Below, piece after piece: positions 1-64,000 of a stretch of 64,000 nt of DNA. This DNA is from Actinoallomurus bryophytorum (GTDB lineage: Bacteria > Actinomycetota > Actinomycetes > Streptosporangiales > Streptosporangiaceae), in NCBI RefSeq assembly GCF_006716425.1, contig NZ_VFOZ01000001.1, positions 2,790,001 through 2,854,000 on the forward strand, written 5' to 3'. Each line of letters starts with the position of its first letter. The first letter of the stretch is position 1. A model generated the notes under the pieces. The model was not told the DNA's origin, made no database searches, and saw only the letters and a list, made by a program, of their open reading frames with translations. A program made the translations under genes and the position numbers.

Positions 1-334
1 CCCGCGCCTCGGGGAGTGAAGTCGCTCGCGACGGCGAGGACCGGCCACGGGGCCCTGAGAGGTGCGCCGTCCCCTGCCACGGGTAGCCCGGTGTGATCTG
101 GGCGACGAGCGCGCCGAGTACCGCCTCGGTGAGCGTGTCGGTGAGCTCCTGGTCGCCCACGGCCGCGACGGGTGATGACGCGCACTGGGTCGCCAGGAGG
201 GCGACCGCCCGGTGCGGCACGTCCTCGGCCAGGGCCGAGGACAGGTGACCGGCCATCTCCGATGCCGGGGCATGCATGATGTGCGCCGCTGTGACCAGGG
301 CTGATGAGGGCTGTGCGAATCCGGCGTACTCCAC
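1..334 (-). CDS. Unrecognised protein, N-terminal part (runs off the window)
   Basis: An open frame with strongly GC-biased third positions reads leftward off the window edge. The longest reasonable start is the GTG at 334; an ATG at 277 is an alternative. No clear ribosome-binding site precedes either. The visible residues are mostly helical, alanine-rich and soluble, with no signal peptide or membrane segment. I do not recognise a family. It is divergent from the decayed quinone reductase at 500. It could be a small regulator or a gene fragment; only the codon bias supports it as real. Confidence 0.38.
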   Translation of the reverse strand, partial: MEYAGFAQPSSALVTAAHIMHAPASEMAGHLSSALAEDVPHRAVALLATQCASSPVAAVGDQELTDTLTEAVLGALVAQITPGYPWQGTAHLSGPRGRSSPSRATSLPEAR

Positions 335-499
335 GTCGTCAAGCGTACGACTGCGGGGCGATGCGCCCGCCCCGCCGTTCGGCCGGGGACGAACCGTCCG
401 AACGGACGGCGAGATCGTCCCCGCGCTCTGTCGACCATGGGTGAGACGGCCGGTCACGCGGCCGGTCGGATGTCGTTCTCACGCTGGAGGAGCGGACCA

Positions 500-890
500 A
501 TGCAGGCAATGGTTTTCGAGGAGTTCGGCGGCCCCGAGGTTCTTCGGCTCAAGGAGATCGAGGAGCCCCACGCGGGTCCAGGCGAGGTGCGCATCGCCGT
601 ACGGGCGATCGGCGTCAACCCGATGGACTACAAGGTGCGTCGCGGCTGGTTCGAGGAGTTCATGCCCACGCCGCTGCCGTCCGTACCGGGCCTGGAGGCG
701 GCCGGGGTCGTCGACGAGGTGGGCGCGGCCCGAAGAGGTGGCCGCAGTGATCAGTACGCAGCTGCGCGAGGTCGCCGACGGCACACTTCAGGTGCGGATC
801 GACGAGGTACTTCCGCTGGCCGAGGCGGCGAAGGCCCAGCAGAAGAGCGAGGGCGGCCACGCCCGCGGCAAGCTCGTGCTCATCCCCTGA
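500..890 (+). pseudogene. Decayed NADPH:quinone reductase (MDR family), internal deletion
   Basis: From the ATG at 500, preceded by a GGAGG-like site, about 75 codons read as the start of a zinc-independent medium-chain reductase: MQAMVFEEFGGPEVL, then VRAIGVNPMDYKVRRG and the PGLEAAGVVDEVG segment. At about 721-732 the homology jumps, in another frame, to the extreme C-terminus of the same family (EVLPLAEAAKAQQKSEGGHARG, ending KLVLIP, stop 890). Roughly 200 codons holding the Rossmann NADPH-binding domain are missing. The remaining pieces match both ends of an enzyme normally about 310 residues long, so this is a deletion derivative and cannot be active. Confidence 0.8.
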
Positions 891-973
891 TCCTGTGCGC
901 CTGATGACGTCCCTCGACGCATAGCCAACGTGCCCGTCTTCACTTGTTTCACGCATTGCCTGAGGAGCTTCCG

Positions 974-1467
974 ATGACCCCTGTCCTTACTCAGCGCCTG
1001 CTCCAGTCCGACACCGCTGTCGGCTTTTGGACGCTTGACCCCGCTCGCACGACGGTCCGCATCACCCACAAGACCTTCTGGGGCATGGGGACCGTGAAGG
1101 CGGCGTTCGCCGACGTGCAGGGTGGCGGCGAGATCAGATCCGACCATTCCGTCACAGACGTCATACCGTGGGTGCGGCATCGATCGACACCGGGCACGGG
1201 AAACGCGACACACATCTGCGCGGTCGCAGGTTCCTGGACGTCGAGAAGTATCCCAGCATCGTCATGACGGTGCAGTCCGCGCGGACCTCCGGCACGGCAC
1301 TCGAACTGGCCGGCGAGATGGCGATCAAAGGTGTACGGGAGCCTCCCCATTTCCTCGAGCGCCAGGACGCCGGCCGGCGGGCGGCCGCCGTGGCCATACG
1401 GTCACTGGATGTCGGACGCGGGTGCCGTTTCGCCGGTCAACTCTTCAGCTGGAGGGTGGCGAAGTAG
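974..1467 (+). pseudogene. Frameshifted YceI family protein
   Basis: The ATG at 974 follows a GAGGAG site. The first ~45 codons fit the YceI lipocalin-like family (TAVGFWTLDPARTTVRITHK). Homology then moves to another frame from about 1165, where AASIDTGHGKRDTHLRG and FLDVEKYPSI are typical YceI signatures. The frame ends at 1467 without the usual C-terminal strands. At least one indel lies between about 1125 and 1165. Intact YceI proteins are about 170-190 residues and bind isoprenoid-type lipids. The 3' end overlaps the convergent methyltransferase gene by ~30 bp. Confidence 0.78.
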
Positions 1468-2276
1468 GCCGTGGAGTTCTTGGAGTCGACGACGTCGATG
1501 AGTTCCCAGCCGGCGCCGGTCGCGAGCTGAGCGAGTTCGCGCGGTGCGAGGCACAGGTAGTGGAACCAGGGCGTTGCCATGTCTCGATAGCGAATTCGCA
1601 TGGTGCGCTGTCCGGCGATGCGCCCCGCTTGGAGGTTTCGCCGGTTGTAGGCAAGATGTTCGGGGTCCGTCGAGTCGGTGCGGTTGTTTCCCTGGCCCAC
1701 GATGACGGCGCCGGGTTCGGCCATCGCGGCTAGGGCCCGCAGGAACTCCGGTGCCCGTTCGCGGCTGTCCAGCAGGCCGAAGTTGGCGCCCAGGAGCAGG
1801 AAGCTGTCGTATCGCGCTCCGGTCGCGGCGTGCTCGTCCACCGTGCCGTGAAAGACACTTCGTATCCCCTGCTGCCTGCACACGTCCACCGCACCGGCAG
1901 AGACGTCCATCGCGGTGACGGGGTGGCCACGGTCCTGGAGTGCGTGTGCCGCTCGTCCTCCGCCGGCGCCGATGTCCAAGACCTTGCCCTTGAGCAGGTC
2001 CAGTGCCCGGCGATCCTCCTCCGGCCATTGGTCGATCGCCGCGATCCAGTTCGTGACCAGGGCGGCTTTCACGACGCCGTCATCGCGTTCCACGATCTGG
2101 GACACCGGGGCGGCGTTCGGTTCCCGCGACACCTGGTAGGCGGCACGCAGCGACTCACCGATGGCATCACCGATGCGAGGACCGAGCCGGTCCGGTCCGT
2201 CGCCTTTACTTACCTGGTCCTCGCCGGGCTCATCTCCTACGACTTCTGTGAGGGTACGGACCGTGGGGGTGTCCAT
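1437..2276 (-). CDS. Class I SAM-dependent methyltransferase
   Basis: A 279-residue protein with the SAM-binding signature KVLDIGAGGGR (motif I at about residues 99-108), followed by an acidic ribose-binding strand end (VTAMDVS) and a motif-II region around DSFLLLGANFGL. The fold is a single-domain class I methyltransferase; the substrate cannot be read from sequence. The start at 2276 lies inside the last ~13 codons of the upstream MFS gene (40-bp overlap), so the two are probably translationally coupled. The open frame continues far upstream, but that part is a shadow of the MFS gene. With the transporter and the tiny ORFs upstream, it is the only modifying enzyme in the locus. Acting on the tiny peptides is inference only. 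Confidence 0.85.
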   Translation of the reverse strand: MDTPTVRTLTEVVGDEPGEDQVSKGDGPDRLGPRIGDAIGESLRAAYQVSREPNAAPVSQIVERDDGVVKAALVTNWIAAIDQWPEEDRRALDLLKGKVLDIGAGGGRAAHALQDRGHPVTAMDVSAGAVDVCRQQGIRSVFHGTVDEHAATGARYDSFLLLGANFGLLDSRERAPEFLRALAAMAEPGAVIVGQGNNRTDSTDPEHLAYNRRNLQAGRIAGQRTMRIRYRDMATPWFHYLCLAPRELAQLATGAGWELIDVVDSKNSTAYFATLQLKS

Positions 2277-3565
2277 CGCGTCTCCATTGCCAGATGGGTG
2301 ATTGAAATGTTCCCGGGTGGGTCTTCGGTCGAAGGCACCGCGCGGTGCGGTAGGCGCGGCGAGGGCGAGGAGGGGACCGTCTGGGCGCGTCTCCACGCCG
2401 GAGCCGCTGAGATCGCCGCCGCCATGGCGGCCGTGCCCAGGAGTGCGATGGCGTACGCCGGCCCCATGTCGGTGTCGGCGAGCGCACCGGAGATGAGGAA
2501 ACCGCATCCCTGGCCGGCGGTGATGCCGGTGATCGCGACCCCCATGGCACGGCCGCGATATTCCTTGTCGGCCCGCTGGACGAAAAGCGCGTTGAGCGGG
2601 GCGGCGAAGGCGGCGCCGGCTCCGGAGACGGCGAACAACACCAGCACGACCGGCAGCGGGGGCCGCAAGGCCAGCGGCACCAGAGCCGCTCCGGTCAGTA
2701 CCGCGAACGGCGTGACGAGCCGTAGCCGGAGCGGTGGTGCCAGGGTGGAGGTCATCAGTACGGCTCCGGAGGCGAAGCCGAAGGCAGAGGCGGCGAGTAT
2801 CAGCCCCGCCAAGGTCGCGCCGCCGTGCAGTGACCGGGCGTAGGGGTAGATGATCGCCTCTGGCGCGAAGGCGAACATGGGCACGAACCAGACCAGGAGC
2901 AGGCACGCACGCAGCCAGGGATCACCGAAGACGTACCGGAGCCCGTCACGCGAGTCGCCCACGACCGTCTTCGCCGGGTCGTGGCGTACGGCGACGGGGC
3001 GGGAGCGGACGCCGTAGACGGTGATGGCGGCCGACGCGGCGAAGGTGGCTGCGTCGATGGCCAGCGCGGTGACGGGTCCGACGAGCGCGATGAGCGCGCC
3101 ACCGCCGGCGGCGCCGACGACCTGGCAGAGCTGGGTCGTGATGGTGCGCAGACCGTTGCCGGCGACGTACTGCTCGCCGTCGAGGACCTCTGGCAGGATC
3201 GCCGAGCGCGCCGCGACGAAGAGCGGGGTGAACGTGTGGCCGGCGAACAGGAGCACGATCATCAGCCAGATCGGCATTCCTGGAATGACCAGCGCGGCCA
3301 CGATCAGCGCACGCATCAGGTCGCAGCAGATCATGAGCGCCCGGCGAGGCAACCGGTCGGCGTAGGCGCCCAGTACGGGGCCGGCCAATGCGGGAAGAAA
3401 CGCCGAGGCGTACGCCAGGCCGGTCAGCAGAGCCGAGTTCGTTCGGTTGAATACCAGTACGGCCACCGCCACGGCGGCCAGCTGGTCACCGACGAGCGAA
3501 ACGATTAGGCCGAGATACAGGTAGCGAAATTCGCGCACCGTGAACAGGTCGCGGTACCGGACCAT
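2237..3565 (-). CDS. MFS transporter
   Basis: A 442-residue protein with about 12 hydrophobic segments. The N-terminus (YRDLFTVREFRYLYLGLIVS) and the loop-2/3 motif GAYADRLPRR are typical of the DHA3-like / enterobactin-exporter (EntS-type) branch of the major facilitator superfamily. The start at 3565 follows a CCGGGAG site. The last ~40 residues are soluble, and their coding sequence overlaps the methyltransferase start. Upstream on the same strand lie a 13-bp hairpin and four tiny ORFs, so transporter and methyltransferase probably sit in one transcript with them. Exporters of this branch often accompany small-molecule or peptide clusters. An export role is likely but the substrate is unknown. 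Confidence 0.92.
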   Translation of the reverse strand: MVRYRDLFTVREFRYLYLGLIVSLVGDQLAAVAVAVLVFNRTNSALLTGLAYASAFLPALAGPVLGAYADRLPRRALMICCDLMRALIVAALVIPGMPIWLMIVLLFAGHTFTPLFVAARSAILPEVLDGEQYVAGNGLRTITTQLCQVVGAAGGGALIALVGPVTALAIDAATFAASAAITVYGVRSRPVAVRHDPAKTVVGDSRDGLRYVFGDPWLRACLLLVWFVPMFAFAPEAIIYPYARSLHGGATLAGLILAASAFGFASGAVLMTSTLAPPLRLRLVTPFAVLTGAALVPLALRPPLPVVLVLFAVSGAGAAFAAPLNALFVQRADKEYRGRAMGVAITGITAGQGCGFLISGALADTDMGPAYAIALLGTAAMAAAISAAPAWRRAQTVPSSPSPRLPHRAVPSTEDPPGNISITHLAMETRWTPPRSVPSQKS

Positions 3566-3588
3566 GAATCTCCCGGGACATTAAGGGG

Positions 3589-3620
3589 GGCCGGTGGGCA
3601 TCATGGCATGCCCACCGGCC
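3589..3620 (-). promoter_or_regulatory. 13-bp hairpin between tiny ORF array and MFS gene
   Basis: A perfect inverted repeat with 13-bp arms (3589-3601 and 3608-3620, arm GGCCGGTGGGCAT) and a 6-nt loop lies about 24 bp upstream of the transporter start. In the minus-strand RNA it follows the fourth tiny ORF. No U-run follows, only a C-rich stretch. It could be a partial terminator or attenuator, or a processing/stability stem that sets the ratio of tiny-ORF RNA to transporter mRNA. Confidence 0.6.
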
Positions 3621-3658
3621 GGTCTGCGGCACGCTGTCACCGCAGCGCAGAGGTCGGA

Positions 3659-3685
3659 TCAGGTCCAATTAATGATGCTTCGCAC
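3659..3685 (-). CDS. Tiny ORF, unit 4: MRSIINWT
   Basis: An eight-codon ORF, GTG start and TGA stop, encodes MRSIINWT. A GAGGAG site lies 4 nt before the GTG and forms part of a CCTCG/CGAGG inverted repeat. Trp is penultimate, as in the other three units. It is the most diverged copy: its 3' hairpin has a different stem (CTGCGG/CCGCAG) but the same 6-bp/10-nt geometry. Below usual gene-calling length limits; support comes from its place in the array. Possibly a precursor of a modified or signalling peptide, or a regulatory upstream ORF. Confidence 0.48.
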   Translation of the reverse strand: MRSIINWT

Positions 3686-3763
3686 GGGTCTCCTCGTTCG
3701 AGGGGCCCATGAAGTCTCAACGCCGTACGGCGGGCACGTCGTTATTGCCGTGCCGGGCCGGCG

Positions 3764-3787
3764 TTAGTCCCACTCGACGGTGTTCAT
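3764..3787 (-). CDS. Tiny ORF, unit 3: MNTVEWD
   Basis: A seven-codon ORF, ATG start and TAA stop, encodes MNTVEWD. The leader carries GAGAGGAGG just before the start. Compared with unit 2 the ORF differs at two positions: one synonymous (ACC/ACT) and one giving a conservative Glu/Asp change. The sequence after the stop is more diverged. That pattern suggests selection on the peptide. A GGCACG/CGTGCC hairpin follows at 3733-3754. Confidence 0.58.
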   Translation of the reverse strand: MNTVEWD

Positions 3788-3864
3788 CGCCCTCCTCTCT
3801 TCGAAGGGTTCGGTGTCTCATCACCGAATGACAGGCACGTCATTCTCGCCGTGCCGGATCAGCA

Positions 3865-3888
3865 TTAGTCCCAGTCGACAGTGTTCAT
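3865..3888 (-). CDS. Tiny ORF, unit 2: MNTVDWD
   Basis: A seven-codon ORF, ATG start and TAA stop, encodes MNTVDWD. A GGGGAGG site lies 6 nt before the ATG and is part of a CCCCTCGAGGGG palindrome, so the site could be masked by pairing. A GGCACG/CGTGCC hairpin follows at 3834-3855. Acidic residues flank the Trp on both sides, as in unit 3. The same frame can be extended far upstream, but the longer reading runs through unit 1 and has no conservation. Confidence 0.58.
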   Translation of the reverse strand: MNTVDWD

Positions 3889-3967
3889 TGCTATCCTCCC
3901 CTCGAGGGGTTCGTGGCGTCTAATCGCCGCACGATGGGCACGCCATTTTCGTCGTGCCGAGACGACC

Positions 3968-3988
3968 TTACTCCCAGATGAGATCCAA
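3968..3988 (-). CDS. Tiny ORF, unit 1: MDLIWE (TTG start)
   Basis: A six-codon ORF from a TTG start, with GGGAGG 6 nt upstream, ends at TAA and encodes MDLIWE. The Trp-acidic C-terminus matches units 2 and 3. A GTG overlapping the ribosome-binding site gives no array-like peptide. The hairpin at 3937-3958 follows. It is the first clear unit of the array; about 90 bp upstream a diverged stretch (MRYEMW reading, ATG at 4078) may be a decayed fifth copy. Confidence 0.48.
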   Translation of the reverse strand: MDLIWE

Positions 3989-4365
3989 CAGTCACCTCCC
4001 TCGAAGGGTGCTCGGCGCTCACCGTACTGCACAGAGGTCGGGTTGATCACTAGTCCGTTTCCACATTTCATAGCGCATCATTCCGATCGCGGTCTGTGGT
4101 CGGGCCACTCCATTCCTGGTGCTGCGCTCATGACCGTTGAGTGTCTCGACACTGCCGCGACTGCCGAGACCGGACCTACGACCAGCCGCAAGCGTCGATG
4201 ACACAGCATTTCGCAACAGGCTGCCGTCCTCGGTGTGCAAATTGAACCTGGCCACTGGCCACAGGCGCTCCTAGCGTCCACCTATGTGCGGGCCATTTCG
4301 GCACGCGGAGTATGCAGGTCAGCACTGCGCCAGACAGGAGTCATCGTGACCGCGAGGAGTCTGTG

Positions 4366-4950
4366 ATGGGTTTCCGACCCGACCACCGGCTGGTGACTCC
4401 GATCGACAGAGACGCGTTTCACCGCGCTGCCCGGCTGCGGGAGCTGGGCATCAAGGAGGAGCCCGACCCTGAGTTCGACGAGTTCGCCCGGCACCTGGCC
4501 CAGACGCTGGACGCACCGTTCGCCATGGTCAATATCATTGGCGCAGAACGGCAGTATTTCGCCGGGTTGTACCCCTCCTCTCGGGACCGGGGGGTCGCCC
4601 CGGAGGTGGACCCGTTCCGGGCAATGGCCTGCGACCATGGTTATTGCATGTACGTGGTGACGCGGCAGCACGCGATGGCACTCGACGAGGTGATGGACTA
4701 CCACCTCTTCGCCGGCAATCCAGTGGTGGACAAGATCGGGATCCGCGCTTATCTGGGCGCCCCACTGATCCACCCGACGGGGACCCTCGGCACCATCTGC
4801 ATTCTGGACACCAAACCCCACGACTGGGGCCACGGTGGGATCGCATTCATCAAGGCTCAGGCTGCGGAGCTTGTAGAACGGATCGAGCGGCGAGCGAGGC
4901 TCCTGAAGGAGCCCCAATATCCTTCCGGTGCCGCTTCCCTGAGGATTTGA
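4366..4950 (+). CDS. GAF domain protein
   Basis: A 194-residue soluble protein whose body (about residues 25-180) is a single GAF domain: ARHLAQTLDAPFAMVNIIG at the start, then the central Cys/His-containing stretch MACDHGYCMYVV and the C-terminal GIRAYLGAPLIHP strand. The ATG at 4366 follows a GAGGAGT site; an earlier in-frame ATG at 4312 has no better support. Stand-alone GAF proteins of this kind in actinomycetes sense small ligands or redox state and act on partner kinases or regulators. No output domain is present. It is divergent from the tiny-ORF array, with ~380 bp between its start and unit 1. Confidence 0.85.
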   Translation: MGFRPDHRLVTPIDRDAFHRAARLRELGIKEEPDPEFDEFARHLAQTLDAPFAMVNIIGAERQYFAGLYPSSRDRGVAPEVDPFRAMACDHGYCMYVVTRQHAMALDEVMDYHLFAGNPVVDKIGIRAYLGAPLIHPTGTLGTICILDTKPHDWGHGGIAFIKAQAAELVERIERRARLLKEPQYPSGAASLRI

Positions 4951-4958
4951 GAGGGCCC

Positions 4959-5021
4959 GGTCCAATCACCGACCTGTTATTCCGTATCGAAGGCCTGACT
5001 CAGCATTCCGAAACCGGGTGA
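4959..5021 (+). pseudogene. Vestigial 3' end of a PucR-like gene
   Basis: About 20 codons ending at the stop 5019-5021 read GPITDLLFRIEGL then TQHSETG. This resembles the last residues of the PucR regulator that ends at 8180 (GPSARYELWFALRV, then GQHSVTR). The DNA similarity continues past both stops (CTGTGCA-GGTGA at 5031 and 8190). The simplest reading is that a paralogous regulator once preceded the DUF4331 gene and only its tail plus promoter remain. The match is short. Confidence 0.35.
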
Positions 5022-5129
5022 CCCGTGTCGCTGTGCAGGGTGATTCTGGTTGACGTCCATTGTGGCCCCTACGCTCGGGCGATCTGACGCCGATCATTCT
5101 GGCCCTACTTTCCGCGACGGAGTACACGT

Positions 5130-6137
5130 ATGTCTCATCATCTTGATTCGCCACTTGCGCGGCAGGACCCACGTCTGGACATCAGCGATGTCTATGTTTT
5201 CCGTGGCGCTGCGGCAACCGTGTTCATCATGAATGTCAACCCTCTTTCCGGGGCTGGAGGTTTTCACCCGGAAGGACGGTATGAGTTTCGCGTTGACACC
5301 GACGGTGACGCGGTCGAGGACCACATCTATGTGCTCACCTTCGGCGAGTACGACGCCGACGGTGGTCAGTCCTTGGAGGTGCGATGGTCTGGCGGTCCCG
5401 ACGCGCTGGACCGTGAGGCGGTCGGAATCCTGCTGGCACGGGGCAGGACCGGTCAGGAGATCGCCGGTGCCGGTGGCGTACGGGTCTGGGCGGGCCCCGC
5501 GGCGGATCCGTTCTTCATCAACGGCGCCGTCGTCGGCGCGGTCAAGGAGGCGGTCGCGAACGGCACGCCCTTCGATCTCTCCGCCGTGGACTACCGCGAT
5601 CCGGCGAACCTCTTCGCCGGGACGAACGTGAGCGCGATCGTGCTGGAAATCCCCGATGAGGTTTTTGGGGTCACCAAGATCGGCCTTTGGGGGACCACGG
5701 CTCTGGCGACCGACTCCGGTGGCTGGCGGCAGATCAATCGCTGCGCGACGCCGCTCATCAACACGATTTTCAATCCGGATGACTCAGATCGGTCCAGCGA
5801 GTACAACACGACCCACCCGAGCAGGGACCGTGCGCTGTACGGCCCGATCGTCAGCGACCTGGTCACCAAGGTCGTGGCGGCCACCGGTAGCAGCGACGAC
5901 CCGGCGGCGCATGCGCGGCGGGTGGTCGACGAGCTCTTCCCGGACATCCTTACCTACCAGATCGGAACCCCGGCGGAGTTCGGGTTCGCCGTCCGTAACG
6001 GTCGCGGGCTCACCCACTGCGCACCCGAGGTGATGTTCGCGCTCGTGCTCAACAAGGCCGTACCCCTCGGCCTGGACAGCAGCTCGGCCACCGGCGCTCT
6101 ACGTCCCGACTTCCCGTACCTCGCTTCGCCGATGTGA
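5130..6137 (+). CDS. DUF4331 family protein
   Basis: A 335-residue protein beginning MSHHLDSPLARQDPRLDISDV, the hallmark DUF4331 N-terminus, followed by the YVFRG segment and repeated acidic/Gly-rich beta segments. The family has no established biochemical role. No signal peptide is visible. A paralogue starting MSHHLDTPLA is encoded at 25074-26096. The PucR-type regulator follows 168 bp downstream and may control it. The ATG at 5130 is chosen because the family begins at this Met. Confidence 0.9.
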   Translation: MSHHLDSPLARQDPRLDISDVYVFRGAAATVFIMNVNPLSGAGGFHPEGRYEFRVDTDGDAVEDHIYVLTFGEYDADGGQSLEVRWSGGPDALDREAVGILLARGRTGQEIAGAGGVRVWAGPAADPFFINGAVVGAVKEAVANGTPFDLSAVDYRDPANLFAGTNVSAIVLEIPDEVFGVTKIGLWGTTALATDSGGWRQINRCATPLINTIFNPDDSDRSSEYNTTHPSRDRALYGPIVSDLVTKVVAATGSSDDPAAHARRVVDELFPDILTYQIGTPAEFGFAVRNGRGLTHCAPEVMFALVLNKAVPLGLDSSSATGALRPDFPYLASPM

Positions 6138-6305
6138 CGCCGGCCGTCCGCGCGAGCTCCAGGTCCGAACGCCGCGCGAACAGGCCAATTCGCCACGAAT
6201 GCCGACGTCCGTAACATTCACGCCGATCTAGGGATGGTCTTCGTCGTCGAGACGTAATATTCGACGACCTTGCATGGGCGGTACGGAAGAAGAGGTGACG
6301 GTGAC

Positions 6306-8180
6306 GTGCCTACGGTCAGCGCGCTCGTGAACCGGACCGTGCCTGGAGCGCGGTCCCTCACGGAAGAGATCTCCGACTCGATGGAGGTCGAGTCGGCGGT
6401 CATCGTCCCCGACGGGGATCTGGCCGGCTGGTCCGACACCGATGTGGAGGCCCTCCGGCGGATGCTGGTGATCCTGCCGTTGTCCGTGGAGCCGCCCCAG
6501 GATCGGGTCGAGACCACCGTACGACGTGTCGGCGCCGGCCGTGCTGCGGGCGTGCTCCTCGTCACGGGCTCCACAGGAGCAGGCTCGCTCGATCTCGAAT
6601 CCCTGGCCGCACTGGCACGTCACCATCGGATGCCGCTGCTGGTCGCACCGGATGACCCGTCCCGGGTGTGGGCGCGCATGGTGACGATCATTCGGGACGA
6701 GCGGAACCACGCTCTGGAGCGCACCGGCAACGAACTGCGCGAGATGCACCGTGAGTCGACCCGGCCCGACGGCCTGAAGCGCCTCCTGCGGCGGCTGGCA
6801 CGGCAGGTCGGCGGAAGCGTCGTACTGCTCGACCGGGACGGCGCGCCGCTGCATGCCTTCCCGGAGCTCCCCCGTGACGTTCTCAAGCACGTGGCGACCG
6901 ACATCGAGCGGGTCATGACCGGCGAGATACGGGCCGCGGCGGTCGACATCGGCGACGGCGCCGTTCGCATCCAGTCGATCGGCGCCGAACAGACGCGTAC
7001 CACGCTGATCGTGGTACGGAAGGAACGGTTCTCTCCGACCGCACAGGACCTCATCACGGACGCCTCGCGGCTCCTGGCACTGCGCTGGCGCGTGGACGGC
7101 CTCACCCGCCGGCAAAGGCGTGCCGACCTCGTCGAGACACGCACCAGGGAAGTGGTGCTCCACCTGCTGATGACGGCCAACGTCCAGGCCGCCCGGCGGG
7201 TGGCCGGTGCGCTCGGCCCGAGCCTGGCCGAACAGATCCGCGTCTACGTGATGGCGGGTCCGGCCGAGGGCAGGGAACAGGCCGTGGCCTACTGCCAGCG
7301 GATGTCGGGCGGCCGGGCATGGATCGTACGGTGCCCCGTTTACATCGGCCACGTCATCATCCTGGCCCCGGTCACCGACGATGAGAACGAGGTGGAAGAC
7401 GCTCTGCGCGACTACGCCGGCCGGGTGAACGGCGTCGACGTCGGCGGCAGTACCCCGGTGGCGCTCCGGGAGATGGTGTCGGGATACTCCCAGGCGATCC
7501 ACGCGCTCGCGGTGGCGAGGGGAGGCACTGAGCACTACGCCCGGTTCAGCCCGCGCGGAGACATGACGGCCTTGGTACGCCCACGGGGACACAAGTGGGC
7601 GACCTCTACGCTCGAACCGCTGACCCGCTACCGGCCCCAGCGCGGCCAGGATCCCGACGCCGCCGAGTTGATCGTCACTCTGCGTTCCTGGCTGGACTTC
7701 TACGGCGGCGCCGCGCGGCAGCTGAAGATCCACCGCAACACCCTGGCAGCACGGCTACGGCACATCGAGCAACTTTTCGGTCATCCATTGGATGACCTCG
7801 AGACGCAGTCGAGACTGCATCTGGCCCTGCGCATCCTCGATGGCCCGGAGGCAGACGACGGCCCCGCGACCCTGGAGGCGGTTCTCGATGATCCCGACGT
7901 GCGCCGATGGGCAGAGATGCAGATGATGCCGCTGCTCAGCCGGGATCCGGAGCTCTTCATGAACACGTTGCGCGTGTGGCTGGGTAAGAACGCCCGCATC
8001 GAGGCGACCGCGTCGGCACTCGGCATCTCGGTCCCGGGCACGCGCAAGCGGCTGACGCGCATCGAGGAGGTTCTCGGACGCTCACTCCTGAGTGGCCCGT
8101 CGGCGCGCTACGAGCTGTGGTTCGCCCTGAGAGTTCACGACGCGTCATCCGAGCCGGGTCAGCATTCCGTTACCCGGTGA
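6306..8180 (+). CDS. PucR family transcriptional regulator with two C-terminal HTH copies
   Basis: About 624 residues from the GTG at 6306, preceded by GAGGTGA; an ATG at 6270 is an in-frame alternative. The N-terminal ~120 residues fit the PucR purine-catabolism sensor domain, followed by a GAF/GGDEF-like middle. The PucR DNA-binding helix-turn-helix lies around QLKIHRNTLAARLRHIEQLF. About 90 residues later a second, diverged copy appears (ASALGISVPGTRKRLTRIEE), followed by a matching LWFALRVHD tail. Ordinary PucR proteins have one. It lies between the DUF4331 and DUF574 genes, all on the plus strand. Confidence 0.9.
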   Translation: MPTVSALVNRTVPGARSLTEEISDSMEVESAVIVPDGDLAGWSDTDVEALRRMLVILPLSVEPPQDRVETTVRRVGAGRAAGVLLVTGSTGAGSLDLESLAALARHHRMPLLVAPDDPSRVWARMVTIIRDERNHALERTGNELREMHRESTRPDGLKRLLRRLARQVGGSVVLLDRDGAPLHAFPELPRDVLKHVATDIERVMTGEIRAAAVDIGDGAVRIQSIGAEQTRTTLIVVRKERFSPTAQDLITDASRLLALRWRVDGLTRRQRRADLVETRTREVVLHLLMTANVQAARRVAGALGPSLAEQIRVYVMAGPAEGREQAVAYCQRMSGGRAWIVRCPVYIGHVIILAPVTDDENEVEDALRDYAGRVNGVDVGGSTPVALREMVSGYSQAIHALAVARGGTEHYARFSPRGDMTALVRPRGHKWATSTLEPLTRYRPQRGQDPDAAELIVTLRSWLDFYGGAARQLKIHRNTLAARLRHIEQLFGHPLDDLETQSRLHLALRILDGPEADDGPATLEAVLDDPDVRRWAEMQMMPLLSRDPELFMNTLRVWLGKNARIEATASALGISVPGTRKRLTRIEEVLGRSLLSGPSARYELWFALRVHDASSEPGQHSVTR

Positions 8181-8259
8181 CCATCTCACTGTGCAAGGTG
8201 AACCTCGCTGCGTACGAGGGGCCGCGCTTACTGTCGACGAGGCAGTTCTCAGGCGCTCG

Positions 8260-9207
8260 ATGACCCTCCGTGGCGTACGCGCCACGGCTGACGGGATGGA
8301 CGTGAACCAGCGACAGACCTCATCGCCGCAGGGCAATCTGCAGGTGCTGGCACTGCGCCACGAGACCGGCCCGAGCGCGACGCCGCACACCCTCGGCATC
8401 CGACCGCCCCGTCGGCCGAGTCTGGATGCCACACCGAGCGTCGCGCGCGTCCACAACTATCTTCTCGGCGGCAAGGACAACTTCCTCGCTGATCGTGAGT
8501 TCGCGCACCGGCTGCTCGAGCTCGCGCCGAGCGCACCGGCGGTGTTGCGCGCCGACCGTGACTACATGAGACGGGTGGTACGCCACCTCGCGGGGACCTG
8601 CGGGATCGCGCAGTTCATCGACATCGGCACGGGCCTTCCGGACGAGAAGAACGTCCAGCAGGTGGCGCACGAGGTCAACGCCGACGCTCGCGTCGTCTAC
8701 GTCGACAACGACCCGATGGTGCTGACGCATGCTCGTGCCATCCTGGGCGGCGATCATCGAGTGGCGGTGGTGGAGGGTGATCTGCGGACTCCCGACGGGT
8801 TCCTCCAGCATGAGGCGACCCGCCGTCTCATCGACTTCTCCGAGCCGGTCGCGGTGCTGGCGATCGGCGTTCTGCACTTCCTGCACTCCGACGACGATCC
8901 GCACGGGATCGTCGCGCATATCCGGGACATGATGGCGCCGGGCAGCTACCTGGCCATCTCGCATCTTGTGGCTCGCCCTGAGACGATCCGCGGCGCCCAG
9001 CTGGCCCATCGATCCCTCGCACGGGGGTTCGTCCGCGAGAAGGAGGAGATCAGGGCCTTCCTCGACGGCTTCGTACTGGAGCCGCCCGGACTCGCCTCGG
9101 TGTCCCGGTGGCGGCCGGGAACAGCGGAGGCCGATGAGCGCGACGTGTGGCTCTATGCGGGTCTCGGCGCACTTCGGCCCAGGGAAACAACCCCGATGTC
9201 CCACTAA
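8260..9207 (+). CDS. DUF574 SAM-dependent methyltransferase
   Basis: About 315 residues. PSVARVHNYLLGGKDNF, the SAM-binding FIDIGTGLPDEKNV and VVYVDNDPMVLTHARA are diagnostic of the actinobacterial S-adenosyl methyltransferase family (DUF574, Methyltransf_19). The family is expanded in actinomycetes and its substrates are mostly unknown. The start is uncertain: GTG 8191, ATG 8260 and ATG 8296 are all in frame. The later ones better match family length, since only 20-50 residues normally precede the PSVARV motif. The roadblock gene follows after 16 bp. Confidence 0.9.
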   Translation: MTLRGVRATADGMDVNQRQTSSPQGNLQVLALRHETGPSATPHTLGIRPPRRPSLDATPSVARVHNYLLGGKDNFLADREFAHRLLELAPSAPAVLRADRDYMRRVVRHLAGTCGIAQFIDIGTGLPDEKNVQQVAHEVNADARVVYVDNDPMVLTHARAILGGDHRVAVVEGDLRTPDGFLQHEATRRLIDFSEPVAVLAIGVLHFLHSDDDPHGIVAHIRDMMAPGSYLAISHLVARPETIRGAQLAHRSLARGFVREKEEIRAFLDGFVLEPPGLASVSRWRPGTAEADERDVWLYAGLGALRPRETTPMSH

Positions 9208-9223
9208 GGAGAAATCACCCATC

Positions 9224-9655
9224 ATGGTGAGTACTGTGCCCCCCGGTCAGGCATCAACCGGGGTTGCTTGGCTGCTGAGGAGCCTCGTCGAGCGGGTCCC
9301 CCACGTCCGCGGTGCCGTATTGCTCTCCTCTGACGGGCTGACCAAATCCATTCATGGTCTGGGACCGGACGAAGCGGACCAGCTGGCAGCGATCGCTTCC
9401 GGATTCGTCGCTCTCGCACGGAGCACCGGAGTGAGGTTCGGCAGCAGCGATAGGGTCCGGCAGGTCGTGGCGGAACTCGACGACACCGTGTTGTTCGTCT
9501 CGTCGGCCGGCTTGGGCTCGGTGCTGACGGTGCTGGCCGAGCGGGACGCCGACCCCGGTGTCGTGGGATACGAGATGTCTCAGTTGATCAAGAGCGTCCG
9601 CCCGTTCCTGGCCACGCCGGCCAGACAGGCGGCCCACTATCCCCCGAAACCGTGA
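9224..9655 (+). CDS. Roadblock/LC7 domain protein
   Basis: A 143-residue protein with a single roadblock/LC7 domain (WLLRSLVERVPHVRGAVLLS through VLTVLAERDADPGVVGYEM). In actinomycetes such proteins are normally part of four-gene conservons (sensor kinase-like, roadblock, DUF742, small GTPase) that act as G-protein-like switches at the membrane. Here the other three members are absent, so it is an orphan. The ATG at 9224 follows AAGGAGA. It is close behind the DUF574 gene and probably co-transcribed. Confidence 0.85.
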   Translation: MVSTVPPGQASTGVAWLLRSLVERVPHVRGAVLLSSDGLTKSIHGLGPDEADQLAAIASGFVALARSTGVRFGSSDRVRQVVAELDDTVLFVSSAGLGSVLTVLAERDADPGVVGYEMSQLIKSVRPFLATPARQAAHYPPKP

Positions 9656-9731
9656 GCGTGGCGGCTTCCGACCGCGTTCGGCGTGCCGGCGATCGTCAGG
9701 TGCGTCTCGCTGTCCGGGCGTCATCAGGCGC

Positions 9732-10934
9732 TCACAGCGTACGCAGCGCGTCGGTGGGTGAGAGGCGGGCGGCTCGAAGGGCCGGCAGCAGGCCCGCGAT
9801 CGCACCGATCACGATCGCGGCGGCGATTCCGCCGGCCCACGCCTGGACCGGGACGACCACCGCCCAGCCCTTCGTGTTCGCGTAGATCGCGGTGGTCAGC
9901 GCTCCGGCCGCCACTCCCGCCACCCCGCCGAGCACCGCGAGCATGACCGCTTCGGACAGGAACTGGGTGCGGATCTGTCCTCGGGTGGCGCCGAGTGCCC
10001 GGCGCAGCCCGATCTCCGATCGCCGTTCGAGCACCGAGATGACCATGATGTTCGCGACCCCTATCGCGCCCACGATGAGTGCCACCAGCCCGAGCCCGAG
10101 GAACAGGCTGTTGAACGCGCCCTTCGCCGCGGCTCGTGCGGTGAGCGCGTCGGAGGGCTGGCTGACGTCGACGTCGCTGGGCGACTCGGGGTTCGCGGTC
10201 CGCGCGAGCACTTCCTGCACCGACTCGACCTTGTCCGTACGGGTCCGCACGTACACCGTCGTCGGAGGTCCGGTCACCGTCCTGCCCCTGTCGACGGTCG
10301 CGTAGCTGAGGTAGCGCTCGGCGGCCGGGTAGCCGATCAAGGCACTGGTGTCGATGTCGGCCGACAGCGTCGCGGGCCTCAGGATGCCGGCGACGTAGAA
10401 CCACTGGTTCTTCAGCCAGATCCGTTGCCCCGGATAGACGCGGTCGATCCCAAGGCGCTGCGCGGCGAGGGCGCCGAGCACGGTGACCGGCTCACGCTCG
10501 GTCGCCGGGTCCAGCCAGCGACCCTGAGCCACGCTGGTTCCGATCACTTCGGGAAGGTTGAGGCTGGCGGCCCGTACCTTCAGGGCGTTGGTGTTGACCA
10601 CCGGGATCAGCGGGCTGCGGTACACGTTCGTGTTCTCGATGGCACCGACGTGCGCCACGTGCTCGACGTCGGGCAGGTGGGAGATCCGCTGCGGCGCGGC
10701 GACCGGGAGCTGTGCCGCCCCGCCGGTGAACGACTGGCCGGTGTTCGCGGTCAGCAGGTTCGTGCCGAGCTGGTCGATCTCGGCCAGGAGCCCGGCCTGG
10801 GAGGACGCGGACAGGCCGAGCACCGCCACGATCGCCGCGGTGCCGATCGCTATCCCGAGCGCGGACAGGGCGGCCCGCATGCGGCGAGCCCGGATCCCGA
10901 TCCCGGCCACCCGCATCTGGTCGGACAGCCTCAT
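9732..10934 (-). CDS. MacB/FtsX-type ABC transporter permease (module 1)
   Basis: A 400-residue permease with one N-terminal transmembrane helix (about residues 20-45), a ~220-residue extracytoplasmic MacB-like domain and three C-terminal helices. The conserved SVLERRSEIGLRRALGATR loop contacts the ATPase. It overlaps the ATPase gene upstream by 4 bp. Such permeases work mechanically, moving substrates or peptides from the outer membrane face together with an adaptor rather than through a classical channel. Its closest relative in the window is the permease at 17302-18504. Confidence 0.93.
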   Translation of the reverse strand: MRLSDQMRVAGIGIRARRMRAALSALGIAIGTAAIVAVLGLSASSQAGLLAEIDQLGTNLLTANTGQSFTGGAAQLPVAAPQRISHLPDVEHVAHVGAIENTNVYRSPLIPVVNTNALKVRAASLNLPEVIGTSVAQGRWLDPATEREPVTVLGALAAQRLGIDRVYPGQRIWLKNQWFYVAGILRPATLSADIDTSALIGYPAAERYLSYATVDRGRTVTGPPTTVYVRTRTDKVESVQEVLARTANPESPSDVDVSQPSDALTARAAAKGAFNSLFLGLGLVALIVGAIGVANIMVISVLERRSEIGLRRALGATRGQIRTQFLSEAVMLAVLGGVAGVAAGALTTAIYANTKGWAVVVPVQAWAGGIAAAIVIGAIAGLLPALRAARLSPTDALRTL

Positions 10935-11635
10935 ACGCCCTCCATCGAACGCGCCGCGCTGTCGGCGACGATCTGCCCGTCGAGGACGTGCAACCGGCGG
11001 GGCATCTGGGCCGCCAGCCCGCCGTCGTGCGTGATCATGAGAATGGTCGCCCCGTCCGCGTTGAGCTCATGCAGCAGCTCGATGATGGCCGCCCCCGTCC
11101 TGCTGTCGAGATTGCCGGTCGGCTCGTCGGCGAGCACGATCGCCGGGCGGCCGACCAGGGCGCGGGCGATCGCCACGCGCTGACGCTGCCCGCCCGAGAG
11201 CCTGCCCGGACGGAAGCCCGCCCGGTCCTCCAGCCCGACCCGGATGAGCGCCTCGGCGGCGCGCTCGCGCCGCTCGGCGAGGCTCGCGCCGCCGTACAGC
11301 AGGCCGTCGGCGACGTTCTCCAGGACGGTGGTGTGCTCGGACAGGTGGAACTGCTGGAAGACGAAGCCGATGCTGCGCGCCCGCAGGGCGGCGAGCCGGC
11401 GGTCGGTGAGCGTCGCGACGTCTTCCCCGTCGATGCGTACCGTGCCGCTGCTGGGCCGGTCGAGCGTGCCGAGGATGTGCAGCAGCGTGGACTTGCCCGA
11501 TCCCGACGGTCCGGCGATCGCGACGAGTTCTCCGCTCCGTACGGTGAAGCTCACGCCGCGCAGCGCGTGGACGGGGGGCTGCGTGCCGTACGTCTTGGTG
11601 ACCCGCTCCAGTTCGAGGACGTTCGTCTGGCTCAT
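10931..11635 (-). CDS. ABC transporter ATP-binding protein (module 1)
   Basis: A 234-residue ATPase with Walker A GPSGSGKST (42-50), Q-loop FVFQQFH, signature LSGGQRQR (about 146-153), Walker B IVLADEPTG and the H-loop ITHDGG. It belongs to the MacB/LolD subfamily. Its start overlaps the adaptor stop by 4 bp and its stop overlaps the permease start by 4 bp, so adaptor, ATPase and permease form a tightly coupled unit. Confidence 0.96.
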   Translation of the reverse strand: MSQTNVLELERVTKTYGTQPPVHALRGVSFTVRSGELVAIAGPSGSGKSTLLHILGTLDRPSSGTVRIDGEDVATLTDRRLAALRARSIGFVFQQFHLSEHTTVLENVADGLLYGGASLAERRERAAEALIRVGLEDRAGFRPGRLSGGQRQRVAIARALVGRPAIVLADEPTGNLDSRTGAAIIELLHELNADGATILMITHDGGLAAQMPRRLHVLDGQIVADSAARSMEGV

Positions 11636-12795
11636 GTCGACGGCACCACCACTCGGTCATCGACCGACAGGGCGCCGGAGACCTGCACGCGTCCGTTGGC
11701 GTCGTCGAACAGTCCCAGCGTGACGGGTACGATCCGGGTCCGGCCGCCGTCCGCCGCCGCGGCCTCGACCGCGTATCCCCCGCCGGCCTGGCCGATGAGC
11801 GCGGTCACCGGGACGATCAGCGCGTGGTCGACGCCGCCCGTGGTGATCTGCACCTGGACCGGTGCCTGCTCAAGGGTCCCGGCGTCCTTCGGGTGCTCGA
11901 GCGTGATGGAGACCGGAAGCGTGGCCGACGCCGAGCCGGAGTCGTTCTTGCCCGAGGATGTCACGACCTTGCCGATCCGGCTGACAACACCCGACGTGAT
12001 CCGGTTGTCGGGCAGCGTGATCTGCGCGCGGTCGCCCTTCTTGACCTCGGACTGCTGGGAGGCGTCCAGCTTCACTGTCACCTCGCGCCGGTCCGACGAC
12101 GCCTCCATGATCGGACGGCCCGTGCCGGCGCTGGTGCCGTTCTTGACCATCACCTTGCTGATCCGCAACGGGCCGGGCAGGAACACCGCCTGACCGAGGT
12201 CCAGCCTGCCCGTCACGTCGGCGCCACGTTCGCCCTGGAGCTTCTCCAGTGCGTCCGCGGTCCCCCAGCCGAAATGGCCCGAGCCGGGATCGAGCTCGGA
12301 CTTGTCGGCGTACCCCTCGCTCACCAGGGTCTTGTTCAGCGCCCGCACGTCCTTGCCGCCGTCGCCCTCGCCCAGGTCCCGGTACGCGGGCGTGCTTCCG
12401 CAGATCAGGATCACCGGCTTCTCGCCGACCCTGTAAAGCGTCTCGCCGCAGTCGATCCGGGTGCCCGCCGCCGGCACCCAGGTGTACGTCCCGCTCGCCC
12501 GGTTGACCACCGAGTACGGCACCCCGTCGGCGGCCGCGTACGAGAGCGTCCCGCTCTGGTCGACCTGCGAGGACAGCGGGCCCTCCTGGACCGCCGCCAG
12601 CGACGTCCCGCCGCCGGCCCTCGCGGCGGGCTTGCCGTCGTCGCCGTACAGGCCCGTCACGGCGAGAACCACCCCGCCGCCCGCGACCAGGACCACGACA
12701 CCGCCGCCGAGTAGTCCGCGCCGCCTACGCCGCGGTCGGCCGGATGCCTCAGGGAGAGTGCCGGTGCTCGCCGGAGTCCCGGTCTCAGCCGTCAT
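11632..12795 (-). CDS. Efflux adaptor with peptidoglycan-binding domain (module 1)
   Basis: A 387-residue membrane-anchored adaptor. An Arg-rich stretch (PRRRRRG) precedes a transmembrane helix at about 28-48. Next come a HlyD/MacA-like hairpin region, a peptidoglycan-binding-1-type segment (DVRALNKTLVSEGYADKSEL) and C-terminal beta-barrel parts (ITLPDNRITSGVVSRIGKV). In Gram-positives such adaptors extend the MacB-type permease into the wall. It overlaps the preceding lipoprotein gene by 11 bp, suggesting coupled translation. Confidence 0.9.
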   Translation of the reverse strand: MTAETGTPASTGTLPEASGRPRRRRRGLLGGGVVVLVAGGGVVLAVTGLYGDDGKPAARAGGGTSLAAVQEGPLSSQVDQSGTLSYAAADGVPYSVVNRASGTYTWVPAAGTRIDCGETLYRVGEKPVILICGSTPAYRDLGEGDGGKDVRALNKTLVSEGYADKSELDPGSGHFGWGTADALEKLQGERGADVTGRLDLGQAVFLPGPLRISKVMVKNGTSAGTGRPIMEASSDRREVTVKLDASQQSEVKKGDRAQITLPDNRITSGVVSRIGKVVTSSGKNDSGSASATLPVSITLEHPKDAGTLEQAPVQVQITTGGVDHALIVPVTALIGQAGGGYAVEAAAADGGRTRIVPVTLGLFDDANGRVQVSGALSVDDRVVVPST

Positions 12796-13282
12796 TCTCA
12801 GAACCTCCTCCGCCGTTCACGTCGCGGCATGCGTTCAGCGCGTTCTTGAACTGCGGTGAGTTGGTGTTGATCTTGTCCCTCGGCACCAGAAGGCGCCCGT
12901 CCTGCGGGTCCGGGAAGTTCGCGATGCCGTTCTTGCGCATGCACCGCGCGAACTCAAGCCATTCCTTCTGCGCTTTGGCGATACTCGCGGGGTCGTCCTT
13001 GATCCCGGGCGGCTCCTGCGACTTGCACGCCTGCTGTGCCTTCTTGAACTGCGGTGAGTTTCTGTTCGGCCCGCCCGCCGCGATCACGAACTTGCCGTTC
13101 TTGTCGGGGTCGGGGAAGTCGGTCACGCCGTTCTCGCGCATGCACTGCGCGTACTTGACCGCCTGCTCCAAAGCGGGGTTCGCGTTCGAGTGGGATTCCG
13201 CGGCGCCTGAGCCGCCGCATCCCGTGACGGTCAGGGCGAGGGCGGCGGCCGAGGCGGCCAGCGACAGACGGGTCCTGTTCAT
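12785..13282 (-). CDS. Lipoprotein with two CMR/FPDP repeats (module 1)
   Basis: 165 residues from the ATG at 13282, which follows GAAGGGGA. The signal peptide ends in a lipobox (LTVTGCGG), giving a diacyl-lipid-anchored protein. Two repeats follow: KYAQCMRENGVTDFPDPD with SPQFKKAQQACK, then FARCMRKNGIANFPDPQ with SPQFKNALNACR. Each repeat has two Cys that could pair. The family is common in actinomycetes next to MacB-like exporters, and its role is not established. It is the first gene of the exporter operon and lies behind a candidate operator at 13361-13392. Confidence 0.86.
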   Translation of the reverse strand: MNRTRLSLAASAAALALTVTGCGGSGAAESHSNANPALEQAVKYAQCMRENGVTDFPDPDKNGKFVIAAGGPNRNSPQFKKAQQACKSQEPPGIKDDPASIAKAQKEWLEFARCMRKNGIANFPDPQDGRLLVPRDKINTNSPQFKNALNACRDVNGGGGSENDG

Positions 13283-13360
13283 CGGTCCCCTTCCCGAAGC
13301 CGGTGGCTGATTGCGCTGTGGTCCATGCCTCCACTGAAGACGGAACGCCGTTGCCGCGGC

Positions 13361-13392
13361 GTATGCGATTTTCGATACGCCCGCGATACGCC
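13361..13392. promoter_or_regulatory. Candidate response-regulator operator upstream of lipoprotein operon
   Basis: GTATGCG, a TTTTCG spacer, then the direct repeat GATACGCC-CGC-GATACGCC lie 79-110 bp before the lipoprotein start. The repeat step is 11 bp, about one helical turn, as expected for OmpR-family dimers. Closely related sequence occurs at 15226-15253 and 15277-15308. It is likely the binding site of the regulator encoded at 14531-15205. Confidence 0.55.
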
Positions 13393-13422
13393 ATCGAGCA
13401 CGCCTCACCCCGGCAACCGGGA

Positions 13423-14538
13423 TCAGCCGTCTGCCGGACACACCCCGGGGAGGCGGATCGTGACGAGGAGTCCGCCGGTGGGGCGGGGCGTGAGGTCGAG
13501 GGTCCCGTCGTGTGCGCGGACGATGCTGGCCACGATGGCCAGCCCGAGGCCGACGCCCGCATGCTCGTCTGTGCGTATGCGTTCTGTTCCGCGTTGGAAG
13601 GGCTCGGTGAGGGTCGGCACCAGTACCGGCGGGAGCGGGTGGCCTGTGTTCTCCACCCGCAGCACGCTCGTGTCGTGCCGCGATTCGGTGTAAACCGTCA
13701 CCGTGCCGCCGGCGGGGAGGTTGTGGACGATGGCGTTCTGGACGAGGTTCGTCACCATCCGCAGGATGAGCGTCGCGGAGCCGGCGGTCTGTGCCCGCTC
13801 GCCGCCGACGTCGAGCGTGATCTGGCGCTTTTCGGCGAGGGGAAGCAACGTCTCGGTGGCCTCTTCGGCGATGAGGGACAGGTCGACGGGCTCGCGGGTG
13901 AAGTTCCCGCGGTCGCCGCGGCTGAGCAGCAGGAGGGTCTCGGTGAGGTCGATCGCCCGCGCGTTGACGGTGTGGAGGCGTTCGATGAGTTCGCCCTGGT
14001 CCCGTGCGGGGTCGTTGCGGGCGACGTCGAGAAGTGTCCGCGAGATCGCCAGCGGGGTGCGCAGTTCGTGGGAGGCGTTCGCGGCGAACCGCTGGTGTTC
14101 GGCGACGTGGGATTCGAGTTGTTCGAGCATGATGTCGAACACGTCGGCGAGCTCGCGGAACTCATCTGCGCGGCCCTGTAGCCGGATCCGGTGGGACAGT
14201 GATCCGTTCGAGGCCATGCGTGCCGCGTCCGCGATCCGGGTGAGTGGCGCGAGCATCCGGCCGGCCAGGATCCATCCTCCCAGGAGTCCGAACACCAGGA
14301 GGAAGGCCAGTGCCGTGGCCGCGGCGGGGGCGAAGCCGCGCAGCAGCTCGGAGCGGCTGGGCCCGATGATGATCACGCCGCCGAACGACTTCCGGATGGA
14401 TCCGGGATCGTCGGTCGGCACCCAGCGCAGCACGAATATCCACATCACGGCAAGCAGGAGAGCGCCGGCGATGAGGAGGAATCCGGCGTAGCTGATGGTG
14501 AGTTTCAGTCGGGCGCTGAGTCCTGGGCGTCTATTCAT
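13423..14538 (-). CDS. Two-component sensor histidine kinase (module 1)
   Basis: 371 residues. Two transmembrane helices (about 15-38 and 72-95) flank a short ~35-residue extracytoplasmic loop. A HAMP domain, the dimerisation/phosphoacceptor segment NASHELRTPL (His at about 157) and an HATPase_c domain with the N-box (NLVQNAIVHN) and GVGLGLAI follow. The small outer loop suggests sensing in or at the membrane, as in kinases that respond to envelope-active peptides. The start overlaps the response-regulator stop by 8 bp. Confidence 0.93.
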   Translation of the reverse strand: MNRRPGLSARLKLTISYAGFLLIAGALLLAVMWIFVLRWVPTDDPGSIRKSFGGVIIIGPSRSELLRGFAPAAATALAFLLVFGLLGGWILAGRMLAPLTRIADAARMASNGSLSHRIRLQGRADEFRELADVFDIMLEQLESHVAEHQRFAANASHELRTPLAISRTLLDVARNDPARDQGELIERLHTVNARAIDLTETLLLLSRGDRGNFTREPVDLSLIAEEATETLLPLAEKRQITLDVGGERAQTAGSATLILRMVTNLVQNAIVHNLPAGGTVTVYTESRHDTSVLRVENTGHPLPPVLVPTLTEPFQRGTERIRTDEHAGVGLGLAIVASIVRAHDGTLDLTPRPTGGLLVTIRLPGVCPADG

Positions 14539-15205
14539 GAGTGCTGCCGGTGTCGATCCGGTAGCCGACGCCGGGCACCGTGGCGATGAGCCAGGGTTCA
14601 CCGAGTCGTTTGCGCAGGGCCGAGACGGTGATGCGGACGGCGTTGGTGAAGGGGTCGGCGTTCTCGTCCCAGGCCCGCTCCAGGAGTTCTTCGGCGCTGA
14701 GGACACCGCCTCGAGCGGCGACGAGCACTTCGAGCACGGCGAACTGCTTACGGGTGAGCGCGACGTAGCGTCCGTCGCGGAAGACCTCCCGGCGGAAGGG
14801 GTCCAGCCGCAGGCTCGCGATCTCGCTGACCGGAGGCCGGGCGTACGCGCGTCTGCGGTCGAGAGCCCGCAGCCGCATGACGAGCTCCCGTAGCTCGAAC
14901 GGTTTGGTGAGGTAGTCGTCGGCGCCGAGTTCGAACCCGGAAGCCTTGTCGTCGATCCGGTCGGCGGCGGTGAGCATGAGGATCGGGATGCCGCTGCCGG
15001 TGGCGACGATTCGCCGGGCGACCTCGTCGCCGGAGGGGCCGGGGATGTCGCGGTCGAGGACCGCGAGGTCGTAGGAGTTGATGCCGAGCAGCTCCAGGGC
15101 GGTGTCGCCGTCGCCGGCGATGTCGGCGGCGATCGCTTCCAGCCGGAGACCGTCACGTACGGCTTCGGCCAGGTAGGGCTCGTCCTCCACGATCAGCACG
15201 CGCAT
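14531..15205 (-). CDS. OmpR-family response regulator (module 1)
   Basis: 224 residues: receiver domain (acidic pair VEDE at 7-9, phosphoacceptor Asp51 in VLDRDIPG, Lys in LTKPFE) followed by a winged-helix effector (LTRKQFAVLEVLVAARGG through GVGYRID). It is transcribed with the kinase. The region upstream carries two matches to its candidate operator (15226-15253 and 15277-15308), suggesting autoregulation and control of the divergent truncated gene at 15360. Confidence 0.95.
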   Translation of the reverse strand: MRVLIVEDEPYLAEAVRDGLRLEAIAADIAGDGDTALELLGINSYDLAVLDRDIPGPSGDEVARRIVATGSGIPILMLTAADRIDDKASGFELGADDYLTKPFELRELVMRLRALDRRRAYARPPVSEIASLRLDPFRREVFRDGRYVALTRKQFAVLEVLVAARGGVLSAEELLERAWDENADPFTNAVRITVSALRKRLGEPWLIATVPGVGYRIDTGSTHE

Positions 15206-15225
15206 ACCCGAAGCCTAGGCAGCAC

Positions 15226-15253
15226 GGCATATCGCCGGCGTATGCAAACCGCA
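15226..15253. promoter_or_regulatory. Candidate operator in front of response regulator 1
   Basis: Read on the minus strand this is GCATACGCC-GGC-GATATGCC, nearly the same direct repeat as at 13361-13392. It starts 21 bp upstream of the regulator start codon and could overlap the promoter, suggesting autoregulation. Confidence 0.5.
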
Positions 15254-15276
15254 CGGTCCCGCGGTGTTGCCGGCAC

Positions 15277-15308
15277 GTATGCGGTTTTCGATATGCCGGG
15301 GATATGGG
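15277..15308. promoter_or_regulatory. Candidate operator in front of the truncated Tat/TPR gene
   Basis: GTATGCG, a TTTTCG spacer, then GATATGCC-GGG-GATATGGG. It shares the first 7 bases, the spacer and the 11-bp repeat step with 13361-13392, in the same orientation, and lies 52-83 bp before the ATG at 15360. The best explanation is that the regulator next door once controlled this gene. Confidence 0.55.
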
Positions 15309-15359
15309 CCGGTGGATAGGACGGGTGGCCCAACGGAAACCCACTCGCGGAAAAGGTGG

Positions 15360-15593
15360 ATGTCCATGGTGGAGCTCAACCGGCGGAGGGTCATCGCGGG
15401 GATCGGCCTGGCGGCAGGAACGGCCGCGGTGGCGCCGCTGCTGGGTGCCTCGGCAGGCGCGGCGGCGGAGGCCGGCGACCCGGATGCGCTGTTGAAGGCC
15501 GGCCGGTTCGACGAGGCCGCGCGTGGTTACGAGGAGACCCTGGGGAAGGACCCGGACAACGCGCACGCTCGGGCGCGGCCCCGAGCGTTTTAA
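15360..15593 (+). pseudogene. Truncated Tat-exported TPR protein
   Basis: From the ATG at 15360 (AAAGGTGG just before it) the frame encodes a twin-arginine signal (NRRRVIAGIGLAAGTAAVA, cleavage near SAGAAAEA). One TPR-like helix pair follows (DALLKAGRFDEAARGYEETL, KDPDNAHARA). The frame then hits a stop after ARPRAF. A TPR protein needs several repeats, so about 77 residues is a fragment. The EACC1 gene begins 43 bp later, so the 3' part was probably lost when the conflict pair was inserted. Confidence 0.62.
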
Positions 15594-15636
15594 CGCCACA
15601 ATGAGACCTCGGGCAAGAGAGCCAAGGAGCGCCTTG

Positions 15637-15972
15637 ATGAGCACTGAGTTGCGGATCTACCTTGCCGACGGCAGCGACATCGACTCGTTGCGTGCATGGC
15701 TGGGCGACATACCCAGTGTCACCACCGAGCCGGTGGCCCGGCCGCCGCAACCGGGCGAGCAGGGTGGGGCGTGGGACTTCCTCATGGTGCTGTGCGGCAC
15801 CAACGGCGCGGTCCACTTCGCCCTCCAAGCGCTGACCACCTGGATAGAGTCGAAAGAAACCTCCGCTCGGGTAAAGCATGGCGACATTGAGATCAAGTTG
15901 CGCGGGCCCGACTCCGAGGCGATCGCGCGCATGATGGAAGCGATCAACCCGGCGGCCCAGAACGAAACATGA
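15637..15972 (+). CDS. Effector-associated constant component 1 (EACC1)
   Basis: A 111-residue protein: ELRIYLADGSDIDSLRAWLG at the N-terminus, a central GGAWDFLMVLCGTNGAVHFA strand-helix pair and C-terminal VKHGDIEIKLRG. This is the small alpha/beta EACC1 family, defined by its constant association with caspase, trypsin-like or NTPase effectors in bacterial conflict systems. The ATG at 15637 follows AAGGAG. Its stop overlaps the caspase start (ATGA), so the two are translated as a unit. It is presumed to help recruit or regulate the effector. Confidence 0.8.
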   Translation: MSTELRIYLADGSDIDSLRAWLGDIPSVTTEPVARPPQPGEQGGAWDFLMVLCGTNGAVHFALQALTTWIESKETSARVKHGDIEIKLRGPDSEAIARMMEAINPAAQNET

Positions 15973-17231
15973 GCACCATCGACTTTTCTCGATCGCGGGC
16001 GATCCTCGTCGGTACCGCCCACTACGACCGCGGCCTCACCGAGATGCCGGCGGCGCTCAACAGTCTTAACGCCATGTGGAATCGACTGACCGGGCCTTTG
16101 TGCGGCTGGCCGCCTTCTCGCATCACCGTATTCAAGAACAAGACCACCCGCGACGGCCTCACCGCAGAAATCGCCGAGCTCATCCACGACACCAAAGACG
16201 TACTGTTGTTCTACTACGTCGGGCACGGGCAACTCCTCGACGGCGAGCATCTGGGGCTGGCCCTGGTCGACACCCTCCCCACCCCTTACATGCGCTCCTC
16301 CACGTCCCTGCGTTTGGATGACGTGCGCACCCAACTCAAGCACCGGTGCACGGCTCGGGTGAAGCTCGTCATTCTGGACTGCTGTTACTCCGGTCTGGCG
16401 ACCAGGAACACCCAGGGGACAGGCCTGGCCGACCAGGTCCAGATCGCCTCCAAAGTCGAAGGTGCCTACACCCTCACCGCCTCGCGCGCATCACAACAGG
16501 CGATCTATGAGGATGGCCCGGCCGGGCTGACCTATTTCACCAAGGTATTCACCGACGTGGTGCGCGACGGCATCCCCGGCAAAGGCGCAGAGCTGACTCT
16601 GAAGGACATCCACAAGGAGGTCAGCACCCGCTTTCTGCGTCTGGACTTCCCCGATCACCAGATCCGGCCCGAGCCGAGCGTGCTGGTCGTGGACACCGCC
16701 GAGGAGTTCGCCTTCGCCCGCAACGCCGCGGCACTGACGACGGACCCTCCCACAGAGCCTGACACACCGCCCGAACCTCTCCAGCCTCCGCCGGACGACG
16801 AGCCGATCCTGAAAGTCGACGAACTGGCGCGGCTTTCCCAGAGCGCACGGCCCAAGGACAGAACTCGCGCTTACCGCGCGCTGATCAACGAGGTCGCGAC
16901 CGGAAAGGTCAGCCCCGAAACCTTCGCCGGTATCAACACCCCCACCACCACAGAGCGCCGGCCCCGGCGACAGGCCGGCAAGGCTCGTGATGGGGACTTC
17001 GCGCCTTCGGAACGAAGACGATGGCCATTGGTGCTCAGGGCCGTCATCGAGATCGCCGCCGGCGTGGTGCTGGCCATCATGACCTGGCTGAGCTTCACCG
17101 ATCCGTATCGCAATGCCGAACCGTCGGCGTTCGAGATCGCCGTCGGTATGGCGTTCGGCTCGATGTTCGCCGTGGTGGCCATCATCATGGCGATCGATGC
17201 GGTGGTACGTCTGCGAAAGACACGACGATGA
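15969..17231 (+). CDS. Caspase, EACC1-associated type, with two C-terminal membrane helices
   Basis: 420 residues. The N-terminal ~250 are a caspase-like (peptidase C14) domain with catalytic His at about 86 (FYYVGHGQ) and catalytic Cys at about 139 (VILDCCYSG). A Pro-rich linker and a short helical segment (KVDELARLSQSARPKDRTRA) follow. Two transmembrane helices (about 359-378 and 387-412) place the peptidase at the inner membrane face. With EACC1 it forms a predicted abortive-infection or self-killing module: activation would cleave cell proteins. No fused effector-associated domain of the usual large type and no NTPase is encoded next to it. Confidence 0.9.
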   Translation: MSTIDFSRSRAILVGTAHYDRGLTEMPAALNSLNAMWNRLTGPLCGWPPSRITVFKNKTTRDGLTAEIAELIHDTKDVLLFYYVGHGQLLDGEHLGLALVDTLPTPYMRSSTSLRLDDVRTQLKHRCTARVKLVILDCCYSGLATRNTQGTGLADQVQIASKVEGAYTLTASRASQQAIYEDGPAGLTYFTKVFTDVVRDGIPGKGAELTLKDIHKEVSTRFLRLDFPDHQIRPEPSVLVVDTAEEFAFARNAAALTTDPPTEPDTPPEPLQPPPDDEPILKVDELARLSQSARPKDRTRAYRALINEVATGKVSPETFAGINTPTTTERRPRRQAGKARDGDFAPSERRRWPLVLRAVIEIAAGVVLAIMTWLSFTDPYRNAEPSAFEIAVGMAFGSMFAVVAIIMAIDAVVRLRKTRR

Positions 17232-17301
17232 ACAGGCCGGGGCAGGAGCCGGGCTCAACCGGCCTGCTCGGCAGGTCATGGACCCGCCGAGCAGGGAACG
17301 G

Positions 17302-18504
17302 CTACGCGTTCGCGAGCGCCTCGGTGGGCGGCATCCCGGCGGCCCGCATGGCGGGATAGAACCCGGCCAGGCCGCCGATGACCAGGGTGGCGCCCACCCC
17401 GCCGGCCATCGCCCAGAACGGCACCACGGTCGTCCAGTCCTGGTAGGTCGCGAAGACCGCGGTGATGCCGACGCCGAGGACGACACCGCCCACCCCGCCG
17501 AGCAACGAGAGCAGCAGCGCCTCGGACAGGAACTGCGTGCGGATCTGGCCGCGGGTGGCGCCGAGCGAGCGGCGCAGGCCGATCTCCGACCGGCGCTCCA
17601 GCACCGAGATGACCATCGTGTTGGCCACCCCGACCCCGCCGACCAGCAGCGCCACGGCGCCGAGGCCGAGCAGCAGGCCGCTGAGCGTCTTCTCGGTCTC
17701 CTGCTTCGCCGCCAGCGCGTCCGAAGGCCGCGAGACGTCGACCTCGCCGGGGTCTTCTGGGTTGGCGGTGGGGCCGAGCAGCGGTTGCACGGTCGTCACG
17801 GCACTCTCGTGGGCACGGGTGTAGATGGTCGTCGGGTAGCCGTCGAAGTTCAGGTCCGCCTCCGCCACCGGCCACCCGACGATGGCGCCGTTGTCCAGAT
17901 CGGGGACGAGCTCGCTGGGAGCGAGGATGCCCACCACCGTGAACCACCGGCCGCCGAGCCACACCAGCGAGTCGGTGCCGGCCTGGGACACGGCCAGGCG
18001 GTTCGCCGCCGCCCAGCCGAGCACGACGGCCGGGTAGCGTTCGTTCGCCGCGGTGAGCCAGCCGCCCGTGACCACCCGCGACCTGACCACCGCCGGCAGA
18101 TCCGTACGGGCCGCGTAGACCACGATGCCGCCGGTCTGCTCCGCCGCTATGTGATCGTTGCGGTAGACCCGGGCGTCCGTCCTGCCGACGGCGGAGACCG
18201 TCTCGACGCCGGGCATCGCGGCGATCATGCCGACCGCGGTGGCCGGCAGGTGCACGCTCTGGTCGCCGAGCGACTGGCCGGGCGCCACGGTCAGCAGGTT
18301 GGTGCCGAGTGCGCTGAGCTGCCGGTCCAGCTCGTTCGTCGACGACGCGGAGATGCCCACCACGCCGACCATCGCCGCGATGCCGATGGCGATGCCCAGC
18401 GCCGACAGGAACACCCGCACGGGCCGCGACCGCAGGCCGTACCCGCCCACCCGTACGACGTCCGCCGGCCACATCCGGGCCGGCTTGAGTCGCCGCTCGC
18501 TCAT
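17302..18504 (-). CDS. MacB/FtsX-type ABC transporter permease (module 2)
   Basis: 400 residues, the same length and plan as the permease at 9732-10934: an N-terminal helix, a large MacB-like outer domain, the SVLERRSEIGLRRSLGATR coupling loop and three C-terminal helices. The VDVSRPSDAL segment before the second helix is shared with its paralogue. It overlaps its ATPase gene by 4 bp and is the last gene of a six-gene operon. Its stop faces the convergent caspase gene with a 70-bp gap. Confidence 0.93.
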   Translation of the reverse strand: MSERRLKPARMWPADVVRVGGYGLRSRPVRVFLSALGIAIGIAAMVGVVGISASSTNELDRQLSALGTNLLTVAPGQSLGDQSVHLPATAVGMIAAMPGVETVSAVGRTDARVYRNDHIAAEQTGGIVVYAARTDLPAVVRSRVVTGGWLTAANERYPAVVLGWAAANRLAVSQAGTDSLVWLGGRWFTVVGILAPSELVPDLDNGAIVGWPVAEADLNFDGYPTTIYTRAHESAVTTVQPLLGPTANPEDPGEVDVSRPSDALAAKQETEKTLSGLLLGLGAVALLVGGVGVANTMVISVLERRSEIGLRRSLGATRGQIRTQFLSEALLLSLLGGVGGVVLGVGITAVFATYQDWTTVVPFWAMAGGVGATLVIGGLAGFYPAMRAAGMPPTEALANA

Positions 18505-19247
18505 GAGGCCTCCTTCGTCGCAGGAGGGACCGAACGCGCCGTACTTTCGATCCGCCCCACCTCTCCGACTCGTGGCGCGGCCGTGTCGTGCTCGACGCGG
18601 CCGTCCTTGAGCCGGACCTCGCGGGGCAGGGAGGCCGCGATGTCCCGGTCATGCGTGATGACCACGACCGTCGTTCCGCCCTCGTGCAGCTCGCGCAGCA
18701 ACTCCATGACGATCGTGCCGGACCCCGAGTCGAGGTTGCCGGTCGGCTCGTCGGCCATCAGCAGCGGCGGGTCGCCGAGCACCGCCCGCGCGATGGCCAC
18801 CCGCTGCTGCTCGCCGCCGGAGAGCTGGTGCTGCAGGTGCAGCATCCGGTGCCCGAGGCCGACCCGGCGCAGCGCCCGCTCGGCCGCCTGGCGGCGGTGG
18901 GCGCGCGGCTTACCGCTGTAGAGCAGGCCGTCCGCCACGATGTCGATCGCGGGCACACCCCGCGCGAGGTGGAACTGCTGGAAGACGAACCCGATGGTCC
19001 TGGCCCGCAACGCCGACAGCTCCCGGTCGCCGAGGGCGCCGACGTCGTACCCGTCGATGCGCAGGGTCCCCGACGTCGGCCGGTCGAGGGTGCCCATGAT
19101 GTTGAGCATGGTCGACTTGCCGGAGCCCGACGGGCCGACGATGGCGAGCATCTCGCCGCGCTCGATCAGCAGGTCCGCGGACCGCAGGGCCGGCACGTCG
19201 CCGTACCGCTTGGACACTCCGGCGAGGTGAACGATGGGCCCGGTCAC
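18501..19247 (-). CDS. ABC transporter ATP-binding protein (module 2)
   Basis: 248 residues with Walker A GPSGSGKST, Q-loop FVFQQFH, signature LSGGEQQR, Walker B LLMADEPTG and the H-loop ITHDRD. MacB/LolD subfamily, paralogous to the ATPase at 10931-11635. A ~30-residue polar C-terminal extension (after RVEHDTAAP) is not present in that copy. Four-base overlaps on both sides tie it to adaptor and permease. Confidence 0.96.
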   Translation of the reverse strand: MTGPIVHLAGVSKRYGDVPALRSADLLIERGEMLAIVGPSGSGKSTMLNIMGTLDRPTSGTLRIDGYDVGALGDRELSALRARTIGFVFQQFHLARGVPAIDIVADGLLYSGKPRAHRRQAAERALRRVGLGHRMLHLQHQLSGGEQQRVAIARAVLGDPPLLMADEPTGNLDSGSGTIVMELLRELHEGGTTVVVITHDRDIAASLPREVRLKDGRVEHDTAAPRVGEVGRIESTARSVPPATKEAS

Positions 19248-20356
19248 TTCGGAACCCCCACGGTCAGTCCCGCGGCGACACCGGCGCCCGAGACCTCCAC
19301 GTAGCTGCCGGTGAACATGCCCGTCTTCACCGGCAGATAGCCGGTGCCGGTGGCACTGACCGCCATCACCGCGTAGCCGCCGCCCGGCCGCGCGACCAGG
19401 GCGTTGATCGGTACGGCGAGCACGCCCTTACGTGCCTCGGCGGCGAGGTCGACCTCGACCTTGGCCACCTGGTAGCGCCCCAGTTTCTTCTGGTCGGTCA
19501 CCGTCAGCTGCACCGGCAGAGTCGCGCCGTCACCCTTCTCCTTCGAGGTCGGCGTGCCGATGTCGGTGACCCGCGCCGCCACGTCGGTGCCGTCGGGCAG
19601 CTCCACGGTCGCCGTGGTGCCCGGCTTGACCAGGTCGGCGTAGTCGGTGTCCAGGTCGACCTTGACGACCCGGGTGGTGCCGGTCCACTTCAGCAGGCCC
19701 CGGGACGCCGGAGCGCCGGGCGCACCGGTGAGCTCCGCGACGCGACGGGCCGCCGAGGCCACCACGGCGTCGCCCGGCCTCACCACGCCGGTCTCGCTCC
19801 GGCCCAGATCGTCCTGCCATCTCTCCACCGCGACGGACGTGGCCGACGTGTACACGTCGTCGACCGTGACGCCGGTGTAGCCGAGGGCGCGCAGGTTCCG
19901 TTCGAGTTGCCTCACGTCGCCGCCCTCGCTGCCGACCGACAGGGTGCGGTAGAGCGGGATGGACCCGTAGAGCAGGGGGACCTTCTCCTGGTCGAGGCGG
20001 TAGACGGTGTCGCCGCGCTTGATGACGTCGCCCTCGTCCGGCAGCCAGGTGACCATGCCCCCGCCGCCCGGCGGTGCCTGCACCGCGGAGAGGTCGCCGT
20101 AGCCCAGGTCTCCGTCGACCCGCTGGGTACGGGTCAGGGTCCTCTTCTCCACCGTGATGGTGGCCGGGGGGCCGGTGAGCGCGACGCTCGCCGGGCTCGT
20201 GCCGTGGCGGCTCAGCAGCCCGGTGGCCACGGCCACGGCGGCCGCAGTGATCACCAGGGCCGGGAGCAGGACCAGCACGCGGCGCGACCGGCGGCGGCGA
20301 TGCGCACGTACGGCCTCGTCCTCCTCCGTCTCCGCCGCCGAGGTCTGGGCTCTCAT
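19244..20356 (-). CDS. Efflux adaptor with peptidoglycan-binding domain (module 2)
   Basis: 370 residues with an Arg-rich cytoplasmic start (HRRRRSRR), a transmembrane helix at about 27-48, HlyD/MacA-like segments around TRTQRVDGDLGYGDL, a peptidoglycan-binding-1-like part (DVRQLERNLRALGYTGVTVD) and barrel-type C-terminal strands. The ATG overlaps the stop of the lipoprotein gene (TAATG). Counterpart of the protein at 11632-12795. Confidence 0.9.
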   Translation of the reverse strand: MRAQTSAAETEEDEAVRAHRRRRSRRVLVLLPALVITAAAVAVATGLLSRHGTSPASVALTGPPATITVEKRTLTRTQRVDGDLGYGDLSAVQAPPGGGGMVTWLPDEGDVIKRGDTVYRLDQEKVPLLYGSIPLYRTLSVGSEGGDVRQLERNLRALGYTGVTVDDVYTSATSVAVERWQDDLGRSETGVVRPGDAVVASAARRVAELTGAPGAPASRGLLKWTGTTRVVKVDLDTDYADLVKPGTTATVELPDGTDVAARVTDIGTPTSKEKGDGATLPVQLTVTDQKKLGRYQVAKVEVDLAAEARKGVLAVPINALVARPGGGYAVMAVSATGTGYLPVKTGMFTGSYVEVSGAGVAAGLTVGVPK

Positions 20357-20874
20357 TACTGGTTCACGACCCGCAGAGAACCGCTCGGGAGACGGGACTG
20401 GCAGGCCCGCCGGGCATTGTCGAACTCCGTGGAGTCCCCCTTGATTCCCGTACCCTGCAGCGTGACCGTGATGGTATTTCCGCTCACATCAGGGTCGGGG
20501 AATGCCGGCAGTTTCGCGCGCATGCATTTCGTCCAGTCCGCGAGCTTCGCCGAATCGATGCTGCCGCCGTTCGGGCCGTCCGCGTCGCCCTGTGGCATCT
20601 TGTCGCGGCATGCCTCCTGTGCCTTCTTCATCTCCGGCGTGTTCATGTTCTTCCCGACGTCGACCCTGACGCCGTCGCCCTGCCGCTGTGGATCGGGGAA
20701 GTTCGGCACACCGTTCGCCCGCATGCATTTTGAGTAGACCAGCGCCTGCTCGAAGGCCCCTCCGTTGGACGAGGGTTTTGCCGGGGATTCATGGCCGCAT
20801 CCGGCGATCAGGGAACCGAGCAGGAATGCGCAGATGATGAACACCGGGCGTCGCTTCTTCGTATTCGTCGACAT
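20356..20874 (-). CDS. Lipoprotein with CMR/FPDP repeats (module 2)
   Basis: 172 residues with a lipobox (GSLIAGCGH) and two repeats: YSKCMRANGVPNFPDPQ with TPEMKKAQEACR, then WTKCMRAKLPAFPDPD with FDNARRACQ. It is the counterpart of the lipoprotein at 12785-13282 but has diverged strongly outside the motifs. It follows the kinase gene by 25 bp, so the whole module reads as one operon from 22720 to 17302. Confidence 0.86.
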   Translation of the reverse strand: MSTNTKKRRPVFIICAFLLGSLIAGCGHESPAKPSSNGGAFEQALVYSKCMRANGVPNFPDPQRQGDGVRVDVGKNMNTPEMKKAQEACRDKMPQGDADGPNGGSIDSAKLADWTKCMRAKLPAFPDPDVSGNTITVTLQGTGIKGDSTEFDNARRACQSRLPSGSLRVVNQ

Positions 20875-20899
20875 GCGTTCTGTTCTACGCTTCGACCGG

Positions 20900-22048
20900 T
20901 CACACGACGGGCACAGAAAACGCCTCTTCAGCCGGGAAGAGCACCCTGATCGCGAGACCGCCCGCCGGCAGGGCGCGTACGGTCAGGTCCGCCGAATGGG
21001 CTGCGGCGATCGACTGGACAATGGACAGCCCGAGGCCGTGATGACCGTCGTCGGCCGTACGGTCGAGCCGCTGGAAGGGGCTGAGCAGCCGGTCCACCAT
21101 CTCCGGCGGGACGGACGGCCCGGTGTTGGTCACCGACAGAAAGGCGCGCGCGCCCTCCGTACCCGTCGTCACCTCCACCCGGCCGTCGGGGACGTTGTAA
21201 CTCATCGCGTTGTCGACAAGGTTGGTCACCAGGCACTCGACCAGAGCGGCGGCGCCGGTGACCCGCGCGGGCCGTACCTCCGCCGCGACGGCCAGGTCCT
21301 GTCGTCGGGCTTCCGGCTCGGCGGCTCGCAGCACGTCGACGGTCAGCCCGGACAGGTCGACGTTCTCCAGGTCGTCGTCCAGGCCGCGCTCGCTGGTCGC
21401 CAGGACGAGCAGCGATTCGAGGAGCCGGGCCTGCTGCTCACTGACGACCATCAGCTGTTCGAACTGCGCACGGAACGAGTTCGCCGTCGCGTCCGGGTCG
21501 ATGACGGCCTCCTCCAGCAGGGCGTGCTCCAGCGTCAGCGGCGTACGCAACTCGTGCGCCGCGTTGGCGACGAACCGCTTGTGCGAGTCGAGCGCCGCCT
21601 CCAGGCGGCCGAGCAGCCCGTCGATGGTGTCCGAGAGGTTCTTGAGCTCGTCGCGCGGCCCGGTGACGGCCAGTCGCTCGTGCACATTGCGCGCCGAGAT
21701 GCGCTGGACGCTGTCCGTCATGGTCTGCAGCGGCCGCAGCACGCGCCCGGCCACCAGCCAGCCGAGCGCGGTCGCGATGACCGCCGTGAGGGCGAGCGCC
21801 ACACACGACTGCACGAGCAGCTGATGCATGACCTGCTGCTGGACGGCGTGCTGCTGGAAGACGCTGACGCTCTGTTCGCCGGACGGCGAGATCCGGTGTG
21901 TGGAGGACACGGTGTTCGTCCCGCTGTTCCCGACCAGAAGATAGGTGATGGCCAGCAGACCGGCGCCGGAGAGCAGGAAGAGCACGCCGTACAGGAGGGT
22001 GAGCCGCAGCCGGACCCGCATGCCGGAGAGCCGGGACGTCAGGCCCAT
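20900..22048 (-). CDS. Two-component sensor histidine kinase (module 2)
   Basis: 382 residues from the ATG at 22048, which follows AGAGGA; a GTG at 22066 is an in-frame alternative. Two transmembrane helices (about 15-38 and 80-102) flank a ~40-residue outer loop rich in Gln and Ser. HAMP, the phosphoacceptor NAAHELRTPL (His about 165) and HATPase_c with GLGLSIV follow. It has the same architecture as the module 1 kinase but a different loop, suggesting a different inducer. Confidence 0.93.
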   Translation of the reverse strand: MGLTSRLSGMRVRLRLTLLYGVLFLLSGAGLLAITYLLVGNSGTNTVSSTHRISPSGEQSVSVFQQHAVQQQVMHQLLVQSCVALALTAVIATALGWLVAGRVLRPLQTMTDSVQRISARNVHERLAVTGPRDELKNLSDTIDGLLGRLEAALDSHKRFVANAAHELRTPLTLEHALLEEAVIDPDATANSFRAQFEQLMVVSEQQARLLESLLVLATSERGLDDDLENVDLSGLTVDVLRAAEPEARRQDLAVAAEVRPARVTGAAALVECLVTNLVDNAMSYNVPDGRVEVTTGTEGARAFLSVTNTGPSVPPEMVDRLLSPFQRLDRTADDGHHGLGLSIVQSIAAAHSADLTVRALPAGGLAIRVLFPAEEAFSVPVV

Positions 22049-22066
22049 GAGGATTCCTCTTTCCAC

Positions 22067-22720
22067 TCAGATCCGGTAACCGGCCCGGGGAACGGTCTCG
22101 ATGACGGGCGGCTCGCCGAGTTTGGACCGCAGGCGGTTCATGGTGGCCTTCACCGTCGTCGTGAACGGGTCGGTGGCCTCGTCCCACACGCGTTCCAGCA
22201 GTTCCTCGGCGGAGACCACCCGCCCCTGCGCGGCGAGCAGGTACTCGAGGACGGCCAGCTCCTTCGGGTTGAGCGCCAGCCGCGCCCCGGCCCTGGTGGC
22301 GACCCGCTGGGCCGGGTCCAGCGCCAGGTCACCGTGGGCCAGGACGGGCGGTACGGCGGGCTGGGTACGCCGGCCGAGCGCGCGGACGCGGGCCACCAGC
22401 TCGGGATAGGCGAACGGCTTCGGCAGGTAGTCGTCCGCGCCGATGGTGAGGCCCTGCACCCGGTCGGCGATGGTGCCGGCCGCGGTCAGCATGAGCACCC
22501 GCGTGCGCAGCGGCTCCCGCATCAGCAGGCGGCACACCTCGTCGCCTGGCACACCCGGCAGATCCCGGTCGAGGACGACCACGTCGTAGTCCACCTCGGC
22601 GGTGCGGTCGAGCGCCGTCCTCCCGTCGTACGCGACGTCGACCGCCATGCCCTCGCGCCGCAGAACCCGCGCCACCGAATCGGCGAGCCGGGCGTGATCT
22701 TCGACCACCAGGACTCTCAT
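22067..22720 (-). CDS. OmpR-family response regulator (module 2)
   Basis: 217 residues: receiver with VEDH, phosphoacceptor Asp51 (VLDRDLPG) and LPKPFA, then a winged-helix domain ending VPRAGYRI. It is paralogous to the regulator at 14531-15205. The recognition-helix regions differ (RITVSALRKRLGE versus KATMNRLRSKLGE), and I do not find the ATACGCC repeats upstream of this operon, so the two systems probably recognise different sites. Confidence 0.95.
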   Translation of the reverse strand: MRVLVVEDHARLADSVARVLRREGMAVDVAYDGRTALDRTAEVDYDVVVLDRDLPGVPGDEVCRLLMREPLRTRVLMLTAAGTIADRVQGLTIGADDYLPKPFAYPELVARVRALGRRTQPAVPPVLAHGDLALDPAQRVATRAGARLALNPKELAVLEYLLAAQGRVVSAEELLERVWDEATDPFTTTVKATMNRLRSKLGEPPVIETVPRAGYRI

Positions 22721-22811
22721 CCGTCTCCCCCCGGCATCCGGGACAGCCTACGAATGAGATGGTCACATGGCCGTCACAGCGACACACCCGGCTGTACGGC
22801 GGTCCGGCCGC

Positions 22812-23630
22812 CTACAGCACGGGGTTCAGTGGCGTCCGGGGGATCCGGCCGACCTCAGCGCCGGGCATCCAGTCGCGATCGCCGGCCTGGCGGTCGTTGG
22901 CGGGCTCGGCGACCCGGATGTCGGCGTCCATGTAGATCACTGTCATCACGCGGCGCGGCGCCGTGCCGCGGTTCGGGCCCGCGTGGTGGAAGGTCCAGCC
23001 ACGGTGGAAACTGGCGTCGCCGAGGGCGAACGGCTCGACGACGTCCTCGAAGTCCTGCTCGGCCACGGCCTGCCTCAGCCGTGCCTCGGACTCATCCGAG
23101 ATGGGGAGGTCGCGGCCGCAGGAATAGTTGTGGCTGCCGCGGGCGAAGGCCAGCGGTCCCATGTCGAGCGGGGTCTCCTGGAGCGGCAGCCAGATCGTTA
23201 CGCAGCGGTCGGACGACAGCGGCCAGTAGTACTGGTCGGCGTGCCAGGGGGTGATGCCGCCGCTGGGCTCCTTGTACAGGGCCTGGTCGTGGTAGAGGCG
23301 CACGGCGTGCACGCCGAGGAGCGCGGCCGCGATGCCGGCGAGCCGGCGCGAGAACACCAGGCGCTTGACCCTCGCGTTCTCCCGCCACAGATTCGTCACC
23401 TGCAAGAACGCCCTGCCGTACGTGTCGCGCTCGGCCAGCGGCAGGTGCTGGGTGTTCAGCCGGATCACCTCGGAGGTGATCGTCGGCTCGTACCGTGCGA
23501 TCGTCTCCGGACCCAGCACGCCGGAGAGGTGGATGAAGCCGTCGCGGTTGAAGTCGGCGTTCGCTGTCGGGGCCAGTCCCTCGTACGGGATGTCCAACTC
23601 GCAGGCTGGTGTTTCCGGCATCGCGGTCAT
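22812..23630 (-). CDS. Phytanoyl-CoA dioxygenase (PhyH) family protein
   Basis: 272 residues from the ATG at 23630, preceded by GAGGAG; the open frame extends to 23714 without support. Jelly-roll Fe(II)/2-oxoglutarate oxygenase: the facial triad is His-x-Asp in TPWHADQYYW and the distal His in RGWTFHHAGPN, and a 2-oxoglutarate-binding Arg is plausible in RRVMTVIYMD. Such enzymes hydroxylate small substrates, including natural-product intermediates and osmolytes. The substrate is not predictable. It is divergent from the AraC regulator, which may control it. Confidence 0.9.
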   Translation of the reverse strand: MTAMPETPACELDIPYEGLAPTANADFNRDGFIHLSGVLGPETIARYEPTITSEVIRLNTQHLPLAERDTYGRAFLQVTNLWRENARVKRLVFSRRLAGIAAALLGVHAVRLYHDQALYKEPSGGITPWHADQYYWPLSSDRCVTIWLPLQETPLDMGPLAFARGSHNYSCGRDLPISDESEARLRQAVAEQDFEDVVEPFALGDASFHRGWTFHHAGPNRGTAPRRVMTVIYMDADIRVAEPANDRQAGDRDWMPGAEVGRIPRTPLNPVL

Positions 23631-23770
23631 GTCGCCATGCTCCTCATACGTCCGGGGGCGGAGTCTCCACCGTCGCAGGGCGGGACCTGCGCATGCCACA
23701 TCGCTGTTACCCACTTCCGGTACTCAGTTGACACTCATGCCTGTAGCGGAGCCGCGACTAGGATGCCTGC

Positions 23771-24652
23771 GTGAAGCCGCGCTACGAGCAGCCGGGCATA
23801 CCTGACGGAAGTACTTTCACTTGCTTCGTCCGCCGCCAGAGCGCCTTCGACTTCGCCTGGCACTACCACCGGGAGTACGAGCTCACGCTCGTCACCGGGG
23901 GTACGGGCACCCGCTATGTGGGTACCACCGTGGAGCGTTACCACCCCGGTGACCTGGTCCTGCTCGGCCCGGATCTGCCGCACACCTACGTCTCCGAGCC
24001 GTACGAGGGGATGGCCGAGGCGGTGGTCGCGCAGTTCCGGCACGACTTCCTCGGGCCGGAGTTCTTCACCCTGCCCCAGTTCCGCACGGTCGACGGCCTG
24101 CTGTCCCGGTCCACCCGCGGCCTGCGCTTCGGGCAGGCCCAGGGCGAGGTGCGGGCGCTCCTGACCCGGCTGCCCCGCCTCGACGCCGCGGCCCAGACCG
24201 TGGCGCTCCTCGACGTGCTACGCCGCTTCGCCACCGACGCCGCGGCCACGCCGATCACCGGCCCCGGATACGCCCCCGCCCCGAGCACCGCCGTGCGCGA
24301 CCGCATCGACGCCGTGTGCCGCCACCTCCAGCAGACCCACACCGAGCCCGTGAACCAGGCGGAGGTGGCGGCACTGGTGCACATGCCGCCGACGTCCTTC
24401 AGCCGCTTCTTCCGCCGCGCCATGGGCCGTACGCTCACCGACTACGTCAACCAGCTCCGGGTGGAGACGGCGTGTTCCCTGCTGACCGCCACCTCCCTGC
24501 CGGTCACGGAGGTCGCCGCCCGCAGCGGATATCGGAACCTCTCGAACTTCAACCGCCGCTTCCGCGAGCTGAAGGGACTGCGGCCGACGGAGTACCGGGC
24601 CGCACACCGAAGGCCGGGAGACCGTGCCGCGGCGCGGGCGAAGAACGAGTAG
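23771..24652 (+). CDS. AraC family transcriptional regulator
   Basis: 293 residues: an N-terminal cupin sensor (FAWHYHREYELTLVTGGTGT, YHPGDLVLLGPDLPH) and a C-terminal AraC double helix-turn-helix (NQAEVAALVHMPPTSFSRFF; ITEVAARSGY-like second helix in VTEVAARSGYRNLSNFNRRF). The cupin His residues could bind metal or sugar. The divergent layout with the PhyH gene, 140 bp between starts, suggests it controls that gene. GTG start at 23771. Confidence 0.92.
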   Translation: MKPRYEQPGIPDGSTFTCFVRRQSAFDFAWHYHREYELTLVTGGTGTRYVGTTVERYHPGDLVLLGPDLPHTYVSEPYEGMAEAVVAQFRHDFLGPEFFTLPQFRTVDGLLSRSTRGLRFGQAQGEVRALLTRLPRLDAAAQTVALLDVLRRFATDAAATPITGPGYAPAPSTAVRDRIDAVCRHLQQTHTEPVNQAEVAALVHMPPTSFSRFFRRAMGRTLTDYVNQLRVETACSLLTATSLPVTEVAARSGYRNLSNFNRRFRELKGLRPTEYRAAHRRPGDRAAARAKNE

Positions 24653-24697
24653 GCGGTGGCGGGCACCGGCCCGCCACCGCACTGGCAGGATGGCGGC

Positions 24698-25051
24698 ATG
24701 GAACGTGTGGTTGGTATCGGTGGATATTTCATGCGTGCCGCCGACCCGGTGGCCCTGGGCGCTTGGTACCGCGACTGCCTGGGCCTGGACGCCGACGAGA
24801 ACGGCCTGTGGCGTCAGGAAACCGGGCCGACGGTCTTCGCTACGTTCGAGTCCGAGACCGACTACCTCGGATCCCGCGCCCAGCAGGCCATGCTCAACTT
24901 CCGGGTCCGCGACCTGGACGCGATGCTCGCGCAACTGCGCGCCAAGGGAGCGGACGTGGCGGAAGAGACACAGGACATGGAAGGGGTCGGCCGATTCGGC
25001 TGGGTCACCGATCCTGAGGGCAACCGGATCGAGCTGTGGCAGCCCGCCTGA
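24698..25051 (+). CDS. VOC superfamily (glyoxalase-like) protein
   Basis: A 117-residue single-domain vicinal-oxygen-chelate protein: GIGGYFMRAADPVALGAWYR at the N-terminus and the C-terminal signature GWVTDPEGNRIELWQP, whose Glu is the usual metal ligand. The first half has no His ligand at the classical position, so metal binding is uncertain. The ATG at 24698 is the family-consistent start. It is 45 bp behind the AraC gene and possibly co-transcribed. Confidence 0.88.
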   Translation: MERVVGIGGYFMRAADPVALGAWYRDCLGLDADENGLWRQETGPTVFATFESETDYLGSRAQQAMLNFRVRDLDAMLAQLRAKGADVAEETQDMEGVGRFGWVTDPEGNRIELWQPA

Positions 25052-25073
25052 CCGTCTCCTCACGCACCCGCCG

Positions 25074-26096
25074 TCACGCCGGTACGACGTACGGGAAATG
25101 CGTGTCCCTCAGGTGTTCGGAGACGGACGGCTTCAGGCCCGAGGGTACGGCCATGCCGGAGACGAGGGACAGCATCGCCTCGGGTGCGTTGTCCCCCGGC
25201 GTGCGGCCGTTGCGTACGGCGAATCCGTATGTCGCGGGTGTTCCCACTACGTAGGACAGGACGTCGGGGAACAGCTCCCGCGCCACGGTCCGGCCGTAGC
25301 CGTCGGGGTCGGCGGAGGTCCCGCCGGCGGCTACGGCGGCGGCCACGAGGTCGGCGATGTGCCCTCCTTCGGCGGCGAAGTCCTCGGAGGGGTGCCGGGT
25401 GTTGGCGGGGTTGGAGAAGTCGGTGTCGTCGAACCAAAAAATGGGCCACATCATGGGGTGTCCGGCGCGGTTGACCTGCCGCCAGCCGCCCGCGTCCGTG
25501 GCGAGCTTGGTGGCGCACCAGACGCCGATGCGAGCGCCGGGGCGTAGCTGTGGATGCCGGTGGGGGATTTCGAGGACGATCGATTCGACCGTCGTGTCGG
25601 CGAAGCTGTTCTGCGCCTCTTCCGAGCGCCATCCCGACAGGTCCACGGCCGTGCCGTTTCTCACTGCCGCGTTGACCACCTCCAGCAGCGACAGGTCGAT
25701 GTAGAAGGAGTCCGCGATGCGGCCTGCCCAGATCCGGGCGTCACTCCCCCCGGTCTGCTCGCCGGTCCGGCCTTCCAGCACCGGCGTGCCGGCCGCGGAG
25801 TCCTCGCGCGCCTCGTCGCCGTGGAGAGCGTGCAACCGCAGGGCCTGCCGGCCGTCCGAGTCCACCTCTCCGAAGGACACCCGGTAGGTCAGGGCTTCGA
25901 AATCGGCCCCGTCGAAGTGCACCTTGAACTCATAGCGTGCCTCCGGGTGGAAGCCCGGCTTCACGTGGACTCCGGTGATCGTGGAGTTGACGTCCATGAC
26001 GAACACCGTGCTGCCCTCGCCGGGAAAGACGTAGAGGTCATCGATGTACAGCTGACCGTTCTGACTCGCGAGCGGCGTATCAAGGTGATGGGACAT
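25074..26096 (-). CDS. DUF4331 family protein (second copy)
   Basis: 340 residues starting MSHHLDTPLASQNGQLYIDD. It is clearly a paralogue of the protein at 5130-6137: shared ATDAGGWRQVNRAGHP-like and RELFPDVLSYVVGTPA segments. No signal peptide. The two copies differ in the loop rich in Glu/Asp after residue 90. Convergent with the VOC gene (22-bp gap). No PucR gene lies beside this copy. Confidence 0.9.
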   Translation of the reverse strand: MSHHLDTPLASQNGQLYIDDLYVFPGEGSTVFVMDVNSTITGVHVKPGFHPEARYEFKVHFDGADFEALTYRVSFGEVDSDGRQALRLHALHGDEAREDSAAGTPVLEGRTGEQTGGSDARIWAGRIADSFYIDLSLLEVVNAAVRNGTAVDLSGWRSEEAQNSFADTTVESIVLEIPHRHPQLRPGARIGVWCATKLATDAGGWRQVNRAGHPMMWPIFWFDDTDFSNPANTRHPSEDFAAEGGHIADLVAAAVAAGGTSADPDGYGRTVARELFPDVLSYVVGTPATYGFAVRNGRTPGDNAPEAMLSLVSGMAVPSGLKPSVSEHLRDTHFPYVVPA

Positions 26097-26298
26097 GGCA
26101 CGGTCCTAAGCCGTTGGAACAGCTCTCGAAGTGAGCCTACCCATCGGCATGGTCCGAATACCGGCCGTCGCCGATGACCAGGTCCGCAGGGCCCGAACGG
26201 CGCCGGACGGTATTTCGGCAGGCGCGCATGGAAACCGGGACGGGGGTAGAGGAGAAACCCGCACGGGACCGGAAGCCCAGGTCCACCGGCGGGCGGCC

Positions 26299-27072
26299 TC
26301 AGGCGTCCTGGAGGAGCTGGTGGCGCAGCCGGGCCAAGGTCTTGGTGATGAGGCGGGAGACGTGCATCTGGGAGAGGCCGAGGAGTTCGGCGATCTCGGC
26401 CTGCGTCTTGTTCCCGTAGAACCGGTGCATCAGGATCGTCCGCTCTCGCGCCGGCAGTTGTTCCAGCAGCGGACGCAGCGTGTTGCGGTCCACGACCATC
26501 TCCAGGTCGGGGTCCACGTCACCGATCAGCTCACCGAGCGGCGTGGTGTCCTGGTCGTCGCTGACCGGGGTGTCGAGCGACACGCTCTGGTACGCGTCGG
26601 CGGCGCCGAGCGCCTCGATGGTCTCTTCCTCGGTCACGCCCAGGATCGCCGAGATCTCCCGGACGCTCGGCGGCCGGCCGTGTTCCTGGAGGAAGTCCCG
26701 CCGGGCGTTGCGTAGGGCGAGCGACAGTTCCTGGAGATGCCGTGGCACGCGAACGGCCCAGGTGTGGTCGCGGAAATGGCGTTTGACCTCGCCGGTCACG
26801 GTGGGCACGGCGAACGACAGGAACCGTCCGCCGTACGTCGCGTCGTACCGGTTGATCGCCTTTACCAGGCCCACCATGGCGGCCTGCTCGATGTCCTCTC
26901 TGGCCTCGCTGCGCTGCGTGTAGCGGCGGACGATATGCCGGACCAGCGGAACATGGATCCGTACGAGCTCGGAACGGATCTGCTCCCAGCGCGGGTCGGC
27001 CGCGGAGGTGGCGGCGAGTTCCGCGAGGAGTTCCTCGGTGTGACCGTCGTCGTAGCCGTCGTGTGTAGGCAT
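26299..27072 (-). CDS. SigB/SigF-type RNA polymerase sigma factor
   Basis: 257 residues with sigma regions 2 (DIEQAAMVGLVKAINRYD, FLSFAVPTVTGEVKRHFRD), 3 (RPPSVREISAILGVTEEE) and 4 (GNKTQAEIAELLGLSQMHVSRL). The length and the YTQRSEAREDIEQ start mark the SigB/SigF/SigG group used for stress and development in actinobacteria, normally held by anti-sigma kinases. A PP2C phosphatase and a STAS protein 2.5-4 kb away could form its partner switch. No anti-sigma kinase gene is seen in the window. Confidence 0.93.
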   Translation of the reverse strand: MPTHDGYDDGHTEELLAELAATSAADPRWEQIRSELVRIHVPLVRHIVRRYTQRSEAREDIEQAAMVGLVKAINRYDATYGGRFLSFAVPTVTGEVKRHFRDHTWAVRVPRHLQELSLALRNARRDFLQEHGRPPSVREISAILGVTEEETIEALGAADAYQSVSLDTPVSDDQDTTPLGELIGDVDPDLEMVVDRNTLRPLLEQLPARERTILMHRFYGNKTQAEIAELLGLSQMHVSRLITKTLARLRHQLLQDA

Positions 27073-27099
27073 GCCGGTATCCCTCGTCAGTTGCGGAAG

Positions 27100-27118
27100 G
27101 CAGGTCGTTTCGACCTGC
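27100..27118. promoter_or_regulatory. Inverted repeat upstream of sigma factor gene
   Basis: A perfect 8-bp inverted repeat, GCAGGTCG-TTT-CGACCTGC, lies 28-46 bp before the sigma start codon. It could be an operator or a leader hairpin. I see no matching copy elsewhere in the window. Confidence 0.45.
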
Positions 27119-27243
27119 TGACAGGAGGGCGGCGTCTTTGCCCAGCGGGCTACATGATCGACGAGCGAGTCGGATAACGCAACCGGCCGGAACCGGGCCT
27201 GCCTGTCTCGCTCCGATCGCGCGGTACGCGGACGGCCGGGATC

Positions 27244-27282
27244 GACGGCACCAGGGACGCGGAAGACGTCCCCGGTGCCGTC
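27244..27282 (-). terminator. Terminator-like hairpin after catalase gene
   Basis: GACGGCACC and GGTGCCGTC form a 9-bp stem, extended by an inner GACG/CGTC pair. It lies about 75 bp beyond the catalase stop on the minus strand. No U-run follows, as is usual for GC-rich actinobacterial terminators. Confidence 0.62.
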
Positions 27283-27355
27283 CTTTCCGTACGTACGGCC
27301 CGAGATCAGGTGGACCGTGAGCGGGCGGACCCGTACGGCGGCACCGGGGTCGAGG

Positions 27356-29446
27356 TCAGGCCGGGATCGGGCCGAGGTCCCGTTCGGGATGGCGGTGGGC
27401 CGCGATGGCCTCGACGAGCGCCTCGGTGAACTCCCCGGTCGCCGTGCCGGCGGTCACCACGCCCTGGTCGGATACGGCGTCCCCGTCGCTGTGCCGTACG
27501 GCTGTGATCCTGGCCGTCTCGAGCAGGGAGACGCCCTCTCCCAGCGCTCCGACGGCCTTGCCGTGCTTGAAGGCCTCGCTGACGAAGTGGACGGCGTCCC
27601 CGTCGCCGGCGAGGTTCTGCACGCTCTGCTCTCCGCCGGGTATCACCACGGCGTCGTACAGAACGGACGCGACCGTGGTCAGCGCACGGGTCACCGCTAC
27701 GTCGTCTCCGGACGCCGCCTGGACGGACCCGTCCACGGCCGCCAGCACCTCCCATTTCGCTCCGGCCCCGGTCAGGGCCTCGGTGACCGAACGGATGTGG
27801 CCGGCGTCGACGCCGTCGGCGGCGAGGATCGCGATCTGGCGGGTGGCGACGCTGTCCTTGGGGCTGTTGTCCTGGCTGAGTGCCGGTGAACGCCGGTCGC
27901 CGGCGCGGCTGGCCGGCTTTTCCGGTGGTGCGACACCGACTCCCGCGGCGACCCGAGTCGCCAGCTCGTGGTCGACGTTCGCGAGGTTGCGCAGGACGCC
28001 TTCGCGGATGGCCATCTCGCCGACCTTGCCGAGCTCGAACCGGAAAGCGGCCACGATGTGGTCCTTTTCCCAGTCGGCCATGCTGTTCCAGAACAGGGTC
28101 GCCTGGGAGTAGTGGTCGGCGAAGCTCTCACTACGCTTACGGATCTTGCTGCCGTCGACGCGCTCCTGGTAGTGGACGTAGCCGTCCGGGGCCAGGGCCG
28201 GGCAGCCGCCGCCGACGGTGTTGGGGTGGTACGCGGCCTTGCCCTGGTGCACCGTGGTCTGGTGGTAGCCGTCGCGGTGATGGTTGCGTACCTCGTTCAG
28301 CGGCCGGTTGACGGGAAGCTGAGCGAAGTTGGGGCCGCCCAGGCGGATCAGCTGCGTGTCGAGGTAGGAGAACAGCCGGGCCTGCAGGAGCGGGTCGTTG
28401 GTGAAGTCGATGCCGGGGACGACGTTGGCGGTGTGGAAGGCCACCTGTTCGGTCTCGGCGAAGAAGTTGTCCGGGTTGCGGTCCAGGACCATGCGGCCGA
28501 CCGGTTGTACCGGGACCTCCTCCTCCGGGATGATCTTGGTCGCGTCCAGCAGGTCGAAGTCGAACTTGTGCTCGTCGGCCTCGGATACCAGCTGAACTCC
28601 CAGCTCCCACTCGGGGAGGTCACCGCCCTCGATGGCGTCCCAGAGGTCGCGGCGGTTGAAGTCCGGGTCCTTTCCGGCGATCTTCTGCGTCTCGTCCCAG
28701 ACCAGCGAGTGGGTGCCGAGCTTGGGTTTCCAGTGGAACTTCACGAAGGTGCCCGCACCGTCGCCGTCGACGAACCGGAAGGTGTGCACGCCGAAGCCCT
28801 GCATCATGCGGTAGCTGCGCGGCAGCGCGCGGTCCGACATCAGCCACATCATCATGTGCGTGGTCTCGGGCTGGAGCTGCACGAAGTCCCACAGCGTGTC
28901 GTGGGCCGAGGACGCCTGCGGGATCTCCCGATGCGGCTCGGGCTTCACGGCGTGGACGAAGTCGGGGAACTTGATGCCGTCCTGGATGAAGAAGACCGGC
29001 ATGTTGTTGCCGACCAGGTCGAAATTGCCCTGGGCGGTGTAGAACTTGGTCGCGAAGCCGCGTACGTCCCGTACCGTGTCGGCCGACCCGCGCGAGCCCG
29101 CCACGGTCGAGAACCGCACGAAGACAGGCGTCCGCGTCCCGGGCGTGGTCAGGAACTCCGCCGCCGTCACTCCGGCGAGCACGTCGTCATAGGGCTCGAA
29201 GTATCCGTACGCGCCGGCGCCGCGAGCGTGCACGACCCGCTCGGGAATCCGCTCGTGGTCGAAATGTGTGATCTTCTCGCGGAAGTGGAAGTCCTCCATG
29301 AGGGTCGGCCCGCGCTCACCGGCCCGTAGCGAGTTGTCCGTCTCACCGATCGGGATCCCCTGGTCGGTGGTCAGAACGGAGTCGTCCGGGTCGACTCGAT
29401 CGGCGTCGAGCTGCCGGTCCTTGGCCGTCCTGTCATCGCCTGCCAT
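27356..29446 (-). CDS. katE: Large-subunit catalase with C-terminal DJ-1/PfpI-like domain
   Basis: 696 residues from the ATG at 29446 (GGAGG before it). The clade-2 monofunctional catalase core has distal His at about 73 ([11 protein letters not shown]), Asn in [11 protein letters not shown] and the proximal haem Tyr in [31 protein letters not shown] is the family motif. The last ~180 residues ([34 protein letters not shown]) are the class I glutamine-amidotransferase-like domain of large catalases; GALGEG shows no nucleophilic Cys. It removes hydrogen peroxide in the cytoplasm. A SigB-type promoter precedes it. Confidence 0.95.
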
Positions 29447-29487
29447 GGGTTCCTCCGTCGGTGTCTCTCGTACGTCTCTGAACCGCC

Positions 29488-29511
29488 CTACCCGCGCGCG
29501 ACGCCATAAAC
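29488..29511 (-). promoter_or_regulatory. SigB/SigF-type promoter of catalase gene
   Basis: On the minus strand GTTT, exactly 14 bp, then GGGTAG lie 42-65 bp upstream of the catalase ATG. This matches the SigB/SigF consensus (GTTT-N14-16-GGGTA). A sigma factor of that group is encoded 2.4 kb downstream, so direct control is likely. Confidence 0.6.
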
Positions 29512-29589
29512 AGATCGTGGCCCGCAATGACTCAGTGTGTTCGGGCAGGCCGCTGAGCAGGGCGATCCCGGCCGGCGATGGGGCATGCG

Positions 29590-30858
29590 TCAGGCCGTGA
29601 GCTGGGCTTCGGGGCGTCGGGGCATCCATTCCAGCAGGACGACGGTCGCGTCGTCGCGTACGCGTTCGTGCTGGTAGTTCACGATCTCCCGGTTGAGGCG
29701 GCGTAGCGTTTCGGGCGCGGGCAGGCCCTCGGCGCTGTGGCGGATGACGAAGTCGGCGAGGCGCGCCAGGCCGAACATCCGGTCGTCGGCGGCGCGGGCA
29801 TCGGTGACGCCGTCGGTGTAGAGCAGGAGCCGGTCACGGGGCTGGAGCTGTTCGGTGTACACCGGAGACGCCGCGGTGACCGCCGGCCCGACGCGGTCTT
29901 CGGTCAGTCCCAGGGGCAGGCGCGGTTCGCGGAGGAGCTCTTTGATCACTTTGCTGTCCCGGATGAGCAGCGGGGGCGGGTGGCCGCACGGGATCCAGGT
30001 GAACGTTCCGGTGAGGGTGTCCAGGTCGCACAGCAGCGCGGTGCAGAACCGCGAGGCGCCGAACTGGTCGGCGATCGCCTGGTCGGCCCGTGTCGCGAGC
30101 GCGGTGAGGTCACCGCCGGAACGCCGGACGCAACGGCAGGCGGCCATCGCCACGCTGGAGATCAGGCCTGCGGTCAGGTCGTGACCGACGGAATCGAAGA
30201 TCGACACATGCAGGTGTTCCCCGAGCAGTGAGTAGTCGAAGGCGTCACCGCCGACCTCGTACGCCGGCTCCAGGGCGGCGGCCAGCAGGACCTTGCTGGT
30301 CGCGAACGTGCGCGGCGCCATGAAGGCCCAGACCATCTCGGCCTGCAGGGCCATCTCCCTGCTGCGTTGGACGAGGGCGAACGAGTCGCTGTAAACACTC
30401 TTGGCCGCGACCACCAGCCCGGCGAACGAGCCGAGCATCCGGCACCGTTCCAGCAGGGTCCGCGTGCCGTCGTCGCCCAGGGCTTCCACCGGTCCGCTCT
30501 CCGCGGCGAGAGACACCTCCATCACGCCGAGCCGCTCGGTACCGTCCACGAGCGGGACCCACAGCCTGTGCCCGTCGGGATGTTCCCCGGCCTGCTGGAC
30601 GGTGATGGTCTGGAAGGCACGGCCGGCCAGCGTCGAGTCGATCACCAGCGATGACGGCGCCCGTCCGGAGCCGCCCGGCAGCGCGTTGAGCCGATGTTGC
30701 TGGAGATCGACCAGGAAGATCCTGACCCCGGAGATGCCCAGGGGCTGTGCGGCCTCGGTCAGGTAGTCGGCCAGGTCCGCCGGTGCCATCAGATGCGACC
30801 GCTGCAACAGGTCGGCGAGCATCCGTCCCGCCGGTCCGTCATCGACAGGATGTCTCAC
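29590..30858 (-). CDS. GAF-linked PP2C-type (SpoIIE/RsbU-like) phosphatase
   Basis: 422 residues from the GTG at 30858, which overlaps the STAS stop (GTGA) and follows AGAGGGC. The N-terminal ~170 residues look like a GAF sensor (LTEAAQPLGISGVRIFLVDL). The C-terminal ~240 are a SpoIIE phosphatase with metal-binding Asp residues in VGGDAFDYS and DSVGHDLTAGL, then CGHPPPLL and LLLYTDGVTDAR. Such enzymes dephosphorylate STAS anti-anti-sigma proteins. Coupling to the STAS gene supports that role here. Confidence 0.92.
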   Translation of the reverse strand: MRHPVDDGPAGRMLADLLQRSHLMAPADLADYLTEAAQPLGISGVRIFLVDLQQHRLNALPGGSGRAPSSLVIDSTLAGRAFQTITVQQAGEHPDGHRLWVPLVDGTERLGVMEVSLAAESGPVEALGDDGTRTLLERCRMLGSFAGLVVAAKSVYSDSFALVQRSREMALQAEMVWAFMAPRTFATSKVLLAAALEPAYEVGGDAFDYSLLGEHLHVSIFDSVGHDLTAGLISSVAMAACRCVRRSGGDLTALATRADQAIADQFGASRFCTALLCDLDTLTGTFTWIPCGHPPPLLIRDSKVIKELLREPRLPLGLTEDRVGPAVTAASPVYTEQLQPRDRLLLYTDGVTDARAADDRMFGLARLADFVIRHSAEGLPAPETLRRLNREIVNYQHERVRDDATVVLLEWMPRRPEAQLTA

Positions 30859-31256
30859 GTGCCCTCTGGTCGGCCGCTCCCGGCGTCCTCCAGTGTCATG
30901 TGCATGGCCATGGCGATCGCCGAGCCGACATCGTCGGCCAGGGAGATCACGCGGGAGACGGCGGTGATGTCGAAGACCTTGCGGACGATCCCGCCGGGCG
31001 TCACCGCCACGTGCAGCCGGCACCCCAGGGCACCCGCTCGGGTATGCGTGCGCAGCAGGGCGTTGACCGCCGAAGAGTCGCAGAACGTCGTTCCGGTCAG
31101 GTCGACGATGAGTGGACCGGCGCCGGCGTTGAGCAGCGCCAGGAGCTGTTCCCGTACCTCATCGGCATTGGACGTGTCGATCTGATCGGGTAGTTGGACA
31201 ACGGTGTAGAGCATGGTGCGCGTGACCGGCAGACCAGAAGCCATGGCCCTGACCAT
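30855..31256 (-). CDS. STAS domain anti-sigma factor antagonist
   Basis: 133 residues from the ATG at 31256; GAGGGGGG six bases before it decides this start over ATGs at 31244 and 31214. A single STAS domain with the phosphorylatable Ser in DLTGTTFCDSSAVNALL. In partner switching the unphosphorylated form binds the anti-sigma kinase and frees the sigma factor. It is translationally coupled to the PP2C phosphatase that would reactivate it. Likely target: the SigB-type factor at 26299 (inference). Confidence 0.9.
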   Translation of the reverse strand: MVRAMASGLPVTRTMLYTVVQLPDQIDTSNADEVREQLLALLNAGAGPLIVDLTGTTFCDSSAVNALLRTHTRAGALGCRLHVAVTPGGIVRKVFDITAVSRVISLADDVGSAIAMAMHMTLEDAGSGRPEGT

Positions 31257-31459
31257 CCAGATCCCCCCTCTGGCATCCCGAATGGCGAGGTGGGCGGCCT
31301 CGGATCAGCTACGAGACGCCTGGTCACCGACGGCGAACGCGTGTGACACCGGCCCCTGGCCTGCGTTCACCCCGGCGGCCCTCCCCCTAAGTGTCATCCC
31401 CGACATATGACGCGAATACACCAGACAAGGTGCGAACGATGATGGGAGGGAACTTTCGG

Positions 31460-32485
31460 TCAGCGGGAGAGGGCCGCGGTGAGCTCGCTGCGGCCGCTCA
31501 CTTGGATCTTGCGATAGATGGCCTTGAGGTGGTCGTTGGTCGTGTGCGGCGACAGGTTGAGGCTGCGGGAGATCTGTTTGCCGGAGCGACCTTCGAGGAC
31601 CTGGTCGATCACGGTGCGTTCTCTGGGGGTGATGCCGTACCACGCCGTCACCGCGGGCAGCAGCTGGCCGGCCGTGGCCGGCTGGACGGTGACGGCCACC
31701 TCGCCGCGACGGGTGCCGGCCAGATGCTGGGCCTCCAGCGCGACCCAGCCATGGGAGGTCGGGATGCGGCTGAGCACCGCGCCGTTCTTCCGCCGGGCGG
31801 CGGAGGCGAAGTTCCAGAGGGTGATCGACAGATCGTCGTCGTTGTCGAGCGCCAGGTTGGGAAAGCACACGCGAAGCCAGTCGCGCCCGGTCGGGGTCAC
31901 GGACGTGATGGTGTCGGCCTCGTCGACGATCAGCACACCGGGTGGCATCGTGCCGCGCACCGGATGCGGTGTCGCACGGGTCACGTACCGCCTGAGCGAC
32001 AGTGCCAGCGGAGCCACGATCCGCTGGGCACTTTGGATGTCGGCCGGCGTGAACGCCGGACGTCCCCGCTCCCGGAGGAGGGTGAGCGTGCCCCAGAGGA
32101 CGCCGCGATCGACCAGGGCGAGTCGCATCTCACCACCCCAGCCTTCGCCGGCCATGAGGTCCAGCAGTGGCGCACTTCCCGGTGGCGCGGGGACACCGGC
32201 ACCCAGCACCGCGACAAGCGGGCGGCGGGCGACCTGCCCGGAAGGGCCGCGGGAGAGCAGGCCATCGGCTTTCACCCGCCGGTAATGATCGCAGCCGTAG
32301 CCGTTGTGCTCGGTGAGAAAGCATCCCGCGCCGGTGACCGGATCCGTGCCGGAGAGCATGTGCCCGTCGTGCGGAACGAGCCGGTGGAGTTGACGGGACA
32401 GCTCACCGCCGAGTTCGGGCAGGGTATCGGCCTGCGCCGCGGCCTGCGGTGCGGTGCGGGCAACGGACTCCAGCGCGGTGACCAC
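31460..32485 (-). CDS. LuxR family transcriptional regulator
   Basis: 341 residues. The C-terminus is a LuxR/FixJ helix-turn-helix (YGITPRERTVIDQVLEG, QISRSLNLSPHTTNDHLKAI). The ~270-residue N-terminus begins with a GAF-like segment (HRLVPHDGHMLSGTDPVTGA) and has a PAS-like second half (GVLIVDEADTITSVTPTG). It carries no receiver domain, so it is likely ligand-controlled. It is divergent from the secreted protein at 32618. GTG start at 32485. Confidence 0.88.
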   Translation of the reverse strand: MVTALESVARTAPQAAAQADTLPELGGELSRQLHRLVPHDGHMLSGTDPVTGAGCFLTEHNGYGCDHYRRVKADGLLSRGPSGQVARRPLVAVLGAGVPAPPGSAPLLDLMAGEGWGGEMRLALVDRGVLWGTLTLLRERGRPAFTPADIQSAQRIVAPLALSLRRYVTRATPHPVRGTMPPGVLIVDEADTITSVTPTGRDWLRVCFPNLALDNDDDLSITLWNFASAARRKNGAVLSRIPTSHGWVALEAQHLAGTRRGEVAVTVQPATAGQLLPAVTAWYGITPRERTVIDQVLEGRSGKQISRSLNLSPHTTNDHLKAIYRKIQVSGRSELTAALSR

Positions 32486-32617
32486 CCGACAAGTGTGGCG
32501 ACCCGCAACCCCCCAGGTCTAGGGATATCTGCGGCGTACCGGCCCTCGGACAATGAGACGCGGTTGAGAACAACAGCACCGCGTTCGTGCCGGTGAGTTG
32601 TGCAGGAAGGAATGATC

Positions 32618-33148
32618 GTGCGCAGAACCCTACTGATCGCCCCGGCCGTTGCCGCCATGCTCGCCGGCGGCGCGGTGCCGGCGACCGCGAGCACCACCCA
32701 CACGTCCACGACATCGCATGACGGCTGGGTGCCCGAACCGATCCCGCCGTTCGACGCCGCCGCGGGCGTCCTGTGTGACTTTCCCGTGCACTACGACGTC
32801 CTGGTGAACCAGGTCCGTACGAAGGTGCTGAAGACGTACCCGGACGGCACTCCCAAGCGGCAGCTGGCCGCCGGTGCGCTGTTCCTGAATGTCAGCAACA
32901 CCGACACGGGCGCCAGCACCGTGGTGGACGCCAGCGGCAGCGCGGCGATCGACTACGGCACGGACGGTTCGATGCTCTGGCACGTCGCCGGACCTGTCAT
33001 CGCCCGGCTCGGCGAAGGCACCAGCAACCTCCCGCGCGGCCTCTACACCATCAACGGGATCTACCGGATCGCGTTCAGCCCGGCCGGTTTCAAGACCATC
33101 ACCCTCACCCACGGAACCATCCATAACCTCTGCCCCGATCTGAGTTAG
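32618..33148 (+). CDS. Secreted protein of unknown function
   Basis: 176 residues from the GTG at 32618, which lies 6 nt after AAGGA; an ATG at 32612 is too close to that site. A Sec signal peptide ([19 protein letters not shown], cleavage near ATAS) leads to a ~145-residue mature domain. It has two Cys, one near each end ([10 protein letters not shown] and IHNLCPDLS), probably paired, and is rich in beta-strand sequence. I do not recognise a defined enzyme family. It is followed by a strong terminator hairpin. Confidence 0.82.
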
Positions 33149-33153
33149 CCGGA

Positions 33154-33198
33154 CCCGGCCGGCGCCTCGAACCTGGCAGGTCCGAGGCGCCGGCCGGG
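33154..33198 (+). terminator. 16-bp stem terminator
   Basis: Perfect 16-bp arms (33154-33169 CCCGGCCGGCGCCTCG and 33183-33198) with a 13-nt loop directly follow the secreted-protein stop. It is symmetric, so it may stop transcription from both sides. Confidence 0.7.
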
Positions 33199-33216
33199 CC
33201 GCGGTCACGAATAGGC

Positions 33217-33455
33217 GGGGATCCCGGCCTCCAGGCCACCTCGATCGAGGCGATCGCGAAGCGCGCGGGGGTGGGCAAGCAGACGATCTACCGCTGGTGG
33301 CCCTCCAAGGGCTCCGGCCCGACGTCGACCTCGACGACGTGATCGAGCAGCTCTACGGCCCTCTGTACTACCGCTTTCTGCTCCGCAACAGGCCGATCAC
33401 CGAGCAGCAGGCCGCCGACATCGTCGACCTCGCCTTCTCCGGTCTGCGGCCATAG
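33217..33455 (+). pseudogene. TetR/AcrR regulator remnant, internal deletion
   Basis: The first piece is the TetR helix-turn-helix ([20 protein letters not shown], then WPSK). At about 33310 homology jumps in another frame to the extreme TetR C-terminus ([37 protein letters not shown], stop 33455). There is no start codon or N-terminal arm, and about 100 ligand-domain codons are missing. It is plainly decayed. Confidence 0.75.
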
Positions 33456-33498
33456 CGGCAGACCTAACGGAACTGTCGGCCGTCGCCGCTAAATTGCG

Positions 33499-35289
33499 GT
33501 GCCATGGTCGAGACGGTGCGCGTCTCCCCCTGCTCGACAAGGCACTCAGCTACCCCCTACGACAATGCCGGAGGCCCTTTTGGAGATCGCCGACGGACGC
33601 GCCCTCCCCGTCCTGCTCGACAACGTGGGCGCCAAAGACGGAGCCGCCGCTTTGCAGGAGGCGGCCGAACGCGACCCGGTGCACGCGCTCCGGGTGCTGG
33701 CACCCTTGGCCGGCAACGACACGACCCGTGGCCTCCGAGCGGCCGGGCTGCTGCGGGCGATGCTGTACGCGGAGCCCGGCCTGGCCGAGGCGCTGCCGTC
33801 CGTGGCCGTCGAGGCCTTTCTGCCACGGCCGGCCGTACCGGACGGTGACGACCTGCCCGACGTGCTCACGGGCAAGCCCGCCCGCAGCACGAAGGTGGAC
33901 TGGGCCGACCCGGCGCTGCTTCCGCAGGTCCTCACGCGTGGCCGCGACCGTGCACTGCCGGCGAACGCGACCAAGTGCCTGCTGAACCTGCTCGCCAAGA
34001 AGGCCCCCGAGGTCGCCGCCGTCCGCGATTTCTGCGACCGGCACTCGCTGGCCGAGTTCTCCTGGGCTCTGTTCCAGCGCTGGTACGCGCTGGGCGCGCC
34101 CACCCGACACAACTGGGCGCTGGCACAGCTCGGCCTGATCGGCGACGACACGACGGTACGGCGACTCAGCCCGCTGATCAGAGTCTGGCCGGGCGAGGGC
34201 GGCACCGGCCGGGCCGCCGTCGCGCTGGACGTCCTCGGCGGGATCGGCTCCGACGTCGCCCTCACCCACCTGTTCGAGCTGGCCCGCCGGGGCAACTACA
34301 AGGGCCTCAAGGCCAAGGCGATCCAGAAGATCGACGAGATCGCCGCCGCGCGCGGCATCACGCCGGACGCGCTGGCCGACCACGCCGTCCCGGACTTCGG
34401 CCTGGACGCCCAGGGCACCCTCGTCCTGGACTACGGCCCGCGCCGCTTCACCGTGACCTTCGACCGGCAGCTCCTCCCGTTGGTCGTGGAGCCGAACGGC
34501 AAGGTGCGCAAGAGCGCGCCCAAGCCCGGCCCCAAGGACGACCCGGCCCTGGCTCCGGCCGCGTACGCCCTGTTCACCGGGCTCAAAAAGGATCTGCGGA
34601 CCATCGCCGATCGGGAGATCAAGCGGCTCGAACTGGCCATGATCACCCGGCGGAGCTGGACGCCGGACGACTTCCATGCCCTGTTCGTCACCCACCCGCT
34701 GCTCGGGCACATCGTCCGCCGCCTCGTGTGGATCACCGACGGTGGCACCTCCTTCCGCGTCGCCGAGGACCACACGTACGCCGACGTCGACGACTCCCCG
34801 TTCACCCCGGCGCCAGGCGCCCGCGTCAGCATCGGCCACCCGATCCTGCTGGACGACGACCTCGGCGCCTGGGCGGAACTCCTCGCCGACTACGAGATCC
34901 TGCAGCCGTTCGACCAGCTCGGCCGCCCCGTCTACCGGCTCACGGATGACGAGCGCACCGCGCACCGGCTCGCCCGGGTCGAGGGACTCGTACTGCCCTA
35001 CGGCAAGGCCAAGGGTCATTCCCAGGGACGCTGGGAGTCCTTGGACGCCAACGGCGACTTCGCGGGCGGGTGGCTCGCCCGGCGCGACCCCGCGGGCCTG
35101 TACGTCGTGGCGGATCTGAGCCCCGGTCTCCACCACTACATGTACGGCGAAGGCGAGGACCAGAAGATCAACACTCTGTGGGCGGGCCCGGCCCCGGACT
35201 CCTCGCCGAAGGACTCGGTGCCGCTCGGCGAGGTCGACCCGGTCACGATGAGCGAGGCCGTCCACGACCTCCTCCGCAGCGCGTCCTAG
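33499..35289 (+). CDS. DUF4132 domain protein, probably N-terminally shortened
   Basis: 596 residues from the GTG at 33499, or 574 from the ATG at 33565; neither start has a convincing ribosome-binding site. The N-terminal half is HEAT-like alpha-helical repeats. The C-terminal half has the DUF4132 signature (RRSWTPDDFHALFVTHPLL, RLVWI, SIGHPILLDDDLGAWAELL, DYEILQPFDQLGRPVYRL). Full-length relatives, often with an N-terminal WGR domain, are commonly 1,000 residues or more, so the front may be lost. The function is not established; the family includes E. coli MolR-like proteins. Confidence 0.83.
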   Translation: MPWSRRCASPPARQGTQLPPTTMPEALLEIADGRALPVLLDNVGAKDGAAALQEAAERDPVHALRVLAPLAGNDTTRGLRAAGLLRAMLYAEPGLAEALPSVAVEAFLPRPAVPDGDDLPDVLTGKPARSTKVDWADPALLPQVLTRGRDRALPANATKCLLNLLAKKAPEVAAVRDFCDRHSLAEFSWALFQRWYALGAPTRHNWALAQLGLIGDDTTVRRLSPLIRVWPGEGGTGRAAVALDVLGGIGSDVALTHLFELARRGNYKGLKAKAIQKIDEIAAARGITPDALADHAVPDFGLDAQGTLVLDYGPRRFTVTFDRQLLPLVVEPNGKVRKSAPKPGPKDDPALAPAAYALFTGLKKDLRTIADREIKRLELAMITRRSWTPDDFHALFVTHPLLGHIVRRLVWITDGGTSFRVAEDHTYADVDDSPFTPAPGARVSIGHPILLDDDLGAWAELLADYEILQPFDQLGRPVYRLTDDERTAHRLARVEGLVLPYGKAKGHSQGRWESLDANGDFAGGWLARRDPAGLYVVADLSPGLHHYMYGEGEDQKINTLWAGPAPDSSPKDSVPLGEVDPVTMSEAVHDLLRSAS

Positions 35290-35295
35290 GTTCAC

Positions 35296-35316
35296 GCCTG
35301 GACTTTGTGTCCAGGC
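35296..35316 (+). terminator. Terminator hairpin after DUF4132 gene
   Basis: GCCTGGAC-TTTGT-GTCCAGGC: a perfect 8-bp stem with a 5-nt loop, 7 bp after the DUF4132 stop. Confidence 0.65.
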
Positions 35317-35342
35317 TCAAGGACAAAAGGAACGGCTCGTGA

Positions 35343-35603
35343 CCTGGGGAGCGTGCCCGCAAGCCGGCCTCCACGCCGCTCGACCTGCTCACCGCGCAGG
35401 AACGCCAGATCGCGCTGCTCGTCGCCGATGGCGCCACCTCCAAGGAGGCGGCCGGGCAGCTGTTCCTCAGCCCGCGCGCGGTCGAAGCTCACCTGCGCAG
35501 CATCTTCAAGAAGCTCGGCCTGAACTCCCGCCGGCAACTGCGCGACCTGCGAGTGCACCAACCGGCGGAGTTCCGCCACGCTCCTGCCGACCGCCCCGAG
35601 TGA
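35343..35603 (+). pseudogene. C-terminal remnant of a LuxR family regulator
   Basis: The frame from the stop at 35340-35342 to the stop at 35603 encodes the LuxR helix-turn-helix (DLLTAQERQIALLVADGATS, KEAAGQLFLSPRAVEAHLRS, IFKKLGLNSRRQLRDL). No start codon precedes it and the whole N-terminal part is absent. Such C-termini normally end ~800-residue AAA-LuxR regulators. It sits between two hairpins. Confidence 0.7.
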
Positions 35604-35611
35604 GACGCCGA

Positions 35612-35646
35612 GCCGGGGAACCTCGCGTCTGGCGAGGCTCCCCGGC
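35612..35646. terminator. Bidirectional terminator-like hairpin
   Basis: GCCGGGGA and TCCCCGGC arms with an inner CCTCGC/GCGAGG pair give a ~14-bp interrupted stem and a 5-nt loop. It lies between the LuxR remnant and the convergent CU044_5270 gene. Confidence 0.65.
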
Positions 35647-35657
35647 CGGCTCGGAGG

Positions 35658-36917
35658 TCAGCCCTGCGGCTGCCGCCCGAGGCGGTCGACCCAGCCCATC
35701 CGCTCGAACGTCTGGGTCAGCAGCGCGACCGGGCGCTGGTCCTTGACCTCGATCTGCAGCAGTTCGGCGGTCCTCGGGTCGATGATCATGCGGTACGCGA
35801 CGTCGCCGCGTGTGGACTCGTCGCCGGGTGCGGTCAGGCTCAGGGCGACTCCCCGGCGACCGGCGGCGTCGCGGACCTGGCTCGTGGCCTCCAGCCCGTG
35901 CTGTTCGGCAAGGACACGGAACAGGGCGGCCCGGGTGCCGGGAGTGATCGGGGCGGTGAGGAGGTCGGTCCCCGTCTGCCACAGGTAGGTGGCGAACGTG
36001 TCGGTCGGCTGGGCGCCCGACCGTTCCTTGTACAACCCTTCGAGGCGGCTCTTGAGCTTGGTCTCGGAGGTGGGGAGCGCGGAGACGTTCCTGATGGTCA
36101 GGCTCGGGTTCGGGATCGAGAGGACCCGGTCGAGGTGGTCCTCGGACGTCCGCTGCCCGCCGTTCACCAGTGCCGGCGAGCCCATGGCCTTCCAGCTGGC
36201 CTCGTCCTGGGCCGAGCCGAAGGCGACCTTGGTGTCGGGGCGGGTCACGTTGCGGTTGGCGCCTCCGGCCTGCCGGGCCCGCCAGGTCTCGCCGGTCTCG
36301 GACGAGGTCGCCGAGAACGGCGGATCGCTGTGCAGTTTGACCTGCCGCACCTTCTCGTCGGTCTCCCGCCGAGCGCGCCGTAGGGCGGCGGCATCGCCGT
36401 GGGCCGCGGTCTCCTTCGCCGTCAGCTCTTTGCGGAGGGCTTCGATCTTGGCCTGGTAGACGCTCGGGATGCTTCTGATCAACGAGGTGGTGCGGGTCTC
36501 GGTGTACCAGAACTCGCCGGACCGCGCGGGCTCCTGTACGGCGGTCTCGGCCGCCGTCAGCAGGAACGAGTGGGCGTCCACGGTCGTACCGGCAGCCGCG
36601 CCGGAGGCCGTGACCGGCGCCTTGCCGCGGGCCGCGTGCCCGGAGACGGCACCGGGAACGATGATCGCGGCGGCCGCCAGGCCGGCCACGGCGGTCCCAC
36701 CGGAGATCAGGAGACGGGTACGGCGTGTCATCAGAGTGCTCCTGAGCGAGGAGAGGCGAGATGAGGGGGCGTGTGGCATGCGGAGGGCGCGGTCGAGGTC
36801 CGCCGAGCGGCGGCGCTCGTACGTCTGCTCGACCGTCTCGCCCACGTCGGGCTCCAACCGGGCGAACATCCGGTCGATCATGTGGTCCTCGTCGCCGGAT
36901 CGGGGTGAGTACGGCAT
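35658..36917 (-). CDS. CU044_5270 family protein (first copy)
   Basis: 419 residues. A ~65-residue cytoplasmic start holding repeated Glu/Arg-rich helices leads to a transmembrane helix at about 68-92 (LLISGGTAVAGLAAAAIIVP). The large outer domain contains GEFWYTETRTTSLI, long charged helices and a C-terminal DPRTAELLQIEVKD strand. This is the actinobacterial CU044_5270 family, usually encoded directly behind an ECF-like sigma gene. A membrane-bound regulator or sensor role for that sigma factor is plausible but unproven. Its ATG overlaps the sigma stop by one base (TGATG). Confidence 0.85.
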   Translation of the reverse strand: MPYSPRSGDEDHMIDRMFARLEPDVGETVEQTYERRRSADLDRALRMPHAPSSRLSSLRSTLMTRRTRLLISGGTAVAGLAAAAIIVPGAVSGHAARGKAPVTASGAAAGTTVDAHSFLLTAAETAVQEPARSGEFWYTETRTTSLIRSIPSVYQAKIEALRKELTAKETAAHGDAAALRRARRETDEKVRQVKLHSDPPFSATSSETGETWRARQAGGANRNVTRPDTKVAFGSAQDEASWKAMGSPALVNGGQRTSEDHLDRVLSIPNPSLTIRNVSALPTSETKLKSRLEGLYKERSGAQPTDTFATYLWQTGTDLLTAPITPGTRAALFRVLAEQHGLEATSQVRDAAGRRGVALSLTAPGDESTRGDVAYRMIIDPRTAELLQIEVKDQRPVALLTQTFERMGWVDRLGRQPQG

Positions 36918-37465
36918 CAGATCTCCCTCACGGGACGGTGATGGGCGTTTCGTACGGAGGAACGGCTCTCCGGCTCCGCGGAAAAGGCGGCGGCGAGGCG
37001 CTTGCGAGCACGATGCAGCCGCGCGTGGTACGCGCGGACCGAGCAGCCCATCACGGCGGCCGACTCCTGTGGATCAAGACCGTGCCAGGTCGCCAGGGCC
37101 ATCGCCTCCAGGTCCTTTTCCGGCATCGACGCCAGCGCGGTGAGCGCTGCGTCCTTGTCGACGACCTGTTCGGCGACGTCCCAATTCAGCTGCTCCTGCG
37201 CCACCGCTCCGGCCGTGATGCGGTCGAGCAGCGCCTTCCTCCGCTGCCGCGAATCACGCTGTTTGGCGAGCAGGTTGCGTGCCACTCCGAGCAGCCACGG
37301 CAGTGTCTGCTCGGGCATCTCGTCGAGCCGCCTCCAGGCGACCAGGAACGTCTCGCTGGACACGTCCTCGGCCACGCCATGCTCGGCACGGAGCAGGACG
37401 TACGCGAGAACCCGGCGATAGTGCCGGTCGTAGAGGGCGGTGAACCGTTCTTCGGGATCGTTCAC
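36917..37465 (-). CDS. ECF-type sigma factor (first copy)
   Basis: 182 residues from the GTG at 37465, preceded by GGGAGG at a longish spacing; the frame is open to 37558. Region 2 is ERFTALYDRHYRRVLAYVLL with SSETFLVAWRRL. Region 4 is MPEKDLEAMALATWHGLDPQ with SAAVMGCSVRAYHARLHRAR. It belongs to the group paired with CU044_5270 proteins. The coupled downstream gene is its likely partner. Confidence 0.88.
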   Translation of the reverse strand: MNDPEERFTALYDRHYRRVLAYVLLRAEHGVAEDVSSETFLVAWRRLDEMPEQTLPWLLGVARNLLAKQRDSRQRRKALLDRITAGAVAQEQLNWDVAEQVVDKDAALTALASMPEKDLEAMALATWHGLDPQESAAVMGCSVRAYHARLHRARKRLAAAFSAEPESRSSVRNAHHRPVREI

Positions 37466-37591
37466 ACCAAGAAGTCCCTCCCAACGCGCCTCGTTCACAA
37501 CTCTTCGCGAGAGAACCCCCGACCGGCTCAAGCGCGGGCCTGTGCCACTCGCCTCCACGCACCCTGGGGCGGGTCGACCTCCCGATGTAAT

Positions 37592-38902
37592 GTGGGCGAT
37601 GTCCCTTATTCCAATTTCGGCTGGCCCCTGGGCTCTGTGGTGGGCATCTGGTCCCTACGCCCCACGCTGCGAAGACGACTGCGGCACGGTCTGGACGCCG
37701 CGACGACCTTCGTACGGGCGAACTGCCCCGACTCCACCAGGACCCGGCTTCGCACGGCCCTGGCGAAACAAGAAGCGCTGCGACGCGTGGCGATGCTCGT
37801 GGCGCATGGTACGACGCCGCCCTCGGAGACCTTCTGGGTCGTATGCCGCGAGCTCGGTGGTCTCCTCGACGCGGACTACGCCGCCATTGCCCGTTTTGAG
37901 CCCGAGCGCATGATGTGCCACCTGGCCGAATGGAACGACCCGAGTGTCCCCGCGATGGGCGTGCCGTTCGGGGGACGCTGGCCGATGGGCGACACCGCCG
38001 CCGCCGCGGTGTACGAGACCGGCCGGTCGGCCCGCCGCGCGTCGGGGTCGACCGCCGGCGAACTCGGGGAATGGCTCAGGTCACATGGGGTCAGTCAGGT
38101 GGTGTCCTGCCCGGTCATCGTGCACAACCGCCTCTGGGGCGAATTGGCGCTGCGGTTCCTCGGCTCGCGGCCGGCGCCGGCGGACACCGAGAGGCGGATG
38201 GGGGACTTCGTCGAGCTCGTCGCCTGCACCATCGCGCAGGCGGAGTACCGTGCGGAACTCATCGCCTCACGAGCCCGCCTGGTCACGGCGGCCGACGCGG
38301 CGCAGCGCCGTATCGAACGTGACCTGCACGACGGAGCACAGCAACGCCTCATCGCGCTCGGGCTCTACTTGCGGGAGGCGGAGACGAACGCCTCGGACGA
38401 GAACGAGGCGCTCCGGCGGTCACTCTCGAGCGCGGCCAAGTGCCAGTCGGACGTCGTCGCCCAGATCCAGCAGATCTCCTGCGGCATCTACCCCACGACC
38501 CTGACGCAGATGGGGCTCAAGGGGGCGATCAAATCCCTCGTGCGCCACTGCCCCGTACGCACCGACCTCCACATCCGCATCGACCGGCGACTGCCCGAGC
38601 CGGCCGAGATCACCGTCTACTACGTCGTCTCCGAGGTGCTGGCGAACGTACTCAAACACGCGAACGCCTCCGTCGTGCACATCGACCTGGTGGCCACGAG
38701 CGGGGACGATCTTCGGCTCACGATCCGCGACGACGGCGTCGGCGGCGCCGACCTGCGGCGCGGCACGGGCCTGATCGGTCTCCAGGACCGGGTGGACACC
38801 GTCGGGGGCACGATGGAGGTGTCCAGCCCGGTCGGCGGCGGTACGTCGGTCGTCGTCGGCATCCCGTCTTCCGCCCTCGATGATCCTCAAGGCCGTCCGT
38901 AG
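37592..38902 (+). CDS. NarL-type sensor histidine kinase with GAF domain
   Basis: About 436 residues from the GTG at 37592; the true start is uncertain and could be nearer 37640. After a GAF domain (TFWVVCRELGGLLDADYAAI through CTIAQAEYRAEL) come the HisKA_3 phosphoacceptor (RRIERDLHDGAQQRLIALGL) and an HATPase_c (SEVLANVLKHANASVV, DDGVGGADLRRGTGLIGLQD). It has no transmembrane segment, so it is a cytoplasmic kinase. No NarL-type regulator gene is adjacent, so it is an orphan. Divergent from the sigma gene. Confidence 0.88.
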   Translation: MGDVPYSNFGWPLGSVVGIWSLRPTLRRRLRHGLDAATTFVRANCPDSTRTRLRTALAKQEALRRVAMLVAHGTTPPSETFWVVCRELGGLLDADYAAIARFEPERMMCHLAEWNDPSVPAMGVPFGGRWPMGDTAAAAVYETGRSARRASGSTAGELGEWLRSHGVSQVVSCPVIVHNRLWGELALRFLGSRPAPADTERRMGDFVELVACTIAQAEYRAELIASRARLVTAADAAQRRIERDLHDGAQQRLIALGLYLREAETNASDENEALRRSLSSAAKCQSDVVAQIQQISCGIYPTTLTQMGLKGAIKSLVRHCPVRTDLHIRIDRRLPEPAEITVYYVVSEVLANVLKHANASVVHIDLVATSGDDLRLTIRDDGVGGADLRRGTGLIGLQDRVDTVGGTMEVSSPVGGGTSVVVGIPSSALDDPQGRP

Positions 38903-38925
38903 ACCGGGCCCGCACGGTTCCGGTC

Positions 38926-39924
38926 TCAGAAGGTCTCGTCGAGGCTGACGGTCCCTTCGACGGCGACCTGGTAGGCCGAGACGCGGCGTTCGAAGAAGTT
39001 GGACAGTTCCTGCACGTCCTGCAGCTCCATGAACGCGAACGGGTTGGCGGTGCCGTACCGGATCGGCAGGCCCAGCCGGGCCAGCCGCTGGTCCGCGACG
39101 TTCTCCAGGTAGGCGCGCATGTCGGTGGCGGTCATGCCGGGCAGTCCCTCGCCGCACAGGTCGCGGGCGAAGGCCAGCTCGGCCTCGACCGCCTCCTCCA
39201 GCATCCGCGTGACCTGCGCGGTCAGGTCGTCGTCGAACAGGTCCGGCTCCTCGGCCCGTACGGTGTCCACGACGCTGAACGCGAACTCCATGTGCATCGA
39301 CTCGTCGCGGAAGACCCAGTTGGTCCCCGAGGCGAGGCCGCCCAGCAGACCGCGGGAGCGCAGCCAGTACACGTAGGCGAAGGCGCCGTAGAAGAACAGG
39401 CCCTCGATGCAGGCCGCGAAGCAGACCAGGTTGAGCAGGAACGCCCGCCGGTCCTCCCGGCTGTGCAGCCGGTCCATCGCGCCGAGGGAGTCGATCCAGC
39501 GGAAGCAGAACTCGGCCTTGTCCCGGATGGAGGGGATGTTCTCCACGGCGGCGAACGCCCTGACCCGCTCGTCATGGTCGGGCAGGTAGGTGTCGAGCAG
39601 GGTCAGGTAGAACTGAACGTGCACGGCCTCCTCGTACAGCTGCCGGGACAGGTACAACCGGGCCTCGGGCGCGTTGAGGTGGGTGTAGAGGTTCAGCACC
39701 AGGTTGTTGGCGACGATGGTGTCGCCGGTCGCGAAGAAGGCCACCAGCCGGTTGACCAGGTGCACCTCGCCGGGCGTGAGGCGGGCCAGGTCGGCGAGGT
39801 CGGAGTGCAGGTCGACTTCCTCGACCGTCCAGGTGTTGCGGATCGCGGCGCGGAACCGGTCGTAGAAGGCCGGGTAGCGCATCGGGCGCAGCGTCAGGTC
39901 CATACCGGGGTCGAGCAGGCTCAT
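38926..39924 (-). CDS. nrdB: Class I ribonucleotide reductase beta subunit
   Basis: 332 residues. Metal ligands are seen in YEEAVHVQFY (E..H) and RDESMHMEF (E..H). The Tyr four residues after the first His ligand (VHVQFY) is at the radical position of E. coli NrdB Tyr122. The C-terminal tail ending VSLDETF would dock to NrdA. The ATG at 39924 overlaps the nrdA stop (ATGA). It generates the radical for oxygen-dependent ribonucleotide reduction. It shares the cobalamin riboswitch upstream of nrdA. Confidence 0.95.
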   Translation of the reverse strand: MSLLDPGMDLTLRPMRYPAFYDRFRAAIRNTWTVEEVDLHSDLADLARLTPGEVHLVNRLVAFFATGDTIVANNLVLNLYTHLNAPEARLYLSRQLYEEAVHVQFYLTLLDTYLPDHDERVRAFAAVENIPSIRDKAEFCFRWIDSLGAMDRLHSREDRRAFLLNLVCFAACIEGLFFYGAFAYVYWLRSRGLLGGLASGTNWVFRDESMHMEFAFSVVDTVRAEEPDLFDDDLTAQVTRMLEEAVEAELAFARDLCGEGLPGMTATDMRAYLENVADQRLARLGLPIRYGTANPFAFMELQDVQELSNFFERRVSAYQVAVEGTVSLDETF

Positions 39925-42182
39925 TGGCACGCCTCGCAGGTCTCGGGGTTCTCCAGGGAGCACGCCACGGCGTCGGCGGCGGGCGTGACGGTGGTCTGGG
40001 TGATGCGGGTGGCCGGACGCGAACGCAGGTAATAGGTCGTCTTCAGACCCGACCGCCACGCGTAGGCGTACATCGAGGACAGCTTCCCGATGGTCGGGGC
40101 GGCCATGAACAGGTTCAGCGACTGGGACTGGTCGACGTACGGCGTGCGCGCGGCGGCCAGGTCGATCAGCGCCTTCTGCGGCAGCTCCCATGCGGTGCGG
40201 TAAAGCGTGCGCAGGTCGGCGGGCAGTTCCGCGACGCCGGCCACGGAGCCGTCGGCGCGTTTGATCGCGTCGCGGACGCGCGGCGTCCACAGCCCGCGCT
40301 TCTTCAGGTCCGCGACCAGGTAGGTGTTGATCTGCAGGAACTCCCCCGACAGCGTCTCGCGCTTGAAGACGTTGGACACCTGCGGCTCGATGCACTCGAA
40401 ACAGCCGGCGATCGAGGCGATGGTCGCCGTCGGCGCGATCGCCACCAGCAGCGAGTTCCGCAGCCCGGCCTCACCGATACGCGTGCGCAGTGCCTCCCAC
40501 TCGGCGGCGTGCACCGGCGTGGCGTCCGGCCAGTGGTCCGGGTGCAGCACGCCGCGGGCGGCACGTGTCCGGTCATAGGAGGGGTGCGGGCCGTTCGCGG
40601 CCGCCAGCGCCGCCGACTCGCCGTACGCGGCCAGCGCGATCTCCTCGGCGATGCGCGTGGACAGCTCCAGGGCCTCGGGCGAGTCGAACGCCAGCCGCAG
40701 CCGGAAGAACACGTCGGCCAGGCCCATCACGCCCAGGCCGACCGGGCGCCACCGCCGGTTGGCCGCGGCCGCCTCCGGCGTGGGATAGAAACCGCGGTCG
40801 ATGGTGCGGTCCAGGAACCGCACGGCCGTACGGGCCGTGGCACGCAGCCGCGTCCAGTCCAGCCCGTCGTCGGTCACGTGCGCGGCGAGGTTGATCGAGC
40901 CGAGGTTGCACACCGCGGTCTCGGCGTCGCCGGTGACCTCCAGGATCTCGGTGCACAGGTTGGACAGGTGCACGACGTTGCCGGGCTCGGCGGTCTGGTT
41001 GCAGGCACGGTTGGCGGCGTCCTTGAACGTCATCCACCCGTTGCCGGTCTGCGCGAGGGTGCGCATCATCGCGCCGTACAGTTGCCGCGCGGGGACCTGG
41101 CGCACGAACCGGCCGTCGGCCTCGGCCCCGCGGTAGGCCGCGTCGAACTCCTCTCCCCACAGGTCGGCCAGCTCGGGCACCTGCTTGGGGTCGAACAGCG
41201 ACCAGGTCGCGTCGGCCTCGACGCGGCGCATGAACTCATCCGGCACCCAGTTGGCCAGGTTGAGGTTGTGCGTACGCCGGGCGTCCTCCCCCGTGTTGTC
41301 CCGCAGTTCGAGGAACTCCTCGACGTCGGCGTGCCACGGCTCGAGATAGACGCACGCCGCGCCCTTGCGCCGCCCGCCCTGGTTGACCGCCGCGACGCTG
41401 GCGTCGAGCGTACGCAGCCACGGCACGATGCCGTTGGAGTGCCCGTTCGTGCCGCGGATCAGCGAGCCTCGGCTGCGTACGCGGGTCCAGGAGATCCCGA
41501 TGCCGCCGGCGTACTTGCTGAGGCGCGCGACCTGCCCGTACCGCTCGTAGATCGCCTCCAGCTCGTCGCGCGGCGAGTCCAGCAGGAAGCACGAGGACAG
41601 CTGCGGGCGGGCGGCGCCCGAGTTGAACAGGGTGGGCGAGCTGGGCAGGTACGCGAGGCGCGACATCAGCCCGTACAGCTCCGCGGCCTCGGCGACGGTC
41701 TCGGCCAGCCCGCACGCCACGCGCAGGAAGAAGAACTGCGGGCGTTCCAGCACCCGCCGCGTCACCGGGTGCCGCAGCAGGTAACGGTCATGGACGGTCC
41801 GCAGCCCGAAGTAGGTGAACCGGTCGTCGGCGTCATGGTCGGCCAGCGCGTCCAGGGCCGGCGCGTTGCGGGCCACGAACGCGGCGGTCTCGTCATTGAG
41901 CAGACCCTGCGCATGTGCCGCCGCGACCGAAGCGCCGAACGTCAACGGGCCCGTCTCGCCGGCGATCAGCCGGGCCAGCAACCGGGCCGCCACCGTGGAG
42001 TAGGCGGGCTCGGCGACCACCAGAGCAGCGGCCTGCCGTACGGCCTCGGCCAGATCACCGGTGAGGCCGATACGCCTCGGATCGGTGTCCGGCAGCCCGG
42101 CGCAGGCGCGCTCGACCTCGGCTTTGAGCGCGGGTTCGGCGCTGGTGATGGTGGTGTGCGGCGCGATGAGCTGTTGTGTCAC
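39921..42182 (-). CDS. nrdA: Class I ribonucleotide reductase alpha subunit
   Basis: 753 residues: a weak ATP-cone-like N-terminus (~95 residues), then the ten-stranded barrel with SPTLFNSGAARPQLSSCFLL (first redox Cys), the active-site loop NLCTEI (thiyl-radical Cys with Glu) and CNLGSINL (second redox Cys). The C-terminal CEACQ is the reducing Cys pair. It reduces ribonucleotides to deoxyribonucleotides. GTG start at 42182 after GAGGGAGA. A cobalamin riboswitch precedes it, so it should be expressed when B12 is scarce and a class II enzyme (not in this window) fails. Confidence 0.96.
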   Translation of the reverse strand: MTQQLIAPHTTITSAEPALKAEVERACAGLPDTDPRRIGLTGDLAEAVRQAAALVVAEPAYSTVAARLLARLIAGETGPLTFGASVAAAHAQGLLNDETAAFVARNAPALDALADHDADDRFTYFGLRTVHDRYLLRHPVTRRVLERPQFFFLRVACGLAETVAEAAELYGLMSRLAYLPSSPTLFNSGAARPQLSSCFLLDSPRDELEAIYERYGQVARLSKYAGGIGISWTRVRSRGSLIRGTNGHSNGIVPWLRTLDASVAAVNQGGRRKGAACVYLEPWHADVEEFLELRDNTGEDARRTHNLNLANWVPDEFMRRVEADATWSLFDPKQVPELADLWGEEFDAAYRGAEADGRFVRQVPARQLYGAMMRTLAQTGNGWMTFKDAANRACNQTAEPGNVVHLSNLCTEILEVTGDAETAVCNLGSINLAAHVTDDGLDWTRLRATARTAVRFLDRTIDRGFYPTPEAAAANRRWRPVGLGVMGLADVFFRLRLAFDSPEALELSTRIAEEIALAAYGESAALAAANGPHPSYDRTRAARGVLHPDHWPDATPVHAAEWEALRTRIGEAGLRNSLLVAIAPTATIASIAGCFECIEPQVSNVFKRETLSGEFLQINTYLVADLKKRGLWTPRVRDAIKRADGSVAGVAELPADLRTLYRTAWELPQKALIDLAAARTPYVDQSQSLNLFMAAPTIGKLSSMYAYAWRSGLKTTYYLRSRPATRITQTTVTPAADAVACSLENPETCEACQ

Positions 42183-42292
42183 GTGCTCTCTCCCTCGCGA
42201 GCTTCACCTCACGAAAGGCGCGCACGGAGAACACGACCCCGCCGCCGGCCCTCCCGCGAGGCCTGGACGACCGCGCGCTCCCGCGCACGGGT

Positions 42293-42495
42293 CACTGGCA
42301 GGTCTTCGGACTCGCGGGCGCCACACCCCGGATCGGGTGTGTCCTACTGGCCGTCGCTTCCCAGGCCGGGGCCCAGTGCTGTTGACGGCGGTCGTTCCTG
42401 CTCACCGCTGCGGGGCAGTCCCGGACTCACACCGGGTTCCCTCTTACGACACCCGCCACACGAGGCGCGGGTGCACCAGCAACACCGAGAACCAT
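42293..42495 (-). ncRNA. Adenosylcobalamin riboswitch upstream of nrdAB
   Basis: On the minus strand the leader has GGGAACCCGGTGTGAGTCCG, then GGGACTGCCCCGCAGCGGT and, ~110 nt later, AGTCCGAAGACCTGCCAGTG. These are the conserved core and B12-box strands of cobalamin riboswitches in their usual order and spacing. It ends 110 bp before the nrdA start. Known nrdAB operons of Streptomyces are controlled the same way. Confidence 0.93.
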
Positions 42496-42577
42496 ACATG
42501 TAGTGGCCACCCGGAGGTAGGACTACAAGATGTTGCGTGTGTCGCGGCCGAGGAGAGCCCTGAACCGCATGACGAAT

Positions 42578-42603
42578 CCCCGCTCCGGAGGACCGGAGCG
42601 GGG
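42578..42603 (-). terminator. Terminator after cbtBA
   Basis: CCCCGCTCCGG-AGGA-CCGGAGCGGGG: a perfect 11-bp stem and 4-nt loop, 17 bp after the cbtA stop. It separates the cbt operon from the nrd leader. Confidence 0.72.
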
Positions 42604-42619
42604 ACGGTGTGGCGGTTCG

Positions 42620-43477
42620 TCAGGCCGTGACCGGCTCGGGTGCGGTGCCGGGCGCCTGCGCGGTCTCGGCGAACAGCCGCTCGGCCAGGGGTGCGAAGCA
42701 CAGGCCGATCGCCGCCCACAGGATGGCCTGCGCGGCCACCGAGTAGAAGCGGAAATTGAACAGCACGTCCGCCGGGAAGCCCGGGTAGACGATGCGGCCC
42801 TGGGGGTCCTTCAGCGGCAGGGGTGTCTCGGTGGGATGCCTGCCGAACTGCTCGACGTTGGCGTGCAGATGCCCGAGCGAGGGCAGCAGCGCCATCACGA
42901 TCCCTATCGCGACCGCGCACGCCAGCGCGGCGAGCAGGGTCGCGTTCCAGTTCCCGAATCGCGGTTTGAGCCGCTGGCCCAGCCAGACCGCCAGCACCAG
43001 GAAGGCGATCGAGCTCACGACCATCACCAGATACAGGCCGCTCCGATCGCGGATGGTCTCCTCATGGCCGATGGCGGGCGGGTTGGCCGGGTACTTGATG
43101 AACGGGATCAGGTAGAACCCCAGGAACCCGCCGAGCGCGACCAGCAGCGCCAGGTTCCGTGGCCGCAGCTTCCCGGTACGGCCGCAGGCCAGGGCATAGG
43201 CGACCGCGTACAGACCGCCCATCGCCGCACCGAACGCGATCATGCCCACGCCGATGCCGACGTTGGCCTGGATCGTCCGGCTGAACAGGTCCGGTCCGGC
43301 CGTCTCAGCGGTCAGACCGGCCGCCTTGTCCAGGACGGCCTGGGCGGCATCACGACCGCTCTCATAATCGATGGCCCGCTGGATCTGCGGCTCGGCGAAG
43401 ATCCTGGCGAAAACGAACGCCAGGAGTCCTCCGATCGCCCCGACCAGCAGCCCACGCACGATGAATCGCCGTTCCAC
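42620..43477 (-). CDS. cbtA: CbtA family cobalt transporter subunit
   Basis: 285 residues with about six transmembrane helices; the N-terminus RRFIVRGLLVGAIGGLLAFV and the FSRTIQANVGIGVGMIAFG helix fit the CbtA family (predicted cobalt uptake for cobalamin synthesis). It lies 25 bp behind cbtB and shares its riboswitch. The large loop after the fifth helix (HANVEQFGRHPTETPLPL) is extracytoplasmic or at the membrane surface and rich in Pro. Confidence 0.92.
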   Translation of the reverse strand: MERRFIVRGLLVGAIGGLLAFVFARIFAEPQIQRAIDYESGRDAAQAVLDKAAGLTAETAGPDLFSRTIQANVGIGVGMIAFGAAMGGLYAVAYALACGRTGKLRPRNLALLVALGGFLGFYLIPFIKYPANPPAIGHEETIRDRSGLYLVMVVSSIAFLVLAVWLGQRLKPRFGNWNATLLAALACAVAIGIVMALLPSLGHLHANVEQFGRHPTETPLPLKDPQGRIVYPGFPADVLFNFRFYSVAAQAILWAAIGLCFAPLAERLFAETAQAPGTAPEPVTA

Positions 43478-43502
43478 GGCTACTCCTCAGTCTCTGATCG
43501 GA

Positions 43503-43718
43503 TCAGTGGCAGGGGAAGCCGAGGAAGTGCCGGGCGTCGTGGACGAACTCGTGGATGTACATGCTGTTGCCGAACACCGAGGTCGCACCCTGGTCGACGC
43601 CGATGAAGTAGTAGGCGGCCAGGCACAACGCGACGGTGCCGAACAGCCACAGGGCCGCCCGGGTGCCGGGCAGCACGACGGGCGTGGTGCGGGTGGTGGG
43701 CAGCGTGGACATGCTCAT
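43503..43718 (-). CDS. cbtB: CbtB cobalt transporter subunit, His-rich C-terminus
   Basis: 71 residues: one transmembrane helix (about 20-42, ALWLFGTVALCLAAYYF) and the diagnostic C-terminal metal-binding tail MYIHEFVHDARHFLGFPCH, with four His and one Cys. It works with CbtA to import cobalt. Start ATG at 43718 after GAGGAGG. First gene of the riboswitch-controlled operon. Confidence 0.93.
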   Translation of the reverse strand: MSMSTLPTTRTTPVVLPGTRAALWLFGTVALCLAAYYFIGVDQGATSVFGNSMYIHEFVHDARHFLGFPCH

Positions 43719-43754
43719 GTCAATGCCTCCTCAGGGATCCTGCGTCCCTCGTAC

Positions 43755-43880
43755 GGGTGGAGCGCGATCGACAGTGGAGGGTCTGACTCTCCATCCCCGC
43801 GGGGATGGAACACAGTGGCGCGACCGCCCGGCTTTTCACCGGCTTCCTCCGACCGTCGCTTTCGTCCGGATCGTACGGCC
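43755..43880 (-). ncRNA. Cobalamin riboswitch upstream of cbtBA
   Basis: The minus strand shows GGAAGCCGGTGAAAAGCCGG, GCGGTCGCGCCACTGT, then GGAGAGTCAGACCCTCCACTG. This is the compact cobalamin riboswitch form common in front of cbtB/cbtA genes. The 3' box ends ~40 bp before the cbtB start, so it could act on translation as well as transcription. Confidence 0.87.
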
Positions 43881-43900
43881 ACGTCTCCTCGCGGTCAACG

Positions 43901-45022
43901 TCACAGCAGGCCACGCCGCAGGTGGCCCGTGCCCGGCGAGGTCCGTACCTGCCGGGCGAGAGCGGCCACATGCTCGGGGGGTGTGGTCTTGACGATGCCG
44001 TGTCCGAGGTTGAACACGAACGGGCCGCCGCTGAGCGCGTTCAGGATGCGGTCTGTCTCCGCGTGGAGTGCGGGCCCGCCTGCGACCAGGAGCTGGGGGT
44101 CGAGGTTGCCCTGCACGCATCGGCCGAGCTCGTGCTGCACCTTCTGTGCGGCCCACTCCACAGGCACCGTCGAGTCGAGCCCGACGCAGTCCACGCCGGT
44201 CGCCTCGGCGAAGCCGTTGTAGGCAAGCCCCGCGCCGCGCGGAAAGGCGATGATGGGAACACGCGGATGCTTCGCCTTCAGCGCCGCGACGATGGCGGCG
44301 ACCGGCGTGACGCACCAACGCCGGAACAGCGGGTCGGGGAGTATTCCGGCCCAGCTCTCGAACAGCTGGATCGCTTCGGCACCGGCCTGGATCTGACGGT
44401 CCAGGAACTCGATGGTGGCCGCCGTGAGCAGGTCGATCAGGGGTTGGAACCCGTCTGGATCGCGCAGCGCCCACTGCTTGACGACGGAGTGCTCTGAGGC
44501 GCCGGCGCCGCGCCCTTCGACCATGTAGGTCGCGACCGTCCACGGCGCACCGGCATAGCCGATCAACGTGACCTCGTCGGGCAGCGCGCGAGTGAGTCGT
44601 CTGACGGTCTCATAGATCGGGGCCAGTTGTTCGTGCAGACGGGACGCGCTCAAAATCTCGGTGATGTCCGAAGCCGAACGGATCGGGGGCGTGAGGACGG
44701 GGCCGTCACCGACCCGGTACTCCAGGGTCTGCCCCAACGCCGCCGCGATCTGGGGAAGGTCCGCGAACAGGATCGCGGCGTCGAGCGTGAAGCGCCGGAG
44801 CGGTTGCAAGGTGACCTCGACCGCGTGCTCGGGCGAATTGCACAGCCCCACCATCCCGCCCGCGGCCTCGCGGACGTCGTGGTACTCCGGCAGATAGCGC
44901 CCGGCCTGCCGCATGAGCCAGATCGGTGGCCGCTCGGTGCGCTCGCCCGCGAGCGCGCGCAACAGCAGCTTCTTCGGCCGCGCCTCGCCCGCCACGTGAT
45001 CGACGTCCGGCTCTTCCCGCAT
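43901..45022 (-). CDS. hemE: Uroporphyrinogen decarboxylase
   Basis: 373 residues from the ATG at 45022. The active-site motif PIWLMRQAGRYLPEY (Arg at about 38 and 42), FADLPQIAAALGQ (catalytic Asp) and IGYAGAPWTVATYMVEG are complete. It converts uroporphyrinogen III to coproporphyrinogen III for haem. Motif details (RYLPEY, LGQ) look more like proteobacterial HemE than the usual actinobacterial form with RSLPEY. It lies directly upstream of the cbt riboswitch on the same strand; uroporphyrinogen III is also the cobalamin branch point. Confidence 0.93.
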   Translation of the reverse strand: MREEPDVDHVAGEARPKKLLLRALAGERTERPPIWLMRQAGRYLPEYHDVREAAGGMVGLCNSPEHAVEVTLQPLRRFTLDAAILFADLPQIAAALGQTLEYRVGDGPVLTPPIRSASDITEILSASRLHEQLAPIYETVRRLTRALPDEVTLIGYAGAPWTVATYMVEGRGAGASEHSVVKQWALRDPDGFQPLIDLLTAATIEFLDRQIQAGAEAIQLFESWAGILPDPLFRRWCVTPVAAIVAALKAKHPRVPIIAFPRGAGLAYNGFAEATGVDCVGLDSTVPVEWAAQKVQHELGRCVQGNLDPQLLVAGGPALHAETDRILNALSGGPFVFNLGHGIVKTTPPEHVAALARQVRTSPGTGHLRRGLL

Positions 45023-45133
45023 ATCGACGCCCACGCTCTTCCGTCCTGCCCAGACACGCGGGCCCGGCCAGCCCGATCGGCACACGCACCCCCTACAAGT
45101 GAAGGTGCGCGACCAACCTACCCACGCCCACCG

Positions 45134-45622
45134 TCATGACCACGCCGACCCCGGCCGTCGGGTCGGCGTGGCGAGGTAGTCGCCGTGCTCCAGGTCGTCG
45201 AGCAGCGACGGGTGGGTGGGCGACCAGCCGAGCAGCTCCTGCGTGTGAGAGCTGGAGACGGGTGCGTCGAAGCCGTAGACGACGGCCATGAACGGGCTGA
45301 CGAAGTGCGTGGCGGCCTCGTCCGGGGTCAGCGAGACCGCGGGCAGATCGAGGCCTCGAGCGATCGTCTCCGCGACGCTCTTCAGGGTGACTCCGCTTTC
45401 GGCCGCTCCGTGCAGCACGCTGCCCGCAGGAGCCTTCTCCAGTGCCAGGCGGAACAAGACCGCCGCGTCGAGCCGGTGTACCGCAGGCCACCGGTTGCCA
45501 CCGGTTGCCACCGTCGCCGACGTAGGCCGACATCCCGCTCTTTCGTGCGGTGGCGATGAGCATGCCGACGAAGCCGTGGTCCCGGGGGCCGTGGACGGTA
45601 GGAGCGAGCCGGACCACGGAGC
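45134..45622 (-). pseudogene. 5'-truncated, frameshifted NAD-dependent epimerase/SDR gene
   Basis: The frame starting near 45622 reads [12 protein letters not shown] and [20 protein letters not shown], the middle of an extended SDR. At 45491-45510 a 10-bp tandem duplication shifts the frame; beyond it [20 protein letters not shown] and [20 protein letters not shown] are the C-terminal part. Removing one 10-bp unit restores a continuous frame. The NAD-binding N-terminal half is absent: its 5' end is fused to the TetR gene on the other strand. Confidence 0.75.
45491..45510. repeat. 10-bp tandem duplication causing a frameshift
   Basis: CCGGTTGCCA occurs twice in direct succession inside the SDR remnant. 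The +10 bp insertion changes the reading frame. Exact identity of the two units suggests a recent slippage event. Confidence 0.8.
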
Positions 45623-46158
45623 TGTACCGGGAACGCGGATTCGACCAGACCACCACGGCTGAGATCGCCGCCCGGGCCGGCGTCAACGAGCGCACGTTCT
45701 TCCGGCACTTCCCGGACAAGCGAGAGGTGCTCTTCGACGGCCAGGCCGCCGTGCGCGCCGCACTGGTGGAGGCGGTGGCCGAGTCGCCCGATGGTCTGCG
45801 GCCATTCGAAATACTGCTCTGCGCCTTCCGTAAGGCCGGACGGATCCTCGAGGAGAACCGCCCGTTCTCCGAGCCACGACTGGAAGTCATCGCCGTGACG
45901 CCGGCGCTGCGCGAACGCGAGTTGGCCAAGGCCGCGTCGCTCACCGAAGCCCTGACCCAGGCGCTGCGGCAGCGCGATGTTGACGACCGGCTGGCGGGCC
46001 TGGCCGCGCAGACCGGCTGGGCCGTCTTCCACCAGGCGGTCCAGGCCTGGATCGATGACCCCTCACATAGCCTGGACGCGCATCTCTCCCGGACCTTCGA
46101 GGATCTGCGCACCCTCTCCGCGGCCGTCCCGTCGACGAAGGCCTGCCCCGGAAGCTGA
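45550..46158 (+). CDS. TetR family regulator with replaced N-terminus
   Basis: From about 45622 the frame encodes the TetR helix-turn-helix ([39 protein letters not shown]) and a complete ~140-residue ligand domain ([20 protein letters not shown] through [13 protein letters not shown]). The usual first helix before ELYRERGF is missing: upstream codons are antisense to the truncated SDR gene. Translation from the ATG at 45550 would give an aberrant ~24-residue start. It is likely a broken copy, although most of the protein remains. Confidence 0.62.
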
Positions 46159-46267
46159 TACGGCGCCGGCGGCGGGCACAGGAACCGGTCGAGAAAGGTG
46201 GCTCTTCTCATGCATCAGGTCGGAATCCGCCGCAGGGCTGACACCGCGGCCGGCGGGAATCCTGGTG

Positions 46268-47173
46268 TTATGCGAGAGTCGGCGCGGGGTGGAGCGTCGA
46301 GCCGCGCAGGTGTGCGGCGTCCTGGCTCGGTGGGACGCCGAACCGGCGGCGGTATTCGCGGCTGAACTGTGACGGGCTGTCGTAGCCGACGCGGTAGCCG
46401 ATCCCGGTGACGTCGCCCGGATGCGTGGCGAGCAGGAGCCGGGCCTCCTGCAGCCGGATCTGTTTCTGGAACTGGATCGGGCTCATCGCGGTCACGGCGT
46501 GGAAGTTGCGGTAGAACGCCGACAGGCTCATCCCGCAGAGCCGCGCCAGGTCCTCCACGCGGAAGGACTGCGGGTAGTGCTCGCGGATCCACCGGACCGC
46601 TCGGGCGATGTGGGTGAGGCTGCTGTCGGCGAGGCCCAGATGGCGGACGACGGCGCCCTGCTCGCCGGCGATGAGCCGCCAGAGGATCTCCCGTTTGATC
46701 ATCGGTGCGAGCACCGTCATGTCGCGTGGCCGGTCGAGCAGACGCAGCAGCCGGATCACCGCGTCGACGAGTTCGCCGGGCGCGTCACTGACGGCCATGC
46801 CGGACGGCGCCCCGCCGCCGGCGGGCGGGAGGTCTCCGGGGTCCGCCTCCAGCAGCAGCTCGGCGATGGCGGCCGGGTGCAGGGTGAGCCCGAAGCCCAG
46901 TGCAGGCCGCTCGGGGCCGGCCTCGGTGTAGTGACCGGTGATCGGCAGGTCGACCGACGCGACGAGGTACTGCCCGGCGCGGTACTCGTACACGCGGTCG
47001 CCCAGCGCGATCCGTTTCGCGCCCTGCGCTATCAGCGCCAGGACCGTCCCCGACATCGCCGGCGACGGCGCGGTCGCCTGCTCGACCTTGGAGACCAGGA
47101 CGCCGTCGATGGCGGTGGTCGCGTCGGATCGGGCATGGCGGGCGAGCAGGGTACGCAGCTCATCAAGGTCCAC
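46268..47173 (-). CDS. AraC family regulator (AraC_N type)
   Basis: 301 residues from the GTG at 47173; the frame is open to a TTG at 47224. An N-terminal AraC_N cupin-like domain (PSPAMSGTVLALIAQGAKRI, VYEYRAGQYLVASVDLP) and a C-terminal AraC DNA-binding domain (SFRVEDLARLCGMSLSAFYR, GYRVGYDSPSQFSREYRRRF) are visible. Regulators of this type often sit beside SDR genes, and here the SDR remnant is 650 bp away, so it may have lost its target. Confidence 0.9.
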   Translation of the reverse strand: MDLDELRTLLARHARSDATTAIDGVLVSKVEQATAPSPAMSGTVLALIAQGAKRIALGDRVYEYRAGQYLVASVDLPITGHYTEAGPERPALGFGLTLHPAAIAELLLEADPGDLPPAGGGAPSGMAVSDAPGELVDAVIRLLRLLDRPRDMTVLAPMIKREILWRLIAGEQGAVVRHLGLADSSLTHIARAVRWIREHYPQSFRVEDLARLCGMSLSAFYRNFHAVTAMSPIQFQKQIRLQEARLLLATHPGDVTGIGYRVGYDSPSQFSREYRRRFGVPPSQDAAHLRGSTLHPAPTLA

Positions 47174-47306
47174 GACCCGATTGAAGCACCGGCCGATAGT
47201 CGCCACAACGGGAGGATCAGGCAAGAGTCAAGGTCCTCATTCCAACGTTTCCGCTGGTGGCGATGTTTTATATCGAGTTGTCGATATCCCCGGAGCGCAA
47301 GACCGC

Positions 47307-48599
47307 TCAGGCCTCCAGAAAGGCCTTCAGCGCGTTCGCCAGCAGGAACGGATCGTCCGCGCCGCACAGCTCACGTGCCGAGTGCATGGACAGCATCGGT
47401 ACGCCCACGTCCACCGTGGTGATGCCGTACCGGGCCGCCGTGATCGGGCCGATCGTCGTGCCACACGGCATCGCGTTGTTGGAGACGAACTCCTGGAGCG
47501 GCACACCGGCCCGGTCGCAGGCCTCGGCGAAGACACCACGGCCCACACCGTCGGTCGCGTACCGCTGGTTGACGTTGACCTTGAGAATGGGGCCTCCGCC
47601 CGGCATCGGCCGGTGCGTCGGGTCGTGCCTCTCCGCGTAGTTCGGGTGCACGGCGTGGCCGGTGTCGGCGGACACGCAGATGGTCCCGGCGAAGGCCCGC
47701 GCCCGGTCCTCATACGATCCGCCGCGCACGGAGACCGACCGTTCCAGGATCCTGCCGAGCAGCGGCCCTCCGGCGCCGGTGTCGGACTCGCTGCCGGTCT
47801 CCTCATGGTCGAAGGCGGCCAGCACCGGCACGTACGGAAGATCGGAGGATCCGGCGGCAGCCGCGAGCGCGGCGGTGGCGGCATGCACGGACAGCTGGTT
47901 GTCCAGCCGTGCGGCGGCGAGGAACTCCCGGTCACGTCCCAGGTACGCGGGAGGCTGGACGTCGTGGACCATGAGGTCCCAGCCGACCACCTCCGATGCC
48001 TCGACGCCCGCCTCCCCGGCGGCGAACCGGATCAGCGCGCCCTCGTCGACCGCACCGAGACCCCACACAGGCTGCATGTGCCGCTGCCGGTCGAGTACGA
48101 GCCCCTGCTCGTTGACCTTTCCGTCGAGGTGGATCGCGAGCTGCGGCACTCTCAGCAGGGGCCGGTCGACGGCGATCAGACGCGTACCGCCGTCCCGCAG
48201 CACGAGCCGGCCGGACAGCCCGAGGTCGCGGTCGAGCCAGCTGTTGAGCAGCGGCCCGCCATAGATCTCGACCGCGACCTGCCGCCAGCCGTGTGCACCC
48301 GAGTCCGGACGCGGCTTGACGCGCAGGTTGGGCGAGTCGGTGTGCGCCCCGACGATCCGGAACGGTGTCGCCGGTGTCGCCCCCTCCGGAACGAACCAGG
48401 CGACGATCGCCCCGCCGCGTACGACGAAGCGTCCACCGGACTCACCGCCCCAGGCGTCGGTCTCCGCGACCTGCGCGAATCCCGCCTTCTCCAGACGCTC
48501 GGCGACCGTCGCCACCACGTGGTACGGCGATGGGCAGGCCGCGATGAAGGCCGCCAGGTCGTCGGTGTGCCCGCGGTCGAAGTGAGGCTGCGCGTTCAT
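47307..48599 (-). CDS. M18 family aminopeptidase
   Basis: 430 residues of the aspartyl/deblocking aminopeptidase M18 family. Zinc ligands are visible in order: His in GAHTDSPNLRVKP, Asp in LAAARLDNQ, catalytic Glu pair in FDHEETGSES, Asp in VSADTGHAVHP and His in MLSMHSARE. The length is full. It is a cytoplasmic zinc exopeptidase removing N-terminal residues from peptides. It stands alone; the CU044_5270 gene upstream ends 66 bp before its start. Confidence 0.95.
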   Translation of the reverse strand: MNAQPHFDRGHTDDLAAFIAACPSPYHVVATVAERLEKAGFAQVAETDAWGGESGGRFVVRGGAIVAWFVPEGATPATPFRIVGAHTDSPNLRVKPRPDSGAHGWRQVAVEIYGGPLLNSWLDRDLGLSGRLVLRDGGTRLIAVDRPLLRVPQLAIHLDGKVNEQGLVLDRQRHMQPVWGLGAVDEGALIRFAAGEAGVEASEVVGWDLMVHDVQPPAYLGRDREFLAAARLDNQLSVHAATAALAAAAGSSDLPYVPVLAAFDHEETGSESDTGAGGPLLGRILERSVSVRGGSYEDRARAFAGTICVSADTGHAVHPNYAERHDPTHRPMPGGGPILKVNVNQRYATDGVGRGVFAEACDRAGVPLQEFVSNNAMPCGTTIGPITAARYGITTVDVGVPMLSMHSARELCGADDPFLLANALKAFLEA

Positions 48600-48664
48600 A
48601 GGGCAAGAGTAGAGACGCGGCGGCCCTCGTTGTCCAACAGCCCTCCGGCAGACCGGCCGGGCCG

Positions 48665-49708
48665 TCAGGGGCGGGTTCCTGGCCGGTCGACGACACCCGA
48701 CGCGATCCGGATGGTCTCGGTGAACTCGTGCCGGGCCCGGGCCTCCGTGGGCGAGTGGAGCACCCGCGGCGGCGTCCGGCCCGGTGCGGGGGGTGCCTCG
48801 TTCGGGTCCACCGTCCAGTCCAGGCGTTCGCCGCGGTACTCATAGGTGTGCGGGTCGAGCAGGATCGCCTCGCTCTGGAAGTCGTCGGGATACGCCTCGG
48901 CCACCGCGATGTCGTGGCGTCCGGCCAGGTCGACCACGTCCCGTTTCACGACGATGTGCGGAAGGGTCGCGAGTACCCGATAGAAGGTGGCCTGGAGCTT
49001 CGGCGGCATCGCCACGTTGGCCAGAAGCTTGACCGCGATGGGGAAGACGCACGAGGTCTGGTCGGCGGTGGCCGGGCCACCGTGGCAGAGCTTCTTCACG
49101 AGTGCCTGGGGATCGGTCGGCAGGGAGGCGAGGTGAGCGTAGTCCTGCAGCGGGGTCGTCTCGTCGGCGTCGTGATCGAGCTTGCTCATGTGGAGACGGT
49201 GGGGATCGACGCCGATGATGTTGTCACCCAGCGACGCCTCCCGTGTGCCGTCGAACCGCGTCCAGATCTCCGCGACCATCGGCTTGCCGGGGGGCACGCC
49301 GTTGATCTCCACGTGCCGCTGGCTCGAAAGGTCCATCCGTTCGACGTAGGCCCACTGGTGGGCTCGCGGGCGTATCGCCGGGCGCGTCTCGACGGTGTTC
49401 GCGGCGAGGGACAGCACCTGAGCCGCGTCGACCACCGTGCCGGTACGGTCCGGGCGCGGTGCGTGGCCGCCGGTCCCATGCGTGCCGGTCTGCTGGAGGA
49501 CGGCTGCCGCGCCGACCGCGACCGCCAGGCCGGCCGCGGTGGCCGCCAGGCCCCACCGGAGCCGCCAGGCCCGTCGCCACCGCTGCGACCACGGGCGCGC
49601 GGCGGGCACGGCGGCCGTGGCCAGCGCCGCACGGGCCGTCTCCCGCGCCTCGTCCGGGTAGGCCGGCACGTCGGGGCGTGCCGCCCGCAGGAGTTCGATC
49701 TCGTCCAT
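48665..49708 (-). CDS. CU044_5270 family protein (second copy)
   Basis: 347 residues from the ATG at 49708, chosen for the GGAG ahead of it; an ATG at 49723 overlaps the sigma stop. The cytoplasmic start has Arg/Trp-rich helices, followed by a transmembrane helix at about 53-72 (LAATAAGLAVAVGAAAVLQQ) and an outer domain (HQWAYVERMDLSSQRH, EIWTRFDGTREASLG, LDPHTYEYRGERLDW). Same family and position behind a sigma factor as 35658-36917, with very different outer sequence. Confidence 0.85.
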   Translation of the reverse strand: MDEIELLRAARPDVPAYPDEARETARAALATAAVPAARPWSQRWRRAWRLRWGLAATAAGLAVAVGAAAVLQQTGTHGTGGHAPRPDRTGTVVDAAQVLSLAANTVETRPAIRPRAHQWAYVERMDLSSQRHVEINGVPPGKPMVAEIWTRFDGTREASLGDNIIGVDPHRLHMSKLDHDADETTPLQDYAHLASLPTDPQALVKKLCHGGPATADQTSCVFPIAVKLLANVAMPPKLQATFYRVLATLPHIVVKRDVVDLAGRHDIAVAEAYPDDFQSEAILLDPHTYEYRGERLDWTVDPNEAPPAPGRTPPRVLHSPTEARARHEFTETIRIASGVVDRPGTRP

Positions 49709-49719
49709 GTCCTGTCTCC

Positions 49720-50304
49720 TCATGCAAGCGTCTCGGTGATGGACAGCGGATCGATACCGCCGAGGGCCTTGCGCGCCTTCTTGCGGGCGCGGTGCAGCCG
49801 GGAGCGGACCGTGCCGACGGGTACGCCCAGGGCCTCGGCCGCCTCCTCGTACGTCAGGTCCGCCCAGGCGATCAGGAGCAGGAGGTCACGCTCGGCCGTG
49901 GACAGCCCGCCGAGGGCCCCGGTGAGCCGCCCGCCCAGTTGCTGGGCGGTCACCCGCCCCGCCACCCCCTCCTCGAACGGCTCGGCCGTGGCCGGCAGGT
50001 CCACACGGCCGAGCGCCTTCCGGCGACGGCGCTCGGCGCGACGATGCTCGCCGACGGTCCTCGTCGCGATGCCGTACAGCCACGGCCGGGCGTCCTGCCG
50101 CTCCGCGGAGAAACCGCCGCGCTTGCGGAACGCGGTCAGGAACGTCTCCGCCGTCGCGTCCTCGGCGAGGTCGGGTCCCAGGCGGCGCGCCAGATAGCGG
50201 AATATCTCGGTGCAGTGGCGGTCGAACACCGCGGCGAAACGCTCGGGTTCGGTGAGCGACCGCTCGATGAGCACGCGATCGGACACAGGCTCGGGTTCGG
50301 TCAC
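49720..50304 (-). CDS. ECF-type sigma factor (second copy)
   Basis: 194 residues. Region 2 is RFAAVFDRHCTEIFRYLARR with TAETFLTAFRKR; region 4 is LSTAERDLLLLIAWADLTYE with AEALGVPVGTVRSRLHRARK. The stop overlaps the ATG at 49723 of the CU044_5270 frame (ATGA) and is 12 bp from its preferred start. This repeats the arrangement at 35658-37465. Confidence 0.92.
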   Translation of the reverse strand: MTEPEPVSDRVLIERSLTEPERFAAVFDRHCTEIFRYLARRLGPDLAEDATAETFLTAFRKRGGFSAERQDARPWLYGIATRTVGEHRRAERRRRKALGRVDLPATAEPFEEGVAGRVTAQQLGGRLTGALGGLSTAERDLLLLIAWADLTYEEAAEALGVPVGTVRSRLHRARKKARKALGGIDPLSITETLA

Positions 50305-50501
50305 GCCGTCACCCGAGCCGCTCGGGGGCGTGGAAACAGCGTCCGTTCATCGGGGCATCCTCTCGGTGTCCGGCAGGGCTCACCCCTACTCGACCGAACC
50401 ACGCCGGGCGGTTCCCGATCCCGGGGATCAAATGCCGCCGGAGAGGACCTCGCGTACGCGGGAAAGGCCGGCCCCGGTGATCGGAGGGTGGGAACGACGG
50501 A

Positions 50502-52532
50502 TCATCGGCGCTCGCCCAGGAGCTCGCGGCGCCACAGGAGTTCGCAGACGCGGTCCAGGCCACGGGTCAGGTGCCGGCGGTAGGTGCTGAACGGCAGGCC
50601 CAGCCGGTCCGCCGCGGCCTGCTGGGTCGGGGTGTTCTGCATGAACGTCATCGTGATCGCCCGGTGCAGTTTCGCGTCGCGCGGGTCGGCGTCGAGCCGC
50701 TCGACCGTCTCCCGCAGCACCCTTCGCAGTGCGTCGACGGGTTCAGGACCCGCCTCGGCGACCACGCGCGTCGGGATCAGCGGGCTGTTCGCGAGGGCGT
50801 CCGGCCGGTTCCACGAGCGCAACGCGCCGCGGACCGCCGCGTCGAACTCGGCGCGCGAGAGAACCTCGTATCTGCGCACGAAGCGGTCGTGCGGCATCCT
50901 GACCGGCTGGGACGTCCTGCGCGGTTTGAGCTGTTCGAGCCAGGCCTCCGGGCTTGTCTCCTGCCAGTTCCGGCAGAGCAGGCCGAAGGTCCGGTCTCCG
51001 ACCGAGACGAGCAGGGCGTCCTGTTCGCCGAAGACGGCGAACCGCTTCCACCTGTCCGGGTCCGACAGCACGAGACAGATCCAGGCCACGCCCTCGGACC
51101 TGATCGCGATGGTCGCGACCCGTGCCGCGATGAGATCACCGACCGGTGAGGGGAAAGAGTCGCGTGACAGCATGCACCGAACGATCGCGAGATGCTCCCC
51201 GTCGCGCAGAGGGCTCATCCGGCGGACGTACGACCACGCCTCCGCCACGACCGGGTCGACGGAGTTCTCCTCGTCATCGGGCGCGGTGAGCCGGAGCGAC
51301 ACCATGTACCCGGCCGGCTCCCCGGTGACCGAATCCCGGAAGACGGCGAACGTCTCGGGCCGCCGCTCCAGCCAGAACCCCACGATGGCGGCCGTCTCCT
51401 CGTTGGTCCTCTTGGCCGCGATCTCCAGAATCGTGTCCCGGTCGCCCGACCGGAGCACGTCTTCGTGTACGTGGGGTGCGTCACGTTCGCTGAACAGGCT
51501 CGAGCCGTCCCACAGGAGGTAGAGCAGCGCTTCCATCTGGGCGAAGCCGACCGGGTCGGAACCGGCCCGCACCTCGGCGACGAAATGACGGATGAGCCCG
51601 CGGTGCATGTCCTCGTATCGCTGCGGGTCGCGCCAGGACAGATCGATGTCGAGAATCTCGCGGATCACGTCATGCGGGCGGATCCCCGAGGAAGCCGGCT
51701 CCATGAACGACAGTTGCCGCAGCCAGGCGAACAGGGCGGCCGCGTCGGCCTCCGGCAGCACATCGCGCAGCAGCCCCTCGGTGGTCGTCCGTACGTGGGC
51801 GCTGACCTCCAGGGCCTGCCGGTGGACCGGCGACGGCACCTGGCCGACCAGCCGCGTCAGCAACGCCCCGACCACGTCCTGGGGCGGTGTCCACGCGGCG
51901 TCCTCGCCCTCGCCGTTCCGCTCCGCCGACGCGGCCAGAGAGAGCGCCAGCGGATGGCCGCCCGCGAAGGTGAGCAGCGCCGGGTGCAGGGCGGACGGCA
52001 CCCCGCGTGCGGTCAGCAGCGCGACCGCGTCGGCACGCGGTAGGTCCCCCACGGCGATGACCCGCAGGACGTCCTCCCATCCAGGATCGGATAACCACAT
52101 CGCATCCGGGGGTCGCCGGCCCGCGAGGACCACCAGGGCACCCGCGGGCAGCCGGGGCAGGAAGCGCTCTCTCAGCCAGTCTTCGATCGGCTCGAACGCC
52201 TCGAAGTCGTCGACCAGCAGCACCGCGCCGACGTGGGTGAACATCGTGGCCGCGTCGGCCTCGAACGCCTCCGGGGTTCGGGAACCCTGATGTCCGTCGA
52301 TCTCGACGACGGTCCGCCCGGCCGCGGCGGCCTCCTCAGCGAAGCGACGCAGCAGCGTCGACTTGCCGATCCCTCCCGGCCCGGTCAGGAACTGCACCGC
52401 GAAAGACTCCGCGGCATCGTCCAATGCCGCGCGGAACAGATCCAGCTCCGCGGCTCGCCCGACAAAGGTCCTCTGCCGCGCGGCACGCAGTCGTTCGGCG
52501 AGGCTGGTGAATCGACGGGTTTCAGGGTTCAT
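50502..52532 (-). CDS. AAA/NACHT-type ATPase transcriptional regulator
   Basis: 676 residues. An N-terminal AAA domain has RTFVGRAAELDLFRAALDDA, Walker A GPGGIGKST (51-59) and Walker B AVLLVDDFEAF. A helical middle follows, then a ~140-residue GNAT-like segment (ETFAVFRDSVTGEPAGYMVS) and a C-terminal helix-turn-helix (TPTQQAAADRLGLPFSTYRR). It is a STAND-like ATP-dependent regulator. Divergent from the SARP gene with a 304-bp gap. Confidence 0.85.
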   Translation of the reverse strand: MNPETRRFTSLAERLRAARQRTFVGRAAELDLFRAALDDAAESFAVQFLTGPGGIGKSTLLRRFAEEAAAAGRTVVEIDGHQGSRTPEAFEADAATMFTHVGAVLLVDDFEAFEPIEDWLRERFLPRLPAGALVVLAGRRPPDAMWLSDPGWEDVLRVIAVGDLPRADAVALLTARGVPSALHPALLTFAGGHPLALSLAASAERNGEGEDAAWTPPQDVVGALLTRLVGQVPSPVHRQALEVSAHVRTTTEGLLRDVLPEADAAALFAWLRQLSFMEPASSGIRPHDVIREILDIDLSWRDPQRYEDMHRGLIRHFVAEVRAGSDPVGFAQMEALLYLLWDGSSLFSERDAPHVHEDVLRSGDRDTILEIAAKRTNEETAAIVGFWLERRPETFAVFRDSVTGEPAGYMVSLRLTAPDDEENSVDPVVAEAWSYVRRMSPLRDGEHLAIVRCMLSRDSFPSPVGDLIAARVATIAIRSEGVAWICLVLSDPDRWKRFAVFGEQDALLVSVGDRTFGLLCRNWQETSPEAWLEQLKPRRTSQPVRMPHDRFVRRYEVLSRAEFDAAVRGALRSWNRPDALANSPLIPTRVVAEAGPEPVDALRRVLRETVERLDADPRDAKLHRAITMTFMQNTPTQQAAADRLGLPFSTYRRHLTRGLDRVCELLWRRELLGERR

Positions 52533-52836
52533 GTCGGCGTCGGTCGAGGCGGGCCTGTCCCCCGCTTCGCCCTCCTCCTCTTGATCATCCGTAACGTTAT
52601 GGCAACCTTGCGTCGCTTGTGAGCAATCTCGTGAACAACGGGCTTTGTCCCATCCCTGTTCGTCGCCTTACGGCCGCCGACGGCACCGAAGAATGAACAG
52701 CCATCGACCTGTCAGGTGGATAGTCAAGAGGTGCACGATGTCCCCAGGGGTCAAAGGACATCGAGGATCCCCCTTCAGCCGCCGGCGGAAACGAGACTCG
52801 CGACGTCGTCATATCCACCCCGCGGAAGGCGAACGG
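52533..52836. other. Divergent promoter region between the AAA and SARP regulators
   Basis: 304 bp without a gene that I can support. It must hold promoters for both divergent regulators. TGAGCAA and TGAACAA occur 12 bp apart at 52620-52638, a weak hint of a SARP-type direct repeat. I see no clear -35/-10 pair, hairpin or small ORF with conservation. Confidence 0.5.
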
Positions 52837-55035
52837 TTGAGCGACCATGTCAGGTTCGGGCTGCTGGGCCCACTGGAGGCATGGTCCGGTAAGGTCCGGC
52901 TGAACCTCGGCCCGCCCAAACGCCGGGTGCTGCTTCTTCGGCTCCTGGTCGAGCAGGGCCACCCGGTCTCGGCGGATCGCCTGTGCGACGACCTGTGGGA
53001 AGGGCATCCGCCCGCCGGCGCCATCTCTTCCATCCACTCCCACATCAGCCGGTTGCGCGACGTGCTGGAACCGGAGCGTGCGCTGCGCGGACAGGGAACC
53101 GTGCTGGTCAGCGGGCCGGCCGGCTACACGCTCACGGCACCGCCCGACACCCGCGACACGAACCGCTTCGAAGAGGCGATCAACCGCGGCCGCGGGCTGC
53201 TGGCCCGAGGGCGGCTCGAGGACGCTCATCGCGAGGTCGAGCGCGGTCTGCGCCTGTGGCGCGGGACGCCCTTGGCCGACGCCGTGGACCTCGCGTTCGC
53301 GGCCCGCGAGATCGCGCGGCTCGAAGAGATCCGGATGGCCGCCGGCGAGCTCAAGGTCGCCATCCTCCTCCAGCAGGGTGAACCGGAGAAGGCCGTGCTC
53401 ATCGCCGAGGAGCTCGCGACGCGGGCTCCGCTGCGCGAGGCGGCATGGGCCCTGCTGATGCGTGCCCTCTACCTGGCGGGCCGGTCCGCGGAGGCGCTGC
53501 GGAGCTTCGAGACGATCCGCGCGCTGCTCGCCGACGAGCTGGGCGCCGTACCCGGCCCCGAACTGAGCGCCGTCCACCTGGGGGTTCTTCGCCAGGATCT
53601 GCCCGCACCGGCCTCCTTCCCGTCCCGCGCCGCACCCGCCGCGCCTCCCCGGCAGCCCGCGGGCGCGGCAGGCCCGCTCGTCGGCCGGGCGGATGAGCTG
53701 GCCCGGTTCGACGAACTCCTGCACGACGCGACTCAGGGGAACATCCGCTGGGTCCTGCTCTCCGGAGAGGCGGGCATCGGCAAGACCCGGCTCGCCGAGG
53801 AGTTCGCGTCGCGCTCCGCGGACGCCGCGTTCCGTGTCGTGTGGGTCCGCTGCGGCCTCGACATCGCGGCGGAGGAGGAGGCGCGTGACGAACGGTTCAA
53901 CCCCCTCGGTCAGCTGCTGTCGGCGCTGTACCCGGATCTCCGTATGGAGGGAGGGCCCGAGGCGGTCGCCCGCGACCTGGCGGAGCGGCTCGCCGAGCAG
54001 CCCACCATCTGCCTGATCGAGGACCTGCACCGCGCCGACCCTCGTTTCCGGCGCATGCTCGGCATGTACGCCAGGTTGCTGCGCGACGTGCCGATGGTCG
54101 TGGTCTGCACGACGCAGGACACCGACGACGTGGGCCTGCGCGAGCTGCTGGCGCTGCTCGTCCGGCAGTGCCGCGCCACCCTGCTGCCGCTGGGACCGCT
54201 CACCGTCGCGGACGTCCACGATTTGATGAAGCGGCACTCCACCCCGTTCACCCCGGGGATCCCGGGCACCGAGCTCCACCAGCGTGAGGCGGCGGCACTG
54301 CACCGGCGCGGCGAGGGCAACCCCTTCCTGATCACCGAGATCCTCGAGCTGCCCAGCGACCGGCGCACCGGTCCCGACGCGCAGCTCCCCGCCTCCGTCA
54401 GCAGGGTGCTGCGCGCGCGGATGGACCTGCTGGACGAACGGGTGCGCAGGATGCTGGAGGCGATCGCGGTCACCGGCGGGGAACTCGACATCGAACTCCT
54501 CCTGCAGATCCGGACGATCACGCGCGAGGAACTCCTGTCCATTCTCGACGCGGCCGTCATCGCCCGGGTGCTGAACTGGGAGGACGGCACCGCGCCCGGT
54601 CGGCCGGGGCGTTACCTCATGCCCGATCTCGCCCGCGATCTGGTGTTGCACGACCTCACCCCCGCCCGGCGCCAGGTCCTGCACGCGGCGGCGGCACGCG
54701 GGCTGGGCGAGCTGCGGAACCGCCACCCCGTACAGATCGCTCGCCACCTGATGGCCGCGGGACCCCTGGTCGCGCGGGACGAGCTGATCGATGCGGCGCT
54801 CCGGGCCGGCAACCGCTGTGCCGAGGACGACCAGCACGCCGAGGCGGCGCTCTGGTTCGACCACGCGTCCGCGATGGCGGACGACCCCTGCGTACGCGCG
54901 GAGGCCCAGCACGCGGCGGACGCGGCCCGGCGCCACCTGGACCAGCTCGACCGCCTCCAGCAGTGGAACGGGCATCCGTGCGACCCCGTGCCCGACGACA
55001 CCTGGCCGGAGGACTCCGAACCACGAGTGAGCTGA
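52837..55035 (+). CDS. AfsR/SARP family regulator (BTAD + ATPase)
   Basis: 732 residues from the TTG at 52837, seven bases after GGAAGG; an ATG at 52738 is an alternative. An OmpR-like winged helix (FGLLGPLEAWSGKVRLNLGP through YTLTAPPDTRDTNRF) and a bacterial transcriptional activator domain (about 100-245; EIARLEEIRMAAGELKVAIL) are followed by an AAA ATPase with Walker A SGEAGIGKTRL (about 310) and LIEDLHRAD. It ends in helical repeats. SARPs activate natural-product and developmental genes. It is convergent with the lectin genes. Confidence 0.92.
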   Translation: MSDHVRFGLLGPLEAWSGKVRLNLGPPKRRVLLLRLLVEQGHPVSADRLCDDLWEGHPPAGAISSIHSHISRLRDVLEPERALRGQGTVLVSGPAGYTLTAPPDTRDTNRFEEAINRGRGLLARGRLEDAHREVERGLRLWRGTPLADAVDLAFAAREIARLEEIRMAAGELKVAILLQQGEPEKAVLIAEELATRAPLREAAWALLMRALYLAGRSAEALRSFETIRALLADELGAVPGPELSAVHLGVLRQDLPAPASFPSRAAPAAPPRQPAGAAGPLVGRADELARFDELLHDATQGNIRWVLLSGEAGIGKTRLAEEFASRSADAAFRVVWVRCGLDIAAEEEARDERFNPLGQLLSALYPDLRMEGGPEAVARDLAERLAEQPTICLIEDLHRADPRFRRMLGMYARLLRDVPMVVVCTTQDTDDVGLRELLALLVRQCRATLLPLGPLTVADVHDLMKRHSTPFTPGIPGTELHQREAAALHRRGEGNPFLITEILELPSDRRTGPDAQLPASVSRVLRARMDLLDERVRRMLEAIAVTGGELDIELLLQIRTITREELLSILDAAVIARVLNWEDGTAPGRPGRYLMPDLARDLVLHDLTPARRQVLHAAAARGLGELRNRHPVQIARHLMAAGPLVARDELIDAALRAGNRCAEDDQHAEAALWFDHASAMADDPCVRAEAQHAADAARRHLDQLDRLQQWNGHPCDPVPDDTWPEDSEPRVS

Positions 55036-55063
55036 CCCCGTACGGTGAGCGGGGCGCCCGTGA

Positions 55064-56152
55064 TCATTCGCCGCTCGGCCACGACCACTCGTCTCCGCTT
55101 CCACACTTGTGGATCTCGAGTTGCTTGTCCCTGGCGTGCGAGCGCCCGGTCGAGCCCAGGCACAGCCCGTGGCTCGAGTAGCTACGGAGGCGGTAGAGGT
55201 GCCCGCGGGTGTGCGACCGGTACCAGAGCTGGTTGTCGCCCTTGGGCCGGCAGTAGTACTCGGTCACCTTCGTACCGGCCGACACACCGCTGTAACCGGG
55301 CAGGTCCATGCAGTAGTCGTCCTTGGTGTTGCGGATCGTGAAGAGGGCGGTACCGTGCGGACCCTTCATGTCGCGCATCACGCCGAGCGACCAGACCTGG
55401 TTGTCGGCGTCGCCGAGCGCACAGTAGTACTGGGCGACGGGGCCGTCGGTCGACCCTTTCCCGTACCCCGGCACGTCGGCGCACAGCCCGCTCGCGGCGT
55501 TCTTCAACAGCACGTTGGAGACGCCCGCGAACCCGGACTTCTTCGCGCTCGCGGCCACCTTCTTCTTCGCCGCGCCGGCCTTCTTGCTCTCCTTGGGCTT
55601 GGCCTTCTTCTTCGCCGAGGCGGACGGCGACGGAGTGGCCGTCGGCGACGCCGAGGTGAACGCACCGGGCTGCTGACCGTCACCGGGCAGCACGGTGTTG
55701 GCCGCGGCGGCGGTCCGCTGTTTCTTCTCGTGATGCGCCCCTGTTCCGATCAACAGAAGCGGAATCGCGAGCACCACGGCCCCACCGATCGCCACCGCCG
55801 CGAGAACGGTCTTCTTCGGCCGGTCCGGTGGCATCCCGTCACCTGCGGCGGCACCGCTCACCGCCGGCGGCGTCACTGCCACCTCGGCGGCCGGAACCGC
55901 CTTCTTCTCCTTCTCGGCCGCGTCCGCCGGCGACTCCGCGGCTTGGCCGGTCTCCTCCACCGAGGTCCGATCGGCCTCGGTGGAGCCGGCGGCCTCATCG
56001 GCGAGGCCGGACCCGTCGCTTTCCCCCGCCGGCTCCGCGTCGGCGGCCGGTGCCAGGTCCCCGGCCGCGGTGACGTCCGTCTCCGGCAACTCGACGGACC
56101 GGCGCACCCCGAGCGACTTCGCGCGGTCGCCGGACTCTGACTGGGAAGACAC
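55064..56152 (-). CDS. Membrane-anchored RICIN (beta-trefoil) lectin, copy 1
   Basis: 362 residues, type II topology. A ~113-residue acidic cytoplasmic tail starts SESGDRAKSLGVRRSVELPE, with AAGDLAP following. PPDRPKK precedes a transmembrane helix at 115-137 (VLAAVAIGGAVVLAIPLLL). Next come a Ser/Thr/Pro then Lys-rich linker and a ~145-residue trefoil with repeated DYCMDLPGYSG, Cys pairs and QLW-type ends. It is predicted to display a carbohydrate-binding domain outside the membrane. GTG start, AAGGAG seven bases before it. Confidence 0.88.
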   Translation of the reverse strand: MSSQSESGDRAKSLGVRRSVELPETDVTAAGDLAPAADAEPAGESDGSGLADEAAGSTEADRTSVEETGQAAESPADAAEKEKKAVPAAEVAVTPPAVSGAAAGDGMPPDRPKKTVLAAVAIGGAVVLAIPLLLIGTGAHHEKKQRTAAAANTVLPGDGQQPGAFTSASPTATPSPSASAKKKAKPKESKKAGAAKKKVAASAKKSGFAGVSNVLLKNAASGLCADVPGYGKGSTDGPVAQYYCALGDADNQVWSLGVMRDMKGPHGTALFTIRNTKDDYCMDLPGYSGVSAGTKVTEYYCRPKGDNQLWYRSHTRGHLYRLRSYSSHGLCLGSTGRSHARDKQLEIHKCGSGDEWSWPSGE

Positions 56153-56211
56153 GACAATTCTCCTTAGACGTAGATGTCACATCGCGGATGGCGCCGACCC
56201 ACCGTGAGCGC

Positions 56212-57324
56212 TTACTTGAAGGCCCACAGGTGGTCATCCTTGGAACTGCACGGCCAGACGGTGAGCGCGGCGTCCTTGCCCCCGGAACCAGCGGTTCCCA
56301 GCACGTCCAGGCAGTCCTTGTGGCTGGCGTAGTTACGAATCCAGAAGCGGTTCTTCGCCTTCTTGACGAGGTACCACATCTGGTTGTCCGTGCGACCCGG
56401 ATAGCACGCCCACTCCGTCACGTGGGTGCCGTGGTCGACCGCTCCGTTGCCGGGCAGATCGGCGCAGTGGTCGTCCTTGCTGTTGCGGATCGTGAAGAGA
56501 TCGACCCCGTTCGGGCCGCCGCCCTTGTCATTGACCACCAGGTCCCACTGCTGGTTGTCATGGCTCGATCCGCTGCAGGTGAACTGCTGGAGCGGGGTCT
56601 TCATGTGCCCGTCGCCGTACCCGGGAATGTCGGCGCACAGGCCGGTCATCACGTTCTTGAGAAGGAGACGCGTGACGGTCGCGAACCTGGGTCCGGTCGG
56701 CGGCCCCGACACCACGGCGGCGTGCCGTCTGGAAGCCGGGACCGCGCCTTTCTTGTCCTTCTTCTTCGGCTTCTTTGGCTCCTCCGACTTCTTGGGCTTG
56801 TCGGACTTCTTGGCCTCGGGGCTCTTGGAGGCCGACGGTGTCGGGGTCACCGTCGGCGAAGCGGACGTGAACGTGCCCATGGGCAGCCGATTGTCCGGCA
56901 GGATCGTGGCCGCCGCGGCAGTGGTCCGCTGCCTCTCGTGGTCGCGCGAGCCCGTCCCGATCAGCAGAAGCGGAACGGCGAGTAACACGGCGCCACCGAT
57001 CGCGACGGCGGCCAGGACCGGCTTCTTCGGCCGGTCCGGTGGCATCCCGTCGCTCTGGACACCGCTTGGCGGCGCCGGGGCGGTGATGCCCGCTGCCAGG
57101 GTGGGCTGTTCTTCCTTCTCCGATGATGCCGTGGCGCCTTCCGGCCGCGAATCCCCGGTGCCCACCGCGGCCGATCCGGTCTCGGGCCCGCCGGTCACCG
57201 TCGTCGGCCGGGGCTCCGAGGTCGGCGTCAGGTCGCCGGCGGTCTCGGTGTTCACTTCGGGTAGTTCGACCTGCCGGCGGACGCCACGGGGTTCCGCGTT
57301 TCCGCCGGACTCGCTGTTGGCCAC
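56212..57324 (-). CDS. Membrane-anchored RICIN (beta-trefoil) lectin, copy 2
   Basis: 370 residues of the same build: cytoplasmic tail with GVRRQVELPE and TAGDLTP, GMPPDRPKK, a transmembrane helix at 103-124, then a Ser/Thr/Pro linker followed by a long Lys/Glu/Pro stretch (KKSDKPKKSEEPKK). The outer trefoil has LCADIPGYGDGHMKT, HCADLPGNGAV and CLDVLG repeats with DNQQW/DNQMW ends. The tail is the most diverged of the three. GTG start after AAGGAG. Confidence 0.88.
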   Translation of the reverse strand: MANSESGGNAEPRGVRRQVELPEVNTETAGDLTPTSEPRPTTVTGGPETGSAAVGTGDSRPEGATASSEKEEQPTLAAGITAPAPPSGVQSDGMPPDRPKKPVLAAVAIGGAVLLAVPLLLIGTGSRDHERQRTTAAAATILPDNRLPMGTFTSASPTVTPTPSASKSPEAKKSDKPKKSEEPKKPKKKDKKGAVPASRRHAAVVSGPPTGPRFATVTRLLLKNVMTGLCADIPGYGDGHMKTPLQQFTCSGSSHDNQQWDLVVNDKGGGPNGVDLFTIRNSKDDHCADLPGNGAVDHGTHVTEWACYPGRTDNQMWYLVKKAKNRFWIRNYASHKDCLDVLGTAGSGGKDAALTVWPCSSKDDHLWAFK

Positions 57325-57372
57325 GACCTTCTCCTTGCCGTCCGACCGGCGCCGACACGCTCGGTCACCGAG

Positions 57373-58380
57373 TCATCTGTTGGTGCCGGTCGCCCATATC
57401 GGGTGGCCGCCGCTGTCGAGGATCACCATGTTGCTGTCGCTCTGCAGCACCATCGTCGGGTTCTTGTGGCCGAAGCATCCCGCCGCCCACACCGCATGTC
57501 TGTCGCCCGCGTAGAGGACCAGATTGCCGTCGGTCTGCAGCTCCGCGTAGACCCCGGCCGTGTGGGTCCCGGTGGACCAGATGATCTTGTTGTGCCTGTC
57601 GCGCAACACGAGGTTGCCGCCGGTCTGCATGGTCAGCGCGATGCGGTTCGTCCGCACGGTCTTGCCCGGGTAGATATCGCGCGGGGAGTGGAGTTTGAGG
57701 GACGCCGGCCCACTCGCCAGCGGCCTCTGGCTCGACACCCTCCGGGTCTTGTGGGCGGGTGCGGCGGCCTTGGTGGAGGGCGTGGGCTTGGCGCTCTTCG
57801 AGGCCTTCGGCTTGGCCTTCTTCTTTTTCGCCGACGCCGACGGTGACGGGGTGGCCGTCGGCGTGGCCGAGATGAACGCACCGGGCCGCTGACCGTCATC
57901 AGGCAGGACCGTGTTGGCCGCGGCGGCGGTCTCCTGTTTCTTGTCGTCGTGCGAGCCCGTCCCGATCAGCAGAAGCGGAATCGCCAGCACCACGGCACCG
58001 CCGATCGCCACGGCGGCCAGCACCGTCTTCTTCGGCCGGTCCGGCGGCATACCGTCGGCCCCGGCGGCGGAGCTGTTCACCGGTGGTGTCGTCGCTGCGG
58101 CCTCGAGAGCCGCGGCGGTCTTCCGCTCTTCCTCCTTCGCCGCCGCCCTCGCCGGGTCCGCCGAGGTCTCCGTGGTGTCGCCCGTCGCGTCGGGCGAAGC
58201 CGAACCGGAGCTCGCCCCGGCGGCCTCCTGGTCGACGGATGCGGACTGTGCGTCCTCCTGCGCCGGCTCTAACGCCGGTGCCAGGTCACCGGCCGCGTCG
58301 ACGTCCGCGTTCGGCAGCTCGACCGGCCGGCGGACGCCGAGCGAGTCCATACGGTCGCCTGACTCTGACTTGGAAGCCAA
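57373..58380 (-). CDS. Membrane-anchored bulb-type (mannose-binding-like) lectin, copy 3
   Basis: 335 residues from the TTG at 58380; AAGGAG six bases before it decides this start. The tail (SESGDRMDSLGVRRPVELPN, AAGDLAP) and helix (about 119-141) are nearly the same as in copy 1. The outer domain is different: a bulb-type lectin with QTGGNLVLRD, QTDGNLVLY and QSDSNMVIL, of which QTDGNLVLY fits the QxDxNxVxY sugar-binding motif. The outer domain has thus been swapped on a conserved anchor. Confidence 0.88.
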   Translation of the reverse strand: MASKSESGDRMDSLGVRRPVELPNADVDAAGDLAPALEPAQEDAQSASVDQEAAGASSGSASPDATGDTTETSADPARAAAKEEERKTAAALEAAATTPPVNSSAAGADGMPPDRPKKTVLAAVAIGGAVVLAIPLLLIGTGSHDDKKQETAAAANTVLPDDGQRPGAFISATPTATPSPSASAKKKKAKPKASKSAKPTPSTKAAAPAHKTRRVSSQRPLASGPASLKLHSPRDIYPGKTVRTNRIALTMQTGGNLVLRDRHNKIIWSTGTHTAGVYAELQTDGNLVLYAGDRHAVWAAGCFGHKNPTMVLQSDSNMVILDSGGHPIWATGTNR

Positions 58381-58450
58381 ACCATTCTCCTTCGAGGTCC
58401 GAATCGGAGCGCAAAAGGCGCCGGTGCCGGGACGGCGGTGTGTGCCCCAT

Positions 58451-61222
58451 CTAGCCGTCCAGCGGCGTGGCGCAGCGCGCCGGCCAAGCGGCGGGAGATG
58501 TTCCTCCTGACGTGGACGTCTGCCGGCGTAGCGCCTCGTCGAGCCGTTCCAGGTTGGCCCGGTCGGCCTCGTCCAGGCCGCCGGTCCGGTCATCAGCCGC
58601 CGGATCCGCGCCGAGCACTTCGCTCAGCAGGACGATCGGCGCCGGGCCCGCGGACCGTACGTCCAGCACCCGAAGACCGGTACCGGGCGGGAAGACCACC
58701 TCGTCGGCGGCGAGACCGGGCACGGACCCGAGCAACGGACGGACTCGCCGGCCGGTGGAGGACCAGATGACGAAGCCGCCCGCCGTGGCGGACAGCCCGC
58801 CGGCAACCCCGATCGGGAGCGCGCTGACCGCCCCCGGCCGGCGCAGTACGCTCCCCGGCACGAACCGCTCGATGCCTCCCTCGGCGGGAAGCCCACCGCG
58901 TACGGCGACCCCCCGATACGAGGGCAGCCGGCACAGCCCCGAGGACAGACAGGCGGTGTAGCAACCGGGGAGGCCGGTGTCGTCCGGCGTCTCCTCTCCG
59001 GGCGGGGCCAGCTCGCCGTGGGTGTCCGACAGGTAGACGTGCACCGCGACGAGATCGGTACGCGCGGCGTCCACCTGGGGTCCGCGGAGCGCGGGCATCC
59101 TCGTCATCGCCCGGTTGACCGTGGCGCTGTACCGCTCCCAGACCGGCTGGGCGAGTGACCGGAACTCGGCCCGTTCCTTCTCCGAACTGCGCCGGGCGGG
59201 GCCGGGCACGGGTTTCGTACGGGGCCGCACCGGGGGTGCCGGGGCGGCGGCCGGGGCCGGACCGACCGGAGCGAGAGGCGCGGGCGGCGGTTCGGCGGCA
59301 TCGGGCCGGTCCATCGGGGCGGCGCCGTCGGGCGACGCTGCGGCCGCCGGCGCCACGGGCTCCGCAGGCTTTGCGGGCTCCACGGGTGTCGGGGGCGTGG
59401 CGGGCGTCGCGGGCGGGGACACCGGAGGGAGCGCGCTCTCCGCGGCCGTACCGGACGACGGCACGGGCTCCGGAGGCCTTCCCAAGACGGGTGTCCGCGG
59501 AATCCTCCCCAGGCTCGGCGGGAGCGGTTCCGCGCCGCCTCGCTCGCGGGGCGGCCCGGACGGGGCGGCCTCGTGCGCACGGACGGGAGGCGCGTCCGGG
59601 GACGACGGTGGCCCGGCCGGCTCCGGCCGGTGTGCGGAGCCGGTGGTCTGAGGCACCGCGGGCTCGTCGGTCCTGCGCGCCGCCGAGTCGGGTCCTGCCG
59701 CTGCCGGACGCGCGGACGACTCGGCGGTGGCACCCTGCGGACGCGAGGCCCGTGGGATCGCGACGGTCCGTACGATCGATGCCACGGGAGCGGCCGGCGT
59801 CTCCACGGGCTGCGGCTCCACCAGGGACACGCCGTGCTCGATCGCCAGCCGGAGCAGCCGAAAGTCCTCCTCGCCGGACGCGTGTGCCGGCACGACCCGG
59901 TGGAGGGTGACGAAGCCACGCACCCCGCTTCCGAGTTCGGTGAGCAGGCGGGACAGATCGGCGAAGAGCACGTCGTCGGCCGCCTCCCCTCGGAGGTTCA
60001 CCTCAATGGCCAGTTGTTCGGGCGACACCGGGCGCCCCGCGAAGGCGGGCGCCTCTCCTCGTGGCCCCACCGCCAGCCCGGCTCTCGTCACGGAGACCTG
60101 CCACCGGTCCGAGAGCGCGATGGCGCCCGGTTCCGGATGGTCGGTACCGACCACGGGCGAGCGCCAGCGGGCCAGTTGGGGCGCGGGGACGCGGTCCGCC
60201 CCCTCGGCACCGTACGGCCGGCAGAGGACGGCCTCGACGAAGGGCACCCAGGTCGGTTCCGCGTCGGCACCGATCAGGACGGGCCGGACGACAGGCTCGG
60301 TGTCGGTGCCGACGACGAGCGGGAGCCCGGTGAGCACCTCCACGTCGGCGCCCAGGATCTCGGCGGTGTCCTGACCGACGGCCAGCAGGTCGATGGGGCC
60401 GCACGGGGCGAGACGGGCCGCCGCACGGATCGTCTCGGGCAGCGCGGCCAGCACGGCGGCGAGGTCCGCGGCCGGGATACCGGGGTCGCCGTCGGCGGCA
60501 CCGACGAGAACGGTCAAGTGGTCGTTGTCGACCGGCACGGCGTAGCAGAGGTCCGCGGCGCGCGCTCGCGGCACCCGCGCCGACCGCACCAGGAGCCCGG
60601 CGGGGATCTGCTCGACCACACATCCGCCGACGGTGCCGGCGGGGAGCCGGGCGAGCGCGGGCTGCCAGTGCGGCTCGGGGCTGCGCCGGCCCAGCGGCGT
60701 CGGTTCCGCGCCGGGGGTGAACGACCGCCAGCCGCGGACGGGCGCGCCGGCGCCGATGGCGAACAACGAGCCACCGGGCACGATCACCACGCCCGCGTCG
60801 GGCGCGATCACCTCGATACTCCAGGCGTCGGCGATCCGCTGCGCCAGGGCGGGCCGGTCCGGGCGCGGGCGGCCCGCACCCGACAGCGCGAGGCGTACGG
60901 TCGTCGCGCCCTGCTCACGTGCGGAGTCGAGTACGGTGCCGAGCCGGGCCCAGAGTCCGGCGGTCGCGTCGTCCGCGCCGACCACCACCGTGAAGACGTC
61001 GTTCGCCTTCTCGCCGCCGAGGAAGCGGGCCAGCTCGGCGACGCCGTCCGGTTTCGGCAGTGCGTCCGGGGAGGAGCGCAGCAGGGTCAGACCGTCGTAC
61101 TCGTCGACCACCACCGCGGCTCTGCTCTCGGCGCGGGCGGCGCCGCGGGACCCGGCCCCGATCGAGGCGGACGCGTTGGATCCGTCCCGCCCCGGCCGGC
61201 GGTACTGCGCCCTTTTCCACAC
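58451..61222 (-). CDS. Large protein with ADP-ribosyltransferase-like C-terminal domain
   Basis: 923 residues; GTG start at 61222 after GGAGG. Residues ~35-470 are alpha/beta sequence without a family I can name. A ~200-residue Pro/Ala-rich linker follows. From about 690 the sequence resembles the ADP-ribosyltransferase fold: LPSYRGVAVRGG (Arg), an SST element in FVIWSSTGRRV, and DEVVFPPGTGLRVLDV, which matches the catalytic-Glu strand. No signal peptide. Neighbouring a type VII secretion-associated gene, it may be a secreted effector or a structural relative. Activity is not shown. Confidence 0.6.
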   Translation of the reverse strand: MWKRAQYRRPGRDGSNASASIGAGSRGAARAESRAAVVVDEYDGLTLLRSSPDALPKPDGVAELARFLGGEKANDVFTVVVGADDATAGLWARLGTVLDSAREQGATTVRLALSGAGRPRPDRPALAQRIADAWSIEVIAPDAGVVIVPGGSLFAIGAGAPVRGWRSFTPGAEPTPLGRRSPEPHWQPALARLPAGTVGGCVVEQIPAGLLVRSARVPRARAADLCYAVPVDNDHLTVLVGAADGDPGIPAADLAAVLAALPETIRAAARLAPCGPIDLLAVGQDTAEILGADVEVLTGLPLVVGTDTEPVVRPVLIGADAEPTWVPFVEAVLCRPYGAEGADRVPAPQLARWRSPVVGTDHPEPGAIALSDRWQVSVTRAGLAVGPRGEAPAFAGRPVSPEQLAIEVNLRGEAADDVLFADLSRLLTELGSGVRGFVTLHRVVPAHASGEEDFRLLRLAIEHGVSLVEPQPVETPAAPVASIVRTVAIPRASRPQGATAESSARPAAAGPDSAARRTDEPAVPQTTGSAHRPEPAGPPSSPDAPPVRAHEAAPSGPPRERGGAEPLPPSLGRIPRTPVLGRPPEPVPSSGTAAESALPPVSPPATPATPPTPVEPAKPAEPVAPAAAASPDGAAPMDRPDAAEPPPAPLAPVGPAPAAAPAPPVRPRTKPVPGPARRSSEKERAEFRSLAQPVWERYSATVNRAMTRMPALRGPQVDAARTDLVAVHVYLSDTHGELAPPGEETPDDTGLPGCYTACLSSGLCRLPSYRGVAVRGGLPAEGGIERFVPGSVLRRPGAVSALPIGVAGGLSATAGGFVIWSSTGRRVRPLLGSVPGLAADEVVFPPGTGLRVLDVRSAGPAPIVLLSEVLGADPAADDRTGGLDEADRANLERLDEALRRQTSTSGGTSPAAWPARCATPLDG

Positions 61223-61455
61223 GATCTAACCTCCGGTGACGGCTTCGGCCCCGGCGAGGGAGTGGCCGGTCGCCGGATCCGGCACCGGTACGCCCTTTCA
61301 CGCGACCGCACGGCGGTTCGAACCACTCCTCGACCGGTACGGGGTGACCCGGCGAGAGGTGGCCACAGTCAGGCATACGCACCCCAGGGTGCTCAGGTTC
61401 AACGCCGGGTGGTGTCTTTTCCGGTTTTTCTTTCTTTCAGTGGTTCTACAGTGCT

Positions 61456-62178
61456 TTAGGTGGTTTCCGCAGCCGCCGGGACATTCCCGCTGACGGTGGC
61501 GGGACGCGGCGCGGCATCGCGGCCTTCCCCGGGGGTGCTCTCCGGCACGCGCTCGAGTGCCTCGCGGAGCATGCCGGTCTCCACCGTCATGCTCACCGGG
61601 GCCGAGGGGTTGAGATAGACGAGGTGGTCGGCGGGAATCCGTTCGGCGAGTTCACGCACGCTCATCAGCGTGAACGCCAGCCGGCCCGCGGCGTGGAGGT
61701 AGCCGGGTGAGGTGAAGACCGGGATCACGCGCGTCGTGCCATCCGGCGCGGTGGCGGGCAGCAGGTCACCTTCGGGCGTGACGAAGACCGCCGCCTCCGG
61801 CAGGGCGGCCAGCGCGTCGGTCACGGCCTCGCCGGGGCCGTAGCCGGACGCCGCGAGCTGTACCGCGGCGTCGACGTCATCGGCCGGCTCGGGCCAGCCG
61901 AGCGCCGACGGCGACGGCCGGTACTCCTTGTTGTCGCGCCACTCGACGATCTCGCCCTCCGGGCTCGACCGCCACTGCCCGACCAGCGCCCAGCCCGGCG
62001 GGGTGCCCTCGCCGGTCCAGGCGGGGTCGACCATGCCGAGCCAGTGGTCGGGCGCGAGCCGGCCGGCCTCACGGATCGAGTCCGGGATGGCGGGCATCGT
62101 CCCGCCCACCTCATCGATCGGCTCGTCACCGGCCGCGGCCGACGACCGTTGACGCGCATCGCCCTGCTCGGCAGTCAC
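61456..62178 (-). CDS. Type VII secretion system-associated protein
   Basis: 240 residues from the GTG at 62178, after GAGGGAAA; an ATG at 62193 is in frame. The core APDHWLGMVDPAWTGEG, WALVGQWRSSPEGEIVEW and EYRPSPSALGWPEP is the signature of the T7SS-associated family found at actinomycete ESX loci. The second half has an SseB-like strand pattern (AVFVTPEGDLLPA, HLVYLNPSAPVSM). No signal peptide or membrane helix; probably cytoplasmic. It lies between the two large proteins and shares their strand. Confidence 0.8.
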   Translation of the reverse strand: MTAEQGDARQRSSAAAGDEPIDEVGGTMPAIPDSIREAGRLAPDHWLGMVDPAWTGEGTPPGWALVGQWRSSPEGEIVEWRDNKEYRPSPSALGWPEPADDVDAAVQLAASGYGPGEAVTDALAALPEAAVFVTPEGDLLPATAPDGTTRVIPVFTSPGYLHAAGRLAFTLMSVRELAERIPADHLVYLNPSAPVSMTVETGMLREALERVPESTPGEGRDAAPRPATVSGNVPAAAETT

Positions 62179-62435
62179 TTTCCCTCGATCCATGCCCGCC
62201 GGACCCGGCGGTTAGGCGGCCCTGGTGAGTACAACGAGCGGCTGACCTTCGCATTCGTCCATGAAGATCACGCTGAAGCTACCAATGCGGATATGCACTG
62301 TCGACCCCGCCTAAGCCCATTTATCTTGATTGTCATGGCCATGTCATGTTCCGCTAACGCCGCACTCCCACTCCCGGATGGCCGGGTTAGCGAAGGTGAT
62401 GTAGTGGGACAAAAGGGACGACAACTCATCGGTGC

Positions 62436-64000
62436 TCAGCTCCTCGGGTAGGCCGAGATGTTCCGGCCGGGGACGAGCCGTACGCCCAGCCGCCCGGCGG
62501 CGGCATCCAGAACCGCGACCATCTCCGCCATCGTCTCCCCGGTCGCCGGCGTCGTCTCCAACGCGAGCCGGAAACGCTGCACACGGCCAAGACCCAGTGA
62601 CCCGACCGACAGAGTCGCCTGCCCCCGCTGCTCCGCGGACAGGGTGATCCCCGCACGCTCGAGGTCATCGACAGGCACCTGCGCCGCCTCGTCGGCGAGC
62701 GGCGCGGAGACGGGGAGATCCTCCTCCTTCAGCCCCGCGACGAACCGCTCGTACGGGGTGACGCCCTCGCCCGAACCATCCTGATCCGCCAGGAGCGAGG
62801 CTCTCCGGTCGAGGGCCCGCGCGAGCGCCCGGCCGAACGACTCACCCTCCTCCGGCAGGATCGGCAGCTCGACCAGAACACCGCGGGCCTCGGGCGAGGG
62901 CCTGGGCCGGGGTGCCACGGAGATCCAGCCGGTCTCGCTCCCATCCGGATCGGGATACGTGTGGGCGCTCACCTCCCCCGTCGGCTGGTCACGGTCGAGG
63001 GCGGTCTCCCACTCCGGCAGATGAACGCGGCGGCCGGTCAGCTCGCCGACACGAGCGGCGAACGCCAATGTGGCGCGGCGGTTCACGGCCGGACCGCTCT
63101 GGCACGGCCACACCACGATGTCGGAGAACCCGTCCAGCCAGTCACCGACCAGACCGGCGAACTCGTCGCCGTCCAGTGATCGGCCGTCCGCGCCGTGCAC
63201 GGCCGCGACGGCCCGCCCCGCCCGACCAGGGGAGAACCAGTGGAATGCTGTGGCGCCGGGTCCGATGGGCAGTGGACGCACGACCGGTGCCGGCGCGCCG
63301 TCCGCACCGGTGTGCCAGGCCGTGTAGGAGGTCAGCGAAGCCGCGCCGGAAAGCGCCGGCCCGCGCGCGGCCAGGTCCGGAGCCGGGTAGGAGGCCAGGC
63401 CGTGGAACCGCCCGTCCACGTCACGTACCTGGTGCAGGACGATGTCGTCATGCCAGCCGGGGTGCTCGGCGTCGCGGCGGCGGGGTCGGGCGAACAGGTC
63501 GGGCAGCGACTCCTCCAGGCCGCCGACCAGCCGGTACCCGCCTGCGGGGTTCTCCTCGATCGGGATCATCCCGTACAGGCCACGGGGCGCGCGCACTCGC
63601 AGGGTGCCGTGGTGTCCGCGCATGACGAGGTCGAGGGCGAACCGGTAGTGCCGGTACCGGCGGGTGGCCTCCTTGTTCTTCTCGTCCGTCCCGCCCAGCT
63701 CGCCGGACAGCTCCTCGGCATGCTCGCGGGCGTACTCGAAACCGCCGATTCCCAGCGCACGGGCCGCGCCCATCTCGCCGCCCGCCTCGGGACCGAAGGA
63801 CAGGTGCCATCCGCCGGAGTTCTCGGAGGTGTCCTTGTCCGCCTCCGACTCCTGCGTGTAGTTGCGGCCCTTGAAGTTCGTCCCGTCGGCCGGGCCGATC
63901 ACCTCCGCGCCCACGATCTCCGCGCCGACGATCGTCTTCCGGCCGCCGACCGGCACCTCGTACGCGTTCCGCAGCACGTCCTTGATGCCCGGCCGGATGG
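62436..64000 (-). CDS. C-terminal part of a very large actinobacterial protein (partial)
   Basis: At least 521 codons, open across the window's right end. It has beta-rich sequence rich in Asp/Gly/Pro with no membrane helix. FHWFSPGRAGRAVAAVHG and DIVVWPCQSGPAVNRR followed by ARVGELTGRRVHLPEW look like the His and Cys strands of a caspase/CHAT-fold or 'lonely Cys'-type domain in giant actinobacterial secretion-linked proteins. The C-terminus (VGSLGLGRVQRFRLALETTP) is of unknown fold. Context suggests a large toxin or carrier of the type VII locus. The N-terminal part is needed for a firm call. Confidence 0.5.
   Translation of the reverse strand, partial: IRPGIKDVLRNAYEVPVGGRKTIVGAEIVGAEVIGPADGTNFKGRNYTQESEADKDTSENSGGWHLSFGPEAGGEMGAARALGIGGFEYAREHAEELSGELGGTDEKNKEATRRYRHYRFALDLVMRGHHGTLRVRAPRGLYGMIPIEENPAGGYRLVGGLEESLPDLFARPRRRDAEHPGWHDDIVLHQVRDVDGRFHGLASYPAPDLAARGPALSGAASLTSYTAWHTGADGAPAPVVRPLPIGPGATAFHWFSPGRAGRAVAAVHGADGRSLDGDEFAGLVGDWLDGFSDIVVWPCQSGPAVNRRATLAFAARVGELTGRRVHLPEWETALDRDQPTGEVSAHTYPDPDGSETGWISVAPRPRPSPEARGVLVELPILPEEGESFGRALARALDRRASLLADQDGSGEGVTPYERFVAGLKEEDLPVSAPLADEAAQVPVDDLERAGITLSAEQRGQATLSVGSLGLGRVQRFRLALETTPATGETMAEMVAVLDAAAGRLGVRLVPGRNISAYPRS

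What the first reader, a model, noticed from the sequence alone, without database searches (positions are those of the whole stretch)
3659..3988. Four tandem micro-ORFs (6-8 codons) with a penultimate Trp
On the minus strand four ribosome-binding sites at 100-102 bp steps each start a tiny ORF: MDLIWE (TTG), MNTVDWD (ATG), MNTVEWD (ATG), MRSIINWT (GTG). All end hydrophobic-x-Trp-x-stop. Units 2 and 3 differ by one synonymous and one Asp/Glu change, while the sequence after the stop differs more. Ribosomal precursors this small are known: biarylitide bytA genes encode pentapeptides. No described family that I know has this motif. An MFS transporter and a methyltransferase follow on the same strand, so the locus could be a minimal modified-peptide or signalling cluster.
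Basis: partly seen in the sequence, partly recalled or inferred. Interest (0 to 1): 0.92.

Follow-up and report, generated by a model that had tools for sequence, protein, structure and literature searches.

The report
Tiny tandem genes for tryptophan peptides
Four back-to-back genes of only six to eight codons in an actinomycete belong to an apparently undescribed family of tiny peptide genes with tryptophan near the end, often next to an export pump, so they look like a very small peptide-secreting or signalling system.

Summary
In detail: four SD-led micro-ORFs (6-8 codons, Trp second from last) lie at 100-102 nt steps before an MFS exporter and a methyltransferase. Of 52 comparable mini-ORFs in the window 5 have Trp there; 4 of the 5 are these. 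Searching with the neighbours found kin: 16 of 120 homologous MFS loci carry such a micro-ORF (Trp second from last in 15 of 16), 5 of them in tandem; a motif search added two loci away from MFS genes. Seven close methyltransferase loci sit beside such a gene (one has lost its Trp codon) or beside Cys-free LanL-type lanthipeptide precursors whose cores (DSTWT, DSSWS) resemble micro-ORF cores; a third LanL precursor repeats DSTWP, as in micro-ORF MTRMDSTWP. At 5 of the 16 MFS loci the micro-ORF is not upstream of the MFS; in one it is a free-standing three-gene unit with its own terminator. A cis-acting leader peptide therefore cannot explain the family, though it remains possible for the 11 upstream cases, the window's included. 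Best reading: minimal leaderless peptide genes whose product is exported and sometimes modified. Translation, export, methylation and role are untested.

The parts
3968..3988 (-). micro-ORF 1, LDLIWE-stop (TTG start, read as Met), SD GGAGG
   Evidence: the orthologous unit in Actinomadura DC4 starts ATG and stops before the Trp position
3865..3888 (-). micro-ORF 2, MNTVDWD-stop, SD GGAGG
3764..3787 (-). micro-ORF 3, MNTVEWD-stop, SD AGGAGG
   Evidence: one synonymous and one Asp/Glu difference from micro-ORF 2
3659..3685 (-). micro-ORF 4, VRSIINWT-stop (GTG start, read as Met), SD AGGAG
3937..3958 (-). small hairpin GGCACG-N10-CGTGCC behind micro-ORF 1
   Evidence: read; fold of most of it -6.9 kcal/mol, not better than shuffles (z -0.8)
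3834..3855 (-). small hairpin GGCACG-N10-CGTGCC behind micro-ORF 2
   Evidence: read; -10.8 kcal/mol, z -1.9
3733..3754 (-). small hairpin GGCACG-N10-CGTGCC behind micro-ORF 3
   Evidence: read; -10.5 kcal/mol, z -1.3
3589..3620 (-). strong 13-bp hairpin between micro-ORF 4 and the MFS gene, tail CCCCTTAA (terminator-like stem, weak T tail)
   Evidence: -29.6 kcal/mol, z -6.4; the simple terminator scan does not list it
2237..3565 (-). MFS transporter (MFS_1/MFS_3, TIGR00900-like), proposed exporter
1437..2276 (-). class I SAM-dependent methyltransferase (Methyltransf_23/25); start at ATG 2276 chosen by me

Best explanation
The four micro-ORFs are peptide genes of an apparently undescribed family. 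Each makes a leaderless peptide, here 6-8 residues, with Trp second from last; tandem copies raise the dose. The peptide, or its C-terminal core of about five residues, is exported by the neighbouring MFS and in this branch is probably methylated by the adjacent class I methyltransferase. In sister clusters the same kind of core (D-[ST]-x-W-x) is carried behind a leader, in two of three cases as repeats, and given to a LanL-type lanthipeptide synthetase. The result would be a small exported peptide signal or natural product. Supported by sequence: the genes, their peptide-level similarity, the links to MFS, methyltransferase and LanL. Inferred: translation, export, methylation, processing and role.
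For: Micro-ORFs with the same Trp at 16 of 120 homologous MFS loci found without using the motif; 23 of the 27 W-type rows among 199 SD-led micro-ORFs in 1.28 Mb belong to them. Tandem copies at six loci: window, G231, G051, G366, G348, G345. Only the last five codons (DTRWD) are shared by the two G231 units. Conservative changes between G230 MKREPSWG and G145 MRREPSWT and inside the G051 array. Same methyltransferase (66-81% identity) beside LanL precursors with cores DSTWT and DSSWS; G002 LanL precursor with three DSTWP and one DSTWS against micro-ORF MTRMDSTWP. MFS clade in which all five members sit beside a D[ST]xW peptide gene. At five MFS loci the micro-ORF is divergent, convergent or behind the MFS.
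Against: No transcript, ribosome or mass data. 104 of 120 MFS loci show no such micro-ORF (58 were scanned only 600 nt upstream). The methyltransferase is absent from 12 of 16 MFS loci. DC4 keeps the unit without Trp; the G002 peptide runs eight residues past Trp. The last residue and the core vary widely. The window MFS sits on a long branch, outside the D[ST]xW clade. Eleven of 16 loci, the window included, also have the order expected of an attenuator. Two motif-search loci have no MFS within 1.5 kb. pN/pS 0.47 comes from pairs chosen for similarity.
Confidence: 0.62

Rival explanations
1. Cis-acting leader peptides: ribosomes stall near the Trp codon or stop, mask the hairpin and let transcription reach the MFS gene, as for macrolide-inducible MsrDL.
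For: Order micro-ORF, strong hairpin, MFS at 11 of 16 MFS loci, best single hairpin -19 to -35 kcal/mol, 0-38 nt behind the stop. The MFS is distantly like Mef(A) (62.6 bits against a cut-off of 675). MsrDL is a six-residue leader that stalls at its stop codon and obstructs a terminator (passages of PMC10314930).
Against: At five of 16 MFS loci the micro-ORF is not upstream of the MFS. Tandem copies without a strong terminator between them. LanL precursor cores with the same D[ST]xW motif. No competitor pairing for the hairpin arm at p below 0.05 in 11 loci (lowest 0.07), though direct masking would need none.
Confidence: 0.2
2. Leaderless signalling peptides that are never modified: the MFS exports them and a nearby regulator senses them after uptake; the methyltransferase link is a side branch.
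For: Divergent AfsR/SARP regulator with NB-ARC and TPR at G230 and G145; PucR-type regulators near the window array and beside the second G231 array (27% identical). Leaderless 8-9 residue communication peptides with intracellular receptors are known in Firmicutes (passages of PMC10518010).
Against: The regulators differ from locus to locus; no receptor or uptake system was identified. The window regulator lies more than 2 kb away with two genes between. All close methyltransferase loci sit beside a peptide gene or its remnant.
Confidence: 0.1
3. Chance: repeats of a non-coding element that happen to hold short frames.
For: Units 2 and 3 alone do not separate ORF from flank (p 0.09); each unit carries a small hairpin.
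Against: W-x-stop frames with SD sites recur at 14 other MFS loci (plus G002 with Trp inside) in unrelated flanking sequence; reversed-pattern control gave 0 hits against 7.
Confidence: 0.03

Closest known systems
Biarylitides (bytA pentapeptide genes)
   Same: Unannotated minimal precursor gene without leader, sometimes in several copies: 18-bp gene, up to six copies in a Lysinibacillus strain (abstract start, passages of PMC13417212).
   Different: Biarylitides pair an MxYx[HYW]-type peptide with a cross-linking P450. Here the motif is W-x-stop, the partner is an MFS, and no P450 was seen in the window locus. One family member (MRRDPAWD in G010) lies about 0.2 kb behind a P450 nearest to OxyB proteins.
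Class IV (LanL) lanthipeptide clusters
   Same: Sister clusters with the same methyltransferase have a RamC_N/kinase/LanC-like synthetase nearest to LanL, and precursors with a leader and DSTW or DSSW cores.
   Different: The cores lack Cys, so lanthionine cannot form from them. The window locus has no LanL; its genome holds only distant relatives at 29-32% identity.
Leaderless communication peptides (LCP/SIP) of Firmicutes
   Same: Mature 8-9 residue peptide encoded directly by an ultra-small ORF, exported without a leader (passages of PMC10518010).
   Different: LCPs are aliphatic/aromatic and partnered with RopB-type receptors; the exporter is unknown there. Here Trp is second from last, an MFS is the partner, and no RopB-type regulator was seen.
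MsrDL and related stalling leader peptides
   Same: 6-9 residue ORF, hairpin, then a resistance or efflux gene at 11 of 16 MFS loci.
   Different: Five MFS loci have no MFS gene behind the micro-ORF; tandem copies; LanL-linked cores with the same motif.

Membership tests
Biarylitide | pentapeptide MxYx[HYW]-type precursor | tested here: not met
   window peptides are LDLIWE, MNTVDWD, MNTVEWD, VRSIINWT
Biarylitide | adjacent cross-linking P450 | tested here: not met
   no P450 among the proteins scanned at window 1437-8180; not every ORF was scanned
Class III/IV lanthipeptide | LanKC/LanL synthetase at the locus | tested here: not met
   no synthetase beside the array; best G000 matches 29-32% identity, far away. 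Met in sister clusters L013, L014 and in G002
Class III/IV lanthipeptide | precursor with leader and Ser/Thr plus Cys core | tested here: not met
   micro-ORFs have no leader; the DS[TS]W precursors of the sister clusters have a leader but no Cys. In one search, of 34 synthetase loci 3 have such precursors, 27 have Cys-containing ones, 4 show none
RiPP in the wide sense | ribosomal peptide with post-translational modification | not testable with these tools
   methyltransferase linkage only
Stalling leader peptide / attenuator | micro-ORF in the 5' leader of the regulated gene | tested here: inconclusive
   true at 11 of 16 MFS loci including the window, false at 5
Stalling leader peptide / attenuator | terminator whose formation depends on the ribosome | tested here: inconclusive
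   strong hairpins present; no competing pairing found; stalling not testable
Leaderless communication peptide | RopB-type (RRNPP) receptor next door | tested here: not met
   none recognised at the loci whose neighbours were scanned; regulators are AfsR/SARP-TPR, PucR, AraC, TetR types
Daptide methyltransferase | NF041820 score at or above its cut-off | tested here: not met
   36 bits against a cut-off of 175

The most novel reading that the evidence does not exclude
A distinct class of leaderless peptide genes in actinomycetes: cistrons of mostly 6-9 codons, often in tandem, ending Trp-x-stop, whose products are exported by dedicated MFS pumps and optionally decorated by a methyltransferase, a Cys-free LanL pathway or a P450. 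The same core exists both as a naked micro-ORF and behind a lanthipeptide leader, so it would be a natural test case for how precursor peptides gain or lose leaders.
Probability: 0.5. Interest if true: 0.9.

Novelty: new variant of a known kind. Interest (0 to 1): 0.8.

Why it matters
Genes this small escape annotation. If real, they add a family of very small exported peptides to actinomycetes, a rich source of drugs, and give concrete masses to look for. The link between naked micro-ORFs and leader-bearing LanL precursors with the same core makes the origin of RiPP leaders testable, and the free-standing three-peptide unit of G051 is a very small system in which to test peptide export by an MFS. 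Ten full-text searches of the open library listed no paper that I recognised as describing it; only listings and passages were seen, and subscription papers and bioRxiv preprints outside the library are not covered.

Tried and rejected
Rfam scan of window 1-9000: one hit only, E 0.97, taken as chance. Competitor of the hairpin arm: none at p below 0.05 in 11 loci; for G002 the script picked a later, larger hairpin than the small one just behind the micro-ORF. Methyltransferase homologues at about 50% identity are common in family f37 (142 of 250 genomes); the upstream stretches of 33 loci (31 distinct) were printed and read by eye, and the scan found no W-type micro-ORF in them, so they look like an unrelated single-copy gene. 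Methyltransferase homologues at about 40% (15 loci, L039-L053): no MFS or synthetase match at E 1e-8 in the fetched stretches. Promoter scan of the array: none found. Structure prediction of the methyltransferase could not be started, queue full on all five tries, so no fold search was made. Nearest solved relatives of the methyltransferase are 9khp and 9klx, named only class I SAM-dependent methyltransferase; no paper found under those codes. The pattern was narrow and missed the window array. Considered and set aside: biarylitide, daptide, pure attenuator, chance.

pN/pS used 10 pairs chosen by me for similarity; it is biased and not used as proof. Rows dropped: four W-type rows (L162, L048 twice, L129) were treated as background, although L162 is itself the flank of an MFS locus; one of the other 23 rows is an alternative start of a counted ORF. 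One search showed three more weak W-type frames (one in L259, two in L265), also treated as chance. One of the 7 hits (G286:C60) is out of frame and was dropped. Of the 120 MFS loci, 58 were scanned only in the 600 nt upstream, so micro-ORFs on their other side would be missed.

Full report
What was checked. In the whole window 52 mini-ORFs of 4-12 codons have an SD site and 5 have Trp at that place; four of the five are these. Downstream on the same strand are an MFS transporter (2237-3565) and a class I methyltransferase (1437-2276). Inside the window the DNA is only suggestive: units 2 and 3 match at 22 of 24 nt in the ORF and 56 of 75 nt outside (p 0.09).

Relatives through the methyltransferase. 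Searches of the genus (8 genomes), the family (297), two further genera (54 and 65), a class sample (394) and the named collection gave seven loci with a close homologue: the window and six at 66-81% identity to it: Actinomadura sp. DC4 (L012, G006), G002 (L016), G231 (L037), G266 (L038), Nonomuraea sp. NEAU-A123 (L013, G294) and N. zeae (L014, G312). In G002, G231 and G266 an MFS gene precedes the methyltransferase and one SD-led micro-ORF precedes the MFS: MIRMDTKWPPLALIFE, MTRMDSTWP (GTG start) and MTRKDTVWD. In DC4 there is one unit, matching window unit 1, and no MFS before the methyltransferase; the unit stops where the Trp codon would be. In the two Nonomuraea loci the methyltransferase follows a synthetase of 881 or 875 aa; RamC_N, kinase and LanC-like domains were found in the L013 protein, and both proteins are nearest to class IV LanL, at 600 and 622 bits against a cut-off of 650. 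The precursor before it ends IDSTWT (L013) or holds DSSWSLAH four times and DSSWSLAQ once (L014). G002 has a 74% identical synthetase on another contig whose precursor holds DSTWP three times and DSTWS once. These cores lack Cys. Of 34 synthetase loci looked at, 3 have such precursors, 27 have precursors with Cys and 4 show none. A D-[ST]-x-W core shared by naked micro-ORFs and LanL precursors next to the same methyltransferase is the strongest sign that the micro-ORF peptide is a product.

Relatives through the MFS. Two MFS searches (293 family genomes; 325 class genomes with an 8-row profile) plus the paralogues gave 120 distinct MFS loci whose surroundings were scanned (30, the second G231 copy, 28 new ones, three, and 58 fetched; scans). 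Sixteen carry a micro-ORF with the Trp, second from last in all but G002. Upstream of the MFS (11): window (4 units), G002, G231 first copy, G231 second copy (MRHSDTRWD and MSKDTRWD), G266, G230 (MKREPSWG), G145 (MRREPSWT), G286 twice (MYNRGFIWE, MYNRGNIWW), G010 (MRTLGWG), G345 (MPHNKIWT). Divergent (2): G051 (MRRSLDWT, MKREFHWT, MRRTLDWA) and G093 (MRRDVVWG). Facing the 3' end of the MFS (2): G366 (MRGWKWS twice, GTG starts) and G348 (MRGADWA, MRGADWC). Directly behind the MFS on the same strand (1): G242 (MRDITWR). The other 104 showed none that I accepted. In a quick MFS tree of 17 rows, the four micro-ORF loci with D[ST]xW peptides and the N. zeae MFS, which lies divergent to the DSSW precursor, form one clade (SH-aLRT 100), the N. 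zeae protein being sister to that of G266 (94); the window MFS is on a long branch elsewhere.

Background rate. In 1.28 Mb of held sequence 199 distinct SD-led micro-ORFs of 4-14 aa were found; 27 rows have Trp at -2, of which 23 (one an alternative start) belong to the loci above and 4 were treated as background. A motif search of 11 whole genomes gave 7 hits and none for the reversed control. Six are in frame: four at known loci and two new ones, MRHTSWS in G345, which is a tandem pair 67 nt apart with one synonymous difference, and MRRDPAWD in G010, behind a P450 whose nearest solved relatives include OxyB proteins. Neither new locus has an MFS homologue in the stretch of about 1.5 kb on each side.

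Leader peptide or product? Eleven MFS loci have the order micro-ORF, strong hairpin, MFS, also the order of an attenuator, and the MFS is distantly like Mef(A). MsrDL, a six-residue leader, stalls at its stop codon and obstructs a terminator (passages of PMC10314930). But in G051 three micro-ORFs, each behind AAGGGAGG or AAAGGAGG, end in a hairpin with a T tail and are followed by a convergent TetR-type gene; G093 has one such unit; in G242 the micro-ORF is the cistron behind the MFS, with a hairpin after it; in G366 and G348 it faces the 3' end of the MFS. A leader peptide of the MFS cannot explain these, nor easily the tandem copies without strong terminators between them, nor the LanL cores. 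No competitor for the hairpin arm was found in 11 loci, though direct masking by a stalled ribosome needs none. I give attenuation 0.2 and allow that both uses may coexist.

What it probably does. The common ground is a short peptide with Trp second from last, usually with a basic residue near the N-terminus (not in three of the four window peptides), plus an exporter. Methylation is inferred from linkage; the target atom is unknown. In 12 of 16 MFS loci no such methyltransferase lies in the fetched stretch, so there the peptide may be unmodified or modified otherwise. Regulators nearby vary: AfsR/SARP with NB-ARC and TPR (G230, G145), PucR type (second G231 copy; window, two genes away), AraC (G010), TetR (G051). 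This resembles the leaderless communication peptides of Firmicutes (passages of PMC10518010) in logic, not in parts.

Limits. Everything rests on sequence. The methyltransferase structure could not be predicted. Papers: search listings with the starts of abstracts; passages only of PMC13417212, PMC10314930, PMC10518010 and PMC10206099 (a LanKC subgroup that makes His-to-butyrine cross-links, a precedent for a nucleophile other than Cys). None was read whole.

Noticed in passing
window 944-1267, plus strand: A 107-aa frame that looks to me like the start of a YceI-type protein, possibly broken; this is recall, not a search result.
   Followed up: no
window 5130-6137 and 6270-8180, plus strand: A DUF4331 protein followed by a PucR-type regulator (HTH_30); a distant relative of the regulator (27% identity) lies directly before the second G231 array (L164 6372-8261).
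   Followed up: partly
L013 1293-3938, L014 1344-3971, L090 (G002:C20): A LanL-like synthetase clade whose precursors have DSTW or DSSW cores without any Cys, so its product cannot be a normal lanthipeptide.
   Followed up: partly
L273 (G010:C402), about 115-1305 and 1515: An OxyB-like P450 gene about 0.2 kb before the micro-ORF MRRDPAWD; it may link the family to P450-made peptides.
   Followed up: partly
L055-L087 (family f37): A methyltransferase about 50% identical to the window's is present in 142 of 250 genomes of family f37 with no micro-ORF beside it in the loci looked at; its role is unknown.
   Followed up: partly
window 3683-3708, 3784-3816, 3886-3915, minus strand: The SD site of units 2-4 can pair into a small hairpin (z -0.8 to -2.3 against shuffles), which might dampen translation.
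   Followed up: partly
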